A stretch of DNA of 64,000 nt from Halovivax limisalsi (GTDB taxonomy: Archaea; Halobacteriota; Halobacteria; Halobacteriales; Natrialbaceae): positions 1,302,001-1,366,000 of the forward strand of contig NZ_CP095757.1 in assembly GCF_023093535.1 (NCBI RefSeq). The letters run 5' to 3'. Below, piece by piece: positions 1 through 64,000 of the stretch. Below the pieces are notes generated by a model that saw only the letters and a list, made by a program, of their open reading frames with translations, searched no databases and was not told the DNA's origin. Position 1 is the first letter of the stretch. The number at the start of each line of letters is the position of its first letter. Both the position numbers and the translations under genes were made by a program.

Positions 1-368
1 TCGATCGCGGTCTCGACCGAGCCGCTCTCGGTTCCGTCGGCCGACCCGAACGAGACCGCGAGGTCGTACGATCCCGGATCGGTCAGTGTCTCCTCGTAGA
101 TCGCCGCTGGGTCTGACTCGCCACCGTCGTCGGCCGGCAGAGCGAGCGATTCGTCGAGCACCGTCTCGCCCGCCGGATCCACGAGCGTGAGTGCGCCCGT
201 AACGCGGGCCCCGGTCGTGTTGAACACGTTGACGTCGCCGACCACGCGATCGACGAGCCACTCGCTCGCCCGGGTGCACCCGGCCAGGCCGCCGCAAACG
301 GCGCCGGCCCCCGCCGCGAGCACCCGTCGACGCGTCCGGCGATCGGGTCGAGGCGAGTCGCCCTGCAT
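1..368 (-). CDS. Tat/lipobox-type lipoprotein, 3' part cut by window edge
   Basis: The first 122 codons are present; the gene runs off the left edge. The N-terminus is rich in Arg (RRTRRR), followed by an Ala/Gly hydrophobic stretch and the lipobox LAGC near residue 31, typical of haloarchaeal lipoproteins exported by Tat and anchored outside the membrane. The rest reads as a beta-rich extracytoplasmic domain (VFNTTGARVTGALTLVDPAG), like the small conserved lipoproteins of halophiles. No catalytic motif is visible. The ATG is at 368-366. Substrate and role are unknown. Confidence 0.75.
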   Translation of the reverse strand, partial: MQGDSPRPDRRTRRRVLAAGAGAVCGGLAGCTRASEWLVDRVVGDVNVFNTTGARVTGALTLVDPAGETVLDESLALPADDGGESDPAAIYEETLTDPGSYDLAVSFGSADGTESGSVETAI

Positions 369-612
369 TCGACCGGCCCTTTCGTGCCCACCGACAAATA
401 GCCGACGAACGTGTCCGGAATCGAACCGGTTGGCTGGCTCCCGTCGAACCATCCGCTCGCGCCGGTTCGGGCGCGTCTGGAACCGCAGGGCTCTCCCGAT
501 TCACTTCTGTTCCCCGCGGATCCACCGCGGCGCTCCCCCGATCAACTGAAAGGGTCCTTTGAGCTTGCCGAAGGGGTTTATCGCGGACGGTCGTAGCCGA
601 ACGTAGCCGACC

Positions 613-1278
613 ATGAATCGACGAAACGTGCTCGCCGGTGCCGGAACGGCCCTGACCGCGGCGGTCGCGGGCTGTCTCGGTACCTTCGGCGACTCCGACC
701 CCGCTGACGGGAACTCGACCTCCCCCAACGAGACGGACGCGAACGGCACGGACCCCGGTCACTCCGGCGACCCGCAGGGATCGCCGGCCGGATCCGAGGA
801 AGATGGCGTTCCCGTCCTCGAGTCGTTCGCGGTCTGCGAGGAGGCGACGGTCCCCGACGCCGAGCGCGAGAGCGACATGGATCCCTGGGGGGTCTTCGTC
901 GCCAGTCGCGACGTCGCGACCAGCTACTTCGAACCCGACGGTGAGGACACGCCGGACGCGGTCGCCACGTTCGTCGAGGAGACGGCGTTCGACGACGGCG
1001 AACGGCTGCTGTTCGTCCAGGCCTGGGGCCCCCAGACGTGTTACGAATTGCAACTCGGCGCGGACCCGCGCGTGGGCGGGAACGGCCTGACCCAGGTCGA
1101 GTTCGCCGTCGAACGCACCGCCCCGGAGAGTCGGGCCTGCGGCGACGCGATGACCCCCGTCAACCTGCTTCTGCGACTCTCGTACGATCCCGACGGGCCG
1201 GATCCGGACGTCGTCTCCGCGTCCGTCGGCGGCGACGCGGCCAGCCCCGCGGAGTTCGAGATCGAGGCCGACCGGTAG
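613..1278 (+). CDS. Tat lipoprotein of unknown function
   Basis: A 221-residue protein. It starts MNRRNVLAGAGTAL, a twin-arginine signal, and has a VAGC lipobox at about residues 18-21, so it is probably folded in the cytoplasm, exported by Tat and lipid-anchored. A Ser/Thr/Asp/Gly-rich linker (about residues 25-65) leads to a globular domain with three further cysteines. No enzyme motif is recognised. A TATA-like TTTATC lies about 35 bp upstream of the ATG. It is not obviously in an operon with its neighbours. Confidence 0.8.
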   Translation: MNRRNVLAGAGTALTAAVAGCLGTFGDSDPADGNSTSPNETDANGTDPGHSGDPQGSPAGSEEDGVPVLESFAVCEEATVPDAERESDMDPWGVFVASRDVATSYFEPDGEDTPDAVATFVEETAFDDGERLLFVQAWGPQTCYELQLGADPRVGGNGLTQVEFAVERTAPESRACGDAMTPVNLLLRLSYDPDGPDPDVVSASVGGDAASPAEFEIEADR

Positions 1279-1414
1279 GCCCGCTCTCGGCGTGTCCCGG
1301 GTCGCAGAACGGAACCGTCCATCCCGGTCTCGCCGGCCCCCGGCGTCCACCCACCGTCGGGGTCGGTTCGGTACTCGACACCGTCTTTATATCGGCGCGA
1401 GCGAACGTCTCCGC

Positions 1415-1588
1415 ATGACGGATCGGACCGACGATTCCGACGGCGAGGGCGAGTACCTGGCCCTGGGCATCGCGATCGGATCGGCGCTCGGCGTCTCGAT
1501 CGGCGTGGCGACGGACCAGCTGGCGGTCGGACTCGCCGTCGGGATAGGCCTCGGCGTCGCGATCGGGGCCGCACTGGAGAATCGTTGA
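1415..1588 (+). CDS. Small glycine-rich membrane protein
   Basis: 57 residues: an acidic head (TDRTDDSDGEGE) and then two hydrophobic segments with repeated Gly-x-x-x-Gly spacing (GIAIGSALGVSIGVA, GLAVGIGLGVAIGAA), a glycine-zipper pattern that suggests helix packing in the membrane. The ATG at 1415 was chosen over longer frames because a TTTATA box lies about 28 bp upstream, as expected for a leaderless gene. The function is unknown; similar short glycine-zipper proteins are common in haloarchaea. Confidence 0.7.
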   Translation: MTDRTDDSDGEGEYLALGIAIGSALGVSIGVATDQLAVGLAVGIGLGVAIGAALENR

Positions 1589-1706
1589 GCGGCGGCGTCG
1601 GCTGGCGACTCCGCCGCGGATGGGTCGGCGGACCGATCGCGGACGGGGACTCCGCCCAAACGCGTCCCGCGGTCGACGTCGACTGCGTCGCGGGGGATCG
1701 CGACGC

Positions 1707-2687
1707 TCACTTCAGCCCGCTGGGGCGGTCGGTATCGACGTCCGCCCTGTCGGGGTCGAACTCGAGGAGCCGGGCGCCACACGACGAACACCGGTGGGTC
1801 GCGACCGTCGAATCGACGCAGCAGGACTCGACCGGCGTCTCGTCGACCGTGATCGCCCCGTCGCAGTCCGGACAGCGCTCGAAGTGCGACCGGATCGTCT
1901 CGAGCAGTTCGACGCGCTGGTCGACGGGGATCTCCCGCCAGCGATCGGTCCGCGCGTCGAGGACCGCGTGACTCGCCAGGTCCGACCGGAGCGCGGCCGG
2001 TGACGGCCAGCCCCGAACCCGGTGGCCGACGCGGACGGCCGGATAGGGCCGATCCGCCGGGGCCACGTCGCCCGGCGCCGCGTCGAACAGGTCGGCGAGC
2101 GGGCGGCGTCGGCGCGACCCGATGCCCTCGCTCCCGCCGTCCGCCCCCGAGAGTGTGTCCGCACGCGGGAGGCGATCGAGTTCCCGCGCGACGCGAGCGC
2201 GAAATTCGCCCGTCAGCTTGCGGGCCGTCCCCTTCGAGCCCGCCTCACCCTCCTCGTCCGGCGCACCCCGTTCACCGGGCCGTGACTCCTGATCCCGCGA
2301 CTCGGTCGTCAGGACCCCCGCACCGACGAGGAACGTGGTGCCGTCGACGCGAGCGTCGCGGTCGGACTCGGGCGAGTCGACGGCGCTCGCTCCGGCCTGC
2401 GGGGTTCCTGCCGCTGACGGCCCCGATCCGTCCGCGTCGTGGACCCACGCCAGTACGCGATCCGGCAGGTAGCGCGCGGTGAGCTGCGGGGTCCCCGGAA
2501 CGAGATACCCCCGAAGCGCGATCGTCGCGATCGCGAGGGCGAACCCAAGGAGTGCCAGCGGGACCGAGACCGTGGCCACGGCGAGGGCGGCCACGGCCGC
2601 GAGCCCGATGTTCACCGCGGTACAGGGGAGACACCGGTTCGCGCCGGTGTGGGCCGGATCCCGGAGTCGGTCGACCGCCGACGCCAT
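1707..2687 (-). CDS. Membrane protein with C-terminal zinc-ribbon-like region
   Basis: About 326 residues. Near the N-terminus a CLPC motif precedes two hydrophobic helices (about residues 22-60). A long acidic, low-complexity cytoplasmic segment follows. The last 70 residues contain CPDC, a CC pair and CSSC, a likely zinc-binding ribbon. Start: the ATG at 2687 is preferred to an upstream GTG at 2702. It is divergent from the HTH gene at 2762, so the 75-bp gap holds both promoters. No function can be assigned; a membrane-anchored metal- or redox-responsive role would be speculation. Confidence 0.7.
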   Translation of the reverse strand: MASAVDRLRDPAHTGANRCLPCTAVNIGLAAVAALAVATVSVPLALLGFALAIATIALRGYLVPGTPQLTARYLPDRVLAWVHDADGSGPSAAGTPQAGASAVDSPESDRDARVDGTTFLVGAGVLTTESRDQESRPGERGAPDEEGEAGSKGTARKLTGEFRARVARELDRLPRADTLSGADGGSEGIGSRRRRPLADLFDAAPGDVAPADRPYPAVRVGHRVRGWPSPAALRSDLASHAVLDARTDRWREIPVDQRVELLETIRSHFERCPDCDGAITVDETPVESCCVDSTVATHRCSSCGARLLEFDPDRADVDTDRPSGLK

Positions 2688-2761
2688 TGCCCGATCCTCC
2701 ACCGCCCAGCGACAAAAACCCGCCCGACCCCGTTATCGCTGCGCGGCCCGTCTCTCCCGGT

Positions 2762-3424
2762 ATGAGCGTGACGATCGAGTTTACGATACCGGCGAGCGAG
2801 TTCGCGTTCGCGGACGCGTTCGAGACCGCACCCGACCTCGTCCTCGAGGTCGATCGCCTGGCGAGTCACAGCCGCGAGTGGGTGATGCCGTTCGTCTGGG
2901 TCAGCGGGCTCGAATCCGCGGCGGTCGAGTCGACCCTGGGGAGCGATTCCGCCGTCGCCGACCTCGACCTGATCGACGGGGAGGAGGACGTTAGTTACGT
3001 CGCGGTGGTCTGGAGCGAGACCGTCACGCGATTCGTCGACGCGATCATCGACGGACAGGGGTTGATCCAGGAGGCCCGAGCGGCCGACGCGATCTGGTAC
3101 TTCACGCTGAAGTTCGTCGAGCGATCCGCCCTCGCCGACTTCCAGACGCACTTCGAGGAGTGGGGCTACTCGTACACGATGCGACGGGTTACGAACGCGT
3201 CCGTCCCGATCGACCGCGAGTACGGGCTGACGACGAACCAGCGCGAAACCCTCCTGACGGCCCTCGAACTGGGTTACTTCGCCGTTCCGCGGGAGGCCCA
3301 GATCGACGACCTCGCGGGCGCGCTCGGCGTCTCGACGAACGCGGTCTCCGAGCGCCTGCGTCGCGCGACCGCGGCGCTGACGACGAACACGATCGCGATC
3401 ACGACCCCGTCGGATGCGGAGTAA
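2762..3424 (+). CDS. Bat-like HTH transcriptional regulator (copy 1 of tandem pair)
   Basis: 220 residues. The N-terminal two thirds form a sensor-like domain with the signature LASHSREWVMPFVW. The C-terminus (from about residue 160, GLTTNQRETLLTALELGYF...AQIDDLAGALGVSTNAVSERLRRA) is the HTH_10 domain of bacterio-opsin-activator (Bat)-type archaeal regulators. Its paralogue follows 65 bp downstream on the same strand. It probably binds DNA as a cytoplasmic regulator; no ligand or target can be read from the sequence. Confidence 0.88.
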   Translation: MSVTIEFTIPASEFAFADAFETAPDLVLEVDRLASHSREWVMPFVWVSGLESAAVESTLGSDSAVADLDLIDGEEDVSYVAVVWSETVTRFVDAIIDGQGLIQEARAADAIWYFTLKFVERSALADFQTHFEEWGYSYTMRRVTNASVPIDREYGLTTNQRETLLTALELGYFAVPREAQIDDLAGALGVSTNAVSERLRRATAALTTNTIAITTPSDAE

Positions 3425-3489
3425 CCGAGCGGGCCGTTCAGGCGGCTCGGGTCCCGCCGTATTACCCGGTTCGGCGTGGGAGGATCCGT

Positions 3490-4155
3490 ATGAGCGTAAT
3501 CGCCACGGTATCGGTCCCGGCGGAGTCGTTCGCGCTCGCGGGACTGTTCGCTGCGCATCCGACCGCGTCGATCGAGGTCGAGCGCCTGGCGAGTCACAGT
3601 CGCGAGTGGGTGATGCCGGCCGTCTGGCTGGTGGCGCCTGATCCCGTCGCGGCCGCCGAGACGATGCGGGCCGACCCAGCAGTCGAGTCGGTTTCGCTGA
3701 TCGACGTCGCCGACGAGACCGCCTACGCGACGATTCACTGGGGCGAGCGGGTGACGGCCTTCGTCGACGCGATCATCGATCGCCACGGCGTGCTCAAAAC
3801 GGCGAGCGCGACGGCGGCCGCCTGGGAACTGACCCTCAAATTCACCGCGCGAGAGGCCCTGGCCGACTTCCAGGCCTACGCCGACGACCACGATCTCGAC
3901 GTCGAACTCCGCCGCCTCTCCGAGGCATCGGCCGCTCTCGACCGGGTGTACGGGTTGACGCCGGCCCAGCGCGAAGTCCTCGAAACCGCGCTCGAACTGG
4001 GCTACTTCGACGTCCCGCGGGAGGCCCAGATCGACGACCTCGCCGCGGCGCTTGACATCTCGACCAACTCCGTCTCCGAGCGACTGCGCAGAGCGACGAA
4101 GGCGCTGACGAGTAACACGATCGCCACCGCCGGCATCGATCGCGGCTCGACGTGA
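3490..4155 (+). CDS. Bat-like HTH transcriptional regulator (copy 2 of tandem pair)
   Basis: 221 residues, collinear with the gene just upstream: the same sensor signature (LASHSREWVMPAVW) and the same C-terminal HTH_10 region (GLTPAQREVLETALELGYF...DISTNSVSERLRRA). The 65-bp gap and matching architecture point to tandem duplication. The N-terminal halves have diverged more than the HTH halves, so the two may read different signals at similar DNA sites. This is inferred from sequence only. Confidence 0.88.
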   Translation: MSVIATVSVPAESFALAGLFAAHPTASIEVERLASHSREWVMPAVWLVAPDPVAAAETMRADPAVESVSLIDVADETAYATIHWGERVTAFVDAIIDRHGVLKTASATAAAWELTLKFTAREALADFQAYADDHDLDVELRRLSEASAALDRVYGLTPAQREVLETALELGYFDVPREAQIDDLAAALDISTNSVSERLRRATKALTSNTIATAGIDRGST

Positions 4156-4348
4156 TGGCCGACGTCCCGTTTCGCGTCCGACGGATCGCTCGAACCCGCC
4201 GACTGCGTGCCGCGTGAGCCCCGTTCGACGCGATCGGCCCGGGCTGTCGCGCGCCGTTCGCACGCGCGCCGCTCACGGAGCGCGATGCTCTCCGGCGATT
4301 CGTGCCGTGGCCCTGTCACGAACATCGTTCGCCCGTGGGAACTTCCGC

Positions 4349-4364
4349 GGCCACTTAAATGGCC
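4349..4364. promoter_or_regulatory. Inverted repeat enclosing a TATA-like box
   Basis: A 16-bp element: GGCCA, then CTTAAA, then TGGCC. The central CTTAAA resembles an archaeal TATA box, about 65 bp upstream of the HTH gene at 4414. Perfect 5-bp arms around a TATA box would let a dimeric regulator block TBP. Autoregulation by the downstream HTH protein is inference. Confidence 0.4.
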
Positions 4365-4413
4365 TCGAACTCACCGCACGACGGGCTTCCCGCCACGGTC
4401 CAATTCCTTAGCG

Positions 4414-4914
4414 ATGACCGATCACGATACCGGCCACCCCCGGACCCCCAGTCGGTCGGACGGCGACGCTCGCGCGGACGGGACGGCCGCCGAACCGTCC
4501 TCGGTCCGCACCACCGACCTGTTCGAGGTACTCGCCCACCCCGACCGTCGCGTCGTCCTGTCGGCGCTCTGTGCGACGGGCGACGACCTCAGGGTCGAGC
4601 CGCTCGCGGCCGAACTCGTTCGCCGGGACGACGCGGTTTCACCGGCGTCGTTCGACGGGTCGCTCGCCGGCGACGCCGATACGCCACCGTCGGAAGCGAC
4701 CGTTTCGGCGGGTGCACTTCGGTCAGCGACCGTCTCGCTCGTTCACAATCACCTTCCGCGCCTCGCCGCCGCGGGACTGGTGCGGTTCGACCGCGATCGG
4801 GAGCGAGTCCGGCCGACGGCCGCGTTCCGACGGATGCAATCGGCCCTCGAAACGCTGCTCGAAACCGGCGCGTCCGTCGAGCGCCAGACCGTTCGGACGG
4901 TCGACTCCCGGTAG
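4414..4914 (+). CDS. Winged-helix DNA-binding protein (DUF7344-like)
   Basis: 166 residues. After a polar N-terminal tail, the segment TTDLFEVLAHPDRRVVLSALCA is the first helix pair of a winged-helix domain as in ArsR-like haloarchaeal regulators. A second part (VSLVHNHLPRLAAAGLVRFDRDRERVRPT) matches the recognition helix and wing. The ATG at 4414 was chosen because the longer frame upstream begins inside the promoter region. No ligand-binding motif is visible. It is likely a cytoplasmic transcription factor. Confidence 0.75.
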   Translation: MTDHDTGHPRTPSRSDGDARADGTAAEPSSVRTTDLFEVLAHPDRRVVLSALCATGDDLRVEPLAAELVRRDDAVSPASFDGSLAGDADTPPSEATVSAGALRSATVSLVHNHLPRLAAAGLVRFDRDRERVRPTAAFRRMQSALETLLETGASVERQTVRTVDSR

Positions 4915-5139
4915 GTTCGTCTCGCTGGCCGCCGGCGGGATTCGATCCTCGAATCCGCTGGATCTCCCCGCAACGGGATCCTGAAGACGGACCGAGTGCA
5001 GCTGCTGCTGACGACGGTCGCGCACGTCTGCCACCTACTTCGTTCCGCCCCGTGATTTGTGACGCCCCGTTCTTCTGCGTGGCATTTGATCACACACCGA
5101 ATCGCGTAACTTATGCCGTTCGCTGACCTATTCGCACCC

Positions 5140-5964
5140 ATGACAGACTTCGGCCTGAAGATTCGAATGGTGGTCGTCGGCGCGATCCTGTTCGGATTCT
5201 ACCTCCTGGCCGCCACGTTCATCTCGGCGATGACGGGCATCGGACTGCTGCCGGTCCTGCTCGCCGGCGTCTTGATCGTCCCGCCGATCCAGTACAAACT
5301 CGGCAAGTGGATGGCGACCAGGGGCGCAGAGGACATGCCGGAGAACCGCAAGTACCAGCACGTCCACCGCATGACGGAGTCGCTGGCACGCGACATGGGC
5401 GTCCCGGAGCCCCGGCTCATGCGCCAGCAGATGGGCGTCCCCAACGCCTTCGCCGTCGGGCGCAAGGGCGCGGGCGTCGTGGTCGTCTCGGACGAACTCA
5501 TGGCGATCCTGGACGACGACGAGCTCGAGGGCGTGATCGCGCACGAACTCGCCCACATCAAAAACCGCGACGTCATCACCATGGTCGTCGGCCAGTCGAT
5601 CGGGATGATGGTCGGCTACGTCGCCTACTTCGCCGTCCTCTTCGGCGGCGAGCGAAACATGGGCTCCTGGATCCTCGCGATGGTCGCCTCCCAGATCGCG
5701 AACCTGCTGGTGATGATCTTCGTCATGGCCATCTCCCGGTACCGCGAGTACGCCGCCGACGAAGACGCCCGCCAGGTGATCGGCAGCGGCGACCCGCTGG
5801 CCCGTGCGCTCGAGAAGATCTCCGCCGGCGCCGAGGGTCGCGAACAGCAGACCAACGACACGGTCGCCGCGCTGTGTATCTTCAACGCCGATCGCAGCCT
5901 GCTGCAGTCGATCTTCTCGACGCACCCACCGACCGAAAAGCGCATCGCGAAGCTCCGAAGCTGA
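5140..5964 (+). CDS. htpX: HtpX-like zinc metalloprotease (M48 family)
   Basis: 274 residues. Two hydrophobic helices near the N-terminus and two more after the active site place it in the membrane with a cytoplasmic catalytic domain. The zinc site HELAH (His135, Glu136, His139) and the downstream REYAADEDA motif, which supplies the third zinc ligand, are intact. HtpX proteases degrade misfolded membrane proteins. The start at 5140 (MTDFGLKIRM) fits the family's N-terminus; an in-frame ATG at 5113 would add nine residues. Length is normal for the family. Confidence 0.92.
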   Translation: MTDFGLKIRMVVVGAILFGFYLLAATFISAMTGIGLLPVLLAGVLIVPPIQYKLGKWMATRGAEDMPENRKYQHVHRMTESLARDMGVPEPRLMRQQMGVPNAFAVGRKGAGVVVVSDELMAILDDDELEGVIAHELAHIKNRDVITMVVGQSIGMMVGYVAYFAVLFGGERNMGSWILAMVASQIANLLVMIFVMAISRYREYAADEDARQVIGSGDPLARALEKISAGAEGREQQTNDTVAALCIFNADRSLLQSIFSTHPPTEKRIAKLRS

Positions 5965-6180
5965 GGCCCGTCGAGCGACGATCGGTCCGCCGAGGGTGTT
6001 CGTATCGCGTTCGCCCGCGTGTCCGAATCCTGCGGGTCGAGTCCATCGCCGCACCGTGACGTCCGCGAGTGCCGCCGCCGGTCACCGCTCGCGTCGCAAC
6101 GGGATCGTCGACGCCCGCGGCGGGCCCGCCCGGGGTCGCTGCGTCGCAACGCCTTTACCGTCACCCGAAAACCCTAGGGT

Positions 6181-6678
6181 ATGACGGTCTCGCACCCCGG
6201 CCAGCGGGTCGCCGTGCTGGTCGACGCGCAGAATCTCTATCACACCGCCCAGAGTCTCCACAGTCGCAACATCGATTACGCCGCACTGCTCGAAGCCGCC
6301 GTCGCCGACCGACAGCTCACGCGCGCGATCGCTTACGTCATCCGGGCGGACTCACCGGAAGAGGAGAGCTTCTTCGAGGCCCTCGTCGACATCGGGTTCG
6401 AGACGCGGATCAAGGACATCAAGCGGTTTCCCGACGGCTCGAAGAAGGCCGACTGGGACGTCGGGATGAGCCTCGACGCCGTCACCCTGGCCAATCACGT
6501 CGACACTATGGTCCTCTGTACCGGCGACGGCGACTTCTCGCGGCTGTGTTCGCACCTCAGGCACGAGGGCGTCCGGCCGGAGGTGATGGCCTTCGAGTCC
6601 TCGACCGCGGAGGAGTTGGTCGACGCCGCGGACAGCTTTCTCGATCTCGAGACGGATAGCGACCGATTCCTCCTCTGA
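6181..6678 (+). CDS. NYN-domain (PIN-like) RNase/LabA-type protein
   Basis: 165 residues covering a single NYN domain. The motif VAVLVDAQNLYHTAQ carries the first acidic residue, DWDVGMSLDA the second, and CTGDGDFSRL the third, the acidic set that binds metal in PIN-like nucleases. An RNA-cleaving role is typical of the family, but no substrate is known here. A TATA-like CTTTAC lies 27 bp upstream, so the transcript is probably leaderless. It stands alone between HtpX and a small membrane protein. Confidence 0.82.
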   Translation: MTVSHPGQRVAVLVDAQNLYHTAQSLHSRNIDYAALLEAAVADRQLTRAIAYVIRADSPEEESFFEALVDIGFETRIKDIKRFPDGSKKADWDVGMSLDAVTLANHVDTMVLCTGDGDFSRLCSHLRHEGVRPEVMAFESSTAEELVDAADSFLDLETDSDRFLL

Positions 6679-6790
6679 GGCGCCGGTCCCGGGTGCCAGC
6701 ACACGCTCGACGATAGCGGCACGCTCCCGAACGTCGATACGGCAGCCGTCCGCCCCGCTCACGGCTACCGAAGTGTTCGTGCCGGCCGAG

Positions 6791-6973
6791 TCAGGCGACG
6801 TGTGACTCTCGATTCCGGATCGCGGCGATCGCGACGGCGCCGACGGTGAGCGCGATCGCGAGTCCCGACAGTCCGTAGAGGACGGCTTCCGAGATCGGCT
6901 GAGAGCGGCCGAGGACCAGTAGCCACGCCGCCCCCAGGAGGAGGACCCCGAGCCCTACCTGTGTCTCGTCCAT
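6791..6973 (-). CDS. Small two-helix membrane protein
   Basis: 60 residues with two hydrophobic segments (VGLGVLLLGAAWLLVLG and LYGLSGLAIALTVGAVAIAAI) joined by a short polar loop, and a basic C-terminal end. It is divergent from the PUA-domain gene at 7098. No family is recognised beyond many similar short haloarchaeal membrane proteins. Confidence 0.6.
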   Translation of the reverse strand: MDETQVGLGVLLLGAAWLLVLGRSQPISEAVLYGLSGLAIALTVGAVAIAAIRNRESHVA

Positions 6974-7097
6974 TGACTACCGGTCGTACGTCGAGACCGG
7001 CAATAACCTCATCGATTCGGCTCGATCCACCGGCCGGTGGCAAAATGTGAACGGACGAGTCGATAGACTTTCGGAACTGACGACGAAGGGAGCAACG

Positions 7098-7577
7098 ATG
7101 AGTGACGCCACTGCGGTGGACTCGCTCGGCGTCGTCGCCGACTACCAGTTCGGCGCGGGCGCCGGACGCGCCCTCTTCGCGCCGGGCGAATCGCGGACGA
7201 TCACGCGAACCGGCAGCGGGCGCCCCCAGCAGGTCCACGTCGACGGCGACCGCGTGGTTTCCTACGGCACCGACGGCCGCTTCACGCTCGGCATCGAGGG
7301 CGGGCGACGACTCGCATCGACGTTCGACGCGCCGCGGGCGCGCGTGATCGTCGACGACGAGAGCGAACCGTTCGTCCGCGACGGCAAGAACGTCTTCGCG
7401 AAGTTCGTCTGCGACGTCGATCCGGCGATCCGGACGGGCGACGAAGTCGTCGTCGCACACGAGGACGACACGCTGCTGGCCGTCGGGCGGGCGGAACTCG
7501 ACGCCGAATCCGTCCGCGACTTCGAGACGGGGATGGCGGTGAAGGTGCGCGAGAGCGTCGGCGCGGCCGACGCCTGA
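7098..7577 (+). CDS. PUA-domain RNA-binding protein
   Basis: 159 residues. The C-terminal half ([20 protein letters not shown]...[16 protein letters not shown]...LLAVGRAEL) is a PUA domain, an RNA-binding fold of tRNA and rRNA modification enzymes. The N-terminal half is a pre-PUA-like region. It lies upstream of NAC and the tRNA methyltransferase TrmI, a gene order I know from other haloarchaea, which suggests a role in tRNA or ribosome biogenesis. Start: the ATG at 7098 (MSDATAV) is preferred over 7047. Confidence 0.8.
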
Positions 7578-7701
7578 CCCGTCGCGCGGTCGACCGCCGC
7601 GGGGAGGCGATCGCCCGGCGGTCGAGGATTCGGTCCGATCGTCGGTCAGGGACTCGATCGCTGTCGTCAGCCTTTTGCCCGCGCGTGGCAACCCAACGAG
7701 T

Positions 7702-8073
7702 ATGTTCGGGGGAGGCGGCGGACTCGACCCGCGGAAGATGGAACAGATGATGGACCAGATGGGCATCGACATGGACGAACTCGATGCCGAGGAGGTGATC
7801 ATCCGGACGGCCGACCGCGAACTCGTCTTCGAGTCGCCGGACGTCACCAAGATGGACGCCCGCGGCCAGGAGACCTACCAGGTCATCGGCTCGCCGAACG
7901 AGCGCGAGCGCGGCGCCGGCGGCGACGAAGCGGGCGGCGCGAGCGCCGGCGGCTTCGACGAGGAGGACGTCGAACTCGTCGCGACGCGGACCGGCGCCGG
8001 CGAAGACGCGGCGCGCGAGGCGCTGGAAGCGACCGACGGCGACCTGGCGGCGGCCGTCGCCCGGCTGGAGTGA
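7702..8073 (+). CDS. nac: Nascent polypeptide-associated complex protein (archaeal NAC alpha)
   Basis: 123 residues. The N-terminus [21 protein letters not shown] and the NAC core ([34 protein letters not shown]) are followed by an acidic linker and a C-terminal UBA-like helix set ([35 protein letters not shown]). It binds nascent chains at the ribosome exit tunnel. A TATA-like CCTTTTGCC box about 28 bp upstream supports the start at 7702 rather than 7675. It is 7 bp from trmI and cotranscribed with it. Confidence 0.93.
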
Positions 8074-8080
8074 GCCGGTC

Positions 8081-8812
8081 GTGACGGTCCTCGTCGTCTA
8101 CGAGGACCGCGAGTACCTCGTCGAACCGGGCGAGGAGTTCGGCACCGACCTCGGCGTGCTCGAGGTCCCCGCGGACGTCGAACCGGGCCAGACGATCGAG
8201 ACGCACCTCGGCACCGAGTTCCGCGTCCGACGCCTTCGCGGTCCCGACCTCTTTCATCACTTCGAGCGGACGGGCGCCCCGATGGTCCCGCGCGACGTCG
8301 GCCTGATCATCGGCGAGACGGGCGTCTGCACCGGCGATCGCGTCCTCGACGCGGGCACCGGGACGGGCGTCCTCGCGGCCGCGATGGCCCGCGTCGGCGC
8401 GTCGGTCTGTACCTACGAGCGCGACCCCGACTTCGCCGACGTCGCCCGCGAGAACATGGAACTGGGCGACGTCTCCGACTCGGTCGACGTCAGGACGGGC
8501 GACCTGACCGCGGAACTCGACGCCGTCGCCGACGCCGACCCCTTCGACGTTCTCACGCTCGACACCGGCGACGCCCCGACGATCGTCGAACGCGCTCCCG
8601 ACCTCCTCGTGGAGGGCGGCTTCCTCGCCGTCTACAGCCCCTTCGTCGAGACGACCCGCGAGGTAGTCAAGGCGGCTACCGAGGCCGGTCTCGCCGACGT
8701 TCGGACCCGCGAGACCATCCAGCGCGAGATGGACTTCGACGACCGCGGCTCGCGGCCCTCGACCGCCCCGGTCGGGCACACGGGCTATCTCACGATCGCG
8801 CGCAACGACTGA
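8081..8812 (+). CDS. trmI: tRNA (adenine-N1)-methyltransferase, TrmI family
   Basis: 243 residues with a GTG start. The N-terminal beta domain is followed by a Rossmann methyltransferase fold: SAM motif I is VLDAGTGTGVLAAAMA, then the acidic motif II (CTYERDPDFA) and the family motif LDTGDAP. The enzyme methylates A57/A58 in the T-loop of tRNA using S-adenosylmethionine. It is coupled to nac upstream. Confidence 0.88.
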   Translation: MTVLVVYEDREYLVEPGEEFGTDLGVLEVPADVEPGQTIETHLGTEFRVRRLRGPDLFHHFERTGAPMVPRDVGLIIGETGVCTGDRVLDAGTGTGVLAAAMARVGASVCTYERDPDFADVARENMELGDVSDSVDVRTGDLTAELDAVADADPFDVLTLDTGDAPTIVERAPDLLVEGGFLAVYSPFVETTREVVKAATEAGLADVRTRETIQREMDFDDRGSRPSTAPVGHTGYLTIARND

Positions 8813-8957
8813 CGTCTCGACCGTTACGGAACGAATTCCCTCGATTGGAGAGAATCGACGCAATATTCCCTCGCTTCGGTGTTCTACGGTTCTGGTCGAT
8901 ACCGACGGCTCGACGGCTTTCTATAGCCGTGCAACCATTCGGTGTGGTCGGTTGCAT

Positions 8958-9005
8958 ACGGCGCGCTTCGCGCGCCGTTTCACCGCGAGCGCGGCCGCGC
9001 TCGCG
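8958..9005. repeat. Hairpin plus 22-bp palindrome
   Basis: A perfect 9-bp stem with a TTC loop lies at 8958-8978, and a perfect 22-bp palindrome of only Cs and Gs apart from one A/T pair at 8984-9005. They sit in the 260-bp convergent gap between trmI and TFS, just before structured element A, and may act as part of a bidirectional terminator. Confidence 0.6.
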
Positions 9006-9007
9006 GC

Positions 9008-9074
9008 CCTTTTTCATCGAAGTTTTTCAAGGAGTGGTTCGCGCGTAGTGCGAACCCGACGCAGAAAAAGTTCG
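9008..9074. repeat. Structured intergenic element, copy A
   Basis: A T-tract block CCTTTTTCATCGAAGTTTTT is followed by a hairpin (GGTTCGC, 7-nt loop, GCGAACC) and the closing block AAAAAGTTCG, which is nearly the inverse of CGAAGTTTTT. It abuts the stop codon of TFS. Copy B at 11261-11326 keeps both outer blocks while the hairpin sequence differs but still pairs. Probably a terminator or processed 3' UTR structure. Confidence 0.55.
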
Positions 9075-9383
9075 TTAGTGGTCGTCCTCGCGCCACTTGT
9101 GCTCGCACTCGGTGCAGATGAAGAATCGGGTCTCGGATTCGTCGGCCGAGCGGATCTGCTGGAGGTACCAGCGGGCGCGGTCGTTGCCGCACTCGGGGCA
9201 CCGTTCGTCCGTTTCGGGCAGCGACGTCTCGTCGGAGGATTCGATGACTTCGCTCGCCTCCTGGTCGTCGGTGACCACGTAGGCGTCGGTGTCGCCTTTT
9301 GGTTTCGTGTAGTCGCAGTTGCCACAGACCCACAGGCCGTCGTCGGCTTTCATCATCGAGCCGCAGTCGTCGCAAAACTCCAT
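9075..9383 (-). CDS. tfs: Transcription factor S (archaeal TFIIS/RPA12-like cleavage factor)
   Basis: 102 residues with two zinc ribbons. The N-terminal one has CDDCG and CGNCDY; the C-terminal one has CPECGNDRARWYLQQIRSADE and FICTECEHKW. The C-terminal RSADE motif carries the acidic pair that stimulates RNA cleavage by backtracked RNA polymerase. A TTAAG box sits about 30 bp upstream. The adjacent gene at 9472-9726 reads in the same direction. Confidence 0.95.
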   Translation of the reverse strand: MEFCDDCGSMMKADDGLWVCGNCDYTKPKGDTDAYVVTDDQEASEVIESSDETSLPETDERCPECGNDRARWYLQQIRSADESETRFFICTECEHKWREDDH

Positions 9384-9471
9384 CCTTGCGAGTACCTGGC
9401 CCGGCGAGTGACTTAAGCGGCGTGTTTGGCCGCCGGCGACGGTCGGCGGCGGGTCCGCTCACCGCGGTGGG

Positions 9472-9726
9472 TTAGCCCTCGCCTTCGGACTGGTACGGTT
9501 CGCCGACGGCGGAGCGCGGGAGCGAGCCGAGGAGCTCCGACTCGAGTTCGTTCTCGCTGTCGAATCGGTCCGTGCCGACCAGCTCGAGCGTCTCGTCGAT
9601 CGTCGTCTCGCCGTCGGCCAGTTGCAGCGTCGTCTCGCCGATCTCGTCCGAGACGCGCCGCTTCGACGCGGGGTACGAGAGGGTCTCCAGTCGGTCCGTC
9701 AATTCGTTCAGCTGGATCGTGACCAT
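9472..9726 (-). CDS. Small conserved haloarchaeal protein (DUF2795/DUF5789-like)
   Basis: 84 residues, acidic. The segment SYPASKRRVSDEIGETTLQLADGETTIDETLELVG resembles the short domain found in DUF2795/DUF5789 proteins of halophiles, where a Tyr-Pro motif is followed by a predicted helix and strand. The ATG at 9726 (MVTIQLNELTD) is preferred over a longer frame from 9753. It lies just upstream of TFS on the same strand. The function is unknown. Confidence 0.65.
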   Translation of the reverse strand: MVTIQLNELTDRLETLSYPASKRRVSDEIGETTLQLADGETTIDETLELVGTDRFDSENELESELLGSLPRSAVGEPYQSEGEG

Positions 9727-9894
9727 GCGTACCGCTCCGCGCGCCAGCGCCAAGAACGGAATTCGTATCGAGGTGGACAGTCAGGCGGGCAGTCCGGTCG
9801 CCGGAACGACGCATCGTCGCCTTCAGAACCATCATGGCGGTGGGCTTCGAAGCGTCGGTGAATGCGACGGTCGGTCCGGCAGGGCGTTCGGTCG

Positions 9895-11160
9895 ATGTTC
9901 GACGTCGATCCGCGGGTGTTCGCCCTGGCGTTCGCGCGACTCGCCGACGGGGTCGGGAACTCGTTTCTGGTGATCGTGATCCCGCTGTACGTCGCGAGCG
10001 ACGTCGTCACCGGGGCGACGTACGGCCTCGCGCCGGCGATGATCATCGGGATCATCCTCTCGCTGTACGGCCTGCTCAACAGTCTCGCACAGCCGTTTTC
10101 CGGCCGGCTCTCCGATCGCCACGGGGCGAGAAAGCGCTACATTCTGGTGGGGCTGGGCGGGCTGGCGGCGACGAATTTCAGTTACCTGTTCGCCGATTCC
10201 TACGTCGCCCTCGTCGGTATCCGAGCGTTGCAGGGCGTCAGCGTGGCGTTCATCGTCCCGACGTCGGTCGCGCTGGTGAACGAACTCGCCGCGACCGGCC
10301 GGCGCGGCGGGAGCATGGGCGTCTACAACACCTTCCGGCTGGTCGGGTTCGGGGCTGGCCCCGTCGTGGCCGGCGCGATCGTCTCGGCCGGTCCGTACGA
10401 CGTTTCGCTCGGCGACGCGGGGCTGGTGCTCTCGGGGTTCGAACTTACGTTCCTGATCGCCACCGCGGCGGCGCTGGTGAGTTTCGCGATGGTGGGCGTC
10501 CTCATCACCGACCCGGAACGCACCCGGGCCGCGGCGGGCGGCTCGCCGTCGATCCGATGGCGCGATCCCCGGGGCGAGCACCTGCTGAACCCCGTCATCA
10601 CGCTCGGCCTGGCGACGCTGTTCATGACGATCGGGATCGCCGTCTTCGCGCCGATCCAGAACGAGGTCAACGCTCGCCTCGGCCAGGGCTCGACCTGGTT
10701 CGGCCTGCAGTTCTCGGCGTTCGTCCTCGCCCAGATCGTCCTCCAGACGCCGATCGGGAGCGCGAGCGATCGGGTCGGCCGTCGGCCGTTCATCCTCTGG
10801 GGGATGGTCCTGCTCGTCCCCGCGACGCTCGCCCAGGGCGTCGTCACCACCTCCGGTGCGATGCTCCTCGCCCGACTGGGCCAGGGGATCGCTGGCGCGA
10901 TGGTCTTCGCCCCGGGGCTCGCGCTCGCCGGCGACCTCGCGCCCGAGGGCGAATCCGGGACGACGCTGTCGGTGCTCACGATGGCCTTCGGCTTCGGCAT
11001 CGCCATCGGCCCCCTGGTCTCGGGCTTCCTCGTCGGGCTCGGCTTCGTCGTCCCGTTCGCCTTCGCCGCCGGACTGGCGGCGCTCGGCGCGGTCCTCGTC
11101 GCCACGCAGGTCGAGGAGACGCTCGACGACGGGGACAGGTCGGTCGATATAGACGGCTGA
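9895..11160 (+). CDS. MFS transporter, DHA1-like
   Basis: 421 residues with about 12 hydrophobic helices and a central cytoplasmic loop (DPERTRAAAGGSPSIRWRDP). The loop between helices 2 and 3 has GRLSDRHGARKRYI, the MFS signature G-x-x-x-D-R-x-G-x-R-(K/R); its second-half counterpart is GSASDRVGRRPFIL. Such proteins move small molecules or drugs by proton coupling; the substrate cannot be read. An in-frame ATG at 9862 is an alternative start. Confidence 0.85.
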   Translation: MFDVDPRVFALAFARLADGVGNSFLVIVIPLYVASDVVTGATYGLAPAMIIGIILSLYGLLNSLAQPFSGRLSDRHGARKRYILVGLGGLAATNFSYLFADSYVALVGIRALQGVSVAFIVPTSVALVNELAATGRRGGSMGVYNTFRLVGFGAGPVVAGAIVSAGPYDVSLGDAGLVLSGFELTFLIATAAALVSFAMVGVLITDPERTRAAAGGSPSIRWRDPRGEHLLNPVITLGLATLFMTIGIAVFAPIQNEVNARLGQGSTWFGLQFSAFVLAQIVLQTPIGSASDRVGRRPFILWGMVLLVPATLAQGVVTTSGAMLLARLGQGIAGAMVFAPGLALAGDLAPEGESGTTLSVLTMAFGFGIAIGPLVSGFLVGLGFVVPFAFAAGLAALGAVLVATQVEETLDDGDRSVDIDG

Positions 11161-11229
11161 GCCTAGTGTGGAACGGTGACCGGGCTCCCATGTCGGCCGT
11201 ATCCGAGCGAGCGTCGCGAGCGAGGTTCA

Positions 11230-11260
11230 CCGGCGAAACGGGCGGAGCCCGTTGAGCCGG
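11230..11260. repeat. Nested hairpin before structured element B
   Basis: An inner stem AACGGGC/GCCCGTT with a GGA loop is nested in an outer CCGGC/GCCGG stem. It corresponds in position to the hairpin and palindrome that precede copy A, although its sequence is different. Confidence 0.5.
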
Positions 11261-11326
11261 CCTTTTTTTCATCGAAGTTTTTGCGGTGAGCGGTGCGCTT
11301 CGCGCACCCGAACCGCAAAAAGTTCG
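11261..11326. repeat. Structured intergenic element, copy B
   Basis: The outer blocks match copy A at 9008-9074: a T-tract, CATCGAAGTTTTT, and closing AAAAAGTTCG. The internal hairpin is GGTGCGC-TTC-GCGCACC with an extra GCGGT/ACCGC outer stem. It lies just downstream of the MFS gene and upstream of 11363, consistent with a terminator. Confidence 0.55.
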
Positions 11327-11362
11327 CAATGTAGAAGTGGGGAATCGGCGTAACGGGTGACG

Positions 11363-11872
11363 ATGACCCTCTCCGAGGAGGCGCTGGATCGACTCGCGGA
11401 CGTGGTGGAGCTCCAACCGACGAAGAACAGCGAGCTCCAGGACCGGTGGGAACTCGACAGCGGCAGCGACGTCCACCAGTACCTCGAGTCGGAACTGTCC
11501 GAGTACTACTTCCGCGACGACGACAGCCTCATCAGGGCCACCCCGGAGGCGGCGGACCTGGTCGACGTCGAGCCGGGCGTCGAGAGCGACCCCGAGGGCG
11601 GATCGATCCCCTCGAAGATCAGCGTCGACGAGTTGCAGTCGGCGATCCTTTCGGTCGTCCCCGGACCCGACGAGCGATCGGCGAGCGTGGTCGCGATCCT
11701 CCAGCGCGTCCGCGCGGAGACGGACTTCGATCCGGACGTCGAGGACGTGCGTGCCGGCCTGAAGCGGTTGCGACGGACGGGCGTCGTCGACGTGGAGTAC
11801 CGGACGGTGCCGACGTACCGCCTGGCGGCCGAGCGATCCGATATCGACGTGAACGTCACGGAATCCGCGTGA
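11363..11872 (+). CDS. DUF5797 family protein (predicted winged-helix)
   Basis: 169 residues. The N-terminal block LSEEALDRLADVVELQPTKNSELQDRWEL is the hallmark of the haloarchaeal DUF5797 family, and the C-terminal part (VRAGLKRLRRTGVVDVEYRTVPTYRL) reads as a winged helix and wing. It is likely a DNA-binding regulator. The ATG at 11363 is preferred over the GTG at 11357. It follows structured element B. Confidence 0.8.
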   Translation: MTLSEEALDRLADVVELQPTKNSELQDRWELDSGSDVHQYLESELSEYYFRDDDSLIRATPEAADLVDVEPGVESDPEGGSIPSKISVDELQSAILSVVPGPDERSASVVAILQRVRAETDFDPDVEDVRAGLKRLRRTGVVDVEYRTVPTYRLAAERSDIDVNVTESA

Positions 11873-12121
11873 GCCGTCGGCGTACGGGGCGCCCGCTTCG
11901 ACCCCGTCGGGTGGCGATCACCCCGGCTCGCCGACCTCGCGATCGTCGGCGGGGTCGCTCGCGAGCGTCTGGAGCGTTCGTCCGGTCTCGTCCACGCCCA
12001 CAGGCGACGTGTTTGGATTCGCGCTGGCTGTGCGCCCAGCGCCCGCTGATAAACTGTGGGCGTATTCCCGCGACGAAAGAGTCACGCGGACCGGTATCTG
12101 CGTCCGCCGCCACCGACTCGT

Positions 12122-12334
12122 ATGGGACATCGAATGGCGCGACGGTCTCGCCCACGGTTGCTCGACGTCGCCGGGGCTATCAGCGTTGGAATCGTGGCGT
12201 TCGCAACCGTCGCCGTGGCCGTGACGGCCGCACTCGACCCGCACATCTGGCCGTCCGCACTGGTGGGCCTCCCGGCCGGGCTCCTCGCCGGCGTGATCGC
12301 CACGATCGCGGCCCACCGACGGCTCACCCGGTGA
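12122..12334 (+). CDS. Small two-helix membrane protein
   Basis: 70 residues: a basic N-terminus (MGHRMARRSRPR), two hydrophobic helices (VAGAISVGIVAFATVAVAVTA and LVGLPAGLLAGVIATIAA) and a short basic tail. The ATG at 12122 was chosen over 12056 because the extra N-terminal residues are Pro/Arg-rich and unlike a real N-terminus. No function is visible. Confidence 0.6.
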   Translation: MGHRMARRSRPRLLDVAGAISVGIVAFATVAVAVTAALDPHIWPSALVGLPAGLLAGVIATIAAHRRLTR

Positions 12335-12461
12335 CCACCCGCTGAGGGAGTACTCGACGACGTGCGTCGACGATGTGTCACGCGCCCCCGTGGTGATCGC
12401 GACAAAGCGAGCGGTTTCGCCGGGCTGCCGACCGCGATTCGCGCTCGATTTGAGGGTCGGA

Positions 12462-12647
12462 CTATTCGGATTCCCCGGTCTCTTTGATGCGCTGCAACTG
12501 GCCGAGCAGCTCGTCGGTCGAACTCTCGGTCTCGTCACTGACGGTGCCCGCGTGGTCGTTCTCGTGTACGTCCACGATATCGTCCGCGTCGGATTCGTCA
12601 CCGACGTCCTCCTGGTGGAGTGACTCGTCGTATCGGCCCCAGCCCAT
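12462..12647 (-). CDS. DUF5786 family small acidic protein
   Basis: 61 residues. MGWGRYDES at the N-terminus, the central VDVHENDHAGTVSDETESSTDELLGQL and a very high Asp/Glu content match the haloarchaeal DUF5786 family (MGxGxYDESE start, VNVHENDH core). The function is unknown. It is soluble and cytoplasmic by composition. Confidence 0.85.
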   Translation of the reverse strand: MGWGRYDESLHQEDVGDESDADDIVDVHENDHAGTVSDETESSTDELLGQLQRIKETGESE

Positions 12648-12830
12648 AGCACCGTCGAGGCGAGGCTCGTATTTATCCTCGTCGGCCGCTCGAACGGGCG
12701 ACTCCTCGGCGCCTACTCCGTCCTCCGTGACCGTTTTCGGCGTCCACGCTGTTGTTCCGACGGGATCGCGGGGGCTCGTGCCCCTGTTGCACTCTTTATC
12801 TATTCATTTCCGCACGTTGGAAGCTCAAGG

Positions 12831-12985
12831 GAGATAGCAAACGAAGGACGCGTCGTCGCGACGTGCGAGGAGTGCGGGGCGGTCTACGCGGCTGTCGACC
12901 TGCCGAACAACGGTCAAAACCGATCGGCGGCCGGAGCGGCTGTGTCTCCTGTGGCGGGACCGAGTTCTCTCCTCGCGGAGCATGA
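12831..12985 (+). pseudogene. Decayed zinc-ribbon gene, paralogue of 13392-13544
   Basis: Reading from 12831, the frame gives EIANEGRVVATCEECGAVYAA, which aligns with the start of the intact gene at 13392 (VIALRDHKRVVGVCERCGSVYAA). The GTG start of the paralogue corresponds to GAG here. About 28 codons in, at the run of As near 12916, the homology moves to another frame by one lost base: KPIGGRSGCVSCGGTEF aligns with RPIGTASCSCGCKRF. A TTTATC box 34 bp upstream is retained. Both the lost start and the frameshift argue for a dead copy. Confidence 0.7.
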
Positions 12986-13357
12986 CGGGCCCGGCGAGTT
13001 GTTCGATGAAACCATCAATAACCGAATCGGCACGCCGGTTTCGGCCGCAGAACGGACCGAAAGGGGCCCAGCTACACCACTCCCCGATAACCGCTCTCGA
13101 AACCGTCGTCGGTGGCGTCCCAGTGACAACCGCGTTTCAGCACCATGTTGAGCCGATATCGAAACCCGGTCACGTCGTTCACTCCGAAGCTGGTGACTCA
13201 CGAGTACACGCGGCATTGAGCCGTCGGATCGGAGAGACGGTCGCACTCGACGACCCGGCTCGGCGTAATCGACCCTGCTCTGGTCATCCCTCGTGTCGGG
13301 TGTCCGTGATACGTGAACAGTATCTATCGCATGAATTATTGATATACGTTACATGGG
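12986..13357. other. Intergenic, no gene seen
   Basis: Open frames here have no recognisable domain, and their codon use looks random compared with flanking genes. The right end leads into the TATA box of the zinc-ribbon gene. Confidence 0.5.
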
Positions 13358-13365
13358 ATTTATAC
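13358..13365 (+). promoter_or_regulatory. TATA box of zinc-ribbon gene
   Basis: The TTTATA sequence lies about 30 bp upstream of the GTG at 13392. This spacing supports a leaderless transcript from 13392 rather than a start at the ATG of 13353, which would lie upstream of the box. Confidence 0.6.
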
Positions 13366-13391
13366 TGTGGCCGGCCCCTTGCCCCGTCGGG

Positions 13392-13544
13392 GTGATTGCC
13401 TTGCGCGACCACAAGCGAGTTGTGGGCGTGTGTGAACGCTGCGGCTCGGTATACGCAGCGAAAGAGCTCCTGGATGGACGAATTCGCCCGATCGGAACGG
13501 CGTCCTGTTCCTGCGGGTGCAAACGCTTCCAGGAGTCCGGGTGA
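13392..13544 (+). CDS. Small zinc-ribbon protein
   Basis: 50 residues from a GTG start. Two cysteine knuckles, CERCG and CSCGC, are separated by about 26 residues containing VYAAKELLDGRIRPIG, typical of the one-domain zinc ribbons that are numerous in halophiles. It probably binds one zinc ion and may contact nucleic acid or protein. A decayed paralogue lies about 400 bp upstream. The start was chosen from TATA spacing. Confidence 0.7.
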   Translation: MIALRDHKRVVGVCERCGSVYAAKELLDGRIRPIGTASCSCGCKRFQESG

Positions 13545-13732
13545 ATCGTTCCGCGCTCGATCAGTGCGGCCGCCCCGTTTCTATCGTCGCGAATCCGGAG
13601 CCGTGTCGCTCGTACAGGCGGTCGCGTCATTCCCGACCGGGTCGATACAGTTGGCGGCCTGACGGACGGCGCTGGGGGTACGAGCATCCTACTTACAACG
13701 GAGCGTGGCGTCCGACACGACGTTCAACGGAC

Positions 13733-14749
13733 ATGAGTCTCGAGGTACGCCGGCTCGACAGCATCGAGTCGGTAAACGAGAACCAGTGGAATAACGTCGT
13801 CGAGCAGTCCGAACACGGCTGCGCCTACCACCGGTACGGCTGGCTCCGGGCCGTCGAGCGGGGAACCGGACGGGACCCGAGACACCTCCTCGTCTCGAAG
13901 AAGGATAATCCCGTGGCGGTACTCCCGAACTTCGTCACCGAGTTGGGGCCCGTTTCGCAATTGACGTCCATCAAACCGGGCTACGGCGGCCCTATCGCCA
14001 TGACCGACGAGGCGGCGGCTCTCGAACTGCTTCTGGACGAACTCGCGGACCTGTGTAGCGGGCGTATCCTCTTCAACGCCTTCCGGACCTACGACCAGTC
14101 GTACGTCGGCTATCAGGACGTCCTCAGCGAACGGGGATACGAGGTGACGGTGCTCTCCTGTCGTTTCACGCTCGACCTGACGCGGGGGTGGGACGCGCTA
14201 TTCGCGGATATGGACGGCGAGCGGCGGCGAGACATCCGTCGCGGTAACGATCAGTCCGTCGAGGTCGTCTCCGAACCGATCACCGAGGAGTCCCTCGCCG
14301 AGTTCTACGACGACTACGTCCGGGTGATGGACCGCGTCGGCATGCCGACGCTCCCGCGACCGTTCGTTCTCGAACTCGCTTCGCTGGAGGGCCGAATCGA
14401 ACTATTCTCGTTGCGGGTCGACGGGGCCCACGCCGGATCGTACCTGTACCTCCTCGACGAGGAGCAATCGACGCTGCAACACCTGTTCACCGCCGTCACC
14501 GAGGACCACTTCGAATTCCACGCGCCCGCGCTGCTCCACGAACACGCAATCAAGTGGGGAATCGACGAAGGCTACGAGACCTACGAGTTGCGCGGCTCGG
14601 CTCCCGACTTCCGAACTGGCGTCTACCGGTTCAAATCCCAGTTCGGGGCGAACGCGATCCCGTTACTCGTCTGGGAGCGAGGCCGACCGGCCCCCGCGCT
14701 TTCGGCGTTGCGAGCGGGGCGGTCGATCTACCGACGGTACCTCCAGTGA
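13733..14749 (+). CDS. FemAB-like GNAT-fold acyltransferase
   Basis: 338 residues. The layout is that of FemAB/BioF2-like proteins: an N-terminal half with NNVVEQSEHGCAYHRYGWLRAVE and a second GNAT lobe containing FYDDYVRVMDRVGMPTLP, then LFSLRVDGAHAGSYLYL, and near the end KWGIDEGYETYELRGSAPDFRTGVYRFKSQFGA, the conserved 'GxYRFKxxFG' end. In bacteria this group adds amino acids to peptidoglycan precursors or works in exopolysaccharide loci; the archaeal acceptor is unknown. It sits with proline dehydrogenase, ATP-grasp and glycosyltransferase genes. Confidence 0.82.
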   Translation: MSLEVRRLDSIESVNENQWNNVVEQSEHGCAYHRYGWLRAVERGTGRDPRHLLVSKKDNPVAVLPNFVTELGPVSQLTSIKPGYGGPIAMTDEAAALELLLDELADLCSGRILFNAFRTYDQSYVGYQDVLSERGYEVTVLSCRFTLDLTRGWDALFADMDGERRRDIRRGNDQSVEVVSEPITEESLAEFYDDYVRVMDRVGMPTLPRPFVLELASLEGRIELFSLRVDGAHAGSYLYLLDEEQSTLQHLFTAVTEDHFEFHAPALLHEHAIKWGIDEGYETYELRGSAPDFRTGVYRFKSQFGANAIPLLVWERGRPAPALSALRAGRSIYRRYLQ

Positions 14750-14799
14750 GCGAGACTCCTGGAAGCGCGAGCTCTCCGTCCCAGGCTGGTACCCGCCTC

Positions 14800-15687
14800 T
14801 TATGACCGGGTGTGGCGGTCGTTACTCCCGGCTACGACTCCCGAGGCCGCGTCGACGATCGCGCCGCCGACCGCGCGGGTGGCGAACCGGAGGTTGCTGC
14901 GCGCCCGGTTGAGGAACCACCGCTGCCACTGCTCGCCGTAGGGGACGTACTGGGTGACGGTGTACGCATCGGCGAGCTCGGATTGCGCTTTCGTTCGCAC
15001 GCCCATTAGCATCTGTATCTCGAAGTCCGTGCCGCATCTATCGTGCAGCGCGGTCGCGTGGTCGATCATCTCCGGATCGTGCGTGGCTACGGCGAGGCCG
15101 TTATCGACCATCTCGAACGCGCTCTCGAGCAGTTCGCGGTAGGCACTATCGATCCGCGACCGATCCTGGTACGCCCGACCGGGACCCACGTCGTACGCGC
15201 CGCCTTTGACGAGCCTGAGTTTTCCCGACCGGCCGGCGATCCGTTCGAGATCGTCGGGGGTCCGGTGCAGATCGGCCTGCAGGCAGACGCCCACGCTGTC
15301 GCCGAACGTTTCGGACAGTGACTCGAAGGCATCCAGCGTTGCATCCACCGTCTCCGGCTCCTCCATGTCGATCCACACGTCTACGTTCTTGCGGTCGGCC
15401 GTTGTCACGATGGTCCTGATCGACTCCCTGAACGCGTCCTCGCCGAGGTCGAGTCCCAGTTGCGTCGGTTTGACGGCGATGCTCGCCGCCAGATCGTCAT
15501 CGGCGAGTGTCGTTGCCAACGTCTGATACGTCCGGGTGGCGTCCGCCGCCCGTTCGTACGCTTCGACGTGGGAGCCCAGGTTGTTCACCGCGGCGGCGAT
15601 CCCGGCGTCGTTCAGCCGCTCCACGTGGGCGACCGCAGCCGGGATCGACTCTCCGGCGACGAATCGACTCGCCAGGGGCGGAATCAT
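14800..15687 (-). CDS. putB: Proline dehydrogenase (PutB/PRODH family)
   Basis: 295 residues, the normal length for monofunctional PRODH, a FAD enzyme that oxidises proline to pyrroline-5-carboxylate. Visible blocks are SIAVKPTQLGLDL, VDVWIDMEEPETVDATLDAF, VCLQADLHRTPDD, LRLVKGGAYD (FAD/substrate barrel strands) and the C-terminal FLNRARSNLRFATRA. The start at 15687 follows a CTATAG box about 30 bp upstream on the minus strand. No P5C dehydrogenase gene is next to it. It is divergent from the ATP-grasp gene. Confidence 0.88.
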   Translation of the reverse strand: MIPPLASRFVAGESIPAAVAHVERLNDAGIAAAVNNLGSHVEAYERAADATRTYQTLATTLADDDLAASIAVKPTQLGLDLGEDAFRESIRTIVTTADRKNVDVWIDMEEPETVDATLDAFESLSETFGDSVGVCLQADLHRTPDDLERIAGRSGKLRLVKGGAYDVGPGRAYQDRSRIDSAYRELLESAFEMVDNGLAVATHDPEMIDHATALHDRCGTDFEIQMLMGVRTKAQSELADAYTVTQYVPYGEQWQRWFLNRARSNLRFATRAVGGAIVDAASGVVAGSNDRHTRS

Positions 15688-15909
15688 GCCCTCACGGACG
15701 GTTCCGTGGCCTATAGCTAGGACCCCGTTTCGATGAGCGGACCGGCCGATGGACGGGGCTCGGCTCGGCCCGTTCCGACCGGTCGGGAGGGTGGGACGAG
15801 CGCCGGTCGCGGCGGGGTTCCGTATCGGGCGGCTACCGTGTGGCACCGGGACACACGACGGACTAGCGACCGGATACCATTGTTGACGTCTCGACAAGGG
15901 ACGGTACTG

Positions 15910-17220
15910 ATGAGCACGTCTCCGCGCGTTCTCCTCCTCGACGGTGACGCCGACAACAGTCTCACGATTGCCGCCGAACTCTCCGAGGCGCTCGACGCGA
16001 CGGTCATCGGAGCCGGAACGATGCCGTTCAGTCGACTGCTTCGCTCGCGGTACTGTGACGAGAGAGTTACGCTCCCGCCGGTGTCGGACCAATCGTACGG
16101 GACCGCGGTACTGGACGCGCTCGAACGCCACGGTCCGGACTTCGTCCTTCCCGTCGGCTATCGATCGACGATTGCGATCGCAGAGATTCGCACCGCGATT
16201 CCGGACGCCGTTTCGACGTCGCTCCCGTCGGCGTCGTCACTCCGGACCGCTGCGGACAAGGCCGCGACCCGGGAACGAGGGCGCGCGGTCGGGTTCGACG
16301 TTCCGGCGGAGTACACCGACGTCGTCTCCGAACTCGACGCGACGGGTCGCCCGCGAGACGGCCTCTCGGCGCTCCCGTTTCCGTGCTTCATCAAGGCGCG
16401 TCACGAAACCGGAGACACCACCACGGCGCGGGTCGACCGGCCGGCGGCGTTCTGGGCGGCCTACGATCGAATCGCTCGGCAGGCGCCGAACGGCGAGGTG
16501 ATCGTCCAGGAGTGTATCGGCGACTCTTCTTCGACGTTCGGCTGTGGGGTCCTGATTCTCGACGGCGAAGTCGAACTGACGTTCGGGCACGAGGAACTCC
16601 GCTCGGTCCCCCGCCGAGGCGGAAGCGGGACGCACCTCCGGGTCCACCGCGACGCCGAGTTCGAATCGACCGCCGTCGAACTGCTCGAAGCCTTCGACTG
16701 GGAGACGGGCGTCGCGCTGGTCGAGTGCGTGCGGCGGGCCGACGGCTCGTACGCGCTCCTGGAGATCAACCCGAAGTTGTGGGCCTCGTACGCACTGGCG
16801 AGCCGGAACGGCTACCGGTTTGCGTCGACGATGGTCGCCGACGCGCTCGGGCTCGACGTCAACGGCGAGCCCGAGCGCGTGAACGGGCCCGACGAACTCG
16901 TCTACCCGCTCCGGGAACTCAACTACTGCGCGCGCAACCCCGAGGCGACCGACGTCCGTCGGAGCATCGCGACGCTGGTGCGACCGGAGGCGGCCTGGTC
17001 GGTCGACCCGAGCGACCTCTCGGCGTGGCTGACCCCGCCGAGCGATCTTCTGGGTTCCCTCGGCTCGGTTCGTCCGCGGCTCTGCCGGTCGGCGCAGCGA
17101 GCGTGCGCCCGGTCAGCATCCCCAGCGGCCGGGGATCACCGGGCGTCGGCCAGCACCGCGTCGTACACCGAGCGGATCCGCTCGGCCGTCCGCCCGATCC
17201 GCAGGTCCGAGACGACCTGA
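15910..17220 (+). CDS. ATP-grasp carboxylate-amine ligase-like protein
   Basis: 436 residues. The N-terminal Rossmann-like part (VLLLDGDADNSLTIAAELSEAL) leads to an ATP-grasp core: FPCFIKARHE (ATP-binding Lys), EVIVQECIGD, and the metal-binding ALLEINPKLW motif. Such enzymes join a carboxylate to an amine through an acyl phosphate; the substrates are unknown. The last 85 bp overlap the 3' end of the opposing glycosyltransferase gene, and the C-terminal 30 or so residues are low-complexity, so the natural stop may have been lost. Confidence 0.8.
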   Translation: MSTSPRVLLLDGDADNSLTIAAELSEALDATVIGAGTMPFSRLLRSRYCDERVTLPPVSDQSYGTAVLDALERHGPDFVLPVGYRSTIAIAEIRTAIPDAVSTSLPSASSLRTAADKAATRERGRAVGFDVPAEYTDVVSELDATGRPRDGLSALPFPCFIKARHETGDTTTARVDRPAAFWAAYDRIARQAPNGEVIVQECIGDSSSTFGCGVLILDGEVELTFGHEELRSVPRRGGSGTHLRVHRDAEFESTAVELLEAFDWETGVALVECVRRADGSYALLEINPKLWASYALASRNGYRFASTMVADALGLDVNGEPERVNGPDELVYPLRELNYCARNPEATDVRRSIATLVRPEAAWSVDPSDLSAWLTPPSDLLGSLGSVRPRLCRSAQRACARSASPAAGDHRASASTASYTERIRSAVRPIRRSETT

Positions 17221-18125
17221 CGGCCGTTTGACCGCTCGTCCGCGCGGAGCGTCTTCACGAGCGCGTCGACCAGTTCGTCGTCGGCCCCGCAAACGGTCGA
17301 CGGCGTGACGCCGTCGAGTCGCTCCGCCACGTCGCCGACGTCCGTGGAAACGACGGGGACGTTACAGGCCATCGCCTCTTTGACCACGTTCGGCGAGCCT
17401 TCGTACCGCGAGGTGAGCAGGAGCACGTCCGACGCGTTCATCCAGGTCGGCATCTCGTCGTGCGGAACGGCACCGTCGGGGGTGTGGATCCGGATCGGCG
17501 CGTCGAGGCGCTCGCGCGCGGCCCGAACGACGCGCTCCGCCCGCGGGAAATCCTTCTCCGGTCGGTTCGTACTTCCCGGGAAGAGGACGTGAGCGGCGTC
17601 GGGGTCCCAGCCGAGACGCTCCGCGGCAGCGGGTCGCGGTTCGGGGCGAAATAGATCGAGGTCCACGCCGTGGGGGACGACGGTGTACTCGCACCCGAGT
17701 CGCTCGCCCATCGCCTCGGAGACGACGATGACCGCGTCGCAAAACGTCGCACACACCTCGCTCACCCGGCCGAACGAGCCGTAGACGTCGGTTCCCCACA
17801 GGGACAGCACGACGGGGACCCGGCGCTGGGCGAGCGCGTGCGGCGCGGTCAACCCGAAGTTGGCGTGGACGAGGTCGTGGTCGGAACGGAGCGTTCGCCG
17901 CACCTCGGGAACGAATCGCGCGTAGTTCACCGGCGACCGATAGGTCTCCGGATCCGCACAGTTGGCTTCGTCGAAGACCGACAGGACGTCGCTTCGGACG
18001 CCGACGCCTCGCAGCGACTCGACCTGCGTCCGGAAAAACCCGGTCGCCGGGTTCGGAACGAGATTGAGCACCGAGATGGGTTCGCGGGCCGACTGTCGCG
18101 ACGCGAGCGAGGAGTGAGACGTCAT
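17136..18125 (-). CDS. Glycosyltransferase family 4 (GT-B fold)
   Basis: 329 residues. The N-terminal lobe (PISVLNLVPNPATGFFRTQVESL) is followed by LVHANFGLTAPHAL and a donor-binding C-terminal lobe with VVPHGVDLDLFRP, VLFPGSTNRPEKDF, and the E-x7-E motif in SRYEGSPNVVKEAMACNVPVVSTDVGD. GT4 enzymes transfer sugars from nucleotide donors to lipids or glycans at the cytoplasmic membrane face. An ATG at 18170 is an alternative start. It converges with the ATP-grasp gene. Confidence 0.87.
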   Translation of the reverse strand: MTSHSSLASRQSAREPISVLNLVPNPATGFFRTQVESLRGVGVRSDVLSVFDEANCADPETYRSPVNYARFVPEVRRTLRSDHDLVHANFGLTAPHALAQRRVPVVLSLWGTDVYGSFGRVSEVCATFCDAVIVVSEAMGERLGCEYTVVPHGVDLDLFRPEPRPAAAERLGWDPDAAHVLFPGSTNRPEKDFPRAERVVRAARERLDAPIRIHTPDGAVPHDEMPTWMNASDVLLLTSRYEGSPNVVKEAMACNVPVVSTDVGDVAERLDGVTPSTVCGADDELVDALVKTLRADERSNGRQVVSDLRIGRTAERIRSVYDAVLADAR

Positions 18126-18728
18126 ATACTGGGCGGGCAAACGGTCGTCGAGGCCATTAGTAGCGATCACGTAACGGAACTGTCGGTGGGTGTATTCCTT
18201 CTCCCGGCGGTCGCCCCGTCTCCGTTCATCCTTCTGCTGCCGGTAGCAAACACTGATCGTTCGATCCAGTTCCGTGACGGCGCGGACGGTGGTGCCTCGG
18301 CAATCCGCAGGCCGAGACTACTGAAACGGCGGCACCCGAAACCCGAACGGTCCCAGGTTGTTGACGCGACGATCTTCTCCCGATCCGGATACATCGATGG
18401 CCTTGCTGTAATAGATAATACGCCAACCTGTTCGGTAATTATAATACGCTGTATTTCGTAGCCGTCGCTGGAAGCCAGCGTCTCCACTCGTCGCAGGGGA
18501 CTGCGCTCCTAGAAATGTCCCGGGTGTGGGCGCACCCGAGACGCTTGGCTTCCAAACCCTCACGAGGGTTCTGGCAGCCATGTTACGGAACACACCGCCG
18601 AGACAAAAAGGTCTCGCACGCATTCGGTACCGAGAGTCGAATCGCTATCCGCCGTCCACTTTCGTTTTCGGGGATTGGGGGCCGAGGTCCACCGATCGGT
18701 CTGTCCGATCGAAGCGGAGGGATCTCGG
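18126..18728. other. 600-bp non-coding stretch with hairpins and an A+T patch
   Basis: No convincing gene is seen on either strand. Around 18405-18460 the sequence becomes A+T-rich, with repeated TAATACGC words. At 18468-18545 there are short stems: CGCTGG/CCAGCG with an AAG loop, and GGGTG/CACCC. This looks like decayed or regulatory DNA rather than coding sequence. Confidence 0.45.
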
Positions 18729-18965
18729 ATGAAATCCGTCGAGCGATCGCGCGCCGGGGCTGGCGATTCGACTCGTCCGCGAGAGTGTTATCGGTGTGAC
18801 CGTGACGTGGCACCGTCTGCGCTCTTCCGCGTAGCGGTCGAACCGCCGTCGGTGCTCTCGGCGCGGTACGCGCGCTCGGTACGGTTCTGCTGTCCACATT
18901 GCGCGGCCGCGATGAACCTCTCTGACTTCGCAGATTGCTGGAAGGCGCACGCGAAGCGGGAGTAG
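18729..18965 (+). CDS. Small zinc-finger protein (four-cysteine)
   Basis: 78 residues. Two knuckles, CYRCDRDVAPS and CCPHCAAAMN, are separated by about 30 residues, followed by a helical tail (LSDFADCWKAHAKRE). It resembles the DUF7576-type single zinc fingers of halophiles. The ATG at 18729 is preferred over 18675, since the extra residues are not conserved-looking. It is the last normal-composition gene before the A+T-rich island. Confidence 0.65.
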   Translation: MKSVERSRAGAGDSTRPRECYRCDRDVAPSALFRVAVEPPSVLSARYARSVRFCCPHCAAAMNLSDFADCWKAHAKRE

Positions 18966-19134
18966 ACGAGCGCGAGGTACGATTTCGTGGGGTGCCTTCC
19001 GCGTTCGTCCTGTTCACTCGTAGAAGTCAGCGGGATGGTCGACCTCCTCTTTCGGTAAGCCTCTGACAGGATTGTTTAGATTATACTGCAAGTAATCAGA
19101 TCGTCGCTACCACTGTAAAAGTCCCTGGCGTTGA

Positions 19135-19245
19135 GCAGAAGCGAAACTTCTGCGATGCTCGCGAGAGCTTGCTCTCGCGGCGTTCTCGACTCCCACGGCT
19201 CATTCGCGGCTTCGCCGCTCACGTTGACGCGGCGCTACGCGCCGC
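19135..19245. repeat. Cluster of four perfect hairpins
   Basis: Four tight stems in 111 bp: GCAGAAG/CTTCTGC with a 5-nt loop (19135-19153); CGCGAGAGC/GCTCTCGCG with a 2-nt gap (19160-19179); GCGGC-TTC-GCCGC (19206-19218); GCGGCGC-TAC-GCGCCGC (19229-19245). All pair without mismatch. The cluster marks the transition into the A+T-rich island. Confidence 0.65.
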
Positions 19246-19346
19246 GCTCACGCTGTTGTTCGAGAGATCGAAGTGGGTGAAAATCTACCGCCACCATTCG
19301 CGTGAACGGATCCGCATAGACAAACGTGTTTTCGCCCACAAACGCA

Positions 19347-19357
19347 CAGATTCGAAC
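19347..19357 (+). other. Possible left attachment site (short match to tRNA-Pro)
   Basis: The 11-mer CAGATTCGAAC is repeated in the same orientation at 27868-27878, within the T-arm of tRNA-Pro. The match is short, and TTCGAA is common in tRNAs, so it may be chance; its position at the left edge of the island is the main reason to list it. Confidence 0.25.
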
Positions 19358-19405
19358 GTAGAAACATAATCTACCGATATCGGTTCGAATTGTGGCTTTG
19401 ACCTA

Positions 19406-20065
19406 TCAGAATGCGACGGAATTTGCCTCAACCCCGGCTGCTTCTTCTACAGTAGTTTCTGTGTCCTCGGTGAGGACCCACGAGTGTTCTTTCAAATCCT
19501 CATTCTCGACTGAGGATTTTGCACCCCATTCAATCACGAGTTCCACATCAACAGGTTCGAAGTTAGCGGATAGTTCGTTCACCAGCCATCCAGATATCTT
19601 AACTCCCGAGTATACAGAGCTCATAGCTTCTTGTCGCCACGCTTTCTCATAATGAGTTAAACTCTTACCACCTACTTTGAGAGATTCCGCAGCCGTCATC
19701 GGGCGAGGGTGTGAGGTTTCTTCACCGTTATGCATGACTCGGATATCGCCAGTCCCATGTCCGTACCCACTCGCTCTGGAAGGAAACTGACGCTCGTTCT
19801 CTCCTACGTGAGCGACCTCAACTCCGAATAACAGTAGAGTCGCCCCTGATTGGGCTGTAGTTTCCAGAACCGTGTGACTAGTATCCCAACCAACTTTTCC
19901 CGCCGTGAACCAATGCATTGGTGTAATCTCGATTCCCCGATATTCAACGGGATCTCCGAACTCGTTCGTACCACCACCCGTAACGGATTCGAGGACTCCT
20001 GAACACCCAGCAAGTCCTATCGAGACCGTTGAGATCGCTGCAGCCAGGAATGCACGTCGGTCCAT
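19406..20065 (-). CDS. Lipoprotein with Tat-like signal, island cargo
   Basis: 219 residues. The N-terminus MDRRAFLAAAISTVSIGLAGCSG has a twin arginine and an LAGC lipobox. The mature part (EYRGIEITPMHWFTAGK...TLLLFGVEVAHVGENERQFPS) reads as a beta-sandwich of the kind seen in DUF4352/FxLYD-type extracellular domains. Codon use is more A+T-rich than in the flanking chromosome. Its role is unknown; anchored outside the cell. Confidence 0.75.
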   Translation of the reverse strand: MDRRAFLAAAISTVSIGLAGCSGVLESVTGGGTNEFGDPVEYRGIEITPMHWFTAGKVGWDTSHTVLETTAQSGATLLLFGVEVAHVGENERQFPSRASGYGHGTGDIRVMHNGEETSHPRPMTAAESLKVGGKSLTHYEKAWRQEAMSSVYSGVKISGWLVNELSANFEPVDVELVIEWGAKSSVENEDLKEHSWVLTEDTETTVEEAAGVEANSVAF

Positions 20066-20354
20066 CACCTATCCTGACACTCGTTAATGATTAATGTTCT
20101 TGCTCTATCGAGGAGTATCAATCATCTTCCGCAGGCCTTGACACAGAGAAAGACCGACGACAGCCGAGCACATTTGTTCATGAAATGTGAACGGTTCCTT
20201 GATAACTATGGGTGAGACAGAGGACCCCAGATATGCAGTCGAATCGGGTTAGTTTTTGGCGATGGTCACTAATTCGGTGGCTCAAGGACCGTCTTTGTTA
20301 GTACCAAATGTGACGCTAATAGGAACCATCGTAGACAGCAGAATAGAGGTCAAT

Positions 20355-20756
20355 CTATATTTTAATCAGAGCTGAGTCGGGTACTGTCTTCCTTTTCGCT
20401 TCATCAACTAGCCCAATCGCATCCGCCAACGGGATATACCAACACCCCTCATCTTCGTCGAACCGGGTTACATCAATCATCTTCTGGAACTCCCGGTATA
20501 CCTCAAACTCCTCGGGTTCCATCTTACCAAGGGAGTAAAAACGCACACGGGGAGCCATTGCATCACCATGAGCCGCATTATGGCACTGTCTGCACAGGGT
20601 AATCAAGTTGCTGAACCGGTTCGACCCTCCATTGCAACGAGGGACGATATGGTGCGTATCCAGCTTCACTTCATCTTCTCTCCCACAGTTCATGCATTGA
20701 TTTTGGTCCCGTTCTCGGATCGCCGTCACGAGGTCTCCAGTTTGACATCCTTTCAT
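20355..20756 (-). CDS. HNH endonuclease
   Basis: 133 residues. The HNH core is complete: CMNCGREDEVKLDTHHIVPRCNGGSNRFSNLITLCRQCHNAAHGD, where two CxxC knuckles bind structural zinc and the HH...N...H residues form the beta-beta-alpha metal active site. The C-terminal half is a small helical region with no known domain. Stand-alone HNH proteins cleave DNA and are frequent in mobile and defence islands. It is divergent from the HTH gene at 20944. Confidence 0.85.
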   Translation of the reverse strand: MKGCQTGDLVTAIRERDQNQCMNCGREDEVKLDTHHIVPRCNGGSNRFSNLITLCRQCHNAAHGDAMAPRVRFYSLGKMEPEEFEVYREFQKMIDVTRFDEDEGCWYIPLADAIGLVDEAKRKTVPDSALIKI

Positions 20757-20909
20757 GGTTTTTGTGGTTTGAGCACGAGAGTGTGGCCACTCATCGCAGG
20801 ACAGCTACTTCTCCAATTCATCGTCAAGCGGTCCTGTCGCCCTCTTACTCTCGCGCTCTATGTCAGGAGACGGTGCAATACTTAAAAGAAATACCTGCAA
20901 CCAAACAGA

Positions 20910-20921
20910 GGATATATCTAT
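20910..20921 (+). promoter_or_regulatory. TATA-like box of the HTH gene at 20944
   Basis: The run GATATATCTATA lies 25-34 bp before the ATG at 20944 and supports that start over the in-frame ATG at 20860. A second A+T-rich box (ACTTAAAAG) occurs at 20879-20887. Confidence 0.45.
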
Positions 20922-20943
20922 ACAAATTGTAAAAGATATTCGT

Positions 20944-21285
20944 ATGGAGCGGTTCAAGGGGGATACTCCTACAATCACGGAAAATGCAGTTCCTTGCAAA
21001 GTTACAGAGACTGGCGAAAGGTTTTATTTTACCCCTGGGAACGGTAGAAGCTCAAAGACTCTCGCAACTATCTTTAAAGAACTCCAAACTAATTTAGGAC
21101 CCTTTAAAGCACCGAGTTCTGGAATTCCCATTGAAGTTGCTAGTAGCGGAAAAGCACCAATTATGGCCTATCTGGCCGTAGTACATGAGAAATCGGATGA
21201 AGAAATTGCTGAAGTGATGTCAGTCTCCAAGAGCACAGTCCAACAATACCTGTCCCATATCAAGGCAGGACGGCGAATGCGTTGA
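20944..21285 (+). CDS. Small HTH DNA-binding protein
   Basis: 113 residues. The C-terminal segment YLAVVHEKSDEEIAEVMSVSKSTVQQYLSHIKAGRR is a helix-turn-helix of the LuxR/sigma-region-4 type (recognition helix SKSTVQQYLSHI). The N-terminal 60 residues have no recognised fold. It may regulate the island, perhaps the divergent HNH gene; this is inference from position. It belongs to the A+T-rich composition class. Confidence 0.68.
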   Translation: MERFKGDTPTITENAVPCKVTETGERFYFTPGNGRSSKTLATIFKELQTNLGPFKAPSSGIPIEVASSGKAPIMAYLAVVHEKSDEEIAEVMSVSKSTVQQYLSHIKAGRRMR

Positions 21286-22033
21286 GCAAAGTCATTGAGA
21301 CCATTATATAAATATTATTATACACAGGGAACCTGCTCGACCAAAGTCAGTTTTCAGACGGATTTGTTTTCCGTCTCTTATCACTGGAGACCTATTGCTA
21401 TCAACCAAATCTGTGAATGTATGGACGATAGCGACCGTACGGAATTCCTCGAAACATTACAATGAAGAGGAGGTGTCGGAGAAAGCAGCCCGACAGTTGC
21501 TCGGAGATGATGCGTTTGAGGATAGCCAGAGAAAGCCCGAAGTGCCGAGAGACGCTATCCAGTGACACCACTCGATTCTTACGGAAGACGATTCTGAGTA
21601 GTGTCGTATAATACCGCATGATCCGACTTGACGTCGAACCAAACTCTATTTCCTGTCGGCTATGAGCGCTAAAAGGGTGGTTTGGTTTGATGTGAGACGT
21701 TGCATGTCGAACATACCTAATATTTCAGAATATACGAAACGCCTATAATACACCTTATCAATCCCACACACAAATTCGAAATGTCGTGTTCCGTGGAGGT
21801 GGCTACGAACCACTCATATCTGTCGTTGGATTCTTCGAGGTGGTCAATCTCGCTCTCTTTTTCGGCCATACCAAGCGATGCGGAGGAGTAGGAAATAAAG
21901 GTGAGAAGTATATTGTTTCCCGTTACGCCGTAATCACGCCAAATACACTATCACTGCTCATATGTATAGAATTCTGCCCGTTGTTAAATCTACTGAATCA
22001 GCTTGAGTTGTCTATTCAGTACGGGATATTGGC
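21286..22033. other. No intact gene; possible coding remnant at about 21407-21566
   Basis: On the plus strand, a frame through about 21454-21566 reads HYNEEEVSEKAARQLLGDDAFEDSQRKPEVPRDAIQ, protein-like and acidic but without a credible start. An overlapping frame at 21421 begins MDDSDRTEFLETLQ and stops. This may be a decayed small gene. The 87-residue open frame at 21786-22049 looks random. An 8-bp inverted repeat (AACCAAAC/GTTTGGTT) lies at 21637-21687. Confidence 0.35.
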
Positions 22034-22067
22034 TTTTATAACTGGTTAACACCGAAAGGAGTTCACA

Positions 22068-22838
22068 ATGAAGCGTGTTGTAATGGATACAAACTACTGG
22101 ATTTCTCTAAAACAAGACCCAGACCGGTTCAAATCGTTCTATGAGACTGCATCATCTGACGATGTGCAAGTGTATTTCAGCACGGGCAATTTCATTGACC
22201 TCGTCAAGGCCAAAGAACAGGACTTGATGACGAAGATTATCGTAGCGATAGCGGACAAAGTCCTGCCACCCACTCCTGAAAAAGGGCACGAATTCTACGT
22301 CAGTGACTATTTTCTCGACATCGTACCGGATGACGAATATCGAGCCACCGTTAGAAGGGAGATTAGCGATTTACCATTGATAGACATCCTCCAACAGGCG
22401 TTTCGGGACTCGACTTGGAGTGCAACAGACGAATACTTCGTAGGGATGGAACAGACACGAGACCTCATCGAGGAATGGGGCCATGATAATCTGAAGGGGG
22501 TGGCATTCGAGGATTATCTAAAACGTCGTGGTGACCAATATGTCCTCCACGAACACGAGGTCGACATTGTCGAGTACGTAAAGAAGGAGATATACTTTCA
22601 CCGAGTTTTGATGATGGACCCGAACGAGGCGGTCAAGGAGAATGATGTTGCGGATATGCTTGTTTGTACACAAGCAATCCTCTCAGACTGCGATATGCTC
22701 CTTATAGAAGCGAAATGGGCGAATTTAGGACTTGTGGAGGCCGTGACTGAGAATATCGATGGAGAAACCGAGTTGGAAATATACAAGGATTTTGAGGCAT
22801 TCCATCGGGAGTTGAGGGGAGCGGTGGCCAACACCTAA
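22068..22838 (+). CDS. PIN-like nuclease domain protein
   Basis: 256 residues. It begins KRVVMDTNYWISL, where Asp7 matches the first metal ligand of PIN nucleases. Near the C-terminus NDVADMLVCTQAILSDCDMLLIEAK supplies further acidic residues in the position of the later PIN motifs. The middle is a long helical insertion (about residues 60-175), so it is larger than VapC toxins. A TTTTATAA box lies 27-34 bp upstream, and a GGAG sits 5-8 bp before the ATG. No antitoxin-like gene precedes it. Confidence 0.6.
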   Translation: MKRVVMDTNYWISLKQDPDRFKSFYETASSDDVQVYFSTGNFIDLVKAKEQDLMTKIIVAIADKVLPPTPEKGHEFYVSDYFLDIVPDDEYRATVRREISDLPLIDILQQAFRDSTWSATDEYFVGMEQTRDLIEEWGHDNLKGVAFEDYLKRRGDQYVLHEHEVDIVEYVKKEIYFHRVLMMDPNEAVKENDVADMLVCTQAILSDCDMLLIEAKWANLGLVEAVTENIDGETELEIYKDFEAFHRELRGAVANT

Positions 22839-22855
22839 CCCGGTGATTAGGAGTA

Positions 22856-23449
22856 TTAATCAGAATCTTCAATATCGACACCGAGAAGGTCTCGGAACTG
22901 AGTTTCTAACTTCAACTTTAGCTCGGGGACTTCATCGGTCGTTAAATCTTCCCAGTTCTCTAGCCACTTCTCCGTCCGTTCCCTTTCCTCAAGCGCAGAC
23001 TCCTTCCGATCATGTATTCGCAGGAGAGCGAACTCGTGGAACATGTCCCGATATGTCTTCAGGAGGTCATCCATTGTTTCGCAAACATCAGGTGGGAGGT
23101 AGATTTTATTGCGTAAGTAATACCGGCGAAGCTCCTCAACAGACTCAGCTGCAATATCCAGTTTCTCGTCTCGGTCAGTTTCGCCCCGGCTTACGATCGG
23201 GTCAACCAATATCCGCATATCTTCATCAAATTCAGTTAGTTTACCGTAGAGGTCCTTCATCACGTTCGCTCTTTCTTCGTGCAACTCAGCAAATCTGACT
23301 TCTTCACGACTGAGTTCGGCCTGATAGGATTTGAGCTGCTTCTCGAAGTATTGGTTGACTGTGTGCCTTGCAATATATGTGAGGACAGCCGCACCAATAG
23401 CAATTAGACCCAAATCACGTATAAGGCTAATAATTAATTCAGCGACCAT
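22856..23449 (-). CDS. Membrane-anchored coiled-coil protein, unknown
   Basis: 197 residues. One N-terminal transmembrane helix (LGLIAIGAAVLTYIA) is followed by long, charged, heptad-like helices (YFEKQLKSYQAELSREEVRFAELHEERANVM and later EERERTEKWLENWEDL). It is of the general kind often found among phage and defence cargo, but no named domain is recognised. It is convergent with the PIN-like gene and followed upstream by 23462-23707 on the same strand. Confidence 0.65.
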   Translation of the reverse strand: MVAELIISLIRDLGLIAIGAAVLTYIARHTVNQYFEKQLKSYQAELSREEVRFAELHEERANVMKDLYGKLTEFDEDMRILVDPIVSRGETDRDEKLDIAAESVEELRRYYLRNKIYLPPDVCETMDDLLKTYRDMFHEFALLRIHDRKESALEERERTEKWLENWEDLTTDEVPELKLKLETQFRDLLGVDIEDSD

Positions 23450-23461
23450 TTCTCCAGTGCT

Positions 23462-23707
23462 TCAGAGCTGAGTTAGGTTCTCAGCGTTCCATCTTTCATC
23501 TTTCTGTAAGATCTCTACACGTACAACACGCCGTTCCTCTGGTTCAAAGAATGTAACATGAACATCGTATTCTGTTTCCACTACACCATCCATCGTATCT
23601 TGTACATCAACGTGTTCAGCTTTATTGAGGGCAAACTCCCTCGGTGCTAACTGCTCTATGAGGTTACCAATTGCTTCTTCGTCATCAGCACCGTAAGCTA
23701 CTGCCAT
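23462..23707 (-). CDS. Small acidic protein of unknown function
   Basis: 81 residues, soluble and acidic. The middle (VVETEYDVHVTFFEPEERRVVRVEILQ) reads as a small beta-sheet. It is 12 bp from the membrane coiled-coil gene on the same strand and probably cotranscribed. No family is recognised. It is in A+T-rich island composition. Confidence 0.5.
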   Translation of the reverse strand: MAVAYGADDEEAIGNLIEQLAPREFALNKAEHVDVQDTMDGVVETEYDVHVTFFEPEERRVVRVEILQKDERWNAENLTQL

Positions 23708-23835
23708 ACTTACGAGTTGAACTGATTGTAATAGTCAGTTTGGGTTTCTTCTTGTAGACTCCCAAACTCAACCTCGTTTTCACCCCTATATCGACCTCAA
23801 ATCAAGGTAGGTACCAGAACTGAGATAGCGAGTTC

Positions 23836-24104
23836 GTGTTCCCGTCTCGACAGAGCGACCAAATGACTACGGAGAGCATGAGGAACATCGTTCGAGATCT
23901 CGCGACCCACGCCGACGTTACGGTTCACCGTTCAGATGGGGAACCCGCCGACACGGAGGAACTTCATCCGCACGCCTTCCGACACTCGCTCGCGAACTAC
24001 ATGCTGGCCGACGAGGATACACACCTCGTCGATGTCCGAAACCGACTTCGAATCGGTCGGTGACGACGACTGAGAGAGTGTACGACCACTTCCAGCTGCG
24101 CTAA
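23836..24104 (+). pseudogene. Tyrosine recombinase (XerC/D-like) C-terminal remnant, frameshifted
   Basis: Only the end of a tyrosine recombinase remains. FPSRQSDQMTTESMRNIVR and LHPHAFRHSLANYML (the HxxR motif) are in one frame, then VRNRLR ends at an early stop at 24061. One missing base at about 24051-24052 moves the rest, RSVTTTERVYDHFQLR with the catalytic Tyr, to another frame ending at 24104. Restoring a C recreates the CAT codon of the conserved RHRSV histidine. Upstream a stop codon precedes the fragment, so the N-terminus is lost as well. Confidence 0.88.
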
Positions 24105-24440
24105 CTAGACCAGTAACCCGAGAAACTGGAACACGAATCCTCCGATTAGACCGATTGCTGCTATTGACTGATTCCACATCATTTGTTTCTTATTGTCATA
24201 ACTCTCTGGAGAGTCTGGTATTGGAAGACCCGCCATTCCGCCACCAACTGGGGATATTTTACCAACAGGTGGGTCCCGCTCCGTGTCTTCTGGGTTCTCT
24301 CGGTCGACATGTCGATGGTAGAACCACCACATTCGGATTGGTTTCGACGTGAAGAGGTCCACCAACGTTAGATAGTACACTCCGACGATGTTCATCAAGA
24401 GGCCGAATCCCGTGAGTATATCGCTTACTGGTAGTTGCAT
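24105..24440 (-). CDS. Small membrane protein, unknown
   Basis: 111 residues with a hydrophobic segment near each end (ILTGFGLLMNIVGVYYLTLV and IAAIGLIGGFVFQFLGLLV) and a polar, Pro-rich middle containing WWFYHRHVDRENPEDTE. The ATG at 24440 is used; a TTG at 24461 is an unlikely alternative. It ends exactly where the recombinase remnant on the opposite strand stops. No function is seen. Confidence 0.6.
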   Translation of the reverse strand: MQLPVSDILTGFGLLMNIVGVYYLTLVDLFTSKPIRMWWFYHRHVDRENPEDTERDPPVGKISPVGGGMAGLPIPDSPESYDNKKQMMWNQSIAAIGLIGGFVFQFLGLLV

Positions 24441-24608
24441 ACTATTTCGTGTATTCGTCAAGCTTCGCCTGAATGGATTCTTCGTTCATCTCAACCACCT
24501 CACCATTGGGCGATGGTCCCGATGTCGACTGATTTTCGAATTTTCGAGCCCTTATAGACAATCTCCCCCAACCAAAGCTTATACGTTCTGGTTTCTAACC
24601 AGTCACTA

Positions 24609-24955
24609 ATGGTTGATTTTCACATCCCTCACGCAGAGGATGCTGAGGAAGCTGAGGAGGTTTACGAGGGGACAGCAAAGTTTGTCGAACAACAGCGTGC
24701 GGCGGTAAAGAGAGAGCCTCGGATAAGTCGCATCAAATACTATGTGCCGATAAAGACCAGACATACGATGTGTCCATCGGTGACACCGTACCTCAGGTAG
24801 GGGAGCCAGCAATCGCTATCTTCGAATCTGATGATAAGCGATTCGATGTCTTCTATATCTGTACACCACACAGAGCTGTCATAGAGGGAATTCCCATTAT
24901 GGTCGGTCGTAACAACGTGAGACAGATAGAGTATTTCGATGAGGATTCGTACTAA
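24609..24955 (+). pseudogene. Conserved-type hypothetical gene split by one frameshift
   Basis: Frame 1 from the ATG reads MVDFHIPHAEDAEEAEEVY...RISRIKYY, then runs out at 24800. A second frame continues the sense: DKDQTYDVSIGDTVPQVGEPAIAIFES...VFYICTPHRAVIEGIPIMVGRNNVRQIEYF, to a stop at 24955. One lost base near 24744-24746 explains both. The combined product of about 115 residues looks like one soluble protein. Function unknown. Confidence 0.65.
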
Positions 24956-25072
24956 CTGATTCTCATCTTAAGTTGACACCAGGAACGAGTCTCCAACCAT
25001 TTCCATCGCCGTTGAGCTGTATACACTCTTCTAAAGGAAATGATTATCGGGATATAATATCATTGGTGGCGA

Positions 25073-25693
25073 ATGATGCCCCAGATTACCAATGACGGTA
25101 AGAAAATCCTGTCTGCTATAGAGCAAAAGTTGGGCCGGTCCCCTTCAAGCGACGAAATGGAGACTGTTCGAAGAATCTTAGAAGAGAAAGGCTTCCTGAG
25201 GATTTCTCAGGGGGCGACCACACGGTACGTCTTCGCACTTCCGAACGACATCATAGCTGGAACCGATAGAGCAGTTTTGAAAATACCAGGAAGAAGAACA
25301 GATTTCTTTGAGAGTTATTCCTTGGAACATTTAGGCGCTGACCAGAATATACGCTCAGTATATACAGCAGAATATCTATCGAAGGAAGGATTGGCACCAC
25401 CCATAATTAGCTATTCTGAACTTGGCTCATGGGTTGTCTATCCCTTCTTAGATGACCTGAGTGACGAACATATGGATGAGTTTGAGCAGAAAGTAGACGA
25501 AATCAAATCAATAAATGAGGTCTCTATCGCAACTCAGAGAGAAATGCCTGGGACGGCAGATATAGAAATTCCTGAGAGTTGGGGTGTATATGAAGGTGAA
25601 GTTGTCCTGCGAGATCTAGCGAGTGTTGTCATCAGTGAGGATAAAGCGCCTGAATTAGACCTCGTGAAAGACCCTCTCTGGGAATCCCATTAG
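25073..25693 (+). CDS. Hypothetical protein, possible degenerate kinase-like fold
   Basis: 206 residues. The N-terminal 50 residues (KKILSAIEQKLGRSPSSDEMETVRRILEEKGFLRIS) suggest a helical or winged-helix domain. The middle has RAVLKIPGRR, then YTAEYLSKEGLAPPIISYSELGSWVVYPFLDDL, a spacing that recalls the beta3-Lys and hinge strands of kinase-like folds such as APH or HipA. No catalytic HxD/DFG equivalents are clear, so this is only a hint. It sits just upstream of the microprotein array in the same direction. Confidence 0.55.
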   Translation: MMPQITNDGKKILSAIEQKLGRSPSSDEMETVRRILEEKGFLRISQGATTRYVFALPNDIIAGTDRAVLKIPGRRTDFFESYSLEHLGADQNIRSVYTAEYLSKEGLAPPIISYSELGSWVVYPFLDDLSDEHMDEFEQKVDEIKSINEVSIATQREMPGTADIEIPESWGVYEGEVVLRDLASVVISEDKAPELDLVKDPLWESH

Positions 25694-25788
25694 TCGGCCC
25701 TGCTAACGATACCGCTCGTTGATGAAAAGTGAAAAATTCCAGCGGCTGAAAACCTTTTACCCACAGAACAGGGCTGAACGCGCTCATT

Positions 25789-25821
25789 AGTGGCAAAGGC
25801 TTTAAACAACCAAGTGGCAAA
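25789..25821 (+). promoter_or_regulatory. Promoter of microprotein array: TATA box flanked by direct repeats
   Basis: TTTAAA at 25801-25806 lies about 27 bp upstream of the first ATG at 25830, ideal for a leaderless transcript. The 9-mer AGTGGCAAA occurs at 25789-25797 and again at 25813-25821, exactly 24 bp apart, on both sides of the TATA box. It is a plausible operator. Confidence 0.5.
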
Positions 25822-25829
25822 AGAGGTAC

Positions 25830-25925
25830 ATGGGACTCTGTAAAGAATGCCGAAAAGAGGCAGAGAGTACCACCGTCGAAAAGGGCGAATTTCGGACGTG
25901 TGACCGCTGCGGCAAACGATACTAA
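25830..25925 (+). CDS. Four-cysteine microprotein 1 (31 aa)
   Basis: The peptide is MGLCKECRKEAES, a short spacer, then RTCDRCGKRY. Two CxxC pairs 17 residues apart could bind one zinc ion as a minimal ribbon. It is the first of four homologous genes; the family pattern is M-(P/G)-L-C-x-x-C-R-x-E-A-E ... C-D-R-C-G-K. It starts a leaderless transcript and ends 2 bp before microprotein 2. It is short enough to escape normal gene calling. Function unknown. Confidence 0.75.
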   Translation: MGLCKECRKEAESTTVEKGEFRTCDRCGKRY

Positions 25926-25927
25926 CT

Positions 25928-26047
25928 ATGCCCCTCTGTTCCAAATGCCGAGAGGAAGCAGAGTTCACCTCACTCCAAGGTGGAAAGAGCGCGAAAAACA
26001 CCGACAATGGTTCGAAAACGTGCGACCGTTGCGGTAAGTCACTCTGA
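25928..26047 (+). CDS. Four-cysteine microprotein 2 (39 aa)
   Basis: The longest of the four. MPLCSKCREEAEF, a Gly/Lys/Asn-rich spacer of about 18 residues, then KTCDRCGKSL. The cysteine pairs and the REEAE block are conserved while the spacer varies in length and sequence, as expected if the metal site is under selection. Its TGA overlaps the ATG of microprotein 3 (TGATG), suggesting translational coupling. Confidence 0.78.
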   Translation: MPLCSKCREEAEFTSLQGGKSAKNTDNGSKTCDRCGKSL

Positions 26048-26157
26048 TGCCCCTCTGTTCAGATTGTCGAAACGAGGCGGAGGCATCGTGGGATGCTCTC
26101 ACCGATGCTGAGTGCCAAGCAATCATTTGCGACCGATGCGGAAAGGAAATAGGATAA
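26047..26157 (+). CDS. Four-cysteine microprotein 3 (36 aa)
   Basis: MPLCSDCRNEAEA, a spacer containing an extra cysteine (DAECQAI), then ICDRCGKEIG. The four family cysteines are present. Its start overlaps the stop of copy 2, and its TAA overlaps the start of copy 4 (TAATG). The spacer is acidic, with one Trp, unlike the neighbours. Confidence 0.78.
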   Translation: MPLCSDCRNEAEASWDALTDAECQAIICDRCGKEIG

Positions 26158-26264
26158 TGCCTCTCTGTTCCGAGTGCCGAGAAGAAGCAGAGTTCTCAAT
26201 CCGAGTGAATACTGGCGAGGATGATTCCGAAAAACGGTGTGACCGATGTGGGAAGCGAATCTAG
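26157..26264 (+). CDS. Four-cysteine microprotein 4 (35 aa)
   Basis: MPLCSECREEAEF, a spacer (SIRVNTGEDDSEK), then RCDRCGKRI. At the DNA level its first 36 bp are close to those of copy 2, which supports recent tandem duplication. It ends 12 bp before the membrane-protein gene at 26277, so all five are likely on one transcript. Confidence 0.78.
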   Translation: MPLCSECREEAEFSIRVNTGEDDSEKRCDRCGKRI

Positions 26265-26276
26265 CACGGGTCGGAT

Positions 26277-26857
26277 ATGCCGGATGAAACTGAAGAAGTG
26301 GAGGAGACGGAGACGAGCAACAGAGTAGTGACGATGAGGAGCGTGATGTAATAGACCCATCTGACTTTCCAACACTCCGCCTCACACTCGAAGAAGCACG
26401 GCGGAAATATGACAATGAAGAGAGTCGGCGAGATACGGTTGAGAACAAAATTGGGATTGTCGTCACGGTAGATGCACTGCTCATCTCCTTCGGCGCACTG
26501 TTCTCCGACCTCCAAGTTCTAGTTCTCGCTGGAGTCCTTACCCCAGCACTCATCTCTGCGGGACTAGGTCTATACACAATCCGCTCCCGCGATTACAAAC
26601 GACCGGGAAAAGACATCAAAGACTTTTACCAGTATTCAGGATTTGACGACCCTGCTGACCAACAGGAACAACTGCTCCTCGATTACTCAGAGGTGACTTT
26701 GACAAATAAGGAGATGAACGACCCGAAGTTCAGACGATTTAACATCTGCATTGCTCTCACGTTCGTCTCTATATTCTTACTGCTGGCAGCACCCTTGGCC
26801 TCGCACTTGGGTTGGATAGAATCAGCCATAGACTACATGAGGGTAGTATGCAGTTGA
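26277..26857 (+). pseudogene. Three-helix membrane protein gene with a frameshift near its start
   Basis: The ATG frame gives MPDETEEVEETETSNR and soon stops. From about 26324 another frame reads SSDDEERDVIDPSDFPTLRL and stays open to 26857. One deleted base near 26322-26324 explains this. The rebuilt protein (about 193 aa) has a charged helix (EEARRKYDNEESRRDTVEN), two adjacent transmembrane helices (IGIVVTVDALLISFGALF; LVLAGVLTPALISAGLGLY), a cytosolic stretch and a third helix (ICIALTFVSIFLLLAAPLA). The layout recalls small membrane effectors of defence islands, but the similarity is only in topology. Confidence 0.6.
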
Positions 26858-27011
26858 TTCCTCCTTCAGGCTGGTAGAGACTGAGAACTGAGTCTCGAAG
26901 ACCATCACTCTCTTCGACCAATGGCGAGAACTCTAGGCAAGCACAACTGAAGGTCTGAATGAGGCCAATCAGCTACAACCACTTTCAGCGTCAGTATTGG
27001 TGGAAATGAGA

Positions 27012-27248
27012 TTATCCTTCAAATCCTTCTGGGGTATTGCCTGTCGGTCGCAATGACTCGGAATCGAGACTCTCCTCAATCATCATTTCCTGAAATAATT
27101 CGCTTTCAGTTTCTTCAATGCGCAATTCGCTCCACCCTTCTCTGTCTAAATGGTCATACAATACATCCCGGTCTACCCAAGTGGTAGGGCTCTTGATGGT
27201 TCTATCATAGATAGCTTCGTACATATCTTTGGCATCGTCGCTGACCAT
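27012..27248 (-). CDS. Small acidic hypothetical protein
   Basis: 78 residues, acidic and helical: KDMYEAIYDRTIKSPTTWVDRDVLYDHLDREGWSELRIEETESELFQEMMIEE. The composition is protein-like (few Arg-runs, balanced charge), and the frame is intact in A+T-rich DNA. The pattern suggests a winged-helix-like or helical bundle protein, but no family is recognised. It stands alone on the minus strand. Confidence 0.5.
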   Translation of the reverse strand: MVSDDAKDMYEAIYDRTIKSPTTWVDRDVLYDHLDREGWSELRIEETESELFQEMMIEESLDSESLRPTGNTPEGFEG

Positions 27249-27469
27249 ACCGGACCTGTTCGTTATCGTTCGTTTTAGTCCTGGTTGTTGATGAGTTCAA
27301 CAGCCTGATGGAGCCATCTCCCTAGGTCATCGGAGAAATGGGGTCTGCAGGTTTCTAGACCTGATTTTCAACACTTGTTTGGTATATCGCGTGCTATAAC
27401 ACCCGTTAAGGAGGAGGACTTATAACATATCCGATCATTGGTTTCGGTATTAAATCTGATACAAATCGG

Positions 27470-27961
27470 ATGGACGATGCACAAACCGAGACTAAGACGC
27501 TGATGGGTGGAGATGCTGTCCTTGCCGCAGAAGAAGGAGATGTGGTTCAGTTCCGAGAGGATGAATTGACCGTATCAGAGAAGGGTGAATTCAACGACCA
27601 CGAGTACATTGTATTGGAAGGCCCACGAGGTGGCAACCACCGTGAAGTCCAATTCGATAGGGAGAATCTGCACCGACCAGATGATGACATCACATCAATC
27701 GACCTCAAACTCGAAGTTGAGGAAGAAACCGATGATGAGAAGCTAACAATCGACGTAAGCGACTACAACACCACCGACGAAGTCGGTGAATGGGACATAT
27801 TGTTCGGTGCTGACGTAGACTCGTCGCTACGCTCCTCGCGTTGCGGTGCGGGAAAAGTGGGCCGGCGCAGATTCGAACTGCGGTTACGGCCACCCGAAGG
27901 CCGAAGGATACCAAGCTACCCCACCGGCCCGCAATCGACAGGTGGTGACGGTCGCGTATAA
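27470..27961 (+). CDS. Hypothetical protein whose frame runs through the tRNA-Pro locus
   Basis: The first 120 residues look real and acidic: DAVLAAEEGDVVQFREDELTVSEKGEF...YIVLEGPRGGNHREVQFDRENLHR, beta-rich. From about 27825 the frame enters chromosome-like DNA and is read antisense through the tRNA (ELRLRPPEGRR...), so the C-terminus is not credible as evolved protein sequence. The gene was probably cut when the element joined, or was rearranged at, the tRNA. Confidence 0.5.
   Translation: MDDAQTETKTLMGGDAVLAAEEGDVVQFREDELTVSEKGEFNDHEYIVLEGPRGGNHREVQFDRENLHRPDDDITSIDLKLEVEEETDDEKLTIDVSDYNTTDEVGEWDILFGADVDSSLRSSRCGAGKVGRRRFELRLRPPEGRRIPSYPTGPQSTGGDGRV
27858..27930 (-). tRNA. tRNA-Pro (anticodon CGG)
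   Basis: A 73-nt cloverleaf on the minus strand. The acceptor stem is GGGCCGG/CCGGCCC with discriminator A; the D-arm GGGT/ATCC; the anticodon stem CGGCC/GGCCG with loop TTCGGGT (anticodon CGG, G37); the T-arm CGCAG/CTGCG with loop TTCGAAT. All stems pair apart from one G-T pair in the D-stem. CCA is not encoded. Its 3' end faces the A+T-rich island, the usual side for tRNA-targeted integration. A TTATTATA box lies about 30 bp upstream. Confidence 0.93.
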
Positions 27962-27965
27962 TAAT
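27955..27965 (-). promoter_or_regulatory. TATA box of tRNA-Pro
   Basis: On the minus strand the sequence TTATTATACG lies about 25-35 bp before the tRNA 5' end at 27930, a normal distance for archaeal promoters. Confidence 0.55.
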
Positions 27966-28011
27966 TGCGTTGTGCGCCGGCGGACGAGCACCGACGTCAC
28001 TGCGCTCTCCC

Positions 28012-28608
28012 TCAGAACCGCTCGTACCCGTCCGTGTCGAGCGCGTGGTGGGCGACCGTGATAGCCTGGTCGGCGTGCAGCGCGACCGGCCCCAGGCGAA
28101 CCCGCCGATCGGCGACCCGGTCGAGCACCTCGCGTTCCGCGTCCGTGAAATCGCCGTGATCGGAGAGGACGAACGCCGGGTGCTCCGGCAGTGCCCCCTC
28201 GACGAGTGGGTCGCCGTCCTCGTGGAGGTGGACGATCGTCGCGTCGGCCGCGAGCGCGTCGAGGGTCGCCTCGAAGCCGCGCCGATAGACCTCGAATCCC
28301 GGACTCGGTTCGGCGGGCAGCGCGCCGATGGCCTCGTCGCGGTGCTCGAGCGCCGTCCGGATTCGCGCGGCGGTCGAGCGCTCGTCCGGGTTCAACCGGC
28401 GAACCGCGCCCCCGTCGACGACGATCGAGAGTTCGTCCTGCAGGACGAGGTGAACGCGGACGTCCTCGCGGATTCCGTGCGAGCGTAGGAGCGCGGCCGT
28501 CAGGGATCGACAGAGGGCGTCGAGGCGACCCGCCCCGCCGGCGAGGTCGTCGAGCGAGAACGACGGCGCCGTCGGCACGTCGTGGCCCAGGCAGACGAAC
28601 TGGCGCAT
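28012..28608 (-). CDS. trmY: tRNA (pseudouridine54-N1)-methyltransferase TrmY
   Basis: 198 residues, typical for TrmY (formerly DUF358), a SPOUT methyltransferase that makes m1-pseudouridine at tRNA position 54. The blocks MRQFVCLGHDVPTAPSFSLDDLAGGAGRLD, VHLVLQDELSIVVDG, and the knot region HPAFVLSDHGDFTDAE plus VRLGPVALHADQAITVAHHALD are visible. The start at 28608 (MRQF) matches the family. Confidence 0.93.
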   Translation of the reverse strand: MRQFVCLGHDVPTAPSFSLDDLAGGAGRLDALCRSLTAALLRSHGIREDVRVHLVLQDELSIVVDGGAVRRLNPDERSTAARIRTALEHRDEAIGALPAEPSPGFEVYRRGFEATLDALAADATIVHLHEDGDPLVEGALPEHPAFVLSDHGDFTDAEREVLDRVADRRVRLGPVALHADQAITVAHHALDTDGYERF

Positions 28609-28811
28609 ACGACCCGTCCGACCGGTCGGCGTATATGTGCCACGGTGTCGAGGTGTGGCGGTGTCTCGATGCCGGGGGACGATCGGGTTCGGTCCCTCGG
28701 ACTCTCCGTTCCCGATCGGACTCGGTGGCTCTCGTTTCGGGATGCGCACCCGACGATGATATTTCCCACCGAAATTACTATTTCATCGCAGCGTGATGGT
28801 TCACGAATCGG

Positions 28812-30149
28812 ATGGAGAACCGGTCGTGGGTGTTCACCGGCCTCGTGATCCTTCTGGCCAGCGGGTGCTGGATCGTCGTCGAACCGGGGGCGGTAGGGTC
28901 GGCGACGTCGGTGCCGGCCGCATCGGACTCGCAAACCGCCGCTGGGGCGGACCTGACGGTCGCCGAGGCCGGCGATCCGGGCCTGCCCGGGTCGACGTAC
29001 GACGCCGTCGAGATCGACGCGATCCTGCTCTCGGTCGACCTCACGACCGAGGGTACCGCCGACTGGCGCATCGAACACCGCGTTCGCCTCGACGACCCGA
29101 ACGCGACGGCCGGCTTCGAGCGCACCCGCCGGGAGATCCGGCAGAATCGATCCGCGTTTCGCGTCCCGTTCGCCGAATCCGTCCGCGCGATGGCGACGAC
29201 GGCGCAGGCGAAGACGGGCCGTGCGATGGTCGTCGAGAACGTCACGGTGGAGGCCTCCCGGGAACACCTTCCACGGGAATACGGCATCGTCGCCTACGAA
29301 TTCCGGTGGCACGGCTTCGCCGCGACCGGCGACACGCTTCGGGCCGGCGACGCCCTCTCCGGGCTGTTCCTCGACGAGGTGACGACGCTGGCGATCGGCT
29401 GGCCCGAAGCGACCGAACCCGTCGAACTCGCTCCGGACCCGGCGACGAGGCGGGACGGTGGGGCCGTCTGGCGCGGCCCGCTCGAATTCGCCGGCGGCGA
29501 GCCGCGGATCGTCCTCGCGTCGGACGCGCGCTCGTTCGGATCGGACTACGCCGCGCCCCGGAGCAACGATGCCGCCCTGGCGCTCGCCACGGCGGGGGCC
29601 GTACTCGGGAGTCTCGCTGTGGCGTTCGTCTTGCGCCGTCGGCGCAGGAGGGGGAAGTCCGACCCGACGCGGGAGCAACCCGAGGGCGCGCCCGGGACCG
29701 GGGAGCCGGCGCACGTCGCGGAATACGCCGACCCCGAGAACGCGACGGGATCGAGCGGTCGCGATTCGGGGGCCGTCGACGAGTCGCAGTCGGCCGGTCC
29801 AACCGAGGCCGGTCGGGCGGCAGCGGCCGAGTCGGGGCGGGGGACGGCAACCGCATCGCCGGCGGGAGCGGACGCTTCCGGCGAACGGACCGATCCTGAG
29901 TCCCTATTGAGTAACGAGGAGCGCGTCCTCGAACTCCTCGAGGAGCGCGGCGGGCGGGTGAAACAACAGGACGTCGTCGCGGCCTTCGGGTGGTCGGAGA
30001 CGAAAACCAGCGAGGTCGTGGGCGAGCTTCGAGCGGCGGACGCCGTTTCAGTCTACCGCCTCGGGCGGGAGAACGTGCTCGCGCTCCCCGATGTCGCCCG
30101 CCACCGCCCAGACGGGCCTCCGGACGAAGCGACGGGTGACCGCGAATGA
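28812..30149 (+). CDS. Membrane-anchored protein with C-terminal winged-helix domain (DUF7345/DUF7343-like)
   Basis: 445 residues. It has a signal-like N-terminus (VFTGLVILLASGCWIVV), a large extracytoplasmic domain (about residues 50-250), one transmembrane helix (ALALATAGAVLGSLAVAFVL) followed by RRRRRR, a long disordered acidic linker, and a cytoplasmic winged helix (SNEERVLELLEERGGRVKQQDVVAAFGWSETKTSEVVGELRAADAVSVYRLGRENVLALP). This would let an outside signal reach a DNA-binding domain. The stop overlaps the next gene's start (ATGA). Confidence 0.82.
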   Translation: MENRSWVFTGLVILLASGCWIVVEPGAVGSATSVPAASDSQTAAGADLTVAEAGDPGLPGSTYDAVEIDAILLSVDLTTEGTADWRIEHRVRLDDPNATAGFERTRREIRQNRSAFRVPFAESVRAMATTAQAKTGRAMVVENVTVEASREHLPREYGIVAYEFRWHGFAATGDTLRAGDALSGLFLDEVTTLAIGWPEATEPVELAPDPATRRDGGAVWRGPLEFAGGEPRIVLASDARSFGSDYAAPRSNDAALALATAGAVLGSLAVAFVLRRRRRRGKSDPTREQPEGAPGTGEPAHVAEYADPENATGSSGRDSGAVDESQSAGPTEAGRAAAAESGRGTATASPAGADASGERTDPESLLSNEERVLELLEERGGRVKQQDVVAAFGWSETKTSEVVGELRAADAVSVYRLGRENVLALPDVARHRPDGPPDEATGDRE

Positions 30150-31309
30150 ACGGGGACGGAATCGACGAGGCGCGTTCCGACGCGAGTTCACGGCGGACAG
30201 CCGCGCGCGAGTCGACGGCTGGCTCCGACGATCCGAAGGCCGATCGGGGCGGCCCGTGGTCCGGAGGGCGGGTCGGTCGTCGCAATTTCCCCTCACGACG
30301 TCGGGGGCGCGGATCGATTCGGGGACGCCCACGCGCGATCCTCGTTCTGGCGATCGTTTGTCTCCTCGCTGGACAGGCGCTCACGGCCGGGATCGCGGTT
30401 TCGGGCGACGCCATCGGCGTCGGAAGCGAGCCCTCGACCGCCACCGCAGCCGGCATCGGCGCCAACGCGTCGACCGACGCCGTGGCCGACGATCTCGAAC
30501 CGGGTGCGCAGCTCGCGGCCGTCACGGCCGGCCAGGCGGCGTCGATTCGGGAGCGCGTCGACCGCGCGAGCTTCGGGGCACGCCTCGAGGAACCGAGGGC
30601 CTCGGTCGAACGGGCTGCCGTCGTGGATCGCGAGCTCGGCGACCTCGAGCGGCGGTTGACGGCGCTCGAACGGCGACACCGCTCGCTCGACGAATCGGGC
30701 CGGGACGAACGCGTCGGGGCTGGAACCGACACCGCCGGGAGAGCTGCGATCGGGTTCGAGGCCGAGTCCATCGAGGCACACCTGGCCGTCGTCGAGGCGG
30801 CAGCCGGGGACCTTCCCGCCGACGTGCGCTCCGCGCGCCGCCTCGACGAGCGGATCGATGGGCTATTCGGCCGCCTCGACTCGCTTCGAGCGCGGACCGG
30901 CGATGCGGTCGCTGCCGTCGAGGCGGCCGGTCGTCCGATCCGAACGACGCCGATTTCGGCGCCGAACGTGGCGGCGGCGATGGCACGGCTCGGGACGGAA
31001 GAACGCTGGTCCGTCGCGGAACTTCGCTCCGAGCGAATCGACCTCCACGTTCGGGCCGCCAACGGCACCGCACTGCGGTTCGGGATCGAAGGCGCCGGGA
31101 GCGATTCCCAGCGGGTCGAACGGGGTGCGATGGCCGATCCGACGGTTCGCGTCCACACCGATTACCGCGTCATCCGCGCCCTGGAACGCGGCGGGGATCC
31201 AACCCGGGTTTTGCGCGAGGGGTTGGCGGCCGGCCGGATCGCGATCGACGGCGTCGGCCTGCGCTCGTCGGTGAAGTACGGCGTCGTGGCGTACGTCGCC
31301 GGGGAGTGA
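30146..31309 (+). CDS. Membrane-anchored or secreted protein with possible SCP2-like C-terminus
   Basis: 387 residues, translationally coupled (4-bp overlap) to the HTH membrane protein upstream. A basic cytoplasmic head precedes one hydrophobic helix (AILVLAIVCLLAGQALTAGIAV). Then come charged helices (AVVDRELGDLERRLTALERRHRSLDES) and a C-terminal domain with ADPTVRVHTDYRVIRALERGGDPTRVLREGLAAGRIAIDG, a pattern like the SCP2 sterol/lipid-carrier fold. It could be the sensor or ligand-binding partner of the upstream protein; this is inference. Confidence 0.65.
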   Translation: MNGDGIDEARSDASSRRTAARESTAGSDDPKADRGGPWSGGRVGRRNFPSRRRGRGSIRGRPRAILVLAIVCLLAGQALTAGIAVSGDAIGVGSEPSTATAAGIGANASTDAVADDLEPGAQLAAVTAGQAASIRERVDRASFGARLEEPRASVERAAVVDRELGDLERRLTALERRHRSLDESGRDERVGAGTDTAGRAAIGFEAESIEAHLAVVEAAAGDLPADVRSARRLDERIDGLFGRLDSLRARTGDAVAAVEAAGRPIRTTPISAPNVAAAMARLGTEERWSVAELRSERIDLHVRAANGTALRFGIEGAGSDSQRVERGAMADPTVRVHTDYRVIRALERGGDPTRVLREGLAAGRIAIDGVGLRSSVKYGVVAYVAGE

Positions 31310-31650
31310 CGCGAATCGGGTGCCGTCCGACGGGCGCCTCTGTCGCTGGAGCCGGTCCGATGCGGACGTCGGTGCCGATTCGCGGGAGCGTTCGAGCGAG
31401 CTGTGGCCGATCGACCGTCACGTGGTGCGGCTGGATCGACTCTACGCCCCGGCGAGGCGAGACCGACCCGGGCGGGACACGAACGTCTGCCATGGCTCCT
31501 CGAAAAATCGAGTGTCACACCGCACTGGCCCGTCTGGACCGCGTCGGCGCCAGGCGCCGACCCGTCAGTCCCGCCGGACGGCCCAGCCGATCCTGCTTCC
31601 GACGCCGGAACTCCGGACTGCAGTATCACACCCGGGGCGACGGTCCGACG
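31310..31650. other. Convergent intergenic region, no gene seen
   Basis: It lies between two convergent genes. Frames here are Arg/Pro-rich shadows typical of G+C-rich DNA, with no recognisable domain. Confidence 0.5.
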
Positions 31651-32916
31651 TCACGGAGGGCCGAACGGGTCGTCGTTCAGCGGATCGTACCTGTCGAGGA
31701 AGGCGTGTTGACTCACCGGACACCAGGCGAACTGGCCCATCGGGACGTAATCGTAGCAGTACGACGGGAGTTCGGCGACGTCGCCGTTCCAGTCGCCGGT
31801 CCACACGAGGGTGCCCACGGCCGGCTGCCCGAGTCCGTCACCGCCGTCGCTCGGCTCGACCGTGACGGACGTCGCCTGGAGATCGTCGATGGCGACGTCG
31901 ACGGAACCCGATCCGGAGCCCTCGACCGCCTGGGCGAGCGGCCCGAGTTCCATCTCGCACCTGATGACCAGTGGCTCGGTCGACGGACCGTCCCAGCAGT
32001 CGGGTTCGTCTGGATCGTCCCAGCGTTGCTGCACCCACTCGCTGGGATCGAAGTCGACCCGGTCGATCTCGGGATCGACGGACAACCGGCCGAGTTCGCG
32101 CTGGTCGTCATCGAAGCGGACGACGACGTCCCGGTCGGCAGGCTCGTCACTCCCGACGGCGAACGCGAGCGTCAGTTCGAGCGGCTGCTCGCCCTGGAGG
32201 CGTCGATCCTCGACCCGGTAGTCGAGCGTGAGGATGTCGTCGAGCGCGGTCGGGTCGTCGGCGACGAGCACCGACGTCGGCCCGCGATCGCCGAGACTCA
32301 CTTCGTAGGCGTCGGCGCGGTCGTGGTCGACGTCCTCGAGGGTTGCAACGTCGAACGTGAGTTCGCAGTGGAGGTCCCAGCCGTCGTCCTCGTTCCAGCC
32401 GAATTCGCACGGGAATTCGACGTCCGCCGCCGCACCGAGTTCGGTGGGCTCGAACGCGACCGTTTCGTCGCCCGGCCGAACCGTCGCCTCCCCGAGTTCG
32501 CGTTCGGTGCCGTCGACCTCGATCGCGACGTCGAACGCGGTCGGCGTCTGGCCCGACCCCTGGTACAGCGCACGGAGTCCGAGGCGCTCGTCCGCCGTGA
32601 CCGTCGGATCGTCGACCGAGTACCAGCGCAGTACCGGGGCCTCTCCGGTCGTCGCGTCGCCGTCGCGCGTCGACGCGCGGTCGTTCCGAGCATGCGTCTC
32701 GTCGGCCGCGTCTCGGTCGTTCTGCGAGTGCCGCTCGTGGGACGCGTCGGCGACCGAACCGTCGGTCGTGACGGCCTCGTCTTCGGCGGGCTGTTCGATC
32801 GGCTCGATTTGATCCATCGCCCCCGTGGGCGAAGCGAATGCGCCGGCCAGCGTGGCGACCGCGAGGACGCCACCGACCAGCGCGAGCGTCGTGAGTATCG
32901 TGATCTGTCGTCGCAT
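31651..32916 (-). CDS. Secreted or membrane-anchored protein of unknown function
   Basis: 421 residues. A signal-like N-terminus (MRRQITILTTLALVGGVLAVATLAGAFA), an acidic linker, then two related beta-rich modules: APVLRWYSVDDPTVTADERLGLRALYQGSG... and LTLDYRVEDRRLQGEQPLELTLAFAVGSD.... Each is followed by a DFDPSEW/AFEPTEL-type block and a Cys pair (FPCEFGW...LHCELTF; PDCWDG...VIRCEMEL). The duplicated layout suggests two immunoglobulin-like domains with disulphides. A TATTTATATA box lies about 30 bp upstream. Function unknown. Confidence 0.78.
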   Translation of the reverse strand: MRRQITILTTLALVGGVLAVATLAGAFASPTGAMDQIEPIEQPAEDEAVTTDGSVADASHERHSQNDRDAADETHARNDRASTRDGDATTGEAPVLRWYSVDDPTVTADERLGLRALYQGSGQTPTAFDVAIEVDGTERELGEATVRPGDETVAFEPTELGAAADVEFPCEFGWNEDDGWDLHCELTFDVATLEDVDHDRADAYEVSLGDRGPTSVLVADDPTALDDILTLDYRVEDRRLQGEQPLELTLAFAVGSDEPADRDVVVRFDDDQRELGRLSVDPEIDRVDFDPSEWVQQRWDDPDEPDCWDGPSTEPLVIRCEMELGPLAQAVEGSGSGSVDVAIDDLQATSVTVEPSDGGDGLGQPAVGTLVWTGDWNGDVAELPSYCYDYVPMGQFAWCPVSQHAFLDRYDPLNDDPFGPP

Positions 32917-33281
32917 CGCGTCCGTCGCTCGGCCCGGCCGAGGTATATAAATAGCCGGCACGACGGCCGAATCCGGACGAATCCGCCCCGTTCCCCTCGA
33001 ATCCGGGTCTATCGATTCGGGCGGTTTCGGCCAACATCCGGAGAACGGGCGGTTGAACGGTCGGAGGATTAAAATACCCCTCCCGCGCCCGGCGTTCGGT
33101 CCGGAGCACGATTCGAGACTGTCGCGGATCGTCCGTTCGGACGGGCGACCACGCGCCCGACAGTACGCCTGGCCGGCCGGAGCGCCGATGGTTTCCGGGG
33201 TCCGACCGGACCGTGATAGGCCCTCGCGGGTTGCATACACAGGGATAATCGGTATCGGTGGTGTCGACGACGACTGCTGGT
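32917..33281. other. Divergent promoter region, no gene seen
   Basis: It holds the TATA box of the minus-strand gene (about 32942-32953) and a GATTAAAATA box at 33066-33075. GGGATAATC at 33242-33250 may serve the plus-strand zinc-finger gene. No coding frame is supported. Confidence 0.45.
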
Positions 33282-33440
33282 ATGGCGATAACGGAGCTGC
33301 GCGAGGACGGCGTACTGGGCCGATTACGGGGCGAAACGTGTCCGGCGTGCGGGGACGGAACGCTCGTCGTCGAGACGTACAAGGACAACCGGGCGGTGGT
33401 GTGCGAGGCCTGCGAGACGCCCCGAGCGCAACTGTGGTGA
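33282..33440 (+). CDS. HVO_A0556-type small zinc-finger protein
   Basis: 52 residues: MAITELREDGVLGRLRGETCPACGDGTLVVETYKDNRAVVCEACETPRAQLW in layout, with CPAC and CEAC knuckles 21 residues apart, a conserved VVETYK strand and the invariant-looking QLW end. This matches the haloarchaeal zinc finger first annotated as HVO_A0556. It is probably a small regulator or protein-binding zinc ribbon. The ATG at 33282 is preferred to 33258. Confidence 0.8.
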   Translation: MAITELREDGVLGRLRGETCPACGDGTLVVETYKDNRAVVCEACETPRAQLW

Positions 33441-33683
33441 GCGAGCGAGGCCGACCGAGACGATCCGCCGGAACGGGTACGACCGGCCGGACGAACCGAC
33501 CGAACGGACAGCTGCGTCCCGTCGGGGAGCCGATCCCGGGCGCACGCGGCCGGGTCGGCAGCCGATCGACCGTCATCTCGGGGGCGACCGGCCGGCGGGC
33601 ATCCGGCTGATCGCAACTCGGATCGCCAGCGACGGCGTCCCCGGATCGAAACCCACGTCCGTCCCGACCGCCTCCGGTCGCCC

Positions 33684-34463
33684 ATGCCGACCGCCTCGAA
33701 CGACGGCGTCTCGCTGTTCTACGCGGTCGAGGGCGACGGTCCGCCCGTGGTCTTCGTCGCGGAGGCGGGTCTCGGCGGGTGGTCCTGGGGCTGGCAACAC
33801 CGGGCCGTCTGCGGCCCGTATCGCAGCGTCGTCTGGGACCTCCGCGGGACCGGCCGGTCCGACCGACCGCCGGGGCCGTACGCGCTGTCGACGCTCGTCG
33901 AGGATCTCGAGACGGTGCTTCGGGCCGTCGACGCCGGGAACGCCCACGTCGCGGGCGCGGGCCTGGGCGGCGCGATCGCGCTGCGGGCCGCTCGCGAGTC
34001 GACCCGCGTCGAGTCGATCGCGGTGATCGGGACGCCCGCGCGGGCCGACGCCGTCGACGGCGACGCGCTCGTCGTCGATCGCGACAGGTCGAACGCGCTC
34101 CGGGAATCCACGGAGGCTATCCTCTCCAGGGAGTTCCGGTCGGCCCAGCCGGACGTAGTCGACGGCATCGTGGAGTGGCGCCGCGACGGCGACGCCGACG
34201 CGGCCGGGACCCGCGACCAGCTCGCCGCGCTCGAGGGCTACGACGCCACCGACTGGGGGTACGAGGTGACCCAGCCGGTCCTCGTCCTCCACGGCACCGA
34301 CGACGCCGTCGTCCCGGTCGAGTCGGGCGAGCGACTGGCCGACTCGCTTCCGCGGGGGGAGTTCCGCCCGATCGACGGCGCCGGCCACCTCCCGCAGATC
34401 GAACGATCGCGGGCGCTCAACGACTACGTGCGCGGCTTCCTCGAGGATCGAGCGGACGAGTGA
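33684..34463 (+). CDS. Alpha/beta-hydrolase fold protein lacking the nucleophile serine
   Basis: 259 residues with a typical alpha/beta-hydrolase start (NDGVSLFYAVEGDGPPVVFVAEAGLGGWSW) and the strand VVWDLRGTGRSD. The nucleophile elbow, normally G-x-S-x-G, reads HVAGAGLGGAIAL, with Gly in place of Ser. The Asp loop (LVLHGTDDAVVPVESGE) and the His (DGAGHLPQIE) are present. It is therefore either inactive as an esterase or uses another chemistry. Full length for the family. Confidence 0.82.
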   Translation: MPTASNDGVSLFYAVEGDGPPVVFVAEAGLGGWSWGWQHRAVCGPYRSVVWDLRGTGRSDRPPGPYALSTLVEDLETVLRAVDAGNAHVAGAGLGGAIALRAARESTRVESIAVIGTPARADAVDGDALVVDRDRSNALRESTEAILSREFRSAQPDVVDGIVEWRRDGDADAAGTRDQLAALEGYDATDWGYEVTQPVLVLHGTDDAVVPVESGERLADSLPRGEFRPIDGAGHLPQIERSRALNDYVRGFLEDRADE

Positions 34464-34597
34464 GCGGCGACCGGGCCGCGGGCGGCCGACGCCGACCGAC
34501 GCGGACAGCGGTTCGGCGATCGCGTGCCGTCCGGACTCGATTCGAGCGCTCGACCGGCACAAGACCTATTGGTCACTCGGAGCGTACATCGCCACGA

Positions 34598-35332
34598 ATG
34601 CGACGACCGCGACTCGCGATGCTCGACGCCAGCCACGGTGACGAGAACGTTCCCCGGAACTTCCGGCGGGAACTGCCGGCATCGCTCGCCGAGTTCGACG
34701 TGACGGCGGGCGAACGGCCGCCGGGGTACGAGTTCGACGGCGTCGTCATTACCGGCTCGCGCTCGTCGGTCTACTGGGAGGAAGAGTGGATCGACGAGAC
34801 GAAAGCCTGGGTCGACGGCGCGATCGAGGCCGGCCTCCCCTGTCTCGGCGTCTGCTGGGGACACCAGCTGCTCGCGACCGTCCTGGGCGGGCGGGTCGCC
34901 GACATGGGCGTCTACGAGATCGGCTATCACGAGATCGAGCGGACGACCGACGACTCCGTCCTCCTCGACGGCGTCGACGAGACGTTCGTGGCTTTCACGA
35001 CGCACACGGACGCCGTCGTCGAGCTGCCGGCCGACGCCGTCGAACTCGCCAGGAACGAGTACTCGAACCACGCCTTCCGGGCGGGCGACGTCTTCGGCGT
35101 CCAGTTTCACCCCGAGTACGACGCGAAGAGCGCCCGCGACCTCACGATGGAGAAGGATCTCTCCCCGGATCGGCGCGAGGCCGTGCTCGACGGAATCACC
35201 GACGAGGCCGTTCGACTCGCCGCCGAACCGAAGCGACTCTTCGAGAACTTCGCGGCCTACGTCGAGCGCGTCTCCCCGGCGACCGAGGGCGCCAGCGCCC
35301 GCGCCACGTCCGGGCCGGAGTCGCCGGAATGA
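34598..35332 (+). CDS. Class I glutamine amidotransferase-like protein
   Basis: 244 residues. The catalytic triad of class I amidotransferases is visible: LPCLGVCWGHQLLA (Cys nucleophile), and VFGVQFHPEYD (His, then Glu). The oxyanion region DGVVITGSRSSVYWEEEWI is also typical. It resembles the stand-alone GMP-synthase-like amidotransferases that act on small molecules such as gamma-glutamyl compounds. No synthetase partner is adjacent. A 42-residue C-terminal extension follows the core. Confidence 0.85.
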   Translation: MRRPRLAMLDASHGDENVPRNFRRELPASLAEFDVTAGERPPGYEFDGVVITGSRSSVYWEEEWIDETKAWVDGAIEAGLPCLGVCWGHQLLATVLGGRVADMGVYEIGYHEIERTTDDSVLLDGVDETFVAFTTHTDAVVELPADAVELARNEYSNHAFRAGDVFGVQFHPEYDAKSARDLTMEKDLSPDRREAVLDGITDEAVRLAAEPKRLFENFAAYVERVSPATEGASARATSGPESPE

Positions 35333-35458
35333 GCGGGCCGGCCGCGAGTCGTCCGCTCGGGGCTCGCTCGGAGCAGCGGCTGCGGGTTCTTCGCGGACGG
35401 GGACGCGAGTCTCCGAGCGGGAGGTCGCGGTCACCGCGACGCCGCTCGCCGGAGGGGG

Positions 35459-36985
35459 TCACCGATCGACGGAGACGCGGTCGCTCGCCGGGGGTTCGGC
35501 GGTGCCGCCGGGACCGGTCGACGGGTCGGCCGTCGGAACCGACGCGGCGAGTCGGCTGAGTTCGGAGTCGACGTCGGTCTCCGACGCGAGGACGAGGCGG
35601 ATCGCGTCGCCCTCGACGGTGTAGATCGTGAGTTCGCGCTCTCGCACGCGCGAGATGGCGATGCCCGTGTGATGCGACTCGCTTCGATACGCGAACGCGG
35701 CCGCGAGGGTGCAGCCGACCGCCAGCGCGGTCAGTGCCGCGACGGATATCCCGACGTCGAGACGGACGATCGCCGCGAACGAGCCGACGGCGATCGAGGC
35801 GGAGACGGGGGCGAGCCCCCGACGCCAGTTCGCGAGCGCCCGACACGCGTTCGCGCCGATCCGTTTCCCCAGGTTCACCGGGCGGGACCTCCGGGCGGCC
35901 ACTCCAGCCGACCGAGTCGTTCGCCAGCCTGCCGCGACGACCCCCGCGCCCGTCCGGAGGGTGGGCCAGATCGATCTCGCCCCATCGACGCCCGATCGAC
36001 CGACGGATCCGACCAGCGATCCGCCTCGACGGAGGCCGGCCTCGATCGCACCGCCGGCTCGGGTCGCGAACCGCGATGCTCGATCCGCCACCGACCGCCC
36101 CGGACGGGCGCCCGCATTCGGCCGCCCGTCCGCGTTCGTCCGGTCGTCGCCCGGCGCCCGCTCTCCCGTCCCTCGCCGATCGCGGAGTCTCGACCGATCG
36201 CGCCGTCGTGCCCGCTCGTCGAACCCCATTCGAAACTCGAGCCCTCGTATCCGCCCCTCGAGACGCGCCCGCGACGACGTAGTGCTGGCGTCCAGGTGTC
36301 GATAGGCGCGCTCGATCGCGAGCCGCGACCAGCACGCGCCCGATCTGAGGACCGCCCGAAGTCCCCGGTACAATAGTCGCGTCCGCGCCCGGAGTGCCAC
36401 CGACAGCGACGTTCGGATTCGGACGCTCCGGCGGTACAGCGTGCGCGTGCGATCGGTCCCCCGAATCCAGACGCCGCGAATCGTTCGACGCGTCCGCCGG
36501 CGACCGTCGGCGATCCACCCCGAACGAACCCATCGCGCGAGACGGGTTTCGCGCCGCGGTCGATCCGACGCCGACGACAGCACGTATCGCTCGATCGATC
36601 CGATCGCGACGAGCGACGACGCGACCGTCGCGAAGACGAGCGCGGCCCCGGCGTAGCCGCCCGACGATGCGTCGGTCGGGAGCGCGAGGAAGCTTGCAGA
36701 CAGCACGCAGATGGCAGCGACGAGACCCGATCCCGCCGTCAGGAGTCGCGAATCGACGCCCTCGAACTGCAGGCGCGAGTGCGTGTAACTCCGGATCGAA
36801 CTGATCGACGCGTAGTCGACGTCGAGTCGATCGCCGGCGCGGGAGAGACAGACGAGTCGCCGATCAGTCACCCCGACCGCGACCGTCTCGCGAACGCCCT
36901 CGTCGACGAGCCGTCCGTACGCGAGGCGTTCGAGGCGCTCGCCCGGGACGAGCGCGGCTTCGAGCTGCCGTCTCGACGGAATCAT
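35459..36985 (-). CDS. Membrane protein with PH-like ends and an Arg-rich middle
   Basis: 508 residues. The N-terminus (VPGERLERLAYGRLVDEGVRETVAVGVTDRRLVCLSRAGDRLDVDYASISSIRSYTHSR) looks like a bacterial-type PH domain. Two helices follow (LLTAGSGLVAAICVLSASFLAL, GAALVFATVASSLVAIG). A long Arg-rich segment then leads to another helix pair (SIAVGSFAAIVRLDVGISVAALTALAVGCTLAAAFAY) and a PH-like strand set (HTGIAISRVRERELTIYTVEGDAIRLVLASETDVDSELSRLAASV). The middle is unusual and unconserved-looking. Function unknown. Confidence 0.7.
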   Translation of the reverse strand: MIPSRRQLEAALVPGERLERLAYGRLVDEGVRETVAVGVTDRRLVCLSRAGDRLDVDYASISSIRSYTHSRLQFEGVDSRLLTAGSGLVAAICVLSASFLALPTDASSGGYAGAALVFATVASSLVAIGSIERYVLSSASDRPRRETRLARWVRSGWIADGRRRTRRTIRGVWIRGTDRTRTLYRRSVRIRTSLSVALRARTRLLYRGLRAVLRSGACWSRLAIERAYRHLDASTTSSRARLEGRIRGLEFRMGFDERARRRDRSRLRDRRGTGERAPGDDRTNADGRPNAGARPGRSVADRASRFATRAGGAIEAGLRRGGSLVGSVGRSGVDGARSIWPTLRTGAGVVAAGWRTTRSAGVAARRSRPVNLGKRIGANACRALANWRRGLAPVSASIAVGSFAAIVRLDVGISVAALTALAVGCTLAAAFAYRSESHHTGIAISRVRERELTIYTVEGDAIRLVLASETDVDSELSRLAASVPTADPSTGPGGTAEPPASDRVSVDR

Positions 36986-37222
36986 CGCTCCCGCGTACGC
37001 CCTCGGACGGCTAAGTAAAGGACCGCCTATCGCCGACGCGGAATCGACCGTTCCGAGGGGGACGCTCCGTCTCGGCGACCGTTCAGCGGTCGATCGTCGT
37101 CGGTGGGACCGAGTGGCCGTCGCGGGATCGCACGGTCGAAACGAACACGTCTGTACGCCACCGATCGGACCTGTGGGAGAATGGCGAATTATTAGTCGCT
37201 CCGACACGTACGTCGGCGGACG

Positions 37223-38380
37223 ATGACGCGCGGAAGATTCGGTCGATACGGCGGCAGACACGTGCCGGAACCGCTCGAAGAACCGCTTTCCCAGCTGGCG
37301 GACGCCTACGACGAGATCGGGACGAGCGAGGCGTTCCAGGCGGCGTTTCGCGATCACCTTCGCGAGTACGCGGGGCGGCCGACGCCGCTCTATCACGCCC
37401 GAAACCTGAGCGATCGGTACGACGCGGAGTTCTACTTCAAACGCGAGGACCTGCTTCACGGCGGTGCGCACAAGATAAACAACTGTCTCGGGCAAGCCCT
37501 CCTGGCAACGCGGGCGGGGAAGGAGCGACTCATCGCCGAGACGGGCGCGGGCCAGCACGGCACTGCGACGGCGATGGTCGGCGCGCTCTTCGGCCTCGAG
37601 ACGGAGATCTACCAGGGGAAGAAGGACGCCGAGCGCCAGCAGATGAACGTCTTCCGGATGCGCCTCATGGGCGCCGAGGTGAACGAGGTCACCCGCGGCG
37701 GGGCCGGGCTGGCCGACGCGGTGGACGCGGCGCTCGAGGATCTGGTCGCGAACGTCGAGAACACCCACTACCTCGTCGGCAGCGTCGTCGGGCCGGATCC
37801 CTTCCCGCGGATGGTCCGGGACTTCCAGTCCGTCATCGGCGAGGAGGCCCGCGAGCAGTTCCGCGACCGCACGGGCGAGCTGCCCGACGCCGCGGTCGCC
37901 TGCGTCGGCGGCGGCTCGAACGCGATGGGGCTGTTCGACGCCTTCCGAGACGACGACGCGGTCGACCTCTACGGGGCCGAGGGCGGCGGCGAGGGACCCG
38001 ACTCGACGCGCCACGCCGCGCCGCTTTCGGCCGGAACGGACGACGTCATCCACGGCATGGAGACGCGCGTCATCGCCGACGACGTCGAGGTCCACTCCGT
38101 CTCCGCCGGTCTCGATTATCCCGGCGTCGGCCCCGAACACGCCATGTTCCGCGAGGAGGGCCGCGTCAGCTACGAGGCCGTCACCGACGAGGCGGCGCTG
38201 GCCGCGTTCCGCGAGTTGAGCGAGACCGAGGGCATCATCCCCGCGCTGGAGTCGAGCCACGCCGTCGCGAAGGCGATCCAGCTCGCAGAAGATGGCGATC
38301 ACGAGACCATCCTCGTCAATCTGTCCGGACGCGGCGATAAGGACATGGAGACAGCGGCGGAGAAATTCGATTTCGATTGA
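37223..38380 (+). CDS. trpB: Tryptophan synthase beta chain
   Basis: 385 residues, the usual TrpB1 length. The PLP lysine is Lys84 in [12 protein letters not shown]; the [19 protein letters not shown] phosphate-binding loop and [10 protein letters not shown]-terminus are all present. TrpB joins indole and serine to make tryptophan. No trpA or other trp gene is adjacent; instead a kynureninase gene lies 1.5 kb downstream, so it may work in salvage or be served by a distant trpA. A TTATTAG box about 33 bp upstream gives a near-leaderless start. Confidence 0.95.
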
Positions 38381-38694
38381 GGCGACCGGCTCGAACCGTT
38401 CGAACCCGCGTGCGAGGCATCGAAACGGATACCGCCACTCTCGACGCGTTTCTCCGTCGATCTGAACTGCTCAGCGAAGTCGGCTATCTGGCGGTCGATA
38501 GCTGGTGCGTCCGGAGTCCGAGGCCGGACTCGGGGACGGCTCTCGGGAGCGACCCTCCGTCGATGCTCCCCGTCGCCCCACTATCGATGATCGGCGGCAA
38601 CCTGTTCTCGATACTCGCCGCCGTCCCTCCGTCCTCGACGACCGTGACGGTCCGGAAGGGGCCGGCGTCGGCGGGGTCGACCGATCGACCGACG
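38381..38694. other. Convergent intergenic region, no gene seen
   Basis: It lies between trpB and the oppositely oriented esterase gene. Neither strand shows a convincing frame. Confidence 0.45.
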
Positions 38695-39726
38695 CTAGGA
38701 CAATCGTTCGCGTACCCGCTTTGCGAGTCGGTCCATGGCCTCGTCAGCTCGCGAGACGGCGTCGGTCAGACTCAGAAAGCCGTGGGCCATCGCAGGATAG
38801 TGGTCGTGCTCGACGGCGACGTCGGCCTCGGACAGCCGGGAGGCGTACGCCGCTCCCTCGTCGCGAAGCACGTCGTGGCCGGCGGTCACCACCGTCGCGG
38901 GGGCGAGACCGTCGAGATCGGTCGCTCGCCCGACCGTCGCGAATGGGTTGTGCTCGTCCACCGGACTGCGGAGGTAGTTGTCCCAGAACCAGCGGACGTC
39001 GGCCGCGGTGAGCAACGGCCCGTTGCCGTGGGCCTCGTACGATGGACGGTCGAACCGGCGATCGGTCATCGGATACAGGAGGAACTGTCCGTCGAGCGAG
39101 ACGGGGGGATCGCGCATCGAGTCGGTCCCGGTAGCGCGTCCAGACTCGGCCGCCCGTCGGGCGTTCCGCGCCCGAATAGCCGACGCTGCCGCCAGGTTCG
39201 CGCCGGCGCTCGTCCCGGCGACGCCCAAGCGGTCGGGATCGCCGCCGAGGTCACTCGCGTGCTCGCTCGCCCAGGCGAGCGCGGCGTAGGCGTCGTCCGT
39301 CGCGGCCGGGAACGGGTGCTCCGGCGCCAGGCGGTAGTCGACGGAGAGGACCAGCGCGCCGGCCCGATCCGCGAGCTCCCGGCAGATGTCGTCGGCGGAA
39401 TCGAGCGTGCCGAGCGTGAAGCCGCCGCCGTGGGTGAACACCAGCGTCGGCGGGGCTTCCCGCTCCGGTCGGTAGACCCGAATCGGCAGGTCGCCGCCCG
39501 GCCCGTCGACTCGCAGGTCTCGGACCGCCCGCAACGGCGGCCCCGACTCGCTCGCAAACACCTCGTCCTCGAGTGCTCGCGCGCTCGCGACCGAGAGCGA
39601 CGACCACTGTGGCACGCCGGCGGCCTCGATCTCCGTGACGACGGCGGCGAGTTCCGGATCCAGTGCGTCGGTGGCCCCGGCCGCCACGTCCGCCGGTGCT
39701 GTCGCGTCGGGGCCCGAATCGTCCAT
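38695..39726 (-). CDS. Esterase/lipase of the hormone-sensitive-lipase family
   Basis: 343 residues. The oxyanion-hole motif HGGGF (in VFTHGGGFTLGT), the nucleophile elbow GTSAG, the catalytic Asp in TAGHDVLRDEG and His in MAHGFL are all intact, as in bacterial HSL-type (family IV) esterases that hydrolyse short acyl esters. The RLAPEHPFPAATDDAYAAL block is also characteristic. The ATG at 39726 was chosen; an in-frame ATG at 39753 is possible. Cytoplasmic, with no signal peptide. Confidence 0.88.
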   Translation of the reverse strand: MDDSGPDATAPADVAAGATDALDPELAAVVTEIEAAGVPQWSSLSVASARALEDEVFASESGPPLRAVRDLRVDGPGGDLPIRVYRPEREAPPTLVFTHGGGFTLGTLDSADDICRELADRAGALVLSVDYRLAPEHPFPAATDDAYAALAWASEHASDLGGDPDRLGVAGTSAGANLAAASAIRARNARRAAESGRATGTDSMRDPPVSLDGQFLLYPMTDRRFDRPSYEAHGNGPLLTAADVRWFWDNYLRSPVDEHNPFATVGRATDLDGLAPATVVTAGHDVLRDEGAAYASRLSEADVAVEHDHYPAMAHGFLSLTDAVSRADEAMDRLAKRVRERLS

Positions 39727-39844
39727 GCGCCAACCGTCGAGCGAACGGCACATGAGTCCACCGCCCGCGGTGGCGGGTCGTCGTTCGATCCGAGCGGGCT
39801 GTCGCGTCGAATTCTACTTGTCGCTCGCCCCCGAGAACGACCAT

Positions 39845-41173
39845 ATGCCCAGGCGCGACGAAGACGGAGCGGTCGACTCGGACCGCACCCGGCACGATCT
39901 CCACGCCGATCGCGAGTCCGCTCGCGAGCGCGACCGAGCCGACCCGCTCTCGGAGTTTCGCCAGCGCTTCGAGATCCCGGACGCCCACTACGCGGCCGGT
40001 AACTCGCTCGGCCCGATCTCCGACGCGGCCGAGGCGAGTCTCCAGCGCGCGATCGACCAGTGGCGCGACCTGGCCGTTCGGGGCTGGACCGAGGCCGAAC
40101 CGCCGTGGTTCTGGTACGGTGAACGACTGGGCGAGCAACTCGCCCCGGTCGTCGGCGCCGAACCCGCGGAAGTCGTCGTCGCCAATTCGACGACGGTCAA
40201 CATTCACACGCTGATCGGGACGTTTCTGGACGGTTGCGGACGAGACGATCCGACGGGCGTCCTCGTCAACGAGCTGGACTTTCCGACCGATCACTACGCG
40301 ATCCGGGCCCAGCTTCGCCAGCGCGAGCTGGATCCCGACGCACATCTCCACGTCGTCGAGAGTCGCGACGGGCGGACGATCCGGACCGACGACGTCGTCG
40401 CGGCGATGGACGCTCACGACGTCGGGATCGTCTTCATGCCCTCGGTGCTCTATCGCAGCGGCCAGCTGTTGGACGTCGAGGCGATCACGGCAGCCGCCCA
40501 CGAGCGCGGCATCCTCGCCGGGTTTGACCTGGCGCACTCGATCGGCGTCGTACCGCACCAGCTCTCGGAGATCGGCGTCGACTTCGCCGTCTGGTGTTCC
40601 TACAAGTACCTCAACGCGGGTCCCGGCGCCGTCGCGGGACTGTACGTCAACGAACGGCACTTCGACGAGACGCCCGCGCTCGCGGGCTGGTGGGGCCACG
40701 AGAAGGGGACGCAGTTCGAGATGAATCTCGAGTACACCCCCGCGGCGGGCGCGGGCGCCTGGCAGTCGGGAACCATCCCCGTCTTCAGCGCCGCCCCGCT
40801 GTTCGGCGCGCTGGAACTCGTCAACGAGGCCGGCATCGAGGCGATCCGCCAGAAGTCGATCGCACTCACCTCGTACCTGATCGCGCTCGCCGACGATCGC
40901 CTCGCCGATCGCGGCGTCGCCGTCGGGACGCCCCGAGAGCCCGCCCGCCGCGGCGGCCACGTCGCGCTCGAACACCCGGAGGCCGGCCGGCTCAGCGAGG
41001 CGCTGCGCGACCACGGGGTGATCGTCGACTACCGGCCGCCGAACGTGATCCGCGTCGCCCCGTCGCCGCTGTACACCTCGTTCGAGGCGGTCTTCGACGT
41101 CGTGGACCTGCTCGCCGAACTGCTCGCGGATCGCCGCTACGAGGCCTACGACGCGGAGAGCGAGGTGACGTGA
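39845..41173 (+). CDS. kynU: Kynureninase
   Basis: 442 residues. A class V aminotransferase-fold PLP enzyme with the kynureninase hallmarks: YAAGNSLGP near the N-terminus, VANSTTVNIH, LDFPTDHYAI, FDLAHSIGV, VWCSYKYLNAGPG (PLP Lys), GWWGHEKGTQFEM and SGTIPVFSAAPLFGAL. It splits kynurenine into anthranilate and alanine. It lies near trpB and an acyl-CoA dehydrogenase, suggesting aromatic amino acid turnover. A poorly conserved acidic N-terminal tail of about 35 residues is present. Confidence 0.9.
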   Translation: MPRRDEDGAVDSDRTRHDLHADRESARERDRADPLSEFRQRFEIPDAHYAAGNSLGPISDAAEASLQRAIDQWRDLAVRGWTEAEPPWFWYGERLGEQLAPVVGAEPAEVVVANSTTVNIHTLIGTFLDGCGRDDPTGVLVNELDFPTDHYAIRAQLRQRELDPDAHLHVVESRDGRTIRTDDVVAAMDAHDVGIVFMPSVLYRSGQLLDVEAITAAAHERGILAGFDLAHSIGVVPHQLSEIGVDFAVWCSYKYLNAGPGAVAGLYVNERHFDETPALAGWWGHEKGTQFEMNLEYTPAAGAGAWQSGTIPVFSAAPLFGALELVNEAGIEAIRQKSIALTSYLIALADDRLADRGVAVGTPREPARRGGHVALEHPEAGRLSEALRDHGVIVDYRPPNVIRVAPSPLYTSFEAVFDVVDLLAELLADRRYEAYDAESEVT

Positions 41174-41254
41174 GCGGTCCGAATCGGTGTGGAGTGTCGT
41201 GGGGGATCGGTCTCGATCCGAACAGTTACTTTGGTGATTGTACCATCCCCTTGC

Positions 41255-41374
41255 ATGCAAGGAATGCTAGAATTCTTCGTGATCCTCGTCGCCGTCGGCA
41301 TCTACCTCGGGTTCGGCGTGGTCGGCGCTTGGCTCTACGACCGGCACCTCAAACCGCGGCTGTACGACGAGTGA
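41255..41374 (+). CDS. Small single-helix membrane protein
   Basis: 39 residues: a short head, one transmembrane helix (LEFFVILVAVGIYLGFGVVGAWLY) and a basic tail (DRHLKPRLYDE). The start at 41255 is supported by a TTACTTT box about 29 bp upstream. The ATG lies inside the palindrome CTTGCATGCAAG. Function unknown. Confidence 0.6.
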   Translation: MQGMLEFFVILVAVGIYLGFGVVGAWLYDRHLKPRLYDE

Positions 41375-41482
41375 GCGGAGACTTCGCCGATGGGCTTTTG
41401 CGCTCCGTAGCGCCTCGGCACCTGCACCAGCGTCGCCCGGAACATAGGAGCGTTTTTCACGTCACCTGACCCAGGGTCCGGT

Positions 41483-42646
41483 ATGCTCGATTACGTCTCG
41501 CTCGAGGACGACCTCGACGCCGAGGAGCGCATGATCCGCGACACGGCGCGCGAGTTCGTCGACGAGAAGGTTCGTCCCGACATCGCCGACCACTACGAGG
41601 CCGGCACGTTCCCGACCGAACTGATCCCCGAGCTGGGCGAACTCGGCTTCTTCGCGCCGAATCTCGACGGCTACGGCCTGCCGAACGTCTCCGAGACGGC
41701 CTACGGCCTCCTGATGCAGGAGCTCGAGGCCTGCGACTCCGGGCTGCGCTCGATGGCCTCGGTGCAGGGTGCGCTCGTGATGTACCCCATCCGCGCGTTC
41801 GGCAGCGACGCCCAGAAGGAGGAGTGGCTCCCGAAACTCGGCGAAGGCGAGGCCGTCGGCTGCTTCGGCCTCACCGAGCCCGAACACGGCTCGAATCCCT
41901 CGGCGATGGAGACCCACGCCGAGGGAGATGCGGACGGGTACGTCCTCAACGGGTCGAAGACCTGGATCACCAACGCGCCGATCGCGGACGTGGCCGTCGT
42001 CTGGGCGCGCGACCGCTCGGCCGAGGACGAGCCCGTCCGGGGCTTCCTCGTCGAGACCGACCGTGACGGGTTCTCGACGAACAAGTTAGACGAGAAACTC
42101 TCGTTGCGCGCCTCGATCACCGGCGAGATCGGTCTGAACGACGTCCGCGTTCCCGAGGAGAACGTCCTCCCCGGCGTCTCCGGCATGAAGGGGCCGCTGT
42201 CGTGTCTCACGCAGGCCCGGTACGGCATCGCCTGGGGCGCCGTCGGCGCCGCCCGCGACTGCTTCGAGACCGCCCGCGACTACGCGCTCGATCGCGACCA
42301 GTTCGACGGCCCGATCGCGCGCTTCCAGCTCCAGCAGCAGAAACTCGCCGAGATGGCCACCCAGATCACGACGAGCCAGCTGCTGGCGTACCGCCTCGCC
42401 GAACTCAAAGAGCGCGGCGACCTCCGCCCCCAGCATGTCTCGATGGCCAAGCGCAACAACGTTCGCATGGCCCGCGACCAGGCCCGCGTCGCCCGCGAGA
42501 TGCTCGGCGGCAACGGCATCACGCTCGACTACTCGCCCATGCGCCACATGGCGAACATGGAGACGGTCTACACCTACGAGGGCACCCACGACATACACAC
42601 GCTGATTCTCGGGCAGGATTTGACTGGCATCGCGGCCTTCGAGTAG
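41483..42646 (+). CDS. Acyl-CoA dehydrogenase, glutaryl-CoA dehydrogenase-like
   Basis: 387 residues, a complete ACAD. FAD and substrate motifs include CFGLTEPEHGSNPSAMET and WITNAPIADVAVVWAR. The region LTQARYGIAWGAVGAARDC is characteristic of glutaryl-CoA dehydrogenases, and the catalytic Glu lies in YTYEGTHDIHTL. GCDH oxidises and decarboxylates glutaryl-CoA to crotonyl-CoA, a late step of lysine/tryptophan breakdown. The nearby kynureninase is compatible with such a route but does not prove it. Confidence 0.85.
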   Translation: MLDYVSLEDDLDAEERMIRDTAREFVDEKVRPDIADHYEAGTFPTELIPELGELGFFAPNLDGYGLPNVSETAYGLLMQELEACDSGLRSMASVQGALVMYPIRAFGSDAQKEEWLPKLGEGEAVGCFGLTEPEHGSNPSAMETHAEGDADGYVLNGSKTWITNAPIADVAVVWARDRSAEDEPVRGFLVETDRDGFSTNKLDEKLSLRASITGEIGLNDVRVPEENVLPGVSGMKGPLSCLTQARYGIAWGAVGAARDCFETARDYALDRDQFDGPIARFQLQQQKLAEMATQITTSQLLAYRLAELKERGDLRPQHVSMAKRNNVRMARDQARVAREMLGGNGITLDYSPMRHMANMETVYTYEGTHDIHTLILGQDLTGIAAFE

Positions 42647-42687
42647 AGCGTGGATTGAGCGAATGCGAGGCGGGAACGAAGTGACCG

Positions 42688-42864
42688 CCTCGGACAGGCG
42701 AACGGCAGCGCCGTGAGCGGAGTGAACGAAATCCTCGGAACGACGAACGGCGACCAGCGGGAGGCGTGAGTAGCGAGGGGCCGACCGAAGCGAGGGGCCT
42801 CGGAACGACGAACGGGGAGCGGTGGCGAGGCCGAGCAATAGCGAGACCTCGGAGTAGTGAACGG
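42688..42864. repeat. Four-copy 18-bp intergenic repeat
   Basis: The pattern CCTCGGA-n5-GAACGG occurs at 42688, 42733, 42798 and 42847. Copies 2 and 3 are identical over all 18 bp. Units between them also share GAGCGG/GTGAGTAGCGAG-like words. The block lies between convergent genes (ACAD and the lipase-like gene). Confidence 0.6.
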
Positions 42865-42913
42865 CGACCGGTGAGGGCGGTCGATAGGCCCGCCGTGGTA
42901 GTGTTTCGAACGG

Positions 42914-44059
42914 CTACTGCCCGCGTTCCGTGATGGTGAGATCGTACTCGCCCCAGCCCCGTTCGGCGTCGACGAGAATCCCGAGCGTCGTCTGTCCGTC
43001 GAGCGAGGACTGGATGGCCTCCTCGGCGCCGGAACCGGCCGAGCGGTCGTCGTAGTCGTCTCGCGTGGGCTCGCGACCGTCGTAGGTCACGAAGAGGTCG
43101 AAGTCCGCGACCGACGACGGACTCGTGAGCTCGACGGCGACGCCGCAGGGGCTGGCCGTGGCCGTGCTGTAGGTGTCGGTGTCGCTGCCGTTCCACCAGG
43201 CCAGAAATCCGTCTCGTTCGGTCGTCTCGGTTTCGGCGCCGCAATCGCCGCCGCCCCCATCGTCACCGTAGTTCTCGACGATAGCCTGCACGCAACCCGA
43301 ACTCGACTGGTACTCCGTGTGGCCGCCGACCGAGTCGGTCACGTCGACGTCCGCGTAGTTCCCCGGCGTCTCTGAGTCGGCACAACTGGCGCCGCCGGCA
43401 CCAAGGCGAGCGAGTCCGTCGTTGGCCGACCAGTAGTTGTACATGCCATCGCAGGAGTTCGCGATGGCGTCGTAGTAGCCGGCGCCCTGGCAGGGCGCGT
43501 CCGCGTACTCGTAGGACCCGATCATGTCGGCGTTGGCGACGGTGAAGGACCCGTCGATCGCCGCGATCGTCTCCATCACGACGATTCCGCCCATGGAGAA
43601 CCCGAGCAGTCGGACCGTCGTCTCGGGGTTCTCGGCCCGGAAGTCCGCGAGCCAGTTCGCGAACATCGGGCCGGTGTCGCGGGCGTTGCCTTCGGCCGTA
43701 CCTGGCAAGCCGCTGTCGTCCCAGGTAATCGCCGCGACGGTCCCCTCGTACCCCTGGTCCCTGGCGGTCGACTGGAACGTCTCCGCAACCCCCACGCTGT
43801 TGCCCGACTGGGTGTAGCCGTGGACGTGGAAGACCACCTCGTCTCGCCCCTGCGGGCCGTCCGACACCGGCGGCGTTCCGTCACGAAAGTCGATCTCTTT
43901 GATCTCGTCGCTCTGTGCGGCCGTCTCGGCGGGAGCGATACCCGCGATCGACGTGGCGGCGACCGTCGCCGTCGCGGCGCGCAACACGCCTCGCCGCGAG
44001 GCCTCGCGGGTCGGGGCGTCGCGGGTGGCTCTTCCAGACGCCTGTTGATACCGTCTCAT
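42914..44059 (-). CDS. Tat-exported lipase-like alpha/beta hydrolase with C-terminal PPC-like domain
   Basis: 381 residues. A twin-arginine signal (SRRGVLRAATATVAATSIAGIAPAETAAQ) directs export. The hydrolase core has VVFHVHGYTQSG, the nucleophile elbow GFSMGG and a His in GGHTEYQ. Seven or so cysteines in the second half suggest disulphides. The C-terminal 90 residues (FDLFVTYDGREPTRDDYDD...LGILVDAERGWGEYDLTIT) resemble pre-peptidase C-terminal domains. The ATG at 44059 is supported by a GGATAATACT box 27 bp upstream. Confidence 0.82.
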   Translation of the reverse strand: MRRYQQASGRATRDAPTREASRRGVLRAATATVAATSIAGIAPAETAAQSDEIKEIDFRDGTPPVSDGPQGRDEVVFHVHGYTQSGNSVGVAETFQSTARDQGYEGTVAAITWDDSGLPGTAEGNARDTGPMFANWLADFRAENPETTVRLLGFSMGGIVVMETIAAIDGSFTVANADMIGSYEYADAPCQGAGYYDAIANSCDGMYNYWSANDGLARLGAGGASCADSETPGNYADVDVTDSVGGHTEYQSSSGCVQAIVENYGDDGGGGDCGAETETTERDGFLAWWNGSDTDTYSTATASPCGVAVELTSPSSVADFDLFVTYDGREPTRDDYDDRSAGSGAEEAIQSSLDGQTTLGILVDAERGWGEYDLTITERGQ

Positions 44060-44368
44060 TGCAGTCACACCACTACCTACAGTATTATCCGATAGCGGAA
44101 TACTTATATCTATCCTCATAACTCCGTATTCAACCAGTCGTGTCGGCCGATCCCGCGAATCGGAGGGTGTCTACGGGCACCACCGACATCGGCCGGGACG
44201 GTTCGACGCGCCGAGCGGCCCTCGACGCACCCGGATACACCGTCCTGTCGTCGAACACCACCGTCGCCGACCGGGCGGGAGAGCGCCAACTCGTCCAGTC
44301 GGTCTCGGAACCGACGATCCTTTTTCCCGACGCAGTAAGTGTCGCACGGAGACTGGTGAGGACCCGAG
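44060..44368. other. Divergent promoter region, no gene seen
   Basis: It separates the lipase-like and MFS genes. The left end carries A+T-rich boxes (GGATAATACT and GATATAAG on the minus strand). No coding frame is supported. Confidence 0.45.
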
Positions 44369-45942
<1,574 letters not shown>

Positions 45943-46247
45943 AGGCGCTCACCGTCGGTTCCGACCGCCTTCAGTACCACGGTGGGTGACAATCGGGTCG
46001 ATAGCATCGGCGAATCGCCTCGTCGCTTCTTACGGATAATCGATGGTCTCCGTCGGCCGGACGGTCGCATCCGCTCGGCTGGGCCGTCAGTTTCCTGCGT
46101 CGGGACGCAACCGCGTTCGCATGGCCCGCCGTCCCGTTCGAACTGGCGATTGGTGTCCGCTGGACCGACAGCCCGACGTCCGGTGCCAGACGACCCGACT
46201 GGCGACTGACGGGAGTGACTCGCGAGAACCGTCCGAAAGAGCACCGG
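45943..46247. other. Convergent intergenic region, no gene seen
   Basis: No supported frame. It lies between the ferredoxin gene and the oppositely oriented DUF5611 gene. Confidence 0.45.
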
Positions 46248-46631
46248 TCAGAAGTCGTGGTCGGGGTCGTCCTCGACGGAGCGCTTCAGCGAGTCGCGCC
46301 GCGCCTTGGCGTCTCGGGCGGTGGCCTCGAGCAGGAAGTCGTTCTTCGCGTCGACGGCGTCGGCGGCCGCCTCGAGTTCGTCGGGGCCGAGTTCGGTCGG
46401 GTCGCGCTCGTGGAACTCGACGGCGAGTTTGTCCTTCTTGCCGGAGTACGAGACCGCGCCGACGACGATGCGTTCGAAGACGGGGTTCTCGGGTTCGCCG
46501 ACGACGTACAGGTCAGAGCCCTTGTACTCCTCGGTGCCCGTGATGGGGCCGAAGTAGTCCTCGACCGTCTCCTCCATGTCCGGGATTCGTTCTTCGAGGT
46601 ACTCCCCGCGACGCATCTTGTACTCCTTCAT
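46248..46631 (-). CDS. DUF5611 family protein
   Basis: 127 residues. The start KEYKMRRGEYLEERIPDMEETVEDYFG, the middle GTEEYKGSDLYVVGEPENPVFERIVVGAV and the acidic C-terminal helices match the haloarchaeal/euryarchaeal DUF5611 family. It is soluble, with no catalytic motif, and its function is unknown. Confidence 0.85.
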   Translation of the reverse strand: MKEYKMRRGEYLEERIPDMEETVEDYFGPITGTEEYKGSDLYVVGEPENPVFERIVVGAVSYSGKKDKLAVEFHERDPTELGPDELEAAADAVDAKNDFLLEATARDAKARRDSLKRSVEDDPDHDF

Positions 46632-46827
46632 GCCTCGTTGGAAACACGGGAGGCTCTTTACCTCTTTTCATCCGTCGTGATGGAGCCGGGGCGGGACCGA
46701 GTCCCCGTCCGAGGACGGGTTTCGCGGCGACGCCCGGTACGGCCGATCGGCAGCCGAACTCACCGGCTCGACCGACCGCGATCCGACCGACTCCGGCCCG
46801 ACCGGCTGCGTCGCGAGGAACCGCCGT

Positions 46828-47766
46828 TCACTGCTCTCGTTCGCCCAGGTACCCCTTCTTGCACTCGGGGCAGATGTCGCCGGCCCGAAGTGACGCGCGG
46901 TCGCTCGGGGCGACGAACGAACAGCGCGGGCAGAAAAACACCGTCGGCACGCCGTCGCGCGCGGGGGAGGTACCGGGATCGGGGGCCTCGCCGGCGCTCT
47001 CGATCCCGGACGCCGGCGTCGGGTCCGATCGCGTCTCGGCCGAGTCCGCGGCCGACGCCTCCCCGGTCTCGGACGGGTCCGATTCGGCGTCCCTCCCGCC
47101 AGCTTCGGGCGTTCGAGACTCCGACGGGGCCGTTGCGGCGTCTCCGTCGAGGTCGCGCTCCGATTCGTCGGCGTCGGGCCACGCCGCCTGCTCGGCGTTC
47201 GGTTCGGCTCCGGCGCCATCGGCGTCCGGCCACGCGGCCGGTTCCGCCTCCGGTTCGGCTCCGACGTCGTCCGACTCGGGCCACTCGCCGTGTTCGCGAG
47301 TCGGTTCCTCGTCGCCGTCGGGTCCGTCTTCGTCGAGGATTTCGCCGTCGTCCGTGATCGGCTCGCCGTTCTCGTCGGTCGGGACCGCGGTCGCGTCATC
47401 CGCCGGGGACGGCTCAGACCGGGCCACCTCGGACGGGACTGCTTCGTCAGTTCCGGCGTCCTCGGCCGACTGCGCCGGCGTCGACGCGTTCGGGTCGGAT
47501 TCGGCCGCCGGTGCGCTCGACGACGATCCCGGTTCGGCTCCGGACGCCGCTGCTGCCGTGCTTGGGTCGGGATCGATGCTCGGTTCCTCGGCATCGGCGA
47601 TGCGCTTGACCTCGGTGTTCTCGCTCAGGACGTTCCGTTTGCCACAGCGCGAACAGGTCTCGTATTCCTCGACGGTCACCACGACTTCACTTCCGCGTTC
47701 CTCTCGCTGGCGATCGACCTCGGGGTCCCCGAACGCGTGGCCGAGCAGCGAACATCGGACAGCCAT
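46828..47766 (-). CDS. DUF7093 family protein: two zinc ribbons joined by a long acidic linker
   Basis: 312 residues. The N-terminal ribbon (MAVRCSLLGHAFGDPEVDRQREE...YETCSRCGKRNVLSE) and the C-terminal ribbon (VFFCPRCSFVAPSDRASLRAGDICPECKKGYL) are conserved. The roughly 210 residues between them are Asp/Glu/Ala/Ser/Pro-rich and carry two near repeats around AAWPDAD. The linker is probably disordered. The function is unknown; nucleic-acid or protein contact through the ribbons is possible. Confidence 0.8.
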   Translation of the reverse strand: MAVRCSLLGHAFGDPEVDRQREERGSEVVVTVEEYETCSRCGKRNVLSENTEVKRIADAEEPSIDPDPSTAAAASGAEPGSSSSAPAAESDPNASTPAQSAEDAGTDEAVPSEVARSEPSPADDATAVPTDENGEPITDDGEILDEDGPDGDEEPTREHGEWPESDDVGAEPEAEPAAWPDADGAGAEPNAEQAAWPDADESERDLDGDAATAPSESRTPEAGGRDAESDPSETGEASAADSAETRSDPTPASGIESAGEAPDPGTSPARDGVPTVFFCPRCSFVAPSDRASLRAGDICPECKKGYLGEREQ

Positions 47767-47917
47767 TGGAGGAGGTAGCCGACCGCGGCGGTAAAAACGT
47801 ACCGCCTGGGGGAGTCGCGTGCGCCTTCGATCCGCGGATCACCCGGATGAAACGGGCCTCGAGCCGGCGGACGCGGTAACGACAAAGATCAAATCCCGGC
47901 CCCGCAAAGGGTGACGT

Positions 47918-48211
47918 ATGCGAGCGAAACGCGAGTATCGCGACCGGGCGGAGGTCCAGGTGGCGATTCTCGACGCGCTCGTCGATCGAACCGACGACGG
48001 GATGACGATCTTCGAACTCCGGGCGGCCGTCTCCGCCGACATCGACGAACTCGAAAACGGCCTGGCGGCCCTCAAGGCCGACGGCCTGATCGACGTCGAT
48101 AACTCGGGAACCGAACTCGTCATCAGACCGGCCGACAGCGTCGTTCCCGGCCCGACGGACGAACCCGACGAGTCGATCGGCGAGTGGATACGCGACCGAT
48201 TACCGTTCTGA
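47918..48211 (+). CDS. DUF6432 family winged-helix protein
   Basis: 97 residues. MRAKREYRDRAEVQVAILDALVDRTDDGMTIFELRAAVSADIDELENGLAALKADGLIDVDNSGTELVI gives three helices and a wing, a DNA-binding-like fold of the DUF6432 family. It is small, cytoplasmic and acidic, and divergent from the DUF7093 gene. Confidence 0.82.
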   Translation: MRAKREYRDRAEVQVAILDALVDRTDDGMTIFELRAAVSADIDELENGLAALKADGLIDVDNSGTELVIRPADSVVPGPTDEPDESIGEWIRDRLPF

Positions 48212-48232
48212 CCCTCCCATCGTGGCCGACAG

Positions 48233-48275
48233 TGCCACTCCAACGAAGCGGGCCAGGATTGCCACTCCAACGAAG
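48233..48275. repeat. Short direct repeat upstream of ygfZ
   Basis: The 16-mer TGCCACTCCAACGAAG occurs at 48233-48248 and 48260-48275 (27-bp period); a weak third match (ACTGCAACGGA) follows. It lies about 100 bp before the ygfZ-like gene. Confidence 0.5.
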
Positions 48276-48373
48276 ACGGCGGTCAGGACACTGCAACGGA
48301 GACGACCGGGATCGGTCCGCGACGAACGGCCGGGACCGCCACGTAGAAGGGCGGCCCGCACCGACTACGTTTC

Positions 48374-49537
48374 ATGACCGTCATCGAGTCGATTCACGAC
48401 GCGCGCGGGGCGACGTTCGCCGATCGCGGCGGTCGGCGCGTCGTCGCGGACTACGGCCGGCCGGAACGGGCCCACCTGGCCGTGCGCAACGGCGTCGGCT
48501 GCATCGAGGTCGGTCGCGGCGTCGTCGTGGTGGAGGGGGACGATCGCGTCGAGTACGTCGACAACGTCGTCTCCAATCGGGTTCCGGAGACGGAAGGCAG
48601 CGGCTGTTACGCCGTCGTCTGCGATCCGCAAGGCCGGATCGAACTCGACCTCTACGTCTACAACGCCGGCTCGCGCCTGCTCGTCTTCACGCCGCCGGGG
48701 ACCGCCGGGCCCCTGGTCGAGGACTGGCGCGAGAAGATCTTCATCCAGGACGTCGAGATTCGCCTCGCCACCGACGAGTTCGGCGTCTTCGGCGTCCACG
48801 GTCCGCAGGCGACCGAGAAGGTCGCGAGCGTCCTCAACGGGGCGAGCACCCCGGAGGACCGACTCACGTTCGTCCGCGGCTCGATCGGGGACGCTGGCGT
48901 CTCCGTGATCCGGACCGACGGTCTCGCCGGCGAGGAGAGCTACGAGGTGGTCTGTGCGGCCGCGGACGCCGAATCTGTCTACGAGCTCCTCACGATGCAG
49001 GGCGGCTCCGCCACGCCCTTCGGCTACCGGACCTGGGAGACGCTCACGCTCGAGGCGGGGACGCCGCTGTTTGCGACCGAACTCGAGGGGACGATCCCGA
49101 ACGTCCTCGGACTGCGATTCGCGCTCGACTTCGAGAAGGGGTGTTACGTCGGTCAGGAGGTCGTCTCGCGCGTCGAGAATCGGGGCCAGCCGAGCCGGTG
49201 CCTGATCGGCCTCGTCGTCGATCCGAACGGCGAGGTCGAGTCGGCGGCCGGGACCGGATCGACGGACTGGTCCGACCCGGGGGCCGACGCGCCAACCGGC
49301 CCGATTCCCGACGCCGGCGCCGCCGTGTTCGCCGGCGACGCGAGCGTCGGCGAGGTGACCCGGGCCGCGCACGCGCCGTCGGTCGACGCGTCGATCGCGT
49401 TCGCCCTCGTCGAGTACGACCGGGCGGACGAGCGGTTCACCGTCCGGATCGACGGCGACGAGGTGCCGGCCGAGCGCCGGGAACTACCCTTCGTCGAAGG
49501 CTCAGATCGATCGGCGCGGCTCCCCACCTACACCTGA
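48374..49537 (+). CDS. ygfZ: Folate-binding YgfZ/GcvT-like protein
   Basis: 387 residues in the GcvT (aminomethyltransferase) fold. The diagnostic YgfZ motif K-G-C-(F/Y)-x-G-Q-E is present in DFEKGCYVGQEVVSRVENRGQ; its cysteine is required for the Fe-S cluster repair role known in bacteria. The N-terminal VEVVEGDDRVEYVDNVVSNRVP-type region and C-terminal barrel domain are complete. There is no glycine-cleavage gene nearby, favouring YgfZ over GcvT. Confidence 0.83.
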   Translation: MTVIESIHDARGATFADRGGRRVVADYGRPERAHLAVRNGVGCIEVGRGVVVVEGDDRVEYVDNVVSNRVPETEGSGCYAVVCDPQGRIELDLYVYNAGSRLLVFTPPGTAGPLVEDWREKIFIQDVEIRLATDEFGVFGVHGPQATEKVASVLNGASTPEDRLTFVRGSIGDAGVSVIRTDGLAGEESYEVVCAAADAESVYELLTMQGGSATPFGYRTWETLTLEAGTPLFATELEGTIPNVLGLRFALDFEKGCYVGQEVVSRVENRGQPSRCLIGLVVDPNGEVESAAGTGSTDWSDPGADAPTGPIPDAGAAVFAGDASVGEVTRAAHAPSVDASIAFALVEYDRADERFTVRIDGDEVPAERRELPFVEGSDRSARLPTYT

Positions 49538-49655
49538 CGGACTGGCAACCGACTGCCCACTGAGTATTCCCCGTCATCACCGGCCGCGCCGATTCCCGCG
49601 ACACTCGTCATCCGCAGGCCCTACGATAAAGCGACTCGCCGGCCGACGATCGAGT

Positions 49656-50057
49656 ATGGACGACCCGGACTACGAGGAACTCGTCGACCGGATCCGCACG
49701 CACTCGAGCGACGCGCCCGGGTCGGACACCGAGCGCGTGACGATCCGAACGCTGGAGTCGGCCGACCCGGACGCGCTGGGCGAACTCCGCGCGGCGATCG
49801 ACGAGGAGGCGATCGAGAGCGCCGACCTGACGTACGTCCTTTCGCGCTCGACCGCGTCGTCGGTCCGCGATGGCGGGGCCGGCGCCGATGGAGACCACGC
49901 CGACGCCCTCGAAGAACGGCTCGGCACGCCGATTCGCGTCGCGGACGGGATGCCCGACGACGCCGTCTTGCTGCTCGATCCGGACGCCGTCGCGGACGGC
50001 GAGCTGCGGTCGCCGTCGGCGATCGCGCTGGGGACGCTCAAGCAGGCGGACACCTGA
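49656..50057 (+). CDS. Small acidic haloarchaeal protein, unknown
   Basis: 133 residues, acidic and soluble. It starts MDDPDYEELVDRIRTHSSD, has RVTIRTLESADPDALGELRAAIDEEAIESADLTYVLS, and ends with ADGMPDDAVLLLDPDAVADGELRSPSAIALGTL. It looks like a small alpha/beta domain. No family name is certain. Convergent with the flavoprotein gene. Confidence 0.65.
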   Translation: MDDPDYEELVDRIRTHSSDAPGSDTERVTIRTLESADPDALGELRAAIDEEAIESADLTYVLSRSTASSVRDGGAGADGDHADALEERLGTPIRVADGMPDDAVLLLDPDAVADGELRSPSAIALGTLKQADT

Positions 50058-50101
50058 AGTGGGGCGATACACGAAACTGCCGCCGGAGGATGTCGAGCCG
50101 G

Positions 50102-51187
50102 TCAGCGCGGCGAGAACATCGCCTTCAGGTGCTCGCGCGAGACGATCGAGGTCGGCCGGTCCATGTGGACGCCGATCTCGCCCGAGAGCGCCCGCAGTCC
50201 CGCGCGCTGGAGGGGTTCGGGCAGCGAGTAGCCGCGCCGGAGCCAGCGGCCGAGCGACTGGTCGCGCGCGATGTCGTCGCGCCAGGCGCGCTCGTAGGCC
50301 TCGACCGTCGACGGGCGGTCGGGGTCGATCTCGCGAACGGCGTGATCGGCACAGCGCATCCCGTAGAGGATGCCGCCGCCGGTGAAGGGCTTCGTCTGGC
50401 CGGCGGCGTCGCCGATCAGGAAACCACGGCTGGCCGTGACGCGGTCGGGCGGGCCGATCGGGATCGCCCCGGAGCACCGGCGGGTGACGGAGACGTCGTA
50501 GCCGGAGACGAGGTCGTCGAAGTGTTTGGACACGGTGACGCCCGGCGGTGCCGCGAGCCCGTACTCGACGCCCGCCTCGCCGCGGGGGATGCGCCAGGCG
50601 AAGAAGGTCGGAGCCGTGAGGTGGACGTCGACGAAATCGTCGTCGTCGGGCGTCTCGTCGAACGCGAGGACGCCGTGGAGGTGCTCGTCGGGCTCGGGTA
50701 GCGAAAGGGCGTCGCGGACGCGCGACCGGGGCCCGTCGCAGCCGGCGACCATACGCGCCTCGAGTTCGACGGTCCCGTTCGGGCCGCTCGCGGTCAGGAC
50801 CACCCGGTCCGCTCGCTGTTCGACGTCCGTCACCGTGTGGCGCTCGCGGACGTCCGCGCCCGCTTCGCGGGCGAGCGCTGCCAGGTGGCGATCGAGTTCG
50901 ACGCGGTCGATCACGTTCGAGACGGGGTCGGATTTGTAGAAGGGGTAGGCGCGGCTGCCGGGGCCGCCGACGTGAAATCGCGCGCCGTAGATCTCGTTCT
51001 GCTTCAGTCGCTCGCGCGCGCCGTCGCCGGTGAACGACCAGATGTCCCGGCTGACGTGGCCCGAACAGGCGAGCGGCTCGCCGATCCGACCTTGCTCGAG
51101 CGCGACGACGTCGTGGCCCGCCTCGGCGGCCCGCCGGGCGAAGCGGGCGCCCGGCGGGCCGACGCCGACGACCGCGAAGTCGTACAT
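50102..51187 (-). CDS. Geranylgeranyl reductase-like FAD flavoprotein
   Basis: 361 residues. The N-terminal FAD-binding Rossmann motif (YDFAVVGVGPPGARFARRAAEAGHDVVALEQ) has Pro in place of one Gly. The blocks CSGHVSRDIW, AGCDGPRSRVRDAL, FFAWRIPRGEAGVEYGL and GFLIGDAAGQTKPFTGGGILYGM mark the archaeal geranylgeranyl reductase family, which hydrogenates isoprenoid chains of membrane lipids. A TATTTAT box lies about 26 bp upstream of the ATG at 51187. Confidence 0.87.
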   Translation of the reverse strand: MYDFAVVGVGPPGARFARRAAEAGHDVVALEQGRIGEPLACSGHVSRDIWSFTGDGARERLKQNEIYGARFHVGGPGSRAYPFYKSDPVSNVIDRVELDRHLAALAREAGADVRERHTVTDVEQRADRVVLTASGPNGTVELEARMVAGCDGPRSRVRDALSLPEPDEHLHGVLAFDETPDDDDFVDVHLTAPTFFAWRIPRGEAGVEYGLAAPPGVTVSKHFDDLVSGYDVSVTRRCSGAIPIGPPDRVTASRGFLIGDAAGQTKPFTGGGILYGMRCADHAVREIDPDRPSTVEAYERAWRDDIARDQSLGRWLRRGYSLPEPLQRAGLRALSGEIGVHMDRPTSIVSREHLKAMFSPR

Positions 51188-51367
51188 GGGTCGACTACGT
51201 CGAGCGATCGATAAATAGCTTCTCGACGATGTCAGTCGCGGCGACAGATAGATCAACAGTATTAGGGGTGAGGCGCTGTAATTGTCCCCCAACGAACACG
51301 AATCGCCCCGTCTCCGGACGGTCCGGAACCGGCGACTTGCGGGCCGACACACTCGAACCCACCTACC

Positions 51368-52351
51368 ATGACCACGACACCATCCGACGCCGCGACGACG
51401 TGCGAGCGCGTGCTCGACGCGGTCGGCGATGCCGTGATCGCCGATCGGGACTTCCTGGAGACCGTTCTCGTCGGCGTCCTCGCGCGCGGACACGTCTTGC
51501 TGGAGGACGTCCCGGGGACGGGAAAGACCCTCACCGCGGACGCCCTCGCCTCGGCGCTCGACCTCTCGTTCTCGCGGATCCAGTTCACGCCGGACCTGCT
51601 CCCGGCGGACGTCACCGGCACGCACGTCTACGACGAGCGCGAGGCGACCTTCGAGTTCACCGAGGGGCCGATCTTCGCGAACGTGGTCCTCGCCGACGAG
51701 ATCAACCGCGCGCCGCCGAAGACCCAGGCCGCGCTGCTGGAGGCCATGAGCGAGCGGCAGGTGACCGTCGCCGGCGAGACGATGGCGCTGCCCGACCCGT
51801 TCGTCGTCATCGCGACGCAGAACCCCGTCGAGAGCGAGGGGACGTTCCCCCTGCCCGAGGCGCAGGTCGATCGCTTCGCCGTGAAGACCTCGATCGGCTA
51901 CCCCGGCCGGGAGGGCGAGGCGACGCTGTTGCGCGAGCGCACCGCCCGGACGAGCAAGCGACCGTCCGTCGACCCCGTCCTCGAATCGGTCGAGGCGGTT
52001 CGATCGCTACAGGCCGCGCCCGAATCCGTGCGCGTGTCCGACGACCTCATCGATTACATGACCGCGATCGCGGCGGCGACCCGACGCGCCGGACGCGTTC
52101 GCGTCGGCGTCTCGCCCCGGGGTACGCAGCGCCTGCTCGAGGTTTCGCGCGCGACGGCCGTCCTCGAGGGTCGCGACTACCTCGCGCCGGCGGACGTCAA
52201 ATCGGTCGCGCCGGCCGTCCTGGCCCACCGCCTGGTCCTCACGCCGGAGGCGTCCGTCGAGGACGTCTCCAAGCGGGCGGTCCTCGAGCGGGCGCTCGAG
52301 TCGGTCCCCGTGCCGACCGTCTCGCGGGGGGAGGCCCCCGCGCCGGAGTGA
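51368..52351 (+). CDS. moxR: MoxR family AAA+ ATPase
   Basis: 327 residues. Walker A GTGKT at residues 50-54 (LLEDVPGTGKTLTADALA), Walker B VVLADEINRAPPKTQAALLEAM, sensor 1 ATQNPVESEGTFPLPEAQVDRF and the MoxR lid domain (VSPRGTQRLLEVSRATAVLEGRDYLAPADVKSVAPAVLAHRL) are all present. MoxR ATPases act as chaperones, often with DUF58 proteins. It is first in a five-gene operon with very short spacing to the next gene. Confidence 0.93.
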   Translation: MTTTPSDAATTCERVLDAVGDAVIADRDFLETVLVGVLARGHVLLEDVPGTGKTLTADALASALDLSFSRIQFTPDLLPADVTGTHVYDEREATFEFTEGPIFANVVLADEINRAPPKTQAALLEAMSERQVTVAGETMALPDPFVVIATQNPVESEGTFPLPEAQVDRFAVKTSIGYPGREGEATLLRERTARTSKRPSVDPVLESVEAVRSLQAAPESVRVSDDLIDYMTAIAAATRRAGRVRVGVSPRGTQRLLEVSRATAVLEGRDYLAPADVKSVAPAVLAHRLVLTPEASVEDVSKRAVLERALESVPVPTVSRGEAPAPE

Positions 52352-52352
52352 C

Positions 52353-53177
52353 ATGACCTCGATCCGGAGCCGCGTCGCGGCCGTCGTCGTCCTCGTCTGC
52401 GCGTTCGGCCTCCTCGCCGCGACGGCCGACACCGGCACCGCCCCCGGCGGTCCGGGTGGCGCCGGAGAGCTGCCGCTCGACGGCGACCTCCTCGAACTGT
52501 TCCAGGGTCCCGGCGGCGTCGGGGACGGGAGCCTCTGCCCGGCGTTTCTCGACGCGCCGGGCGGTCTCATCGCAGCGCTCGCTGTGATCGGCGGCGGGAT
52601 GGCAGCGGGTTACCGGCTGTTCGACTCGGCGATCCCCTCGGTCGTCGTCGGAGCGCCGATCGCCCTCTGGTCGCTCGGCTGTTCGGCCCTCGTCGGACCG
52701 GTTCCCGGCGTCGGCTGGCTCCGGGGTTTCTCGCCGTCGCCGACGTTCCTCCTCGCGCTCCTCGCCCTCGGACTCGTCGGCGCGATCGGCCTGCTCTGGG
52801 CGACGTCGGACGACGAGTGGACGGGCGAGTCCGTCGAGCCGTTCGATCCGGACCCGCCCGTCGACCTCGAAGCGGCGGCGACGGCCGCCGGGGCGGCCGC
52901 GGCGCGGATCGACGCGCAGGCCGACGTCGAGAACGAAGTGTACCGCGCCTGGCTCGAGATGACCGACCACCTCGGCGTCGTCCGCCCGGAGACCACGACG
53001 CCGGCCGAATTCGAACGCCGCGCGATCGCTGCCGGCATGCGCCGCGAGGACGTCGAAACGCTCACCGACTGCTTCAGGGACGTTCGCTACGGCGAGCGCG
53101 ATCCCGCGCCGCGCGCGGAGCGGGCGATCTCCGCCCTCGAGCGCATCGAACGCGAGTACGCGGAGGAGACCGAATGA
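52353..53177 (+). CDS. DUF4129-domain membrane protein
   Basis: 274 residues with a signal-like N-terminal helix and three more hydrophobic helices (LIAALAVIGGGMAAGYRL, VVVGAPIALWSLGCSALV, FLLALLALGLVGAIGLLW). The C-terminal cytoplasmic DUF4129 region is VYRAWLEMTDHLGV..TTPAEFERRAIAAGM..DVETLTDCFRDVRYG. It follows moxR by 1 bp and overlaps the next start (ATGA). The family accompanies MoxR/DUF58 modules. Confidence 0.85.
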   Translation: MTSIRSRVAAVVVLVCAFGLLAATADTGTAPGGPGGAGELPLDGDLLELFQGPGGVGDGSLCPAFLDAPGGLIAALAVIGGGMAAGYRLFDSAIPSVVVGAPIALWSLGCSALVGPVPGVGWLRGFSPSPTFLLALLALGLVGAIGLLWATSDDEWTGESVEPFDPDPPVDLEAAATAAGAAAARIDAQADVENEVYRAWLEMTDHLGVVRPETTTPAEFERRAIAAGMRREDVETLTDCFRDVRYGERDPAPRAERAISALERIEREYAEETE

Positions 53178-54118
53178 CCGATCCGGCGCGGGTCGACGAC
53201 GCGTGCGGAGAGAACGCGGACGCTCCCGACCGATCGGGCCACGGCTGGGACGATCCGAGAGCGGACTCGGCCGATCCGGACGACTCCGGGAGGACCCCGA
53301 ACGGCGGAACGGGGTCGGCCCGGACCGACGCCGGGCCCGACGGACCGCCCGCTCCCGGATCCGGAGACGACGCCGGTCTCGGACGCCGGCAGCGCCTCGG
53401 CCTGGCGCTGCTCGTCGCCGGCGTCGCGTTGTTCGTCGTCCCTGCGCCCGGGATCCTCGAGACGGAGACCCGACTATTGATCGCCGGCGTCGCCACCGGC
53501 GCGCTGATCCTGGGACTGGTCTACGCCGGCGACGAACGGGTGACGAGCCACCGCTTCTGGCGCCCGCCCGACCCCGAGCCGGGAAGCGAGATCCCGCGAC
53601 CGGGCGAGTCCTTCGAACGGCTCTCCGGATCGGCCCTCGACGAGCGGATCCGCGCGGCGGCGATCGACGTGCTGACCGACGCGACGGGTTGTTCCGAGGA
53701 GACGGCCGAGTCCCGCCTGGCGTCGGGCGCCTGGACGAGCGACGGGCTGGCCGCGGCCGCCCTGAGCGAGGCGGTGCGGCCGCGGCTCCGTCGTCGGCTC
53801 CGAGCGCGGCTCACGGGTGCGGACCTCGATCGGCGCGCACGCGAGCGAGCGCTGGCCGAACTCGCGGCGATTCGGGCCGGGCGTCGATCGTCGGGGCGAG
53901 CGCCTTCGGCTGGGTCCGAGACGACCAACCGGGGCGGCCGACGCGGGTTCGACGCCGTCGAGGATTCGAACGTCGATCTGGACGGCGGTACGGACCGGGA
54001 CGGCACGAGCGCCGACCGAGCCGACGCGACGGGCTCACTGGGCGGGTGGGGCACCGAACGAGAGGACGGGGACGCCGAACCGAGCGACGCCACCGACCGG
54101 GAGGTGCTCGATCCGTGA
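53174..54118 (+). CDS. DUF7269-like membrane protein of the MoxR operon
   Basis: 314 residues. A disordered acidic head, two hydrophobic helices (RLGLALLVAGVALFVVPAPG; LIAGVATGALILGLVYAG), then a cytoplasmic domain SGSALDERIRAAAIDVLTDATGCSEETAESRLASGAWTSD...RARLTGADLDRRARERALAELAAI and an acidic tail. By position and architecture it fits the haloarchaeal DUF7269 family always found between DUF4129 and DUF58 genes. 4-bp overlaps at both ends suggest coupled translation. Confidence 0.78.
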   Translation: MTDPARVDDACGENADAPDRSGHGWDDPRADSADPDDSGRTPNGGTGSARTDAGPDGPPAPGSGDDAGLGRRQRLGLALLVAGVALFVVPAPGILETETRLLIAGVATGALILGLVYAGDERVTSHRFWRPPDPEPGSEIPRPGESFERLSGSALDERIRAAAIDVLTDATGCSEETAESRLASGAWTSDGLAAAALSEAVRPRLRRRLRARLTGADLDRRARERALAELAAIRAGRRSSGRAPSAGSETTNRGGRRGFDAVEDSNVDLDGGTDRDGTSADRADATGSLGGWGTEREDGDAEPSDATDREVLDP

Positions 54119-55458
54119 GCGAGTCGACGCCCGACATCGAGGCCGAGCGGCGCACGTACCACTGGAGCGGGATCGCCGCGCTGGCGCTGGTGGTGGGCGC
54201 CGTCGGCGCGATCGCGGCCCGTCCGGGGCTCGTCCTCGCGAGCGTCGTCTTCGTCGCGTTCGCGGGCTACGCGTGGACGGCCCGGCCGGTCGCGACGCAC
54301 GCAGACGGCGCGGCGATCATCGAGATCGAGCGCCACCTGGACGAGCCCCAGCCGGACCCGGGCGAGTCGGTCACCGTGACAGTCGCCGTTCGAAACGCGG
54401 GCGAGACGCGCTGTCCGGACGTGCGCGTGGTCGACGGCGTTCCGGACGGGCTCGCTGTCGTCGCGGGCACGCCCCGTCACGGCGCGGCGCTTCGGCCGGG
54501 CGGCCGATCGACGTTTGCCTACACGGTGCGGGCCCGGCGCGGCGAGCACGAGTGGGGCGACGCGGCGGTGACCGTGGCCGATCCGCTCGACGTGGTCGAG
54601 CGCACGTTCGACGTCGCCTGCGAGACGCGACTGCGCTGTTCGCTCCCCGAGACGCCCGCCGACGACGGGCTCGCCCGCGCGGTCACCGACTGGCTCCCGG
54701 GACCGGTCGAGACGGACACCGGCGGCGCCGGCCTGGAGTTTCACGCGACGCGGGAGTACCGCCCGACCGACCCGCGGACGCGGATCGACTGGTACCGGCG
54801 GGCCAGGACCGGGGAGCTGGGGACGATCGACTACCGGGAGGAGCGGGCGGCGACCGTCGTCCTCCTGATCGACGCCCGGCGCGGGGCCTACCGCAGTCCC
54901 GGCCCGGACGCGACCCACGCCGTCGATCGGAGCGTCGAGGCCGCCGATCACCTCTTCTCGGCGCTGCTCTCGGCCGGACACCGGGTCGGCCTCGCCGCGA
55001 TCGGGCCGCGAGCGGACTGCTGGCTGGATCCCGGTGCCGGCGACGACCACCGGGCGACCGGCCGGGCGCTGTTGAACGAGCACCCGGCCCTGTCGACCCA
55101 CCCGCCCGAGCGCGATCGGTCGGCCGCGCCGACGGCCGACGCGCGACGCCGACGCGTGACCGACCGGGTCGAGCGGCTCCACCGCCGCCTCCCCGATTCG
55201 GCTGCGGTCGTCCTCCTCTCGCCGTGCTGTGACGACGAGCCCACGACGATCGCGCGGCGACTCTGGGAGTACGGCCGCACGGTGACGGTCTGCAGCCCCG
55301 ATCCGACGGTCGCGACGTCGGTCGAGACGCGACTCGCGCGCCTCGAACGGGCGGATCGACTCGACGGAATCCGGCGCGAGCGGTGTTCCGTGATCGACTG
55401 GCCGCGCGACGAGCCGCTCGAACGCGCGCTGGTCGGCGGTCGGGGGGTGCGCTCGTGA
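54115..55458 (+). CDS. DUF58-domain protein
   Basis: 447 residues from a GTG start. Two N-terminal helices, then a beta-sandwich (DPGESVTVTVAVRNAGETRCPDVRVVDGVPDGL), and the DUF58 signature EFHATREYRPTDPRTRIDWYRRARTGELGTIDYREERAATVVLLIDARRG, which leads into a von-Willebrand-A-like domain. DUF58 proteins are partners of MoxR ATPases in membrane or envelope assembly. Confidence 0.9.
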   Translation: MSESTPDIEAERRTYHWSGIAALALVVGAVGAIAARPGLVLASVVFVAFAGYAWTARPVATHADGAAIIEIERHLDEPQPDPGESVTVTVAVRNAGETRCPDVRVVDGVPDGLAVVAGTPRHGAALRPGGRSTFAYTVRARRGEHEWGDAAVTVADPLDVVERTFDVACETRLRCSLPETPADDGLARAVTDWLPGPVETDTGGAGLEFHATREYRPTDPRTRIDWYRRARTGELGTIDYREERAATVVLLIDARRGAYRSPGPDATHAVDRSVEAADHLFSALLSAGHRVGLAAIGPRADCWLDPGAGDDHRATGRALLNEHPALSTHPPERDRSAAPTADARRRRVTDRVERLHRRLPDSAAVVLLSPCCDDEPTTIARRLWEYGRTVTVCSPDPTVATSVETRLARLERADRLDGIRRERCSVIDWPRDEPLERALVGGRGVRS

Positions 55459-56057
55459 GCGCGTCGCCGCGCGGCCGCGAGTCGACCGAGTCCCGACTGG
55501 AGCGCCTCCGCCGTCGGCTGCGCCAAGCGATCGGTCGCGACTCACGCCCGGAGTCGACCGATCCAACCGAATCGATCGATCGCGCTCCCGCACGCACCAG
55601 TGCGACGCTCGCGACCGCGCTGTCGATCCTGGCAGCACTCACGATGCCCGAGCCGACGGTCCGACTGCTCGGCCTTCCCGGCGTCTTGCTGCTCGCGGGC
55701 GGCGCGTTCGCCGGGTCGCGTCGCGCCGTCGGCTCCGGCTTCTGCGTCCTCGTCCTCGGACTCCTCGTCGCCGGCTTCCAGGGACTCGCACCGCTCGCGC
55801 TCCTCCTCGGGGCGGTCTGTGCGACCGTCGCCTGGGACGTCGGCCGCTACGGCGTCACCGTCGGCGAGCAACTGGGCCGGGCGGCCGGGACGACCCGGAT
55901 CGAACTGGGCCACGCGGTCGCCAGCGCGGCGGTCGGGCTGGCCGCCGTGGGACTCGGCTACGGCGCCGCCCTCGTCGGTCCCGGGGACCGGCCCGTCACC
56001 GCGGTCGCGCTCGCCCTCCTCGGGGCGGTCGTCCTGCTCTCGTCGATGCGCACGTGA
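55455..56057 (+). CDS. DUF7519-like membrane protein of the MoxR operon
   Basis: 200 residues from a GTG start that overlaps the DUF58 stop by 4 bp. An Arg/Glu-rich cytoplasmic head is followed by about five hydrophobic helices (SATLATALSILAALT, LLGLPGVLLLAGGAFAG, GFCVLVLGLLVAGF, LALLLGAVCATVAWDV, VTAVALALLGAVVLLSS). It is the last gene of the MoxR operon; function unknown. Confidence 0.78.
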   Translation: MSASPRGRESTESRLERLRRRLRQAIGRDSRPESTDPTESIDRAPARTSATLATALSILAALTMPEPTVRLLGLPGVLLLAGGAFAGSRRAVGSGFCVLVLGLLVAGFQGLAPLALLLGAVCATVAWDVGRYGVTVGEQLGRAAGTTRIELGHAVASAAVGLAAVGLGYGAALVGPGDRPVTAVALALLGAVVLLSSMRT

Positions 56058-56136
56058 GTCCGGCGGCCGAGGCGGTCCCGGAACGAGTTCGTACGCCGAA
56101 CGGAACGCTGAAAGCAGCGCCGGACGCACCAATCGT

Positions 56137-56556
56137 ATGGACGTTCGCGACCGATTCAACGAGCGGTATCCGTTCGGCGAGCACCTCGGCGTCGAGGTAA
56201 CCCACGTCGAGGAGGGCTACGTCGAAGGCCGGATCGAACTCGACGACCACCACTCGCTCTCGGAGTCGACCCGACTGGCCCACGGCGCGGTCCCGTTCGG
56301 GCTGGCCGACTCCCTCTCGGCCGCCGCCATCGCCTCCGTCGAGGGGACGCCCGGCCCGACGCTCGACGTGCGAATCGACTACCTCCGACCCGCGACGGGG
56401 GACATCTTCGGCGCGGCCGAGGTGGTCCGGTACGGGAGCGACACGGGCGTCGTCGAGGTCGAACTCACCGACGCGGACGACCGCCGGCTCGCGACGACGC
56501 GCGGCGTGTACAAGACGAACCTCGTCGACGGCGAGAATCCCTTCGTCGACTCCTGA
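56137..56556 (+). CDS. PaaI-type hotdog thioesterase
   Basis: 139 residues. The hotdog-fold sequence LGVEVTHVEEGYVEGRIELDDHHSLSE...LAHGAVPFGLADSLSAAAIAS matches the PaaI/YdiI group, where the HG-x-(V/I) helix and a nearby acidic residue hydrolyse acyl-CoA thioesters. The second half (LDVRIDYLRPATGDIFGAAEVVRYG...VEVELTDADDRRLATTRGVYKT) is also typical. Stand-alone gene. Confidence 0.83.
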   Translation: MDVRDRFNERYPFGEHLGVEVTHVEEGYVEGRIELDDHHSLSESTRLAHGAVPFGLADSLSAAAIASVEGTPGPTLDVRIDYLRPATGDIFGAAEVVRYGSDTGVVEVELTDADDRRLATTRGVYKTNLVDGENPFVDS

Positions 56557-56673
56557 TCCGTCGGGTGTCCGCGTCTGATGGTACTCGAAATCTGGCTACC
56601 TGCCGTCACTCGCGAACCGGCTTCCCGACGGCACTCCTAGCCGACTACCTGCCGTCGCTCACGCGGCTGAGAC

Positions 56674-57252
56674 TCAGCGATCGAGGATCCAAAACAGGGT
56701 TTCGGTATCACCGTCGAACTGAGCGAGCAGCGACCGGATCTCCGCCCGGAGCTCGTCGGTTACGACCGCGTGGACCATCCCCTCGCCGGGCTGGCCGTAG
56801 ACGACGCTCGCGCCCTCCGGGGCGGTGACGATCGCCGGAAGCACGGCCAGATCTTCCTCGCCGTCGACCAGGATCGTGACCGGCTCCGGATCGTCGATCG
56901 CGGCGACGAGTTCGTGGGCCAGCGCGGCGGTGATCGTTCCCTGCGGGTTCGCGACGTCGACCGTTTCACCGGCCGTGACGGTCTCGCGGACGGCCGCGTC
57001 GACCGCCGCTCGCTCGGTGATGCCGTCGACGAGGGCGACGTCCGGCCGCCGACCGGCTTCGAGCACGTGGTAGGTGACGACGTCGCCGACGGTCACGAGC
57101 GGATCCCCCGCGGCGCCGAGCAGCGTCTCGGAATCGGTCTCGATCGGGCCGACGGGGTCTTTGAGTTCGTGACGGAGCGATTTCGGCAAGGAGACCAGCG
57201 GCTCGGGGCGAGCGGATTCGTCCGGGCCGTCCGGCGCGGATGGCGCTGTCAC
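56674..57252 (-). CDS. GTP-dependent dephospho-CoA kinase
   Basis: 192 residues, former DUF359. The blocks LVTVGDVVTYHVLEAGRRPDVALVDGITER, VANPQGTITAAL, VTILVDGEEDLAVLPAIVTAPEGASVVYGQPGEGMV are those of the archaeal enzyme that uses GTP to phosphorylate dephospho-CoA, the last step of CoA synthesis. It is the last gene of the aIF2-gamma-PIN-rpo7-spt4 operon, a known archaeal gene order. Confidence 0.92.
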   Translation of the reverse strand: MTAPSAPDGPDESARPEPLVSLPKSLRHELKDPVGPIETDSETLLGAAGDPLVTVGDVVTYHVLEAGRRPDVALVDGITERAAVDAAVRETVTAGETVDVANPQGTITAALAHELVAAIDDPEPVTILVDGEEDLAVLPAIVTAPEGASVVYGQPGEGMVHAVVTDELRAEIRSLLAQFDGDTETLFWILDR

Positions 57253-57262
57253 CGATCCCCGA

Positions 57263-57460
57263 TCACCGGACCTTCAGCGCGTACGCGCCGGGTTCGGTGA
57301 CCTGCATCTCGGTGGCGATCTCGGACTCTTCGGGGTGGGCGATGACGACGTAGCCCGCCCAGTCCTCGGTGAGCGAGGAGGAGGCACACGACGCGCAAGT
57401 TTCGGCGTCGGCGTCGTTGACGAGGTGACACTCCCGACAGACGAGGCGATTCGATGCCAC
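57263..57460 (-). CDS. spt4: Transcription elongation factor Spt4
   Basis: 65 residues. A zinc ribbon (LVCRECHLVNDADAETCASCAS) and the Spt5-binding strand WAGYVVIAHPEESEIATEMQV, ending with GAYALKVR, identify archaeal Spt4 (formerly RpoE''). With Spt5 it clamps RNA polymerase. It is 2 bp from rpo7. Confidence 0.93.
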   Translation of the reverse strand: MASNRLVCRECHLVNDADAETCASCASSSLTEDWAGYVVIAHPEESEIATEMQVTEPGAYALKVR

Positions 57461-57462
57461 GA

Positions 57463-58032
57463 TTACTCACCCGCCGTGGCTTCGCGCTCCTCGCGCGCTT
57501 CCTCCAGCCAGCCGTGCTTGCCGAGTCCGACCTGTTTGGCGGTCAGGCCGATCTTGGAGTCGCGCGGGTTGCGCTCGTCGATGCTCTTCGTCACGATGCG
57601 CGTGCGAATGGCGTCGTCGACGCCGAGCGCCTGGTCGGATTCCGAGGAGGAGAGGCGCTGGTTCTCGCCGTCGTAGGCGAGATATTCGTCGGAGATCTGC
57701 GAGACGTGCAGCAGGCCGTCGACGGGGCCGATCCCGACGAAGGCGCCGAACTCGACGACCTCGACGACGGTGCCGTCGACCACTTCCTGCATCTGCGGGT
57801 CGAACGTGACGGCGTCGAAGTCGGCCTCGTAGTACACCCCTGGACGGTTCGGCAGGACCGCGCCCTCGCCGATATCGTGGACGGCCGTCACGGAGACGAT
57901 GCTCCCGACCTCCTCGTCCATGCGGCCCTCCAGTTTGTCCTGGAGCAATCGCTTTACCAGCTCCGGCGAGACGTCGCCCAGTTCTTCCGGAGGCACTTCA
58001 ACCGTGTCTTTCAATCTGACCCGTTTGTACAT
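57463..58032 (-). CDS. rpo7: DNA-directed RNA polymerase subunit Rpo7 (RpoE')
   Basis: 189 residues. The N-terminal tip domain MYKRVRLKDTVEVPPEELG...VKRLLQDKLEGRMDEEVGSIVSV and the S1-like domain (GTVVEVVEFGAFVGIGPVDGLLHVSQIS) are complete. Rpo7 forms the polymerase stalk with Rpo4. It abuts the PIN-domain gene upstream and spt4 downstream. Confidence 0.95.
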   Translation of the reverse strand: MYKRVRLKDTVEVPPEELGDVSPELVKRLLQDKLEGRMDEEVGSIVSVTAVHDIGEGAVLPNRPGVYYEADFDAVTFDPQMQEVVDGTVVEVVEFGAFVGIGPVDGLLHVSQISDEYLAYDGENQRLSSSESDQALGVDDAIRTRIVTKSIDERNPRDSKIGLTAKQVGLGKHGWLEEAREEREATAGE

Positions 58033-58470
58033 CTATGGTTGCGTTATCTGCAGTTTGTTTCTCCCGCGTAATGCAATTACCGGTACGCCCGTCTCGAGTA
58101 CCCGCTCGCGTAGCGGTCGGTCGTTCGTGACGACGTAGTCGACGCCACCCTCGCGAGCGAGTTCGACCAGGGCGTCGTCGGCGTACGATTCGGCGGTGTC
58201 GACCGGCAGGCAGCGTTCGGTCGCCAGGTCGTGCCCGACGGTCGCGGCGGTGCCCTCCGTGCCGCCCTTCTCCGAGAGGCGCCGCAACTCTTCGAGAACC
58301 GGCTGCGGCGTGATCACCTCGAACCCGTCGGCCGTCTCCGGCCCGTCCGCGTCCGGCGCGTCGATCGACGGCGGTCCCGTGAGCAGCCGGTCGAGTTCGT
58401 CGAACAGGCGGACGTCGAGTTCGACGGGCATCATGAGCGCGCTCGTATCGAGGGCCACGCGCGTCGTCAT
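58033..58470 (-). CDS. PIN-domain protein of the aIF2-gamma operon
   Basis: 145 residues. It starts TRVALDTSALMMPVE with the first PIN Asp; further acidic residues lie in LEELRRLSE, AESYADDALVELA and YVVTNDRPLRER, giving a full PIN metal site. This archaeal PIN family (Fcf1/UTP24-like) is usually linked to translation and rRNA processing genes, as here. Confidence 0.87.
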   Translation of the reverse strand: MTTRVALDTSALMMPVELDVRLFDELDRLLTGPPSIDAPDADGPETADGFEVITPQPVLEELRRLSEKGGTEGTAATVGHDLATERCLPVDTAESYADDALVELAREGGVDYVVTNDRPLRERVLETGVPVIALRGRNKLQITQP

Positions 58471-58471
58471 G

Positions 58472-59707
58472 TCACTCCTGGAGCGTGCCGACGCCGATCA
58501 GCCGCCAGCGGGCGCCGATGCGTCGGTTGATCGCGATCTTCGCGCCGGGTTCGGCACAGACCGGCCGCTTGAGGTTGACCTCGCACTCGCCCGATCGGGC
58601 GCTGGTGACGGCCCCGACGGTCGTCGCGGTGCCGACGGTCATCATGAGCGGCTCGCCCGTCGAGATCTCCTCGATCTCGCCGCCGGTCTCGTCGGCGCCG
58701 ACGATCCGCTCGAGCAGTTCGACGGACATCGTAAAGGACTGCCAGGTCGGCGGCAGCGATCCCGGCGGGCCGGCGAGGCGCCCGGCCAGCGCGTCGCCCT
58801 TGGTCAGCGACGGATCGAGCCCGGTGCCGATGCCGAGCAGGCCGCCCGGGCGGGCCCGCTCGACGGACTCGCCGCCGGCCTGCAGCGAGCGGATCGACGT
58901 CTCGATCGGGACGTACGACGACTGGCCGCCCTCCTCGACCTCCCGGCCGGGACGGATCTCGAGGTCGTCGTCGATCTCGAGTTCGCCCCGTACCAGGCTG
59001 CCGCCGACGACGCCGCCGACGAGGTCCTCGGCGGTCGTCCCCGGCTTGTTGATGTCGAAGCTCCGGGCGACGTGCAGGCGCGCGTCGGCGTCCGGATCGC
59101 GCTCCGGCGTCGGGATCTCCGCCTCGATGGCCTGGATGAGCAGGTCCATGTTGACGTTCTGGCCGGCGCTGACCGGGACGACCGGCGCGTCCTCGGCGAC
59201 GGTGCCCGACACGAACTCCCGGATCTCCTCGTAGTTCTCGCGCGCGCGGTCGCCGTCGACGAGGTCGACCTTGTTCTGGGCGATGACGATGTTGTCGATC
59301 CCGATGATGTCCAGCGCCATCAGGTGTTCTTCGGTCTGTGGCTGCGGGACGGGCTCGTTCGCCGAGACGACGAGGACGGCCCCGTCCATCAGGGAGGCCC
59401 CCGAGAGCATGGTCGCCATCAGGGTCTCGTGGCCCGGCGCGTCGACGAACGAGACGGTCCGTAACGGTTCGGCGGCCGACCCGTCCGGACACTCCTCCGC
59501 GACGGTGTACCGTTCGGGTTCGTCGAGATCCGGACACTGCCGAAACGTCGCGTCGGCGTAGCCCAGCCGGATGGAGATGCCGCGTTTCATCTCCTCCGAG
59601 TGCTGGTCCGTCCAGTCACCCGACAGCGCCTGTACCAGCGTGGTCTTGCCGTGATCGACGTGACCGACGAGCCCGATGTTCACCTCCGGTTGATCGTTTT
59701 CTGACAT
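58472..59707 (-). CDS. eif2g: Translation initiation factor aIF2 subunit gamma
   Basis: 411 residues. GTPase motifs are intact: G1 GHVDHGKT (residues 15-22), G3 DAPGHE, G4 NKVD. The zinc-knuckle region of the family is reduced here, since the loop near [26 protein letters not shown] has only two cysteines. Domain II/III blocks ([56 protein letters not shown]) are present. It delivers initiator tRNA to the ribosome and is first gene of the operon. Confidence 0.95.
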
Positions 59708-59855
59708 AAGACGAGAGTAATCTCTATCGGGATTTCGCCGTCTGCGATTGATAAACCTACTGTTCTGCCCCGCGCCGGGCCCGGAGTAACGTCAGTTGTC
59801 CAACGTAAACGCGATTTGGCGAAGCTATATGCGGATCCAAACGCCTGTATCCCGT

Positions 59856-60863
59856 ATGAGCAGAACGGACGACGACTCATTCGACCCGTTCGCCGACGCC
59901 GACGAGTCGGCGGCGTCGCTTCTCGCGTGTTCGGACTGCGTCGACCCGGCGGAGGCGTTCTCGCTGGTCGCCAACGAGACGCGGCTGTCGATCCTCGAGG
60001 CGCTGTGGGCGGCCGAGGAGCGACCCGTCTCCTTCTCCGACCTCCGGCGCGCGGTCGGGATGCGCGATTCGGCGCAGTTTAACTACCACCTCCAGCAGCT
60101 CGAAGGCCACTTCGTCACGAAAGTCGATCCCGCGGCGAGCGCCGACAGTGACGGCGCGGACGGGCCCGTCGACGCCGACGGGAACACGAAGAGCGGTTAC
60201 GACTTCAAGCACGCCGGCGAGAAGGTCGTCCGCTCGATCATCGCCGGCTCGTTCAACGAGCACCCGACGATGGAGCCGTTCCCGGTGGAGGGCGCCTGCG
60301 TCGCCTGCGACGGCCCGCTCGAAGCGCGATACGAGGAAGAACACTTGGAGATCGCCTGCACCGCCTGCGGGCACGGCCACGGCGAGTACCAATTCCCGCC
60401 CGGCGGCCTCACCGATCGCACCCGCGAGGAGATCGCCGACGCCTTCGACCAGCGCGTGCGCCACCTCCACTGCCTCGCGGCCGACGGCGTCTGTCCGGAG
60501 TGCAGCGGCCGGATGGAGAGTCGCGTCGTCGAGGAAGACGGCGAGTGCTGCCTGGGCGCGACGACGCGCGTCGACCACGAGTGCGTCCAGTGCGGCCACA
60601 CCCTGTGCTCGGCGCCCGGCCTCCGACTGCTCGATCACTCCGCGGTCGTCTCCTTCCACCGCGATCACGGCGTCTCGCTCGAGGACCGCCCCTACTGGAC
60701 CCTACCGTGGTGTGTCTCCGACGCCTACACCGAACTGCGCGGGCGCGACCCGGCCCGCATCGAGGTTCGCATGCCGCTGGACGACGAGGAGCTTCGGGTG
60801 ACGCTCACCGGCGACCTCGACGTCGTCGAGACGTCGGTTCATCAGGTCGCCGCCGCCGAGTGA
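59856..60863 (+). CDS. ArsR-like winged-helix regulator with zinc-ribbon C-terminus (DUF7351-like)
   Basis: 335 residues. The winged helix is ANETRLSILEALWAAEERPVSFSDLRRAVGMRDSAQFNYHLQQLEGHFV. The C-terminal half has several Cys pairs (ACVACDGPLE, ACTACGHGH, VCPECSGRM, ECVQCGHTLC), so it may bind one or two zinc ions. A CTATATG box 25-32 bp upstream fixes the start at 59856 rather than 59796 or 59829. It is divergent from the aIF2-gamma operon. Confidence 0.85.
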   Translation: MSRTDDDSFDPFADADESAASLLACSDCVDPAEAFSLVANETRLSILEALWAAEERPVSFSDLRRAVGMRDSAQFNYHLQQLEGHFVTKVDPAASADSDGADGPVDADGNTKSGYDFKHAGEKVVRSIIAGSFNEHPTMEPFPVEGACVACDGPLEARYEEEHLEIACTACGHGHGEYQFPPGGLTDRTREEIADAFDQRVRHLHCLAADGVCPECSGRMESRVVEEDGECCLGATTRVDHECVQCGHTLCSAPGLRLLDHSAVVSFHRDHGVSLEDRPYWTLPWCVSDAYTELRGRDPARIEVRMPLDDEELRVTLTGDLDVVETSVHQVAAAE

Positions 60864-61148
60864 CCGGCGTCCCGTAATCGTACTCCGGCCCGATTCGGCC
60901 GGCCCGTCGCCCCCCGTCGTGAATTTCTGCAACCCGGACGGATCGTTCGTCAGCGGTCGACGATACCTGGCAGCGCCCCCGCGATCGTGACGAACGGCCG
61001 CGACGCATGCGAGAGCGGCGGTCACCGACCGCGATCAGTGGCCACGGTTCGCCGAACGGACTGAAGCGAATTTCAGTACGTGCGATTACAGAAATGTAAT
61101 TCAGCAATCACTTATGCCGGTCTGGGTCCCAGAACCGAGTGAAGACAG

Positions 61149-61421
61149 ATGTCGCACCTACCAGTCGATCCACACCGCGTCCAGTTGCACGGTACCACCC
61201 TCGAGACGGCGATCGTCGTCGCCGTCCTGACGGTCGGAATCGTCGTCGGAACCACCGCCGGACTGGCGGCCTGGCACCTGGTCGGCGGCGTCGACGTCGT
61301 CGGCCACCTCGTCGCGATCGGCGTCACGGTCGCGGTCATGGTCGGGCTCCCGGTCGTCCTGATCCGGACGATCCAGCGCGTCGCTCGCGTCGGTCGTCGG
61401 GGATCCCGTCCGACGCGCTGA
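61149..61421 (+). CDS. Small two-helix membrane protein
   Basis: 90 residues. A soluble head (MSHLPVDPHRVQLHGTT), two helices (AIVVAVLTVGIVVGTTAGLAAW; GHLVAIGVTVAVMVGLPVVLI) and a basic tail (RVARVGRRGSRPTR). A CACTTATG box lies about 38 bp upstream. No function is recognised. Confidence 0.65.
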   Translation: MSHLPVDPHRVQLHGTTLETAIVVAVLTVGIVVGTTAGLAAWHLVGGVDVVGHLVAIGVTVAVMVGLPVVLIRTIQRVARVGRRGSRPTR

Positions 61422-61527
61422 TCGCCGCCGGGCCAGCGACTCCCGACCGGACGAACCGACCGCCGTACGGTGAACTGACCGCCGCCGTGCCGACGGGATA
61501 ACCGGCGGCCTTTTCCTCGATCCGCGC

Positions 61528-62559
61528 GTGACTCCCCACGTGAGCGAGTTCGCGTTCGAACTCGAACTGTGCGCGGCGCTCGAAGCGCGGGGGGACGGGA
61601 TCGTCGCCCGCCAGCTCGGCGCGAGCGTCGCGAATCCGGGCGGGCGCGTCGTGGACGTCGTGGTCGTCGATCCGACCGCGGCGATCGACCGACGGGCCGC
61701 GCTCACGCCCAGTGGGATCCCGGACGCGATCCTCGGGGCCGAGGTCGGGCCCGGCCGGTGGACCCCCGTCCGGGACGCGTTCGACTGCCACCCCGACCGG
61801 GCGCAGCGAGCCGTCGAACGGGGCGTCGATATCGGCGTCCTCGAGCGCGAGCGCCGGGACGGCCGCGACTGCATCAGGCAGGTGGCGCGCTACCCGGACT
61901 GGGTCGATCGCATCGTCGGAATCGAGAACAAACCCGATCTCGGGCGACCCGGCGACCTCGAAGCCCAACTCCGGACGGACGTCTCGCTTGCGCTCGTGGA
62001 CGAAGTGATCCTCGCCACCGAGAGTCACGTCACCGGCGCGCACCGCAATCGCCTCCCCGACGCGGTCGGCATCTGGCGCGTCCACCGCCGGACGGGCGAT
62101 GCCGGCCGCCCTCGCCTGCCGGAGATCGAGGTGATCCGCGACCCCGACGCCCTCCCGGTCGAAGCGCGCGGCGTCGAACCCCTCTCGTTCGAACCCGGCC
62201 GGACCGACATTTCGATCGTCTCCCCGGCGGAGAAGGCCGACGCTCGGCGACGACTTGCCGAACGGGCCTACGGCAAGGGGTGGCGAACGTTCGGCTTCCC
62301 GGGGTGTGGGGCCTGCTCGGCGCGGGACCCGGGTCGGGACGGCGACGGGCACGAAGACGGACTGCCCTCGCTCCCCCACTGTCAGTACGAGGACCGGCTC
62401 GTCGACGCCGCGTCGGAGTGCGGGCCGTCCTGTCCCGGATTCGACCCCGCGAGCGAGCCGGCCGTCGACCTGGCCGGAGAGCGCGACGCGCGGACGCCGT
62501 GGAACGCCGATCCGGAACGGACGCGACGGCGACAGTCCGGACTCGACCGATTCGGGTGA
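61528..62559 (+). CDS. DUF5787 family protein
   Basis: 343 residues. The start SEFAFELELCAALEA, then VARQLGASV, IVGIENKPDLGRPGDLEAQLRTDVSLALVDEVILATESHVTG and a cysteine cluster (FPGCGACSAR...HCQYEDRLVDAASECGPSCPGF) match haloarchaeal DUF5787. The E-N-K-P block with upstream acidic residues recalls the core of restriction-endonuclease-like nucleases, and four or more cysteines could hold zinc or Fe-S. GTG at 61528 or 61540 is the start. Confidence 0.8.
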   Translation: MTPHVSEFAFELELCAALEARGDGIVARQLGASVANPGGRVVDVVVVDPTAAIDRRAALTPSGIPDAILGAEVGPGRWTPVRDAFDCHPDRAQRAVERGVDIGVLERERRDGRDCIRQVARYPDWVDRIVGIENKPDLGRPGDLEAQLRTDVSLALVDEVILATESHVTGAHRNRLPDAVGIWRVHRRTGDAGRPRLPEIEVIRDPDALPVEARGVEPLSFEPGRTDISIVSPAEKADARRRLAERAYGKGWRTFGFPGCGACSARDPGRDGDGHEDGLPSLPHCQYEDRLVDAASECGPSCPGFDPASEPAVDLAGERDARTPWNADPERTRRRQSGLDRFG

Positions 62560-62579
62560 GCGCGATCGGCCGGCGCGGA

Positions 62580-63407
62580 TCACGAGAGGTCGTAGACTTC
62601 GCCGTCGACCGCGAGCGGGTCTTCGAAGGCCTCGTCGACGGGGTAGAAGTGCGCGAGGTGGACCAGCCGCGTCTGCGTCGCGTCGAGGTCGTCCGCCAGG
62701 GCGAGCGCGCCCTCGCGCGTCATGTGCTTCGTGCCGAACGTGCGCGGGACGCCGTCGGGACCCTCGTGGCGGCCGCCGAGTGGGTGGTACTCCGAGAGCG
62801 ACGCGGGGACGATCGCGTCCGCCAGGAACAGGTCCGGATCGGCCAGCACCTCGCGCGATCGCTCGGGCACGTCGTAGGACGTATCGCCCGACAGCGACAG
62901 TTTCGAACCCGTCTCGGGGTCCTCGATCGCGAGGCCGTAACACAGCAGCGGCGGATGGTCGACCGGGACCAGCCGCAGCTCCAGCCCGCCCACCGAGACC
63001 GGCTCGAACGGCGAGACGGGTTCGACCGTGATGGTGTCGAGGTAGTGGTAGTCCGCGGCGACCGTTTCGGCGACGCTCTGACCCGTCTCGGGGTCGGTCT
63101 CGTCCGGGGCGTAGACGTCGACGTCGTCGAGCAGCCGGTAGACGTTGCCCAGCCCGTCGAGGTGGTCGAAGTGAACGTGCGTGATCACGATGGCGTCTGG
63201 CGGCGACAGGTCCTCCCGGAGGAACTGGTACCGAAAGTCCGGACTGGCGTCGACGAGGATCGACTCGCCGGTCCGCTCGTTCTCGACGTGCACGGAAAAC
63301 CGGGTGCGCTCGACGCCGCGGTCGCGGGCGGCCTCGCAGGTCTCGCAGTCACAGCCCACGGTCGGCGTGCCGGTCGTGTCGCCGGTGCCGAGGAGGGTGA
63401 CGCGCAC
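62580..63407 (-). CDS. MBL-fold metallohydrolase (PhnP-like)
   Basis: 275 residues from a GTG start. It begins VRVTLLGTGDTTGTPTVGCDCETCEAA, the PhnP-type opening with a CDC-xx-C zinc motif. The metallo-beta-lactamase motif is THVHFDHLDG; later His/Asp ligands are in LVPVDHPP, LSLSGDTSYD and LVHLAHFYP. PhnP enzymes are cyclic phosphodiesterases; the substrate here is unknown. ATGs at 63506 and 63566 would extend the N-terminus with unconserved sequence. Confidence 0.87.
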   Translation of the reverse strand: MRVTLLGTGDTTGTPTVGCDCETCEAARDRGVERTRFSVHVENERTGESILVDASPDFRYQFLREDLSPPDAIVITHVHFDHLDGLGNVYRLLDDVDVYAPDETDPETGQSVAETVAADYHYLDTITVEPVSPFEPVSVGGLELRLVPVDHPPLLCYGLAIEDPETGSKLSLSGDTSYDVPERSREVLADPDLFLADAIVPASLSEYHPLGGRHEGPDGVPRTFGTKHMTREGALALADDLDATQTRLVHLAHFYPVDEAFEDPLAVDGEVYDLS

Positions 63408-63657
63408 GCTAGGTCCCCCGTCCGCGGGAGGCCGCTCGGCGAGGGCGGGTTCGCGGTCCTCGCTCGCGGCTATCGTGCTCGCGCGCGAGCGATCACACCC
63501 CGTCATCACCTCGGCGTTCGAACCCGCGATACAAGGGTGTTTCTCGACCGCTCGGTGCCGGTGCACCTCCGGTCACGCTCGGAGGACACTCGAAACAGGG
63601 AACGGGACGGCGATCGATCAGAGCGCCGGGGTTGAGTGCGCACCGATCGTGTGCGCG

Positions 63658-64000
63658 TTAGTGCTCGTGGGTGTGCTCGTGATCGTGACCGCTCGGCTCT
63701 CCACCGTCGCTGGCCGCGCCGCTGATGTCGCCGCCCGCGACGAGGGCGTCGTGGTCGCCCTCGATCATGTCCATGTTCTTCAGGTTGTCCCGCTCCTCGA
63801 ACCCCTGGACGGCCAGCTCCAGATCGTCCTGGGTGAGCGTCGTTCGGTTCTCGGTCAGCGCCTCGAGGACGGCCTCGCGCAGCACCATCCGGAGGTCGCT
63901 GCCGGTGAGTCCCTCCGTGATCTCGGCGATTGCCTGCGGGTCGAACTCCTCGATGTCCATCGCGCGCGTGATGACCTGCAGGATGTCCCCCCGCATCCGG
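63658..64000 (-). CDS. AAA ATPase C-terminal region, cut by window edge
   Basis: The last 113 residues of an AAA protein. RGDILQVITRAMDIEEFDPQAIAEITEGLTGSDLRMVLREAVLEALTENRTTLTQDDLELAVQGFEERDNLKNM is the helical lid (C-domain) of classical AAA ATPases such as Cdc48/PAN relatives. It ends in a His-rich tail (GHDHEHTHEH) that might bind metal. The Walker motifs lie outside the window. Confidence 0.8.
   Translation of the reverse strand, partial: RMRGDILQVITRAMDIEEFDPQAIAEITEGLTGSDLRMVLREAVLEALTENRTTLTQDDLELAVQGFEERDNLKNMDMIEGDHDALVAGGDISGAASDGGEPSGHDHEHTHEH

Follow-up and report, generated by a model that had tools for sequence, protein, structure and literature searches.

CPxCG-related small zinc-finger proteins are defined by two cysteine patterns 7-40 residues apart, at least one of them CPxCG-like, in fewer than 100 aa, and their published length frequency peaks at 50-70 aa (PMC2253796). 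A length of 30 aa has been judged too small for a stand-alone zinc-finger protein, and the literature warns that prediction of zinc binding fails for such small proteins, 5 of 14 purified C(P)XCG proteins of Haloferax being zinc-free (PMC11241148). One haloarchaeal member of this group, Brz, is encoded directly 5' of bop in the same orientation and controls bop mRNA (PMC2253796). Among membrane effectors, PycTM acts in phage defence as a membrane-disrupting pore (PMC11224242). A Pycsar system combines a pyrimidine cyclase, PycC, with an effector that responds to cCMP/cUMP by impairing the membrane. The PycTM family (PF18967) has a cytosolic N-terminal helix, two membrane helices, a cytosolic stretch and a third membrane helix, and in haloarchaeal Pycsar the cyclase gene lies directly 5' of the PycTM gene. 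Two-gene toxin-antitoxin and abortive-infection modules with a membrane effector are compact mobile operons, in which overlapping genes encode the effector and a small cytosolic partner. Here we describe a module that has features in common with each of these systems, an operon composed of an array of microprotein genes and one membrane-protein gene.

The window (the whole 64 kb stretch of Halovivax limisalsi DNA analysed here) contains four microgenes in tandem on the + strand at 25830-26264, whose products of 31-39 aa each carry two CxxC knuckles. Microprotein 1 (25830-25925, 31 aa, CKEC...CDRCG) is followed by microprotein 2 (25928-26047, 39 aa, CSKC...CDRCG, "SLQGGK" loop class), microprotein 3 (26047-26157, 36 aa, CSDC...CDRCG, "DAL" loop class) and microprotein 4 (26157-26264, 35 aa, CSEC...CDRCG, "RVN/RAN" loop class), all of them on the + strand and of Cys4 type. 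The start of microgene 4 was taken at 26157; the ORF list has a longer GTG-started frame from 26112. The junctions are, in order, a 2 bp gap, a TGATG overlap and a TAATG overlap, as given in the preliminary description, and with genes that touch or overlap in this way translation is probably coupled, as had also been proposed. Alignment of the four copies gave 14 invariant columns, including Cys4, Cys7 and the CDRCGK block. We have then scanned for the pattern M-x-[LIVM]-CxxC-x(8-35)-CxxCG-stop. It occurred four times in the window, always inside the array, and was absent from 60 dinucleotide shuffles of the window and from 300 of the AT-rich island that holds the array. That the array ORFs are real genes is settled by homologous arrays in other genomes and by a dN/dS below 1.

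The four-gene array thus stands as first described, but the conserved unit is longer and runs on into a membrane-protein gene at 26277-26857 (+). In the module, the gene directly 3' of the last microgene encodes a protein of ~175-215 aa with three predicted membrane helices. In the window its frame is broken: an acidic N-terminal part starts at ATG 26277, and the conserved body (26297-26857) is read in the -1 frame, where it lacks a usable start codon of its own. The lesion amounts to a net -1 shift within the acidic N-terminal linker. The window protein is nevertheless 69% identical to the intact L019/L033 protein, with a profile match of E 3.4e-76. Since no slippery heptamer was seen, we prefer a frameshift mutation or a sequencing error to a programmed -1 frameshift.

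Several approaches were used to relate the membrane protein to known families. No Pfam or NCBIfam model matched it at cut-off, the Pfam SLATT models gave no hit among 15 members, and the protein was not found in phage records and viral contigs. The AlphaFold model (pLDDT 78) has a long N-terminal helix running into membrane helix 1, followed by membrane helix 2, an amphipathic helix and, at the end, another long helix. A fold search with this model returned generic helical bundles only and no match at E≤1e-3. In one subclade the membrane proteins end in a C-terminal cysteine (LLC in L020, LFC in L026 and L028, SIC in L031).

PF18967 gave a weak hit for two members (best E 0.041), with none reaching the Pfam curated cut-off. 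Profile-profile comparison was clearer. With hhalign, haloarchaeal PycTM proteins were matched at a probability of 84-93% over most of the membrane protein, whereas reversed, globally shuffled and locally shuffled controls reached at most 18%; in the run at 93% the score was 42.7, against at most 22.4 in 30 + 30 + 30 shuffles and two reversals. Based on this profile-level homology and the topology in common, we place the membrane protein in the PycTM superfamily, outside the PycTM family proper. Such a kinship does not prove pore formation by the partner protein. The gene order is also alike, with the effector gene directly after that of its regulator, the regulator being a proposed one in the case of the partner protein. 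Two haloarchaeal PycTM genes (L057, L058) lie directly 3' of a cyclase gene; in the module this position is occupied by one to five Cys4 microgenes, with no cyclase beside them. A tblastn search with two haloarchaeal PycC-like cyclases gave no hit in 17 module or microprotein loci or in the window. The module was placed outside Pycsar because no cyclase is near. More remote relatives of the membrane protein occur without microgenes; several adjoin genes read as type IIG restriction-modification enzymes (motifs such as VIGNPPY), and one adjoins a TIR-like protein. In four non-halobacterial loci (L069, L074, L086, L119) PycTM-like genes lie at or near the end of apparent type IIG restriction-modification genes without microproteins, and this gene pair may be another membrane-effector pairing.

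To follow the recurrence of the array, a profile was built from the four window copies, and it retrieved further arrays, in genomes from the same family. From all sources we obtained 17 distinct array loci with 2-5 copies each, in haloarchaea, where they lie on plasmids and in islands. Five copies are present in G025 and G265, and four in the window, G070 and G386. Three were found in Natronococcus jeotgali (G087, with one additional decayed copy), Natrinema versiforme pNVE500 (G077), a Halobaculum plasmid where the module occurs twice (G378), Halapricum hydrolyticum (G316), an Actinarchaeum plasmid (G261), Halorussus salinisoli, Haloferax alexandrinus plasmid pBNX82-3, a Halorubrum ezzemoulense plasmid and the loci G155, G411 and G180, whereas a Natronocalculus plasmid (G165) has two.

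When 391 genomes were surveyed with a 49-sequence microprotein profile, 15 had a strong hit (E<1e-8), and in 14 of them the copies lie directly 5' of the membrane-protein gene. The sole exception is a single copy in G108 (L023 2724-2852, 42 aa), which neighbours a divergently transcribed 165-aa ORF, probably membrane-anchored and unrelated to the PycTM-like partner. Weaker matches (E>1e-5) were nearly all segments of much longer proteins. Searching from the other side, the membrane-protein profile was present in 19 of 391 genomes of Halobacteria, most of them with 2-5 Cys4 microgenes immediately 5'. In L038, L040, L041 and L044 a single divergent microgene lies 5' of the gene for a more distantly related membrane protein, with 156 bp between microgene and membrane gene in L044. 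Single-copy versions are likewise present in two non-halobacterial genomes (L064, L065). The two parts of the operon overlap or touch in many loci. In the plasmid records examined, the membrane protein is annotated alone, as "hypothetical," with no microgene annotated 5' of its gene, which agrees with the earlier remark that these genes fall below gene-calling size. Apart from the membrane gene, no third gene was conserved across loci; a 149-aa downstream ORF is common only to near relatives.

All copies compared, the four of the window and the 49 of the alignment, fall within the CPxCG-related definition. The microproteins have the CxxC pair layout in common with haloarchaeal proteins of that group (Brz, HVO_2753, HVO_0758), and the Brz gene, like the array, lies directly 5' of a membrane-protein gene. 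They differ in their length of 30-40 aa, in forming tandem arrays of specialised paralogues and in having a fixed PycTM-like partner. Against the two-gene modules with a membrane effector, the difference is that the putative small partner is here a multi-paralogue Cys4 array. The literature searched, mostly without subscription journals, describes neither the combination nor a specialised tandem array, in line with the earlier statement that no system with this layout was known. The microproteins fit a known definition and the membrane protein is a relative of a known effector, while the combination and the specialised array would be new to that literature. Archaeal microproteins overlooked by annotation now have a conserved partner, and PycTM-like membrane effectors would be extended to a mode of control without cyclic nucleotide.

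The four cysteines, whose constancy had been noted within the window, are invariant in all 49 aligned copies. Conservation begins at residue 1, and position 3 or 4 is the usual place of the first Cys. Zinc binding by the microproteins is plausible; the AlphaFold model of the microprotein is of low confidence (pLDDT 66) and uninformative on zinc. Class II bacteriocin operons have tiny-peptide genes beside a membrane-protein gene, and the several tiny Cys-rich genes next to one membrane protein resemble them, as if the array encoded a multi-peptide halocin followed by the producer's membrane immunity gene. We regard this as highly improbable, given that the microproteins have no leader or signal sequence ahead of the first Cys, that no export gene is conserved nearby, and that the CxxC pairs fit metal binding better than secreted disulfides. 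The invariant cysteines would suit a metal or redox switch of ordinary physiology, with the Cys4 microproteins as sensors of zinc or oxidation that adjust the activity of a non-killer channel. Small CPxCG proteins of Haloferax are reported to act in stress adaptation (PMC6562870). Such a role is possible but on balance unlikely, as the patchy distribution (~4% of surveyed genomes, on plasmids and islands) is unlike that of housekeeping homeostasis and the PycTM kinship of the membrane protein also speaks against it.

We have also inspected the region 5' of the array. A TATA-like box, CTTTAAAC, lies at 25800-25807 (+), ~23-30 nt upstream of the first ATG, a spacing that would be as for a nearly leaderless transcript; several of the other array loci have TATA-like boxes at similar spots ahead of their first microgene. 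In the window only, a direct repeat, AGTGGCAAARG, lies on either side of the box (25789-25799 and 25813-25823). This repeat, together with the precedent of Brz and bop cited above (PMC2253796), would be compatible with a regulatory role in which the microproteins, as DNA- or RNA-binding proteins, govern the operon and its membrane gene without touching the membrane protein. However, the overlap or contact between the genes implies that microproteins and target are translated together rather than that control is exerted in trans, the copies are not strongly basic, autoregulation needs no 3-5 specialised paralogues, and a conserved operator was not obvious when the loci were compared by eye. We therefore hold regulation of this kind to be unlikely.

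The selection acting on the module was estimated from dN/dS between the orthologous loci L025, L027 and L029. The knuckles gave ~0.01-0.13 and the membrane protein ~0.08-0.11; the loops, at ~0.13-0.66, are less constrained than the knuckle motifs, yet purifying selection acts throughout. Individual copies could be followed between loci: microprotein 1 is the best match of copy 1 in L033, L034, L035 and L055, microprotein 2 of L033 copy 3 and L035 copy 2, microprotein 3 of L035 copy 3 and L055 copy 3, and microprotein 4 of L033 copy 5, L034 copy 3 and L035 copy 4. Reciprocal best loops kept the same order in 72% of pairs, compared with 50% when copies were shuffled, and none of 300 shuffles reached the observed 72%. 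The loops are therefore position-specific classes and not diversifying decoys. The preliminary description had read the variable spacers as a diversification of the loop; hypervariability is ruled out by a dN/dS below 1 and by a class order kept more often than chance. Selection thus maintains sets of specialised paralogues among proteins of ~30 residues with four cysteines, a size that had been thought too small to stand alone.

The second knuckle behaves differently from the loops. It occurs among the loci as CDRCG, CSRCG or CDECG, with DR in all window copies, SR throughout L034, L035 and L049, and DE in most others. It is fully uniform in 9 of 13 loci, where 1.1 were expected and at most 6 were seen in 20,000 shuffles. 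Phylogeny was not accounted for in this shuffle and the DE loci belong to a single clade; the DR/SR difference among the remaining loci is therefore the cleaner evidence. Recent gene conversion is an unlikely source of this uniformity, since synonymous codons vary within loci. In the window the same motif is encoded with CGC, CGT, CGA and CGA for Arg and GGC, GGT, GGA and GGG for Gly. This argues for selection on the protein.

As a tentative first choice, we propose a two-part membrane-effector module whose microproteins would jointly hold or gate the membrane protein, as a kind of toxin-antitoxin or abortive-infection system. In its favour are the co-occurrence of the two parts, the PycTM kinship, the array at the place of the cyclase gene, the more distant relatives of the membrane protein beside apparent type IIG or TIR genes, and the mobility of the loci. 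One part would be the operonic array of Cys4 microproteins, each a stand-alone metal knuckle of 30-40 aa, and the other the PycTM relative, with its three predicted membrane helices and cytosolic N-terminal helix. Coupled translation would supply near-stoichiometric microproteins just ahead of the membrane protein. Their common second-knuckle face would then bind that protein and hold it shut or set its assembly, each loop having a fixed role, either a particular position in a heteromeric collar or a cue of its own. Release could follow from microprotein loss, oxidation, demetallation or the binding of an invader component, and the freed membrane protein would permeabilise the membrane and stop growth, acting in toxin-antitoxin or abortive-infection fashion, the latter being known for PycTM (PMC11224242). 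If such gating occurs, few known protein switches of a membrane effector would be as small as this one.

The array needs extra explanation in this respect, because known antitoxins seldom come as sets of 3-5 paralogues. A more far-reaching reading is a switch with several inputs, where each microprotein would read a different cue (viral protein, metal state or redox state) through its loop and the shared second-knuckle face would act on one pore. We consider this extension quite unlikely; were it true, one operon would equip a single effector with many tiny sensors, and the set could be enlarged.

The decay of individual genes bears on the two-part effector proposal in both directions. The G180 membrane gene is frameshifted near its end, and in both loci with a broken membrane gene (the window and G180) the microgenes are intact, which a cost confined to the membrane protein would predict. 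If the lesions are real, and not sequencing errors of one genome, they suggest such a one-sided cost. On the other hand, an intact membrane gene beside decayed microgenes counts against the proposal. In L026 (1397-1494) a decayed copy 4, in frame and with most cysteines gone, overlaps the start of the intact membrane gene, and an extra upstream copy in L020 (~8310-8410) is decaying, with ATA in place of a start codon. Within the arrays, copies are gained and decay.

The plasmid and island locations, the lack of a third component and the loci with a lost toxin would also be compatible with addiction only, in which the microproteins act as antitoxins to a membrane toxin that enforces retention of the element, with no antiviral role. 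This differs from the two-part effector proposal in purpose rather than in mechanism; several antitoxin paralogues for one toxin would be odd, and we give the addiction reading little weight.

With regard to mobility, the module lies in an AT-rich island of ~9 kb (19000-27850; ~47% GC in a chromosome of ~70% GC) that ends at the 3' end of a tRNA-Pro gene (27857-27930, -), which supports the mobile character suggested earlier. An attachment-site repeat of the tRNA-Pro end was looked for and not found, and no RNA families were detected in the island. A fragment at 23836-24063 is like the C-terminal end of a tyrosine recombinase (HAFRHSLANYML) and is possibly a remnant of the integrase that brought the island to tRNA-Pro. 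The island also holds an ORF at 22068-22838, starting MKRVVMDTNYWISL, which looks like a PIN-type nuclease fold and has no Pfam match, and a small HNH-endonuclease-like ORF at 20355-20756 (-) (CMNCG...HHIVPRCNGG...CRQCHNAAHG).

The neighbourhoods vary among loci, with serine recombinases and integrases near several and a divergent TFB gene adjoining the module in one subgroup. A PADLOC scan that covered only the neighbouring proteins gave scattered defence matches, including a helicase with DISARM/BREX-type hits; the L055 assignment rests on the L055 annotation. Having no control set, we claim no defence enrichment, and the neighbourhoods are mobile and not clearly defence islands. DNA common to some loci amounts to little more than the module itself. 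L129 and its relatives share a block of ~880 bp that roughly spans the promoter, the array and the membrane gene, as well as a second block with the 149-aa ORF.

Two cases of near-identical modules were observed. On contig 3 of G378, two 20-kb stretches of one 167-kb plasmid (L126 and L127), each with a module, are 99.97% identical, reflecting either a recent internal duplication or an assembly artefact. L125 and L128, from genomes of two different families, have 94% identity over 6.5 kb and differ by one amino acid across the array with zero synonymous changes, a near-identity that points to recent plasmid-borne transfer.
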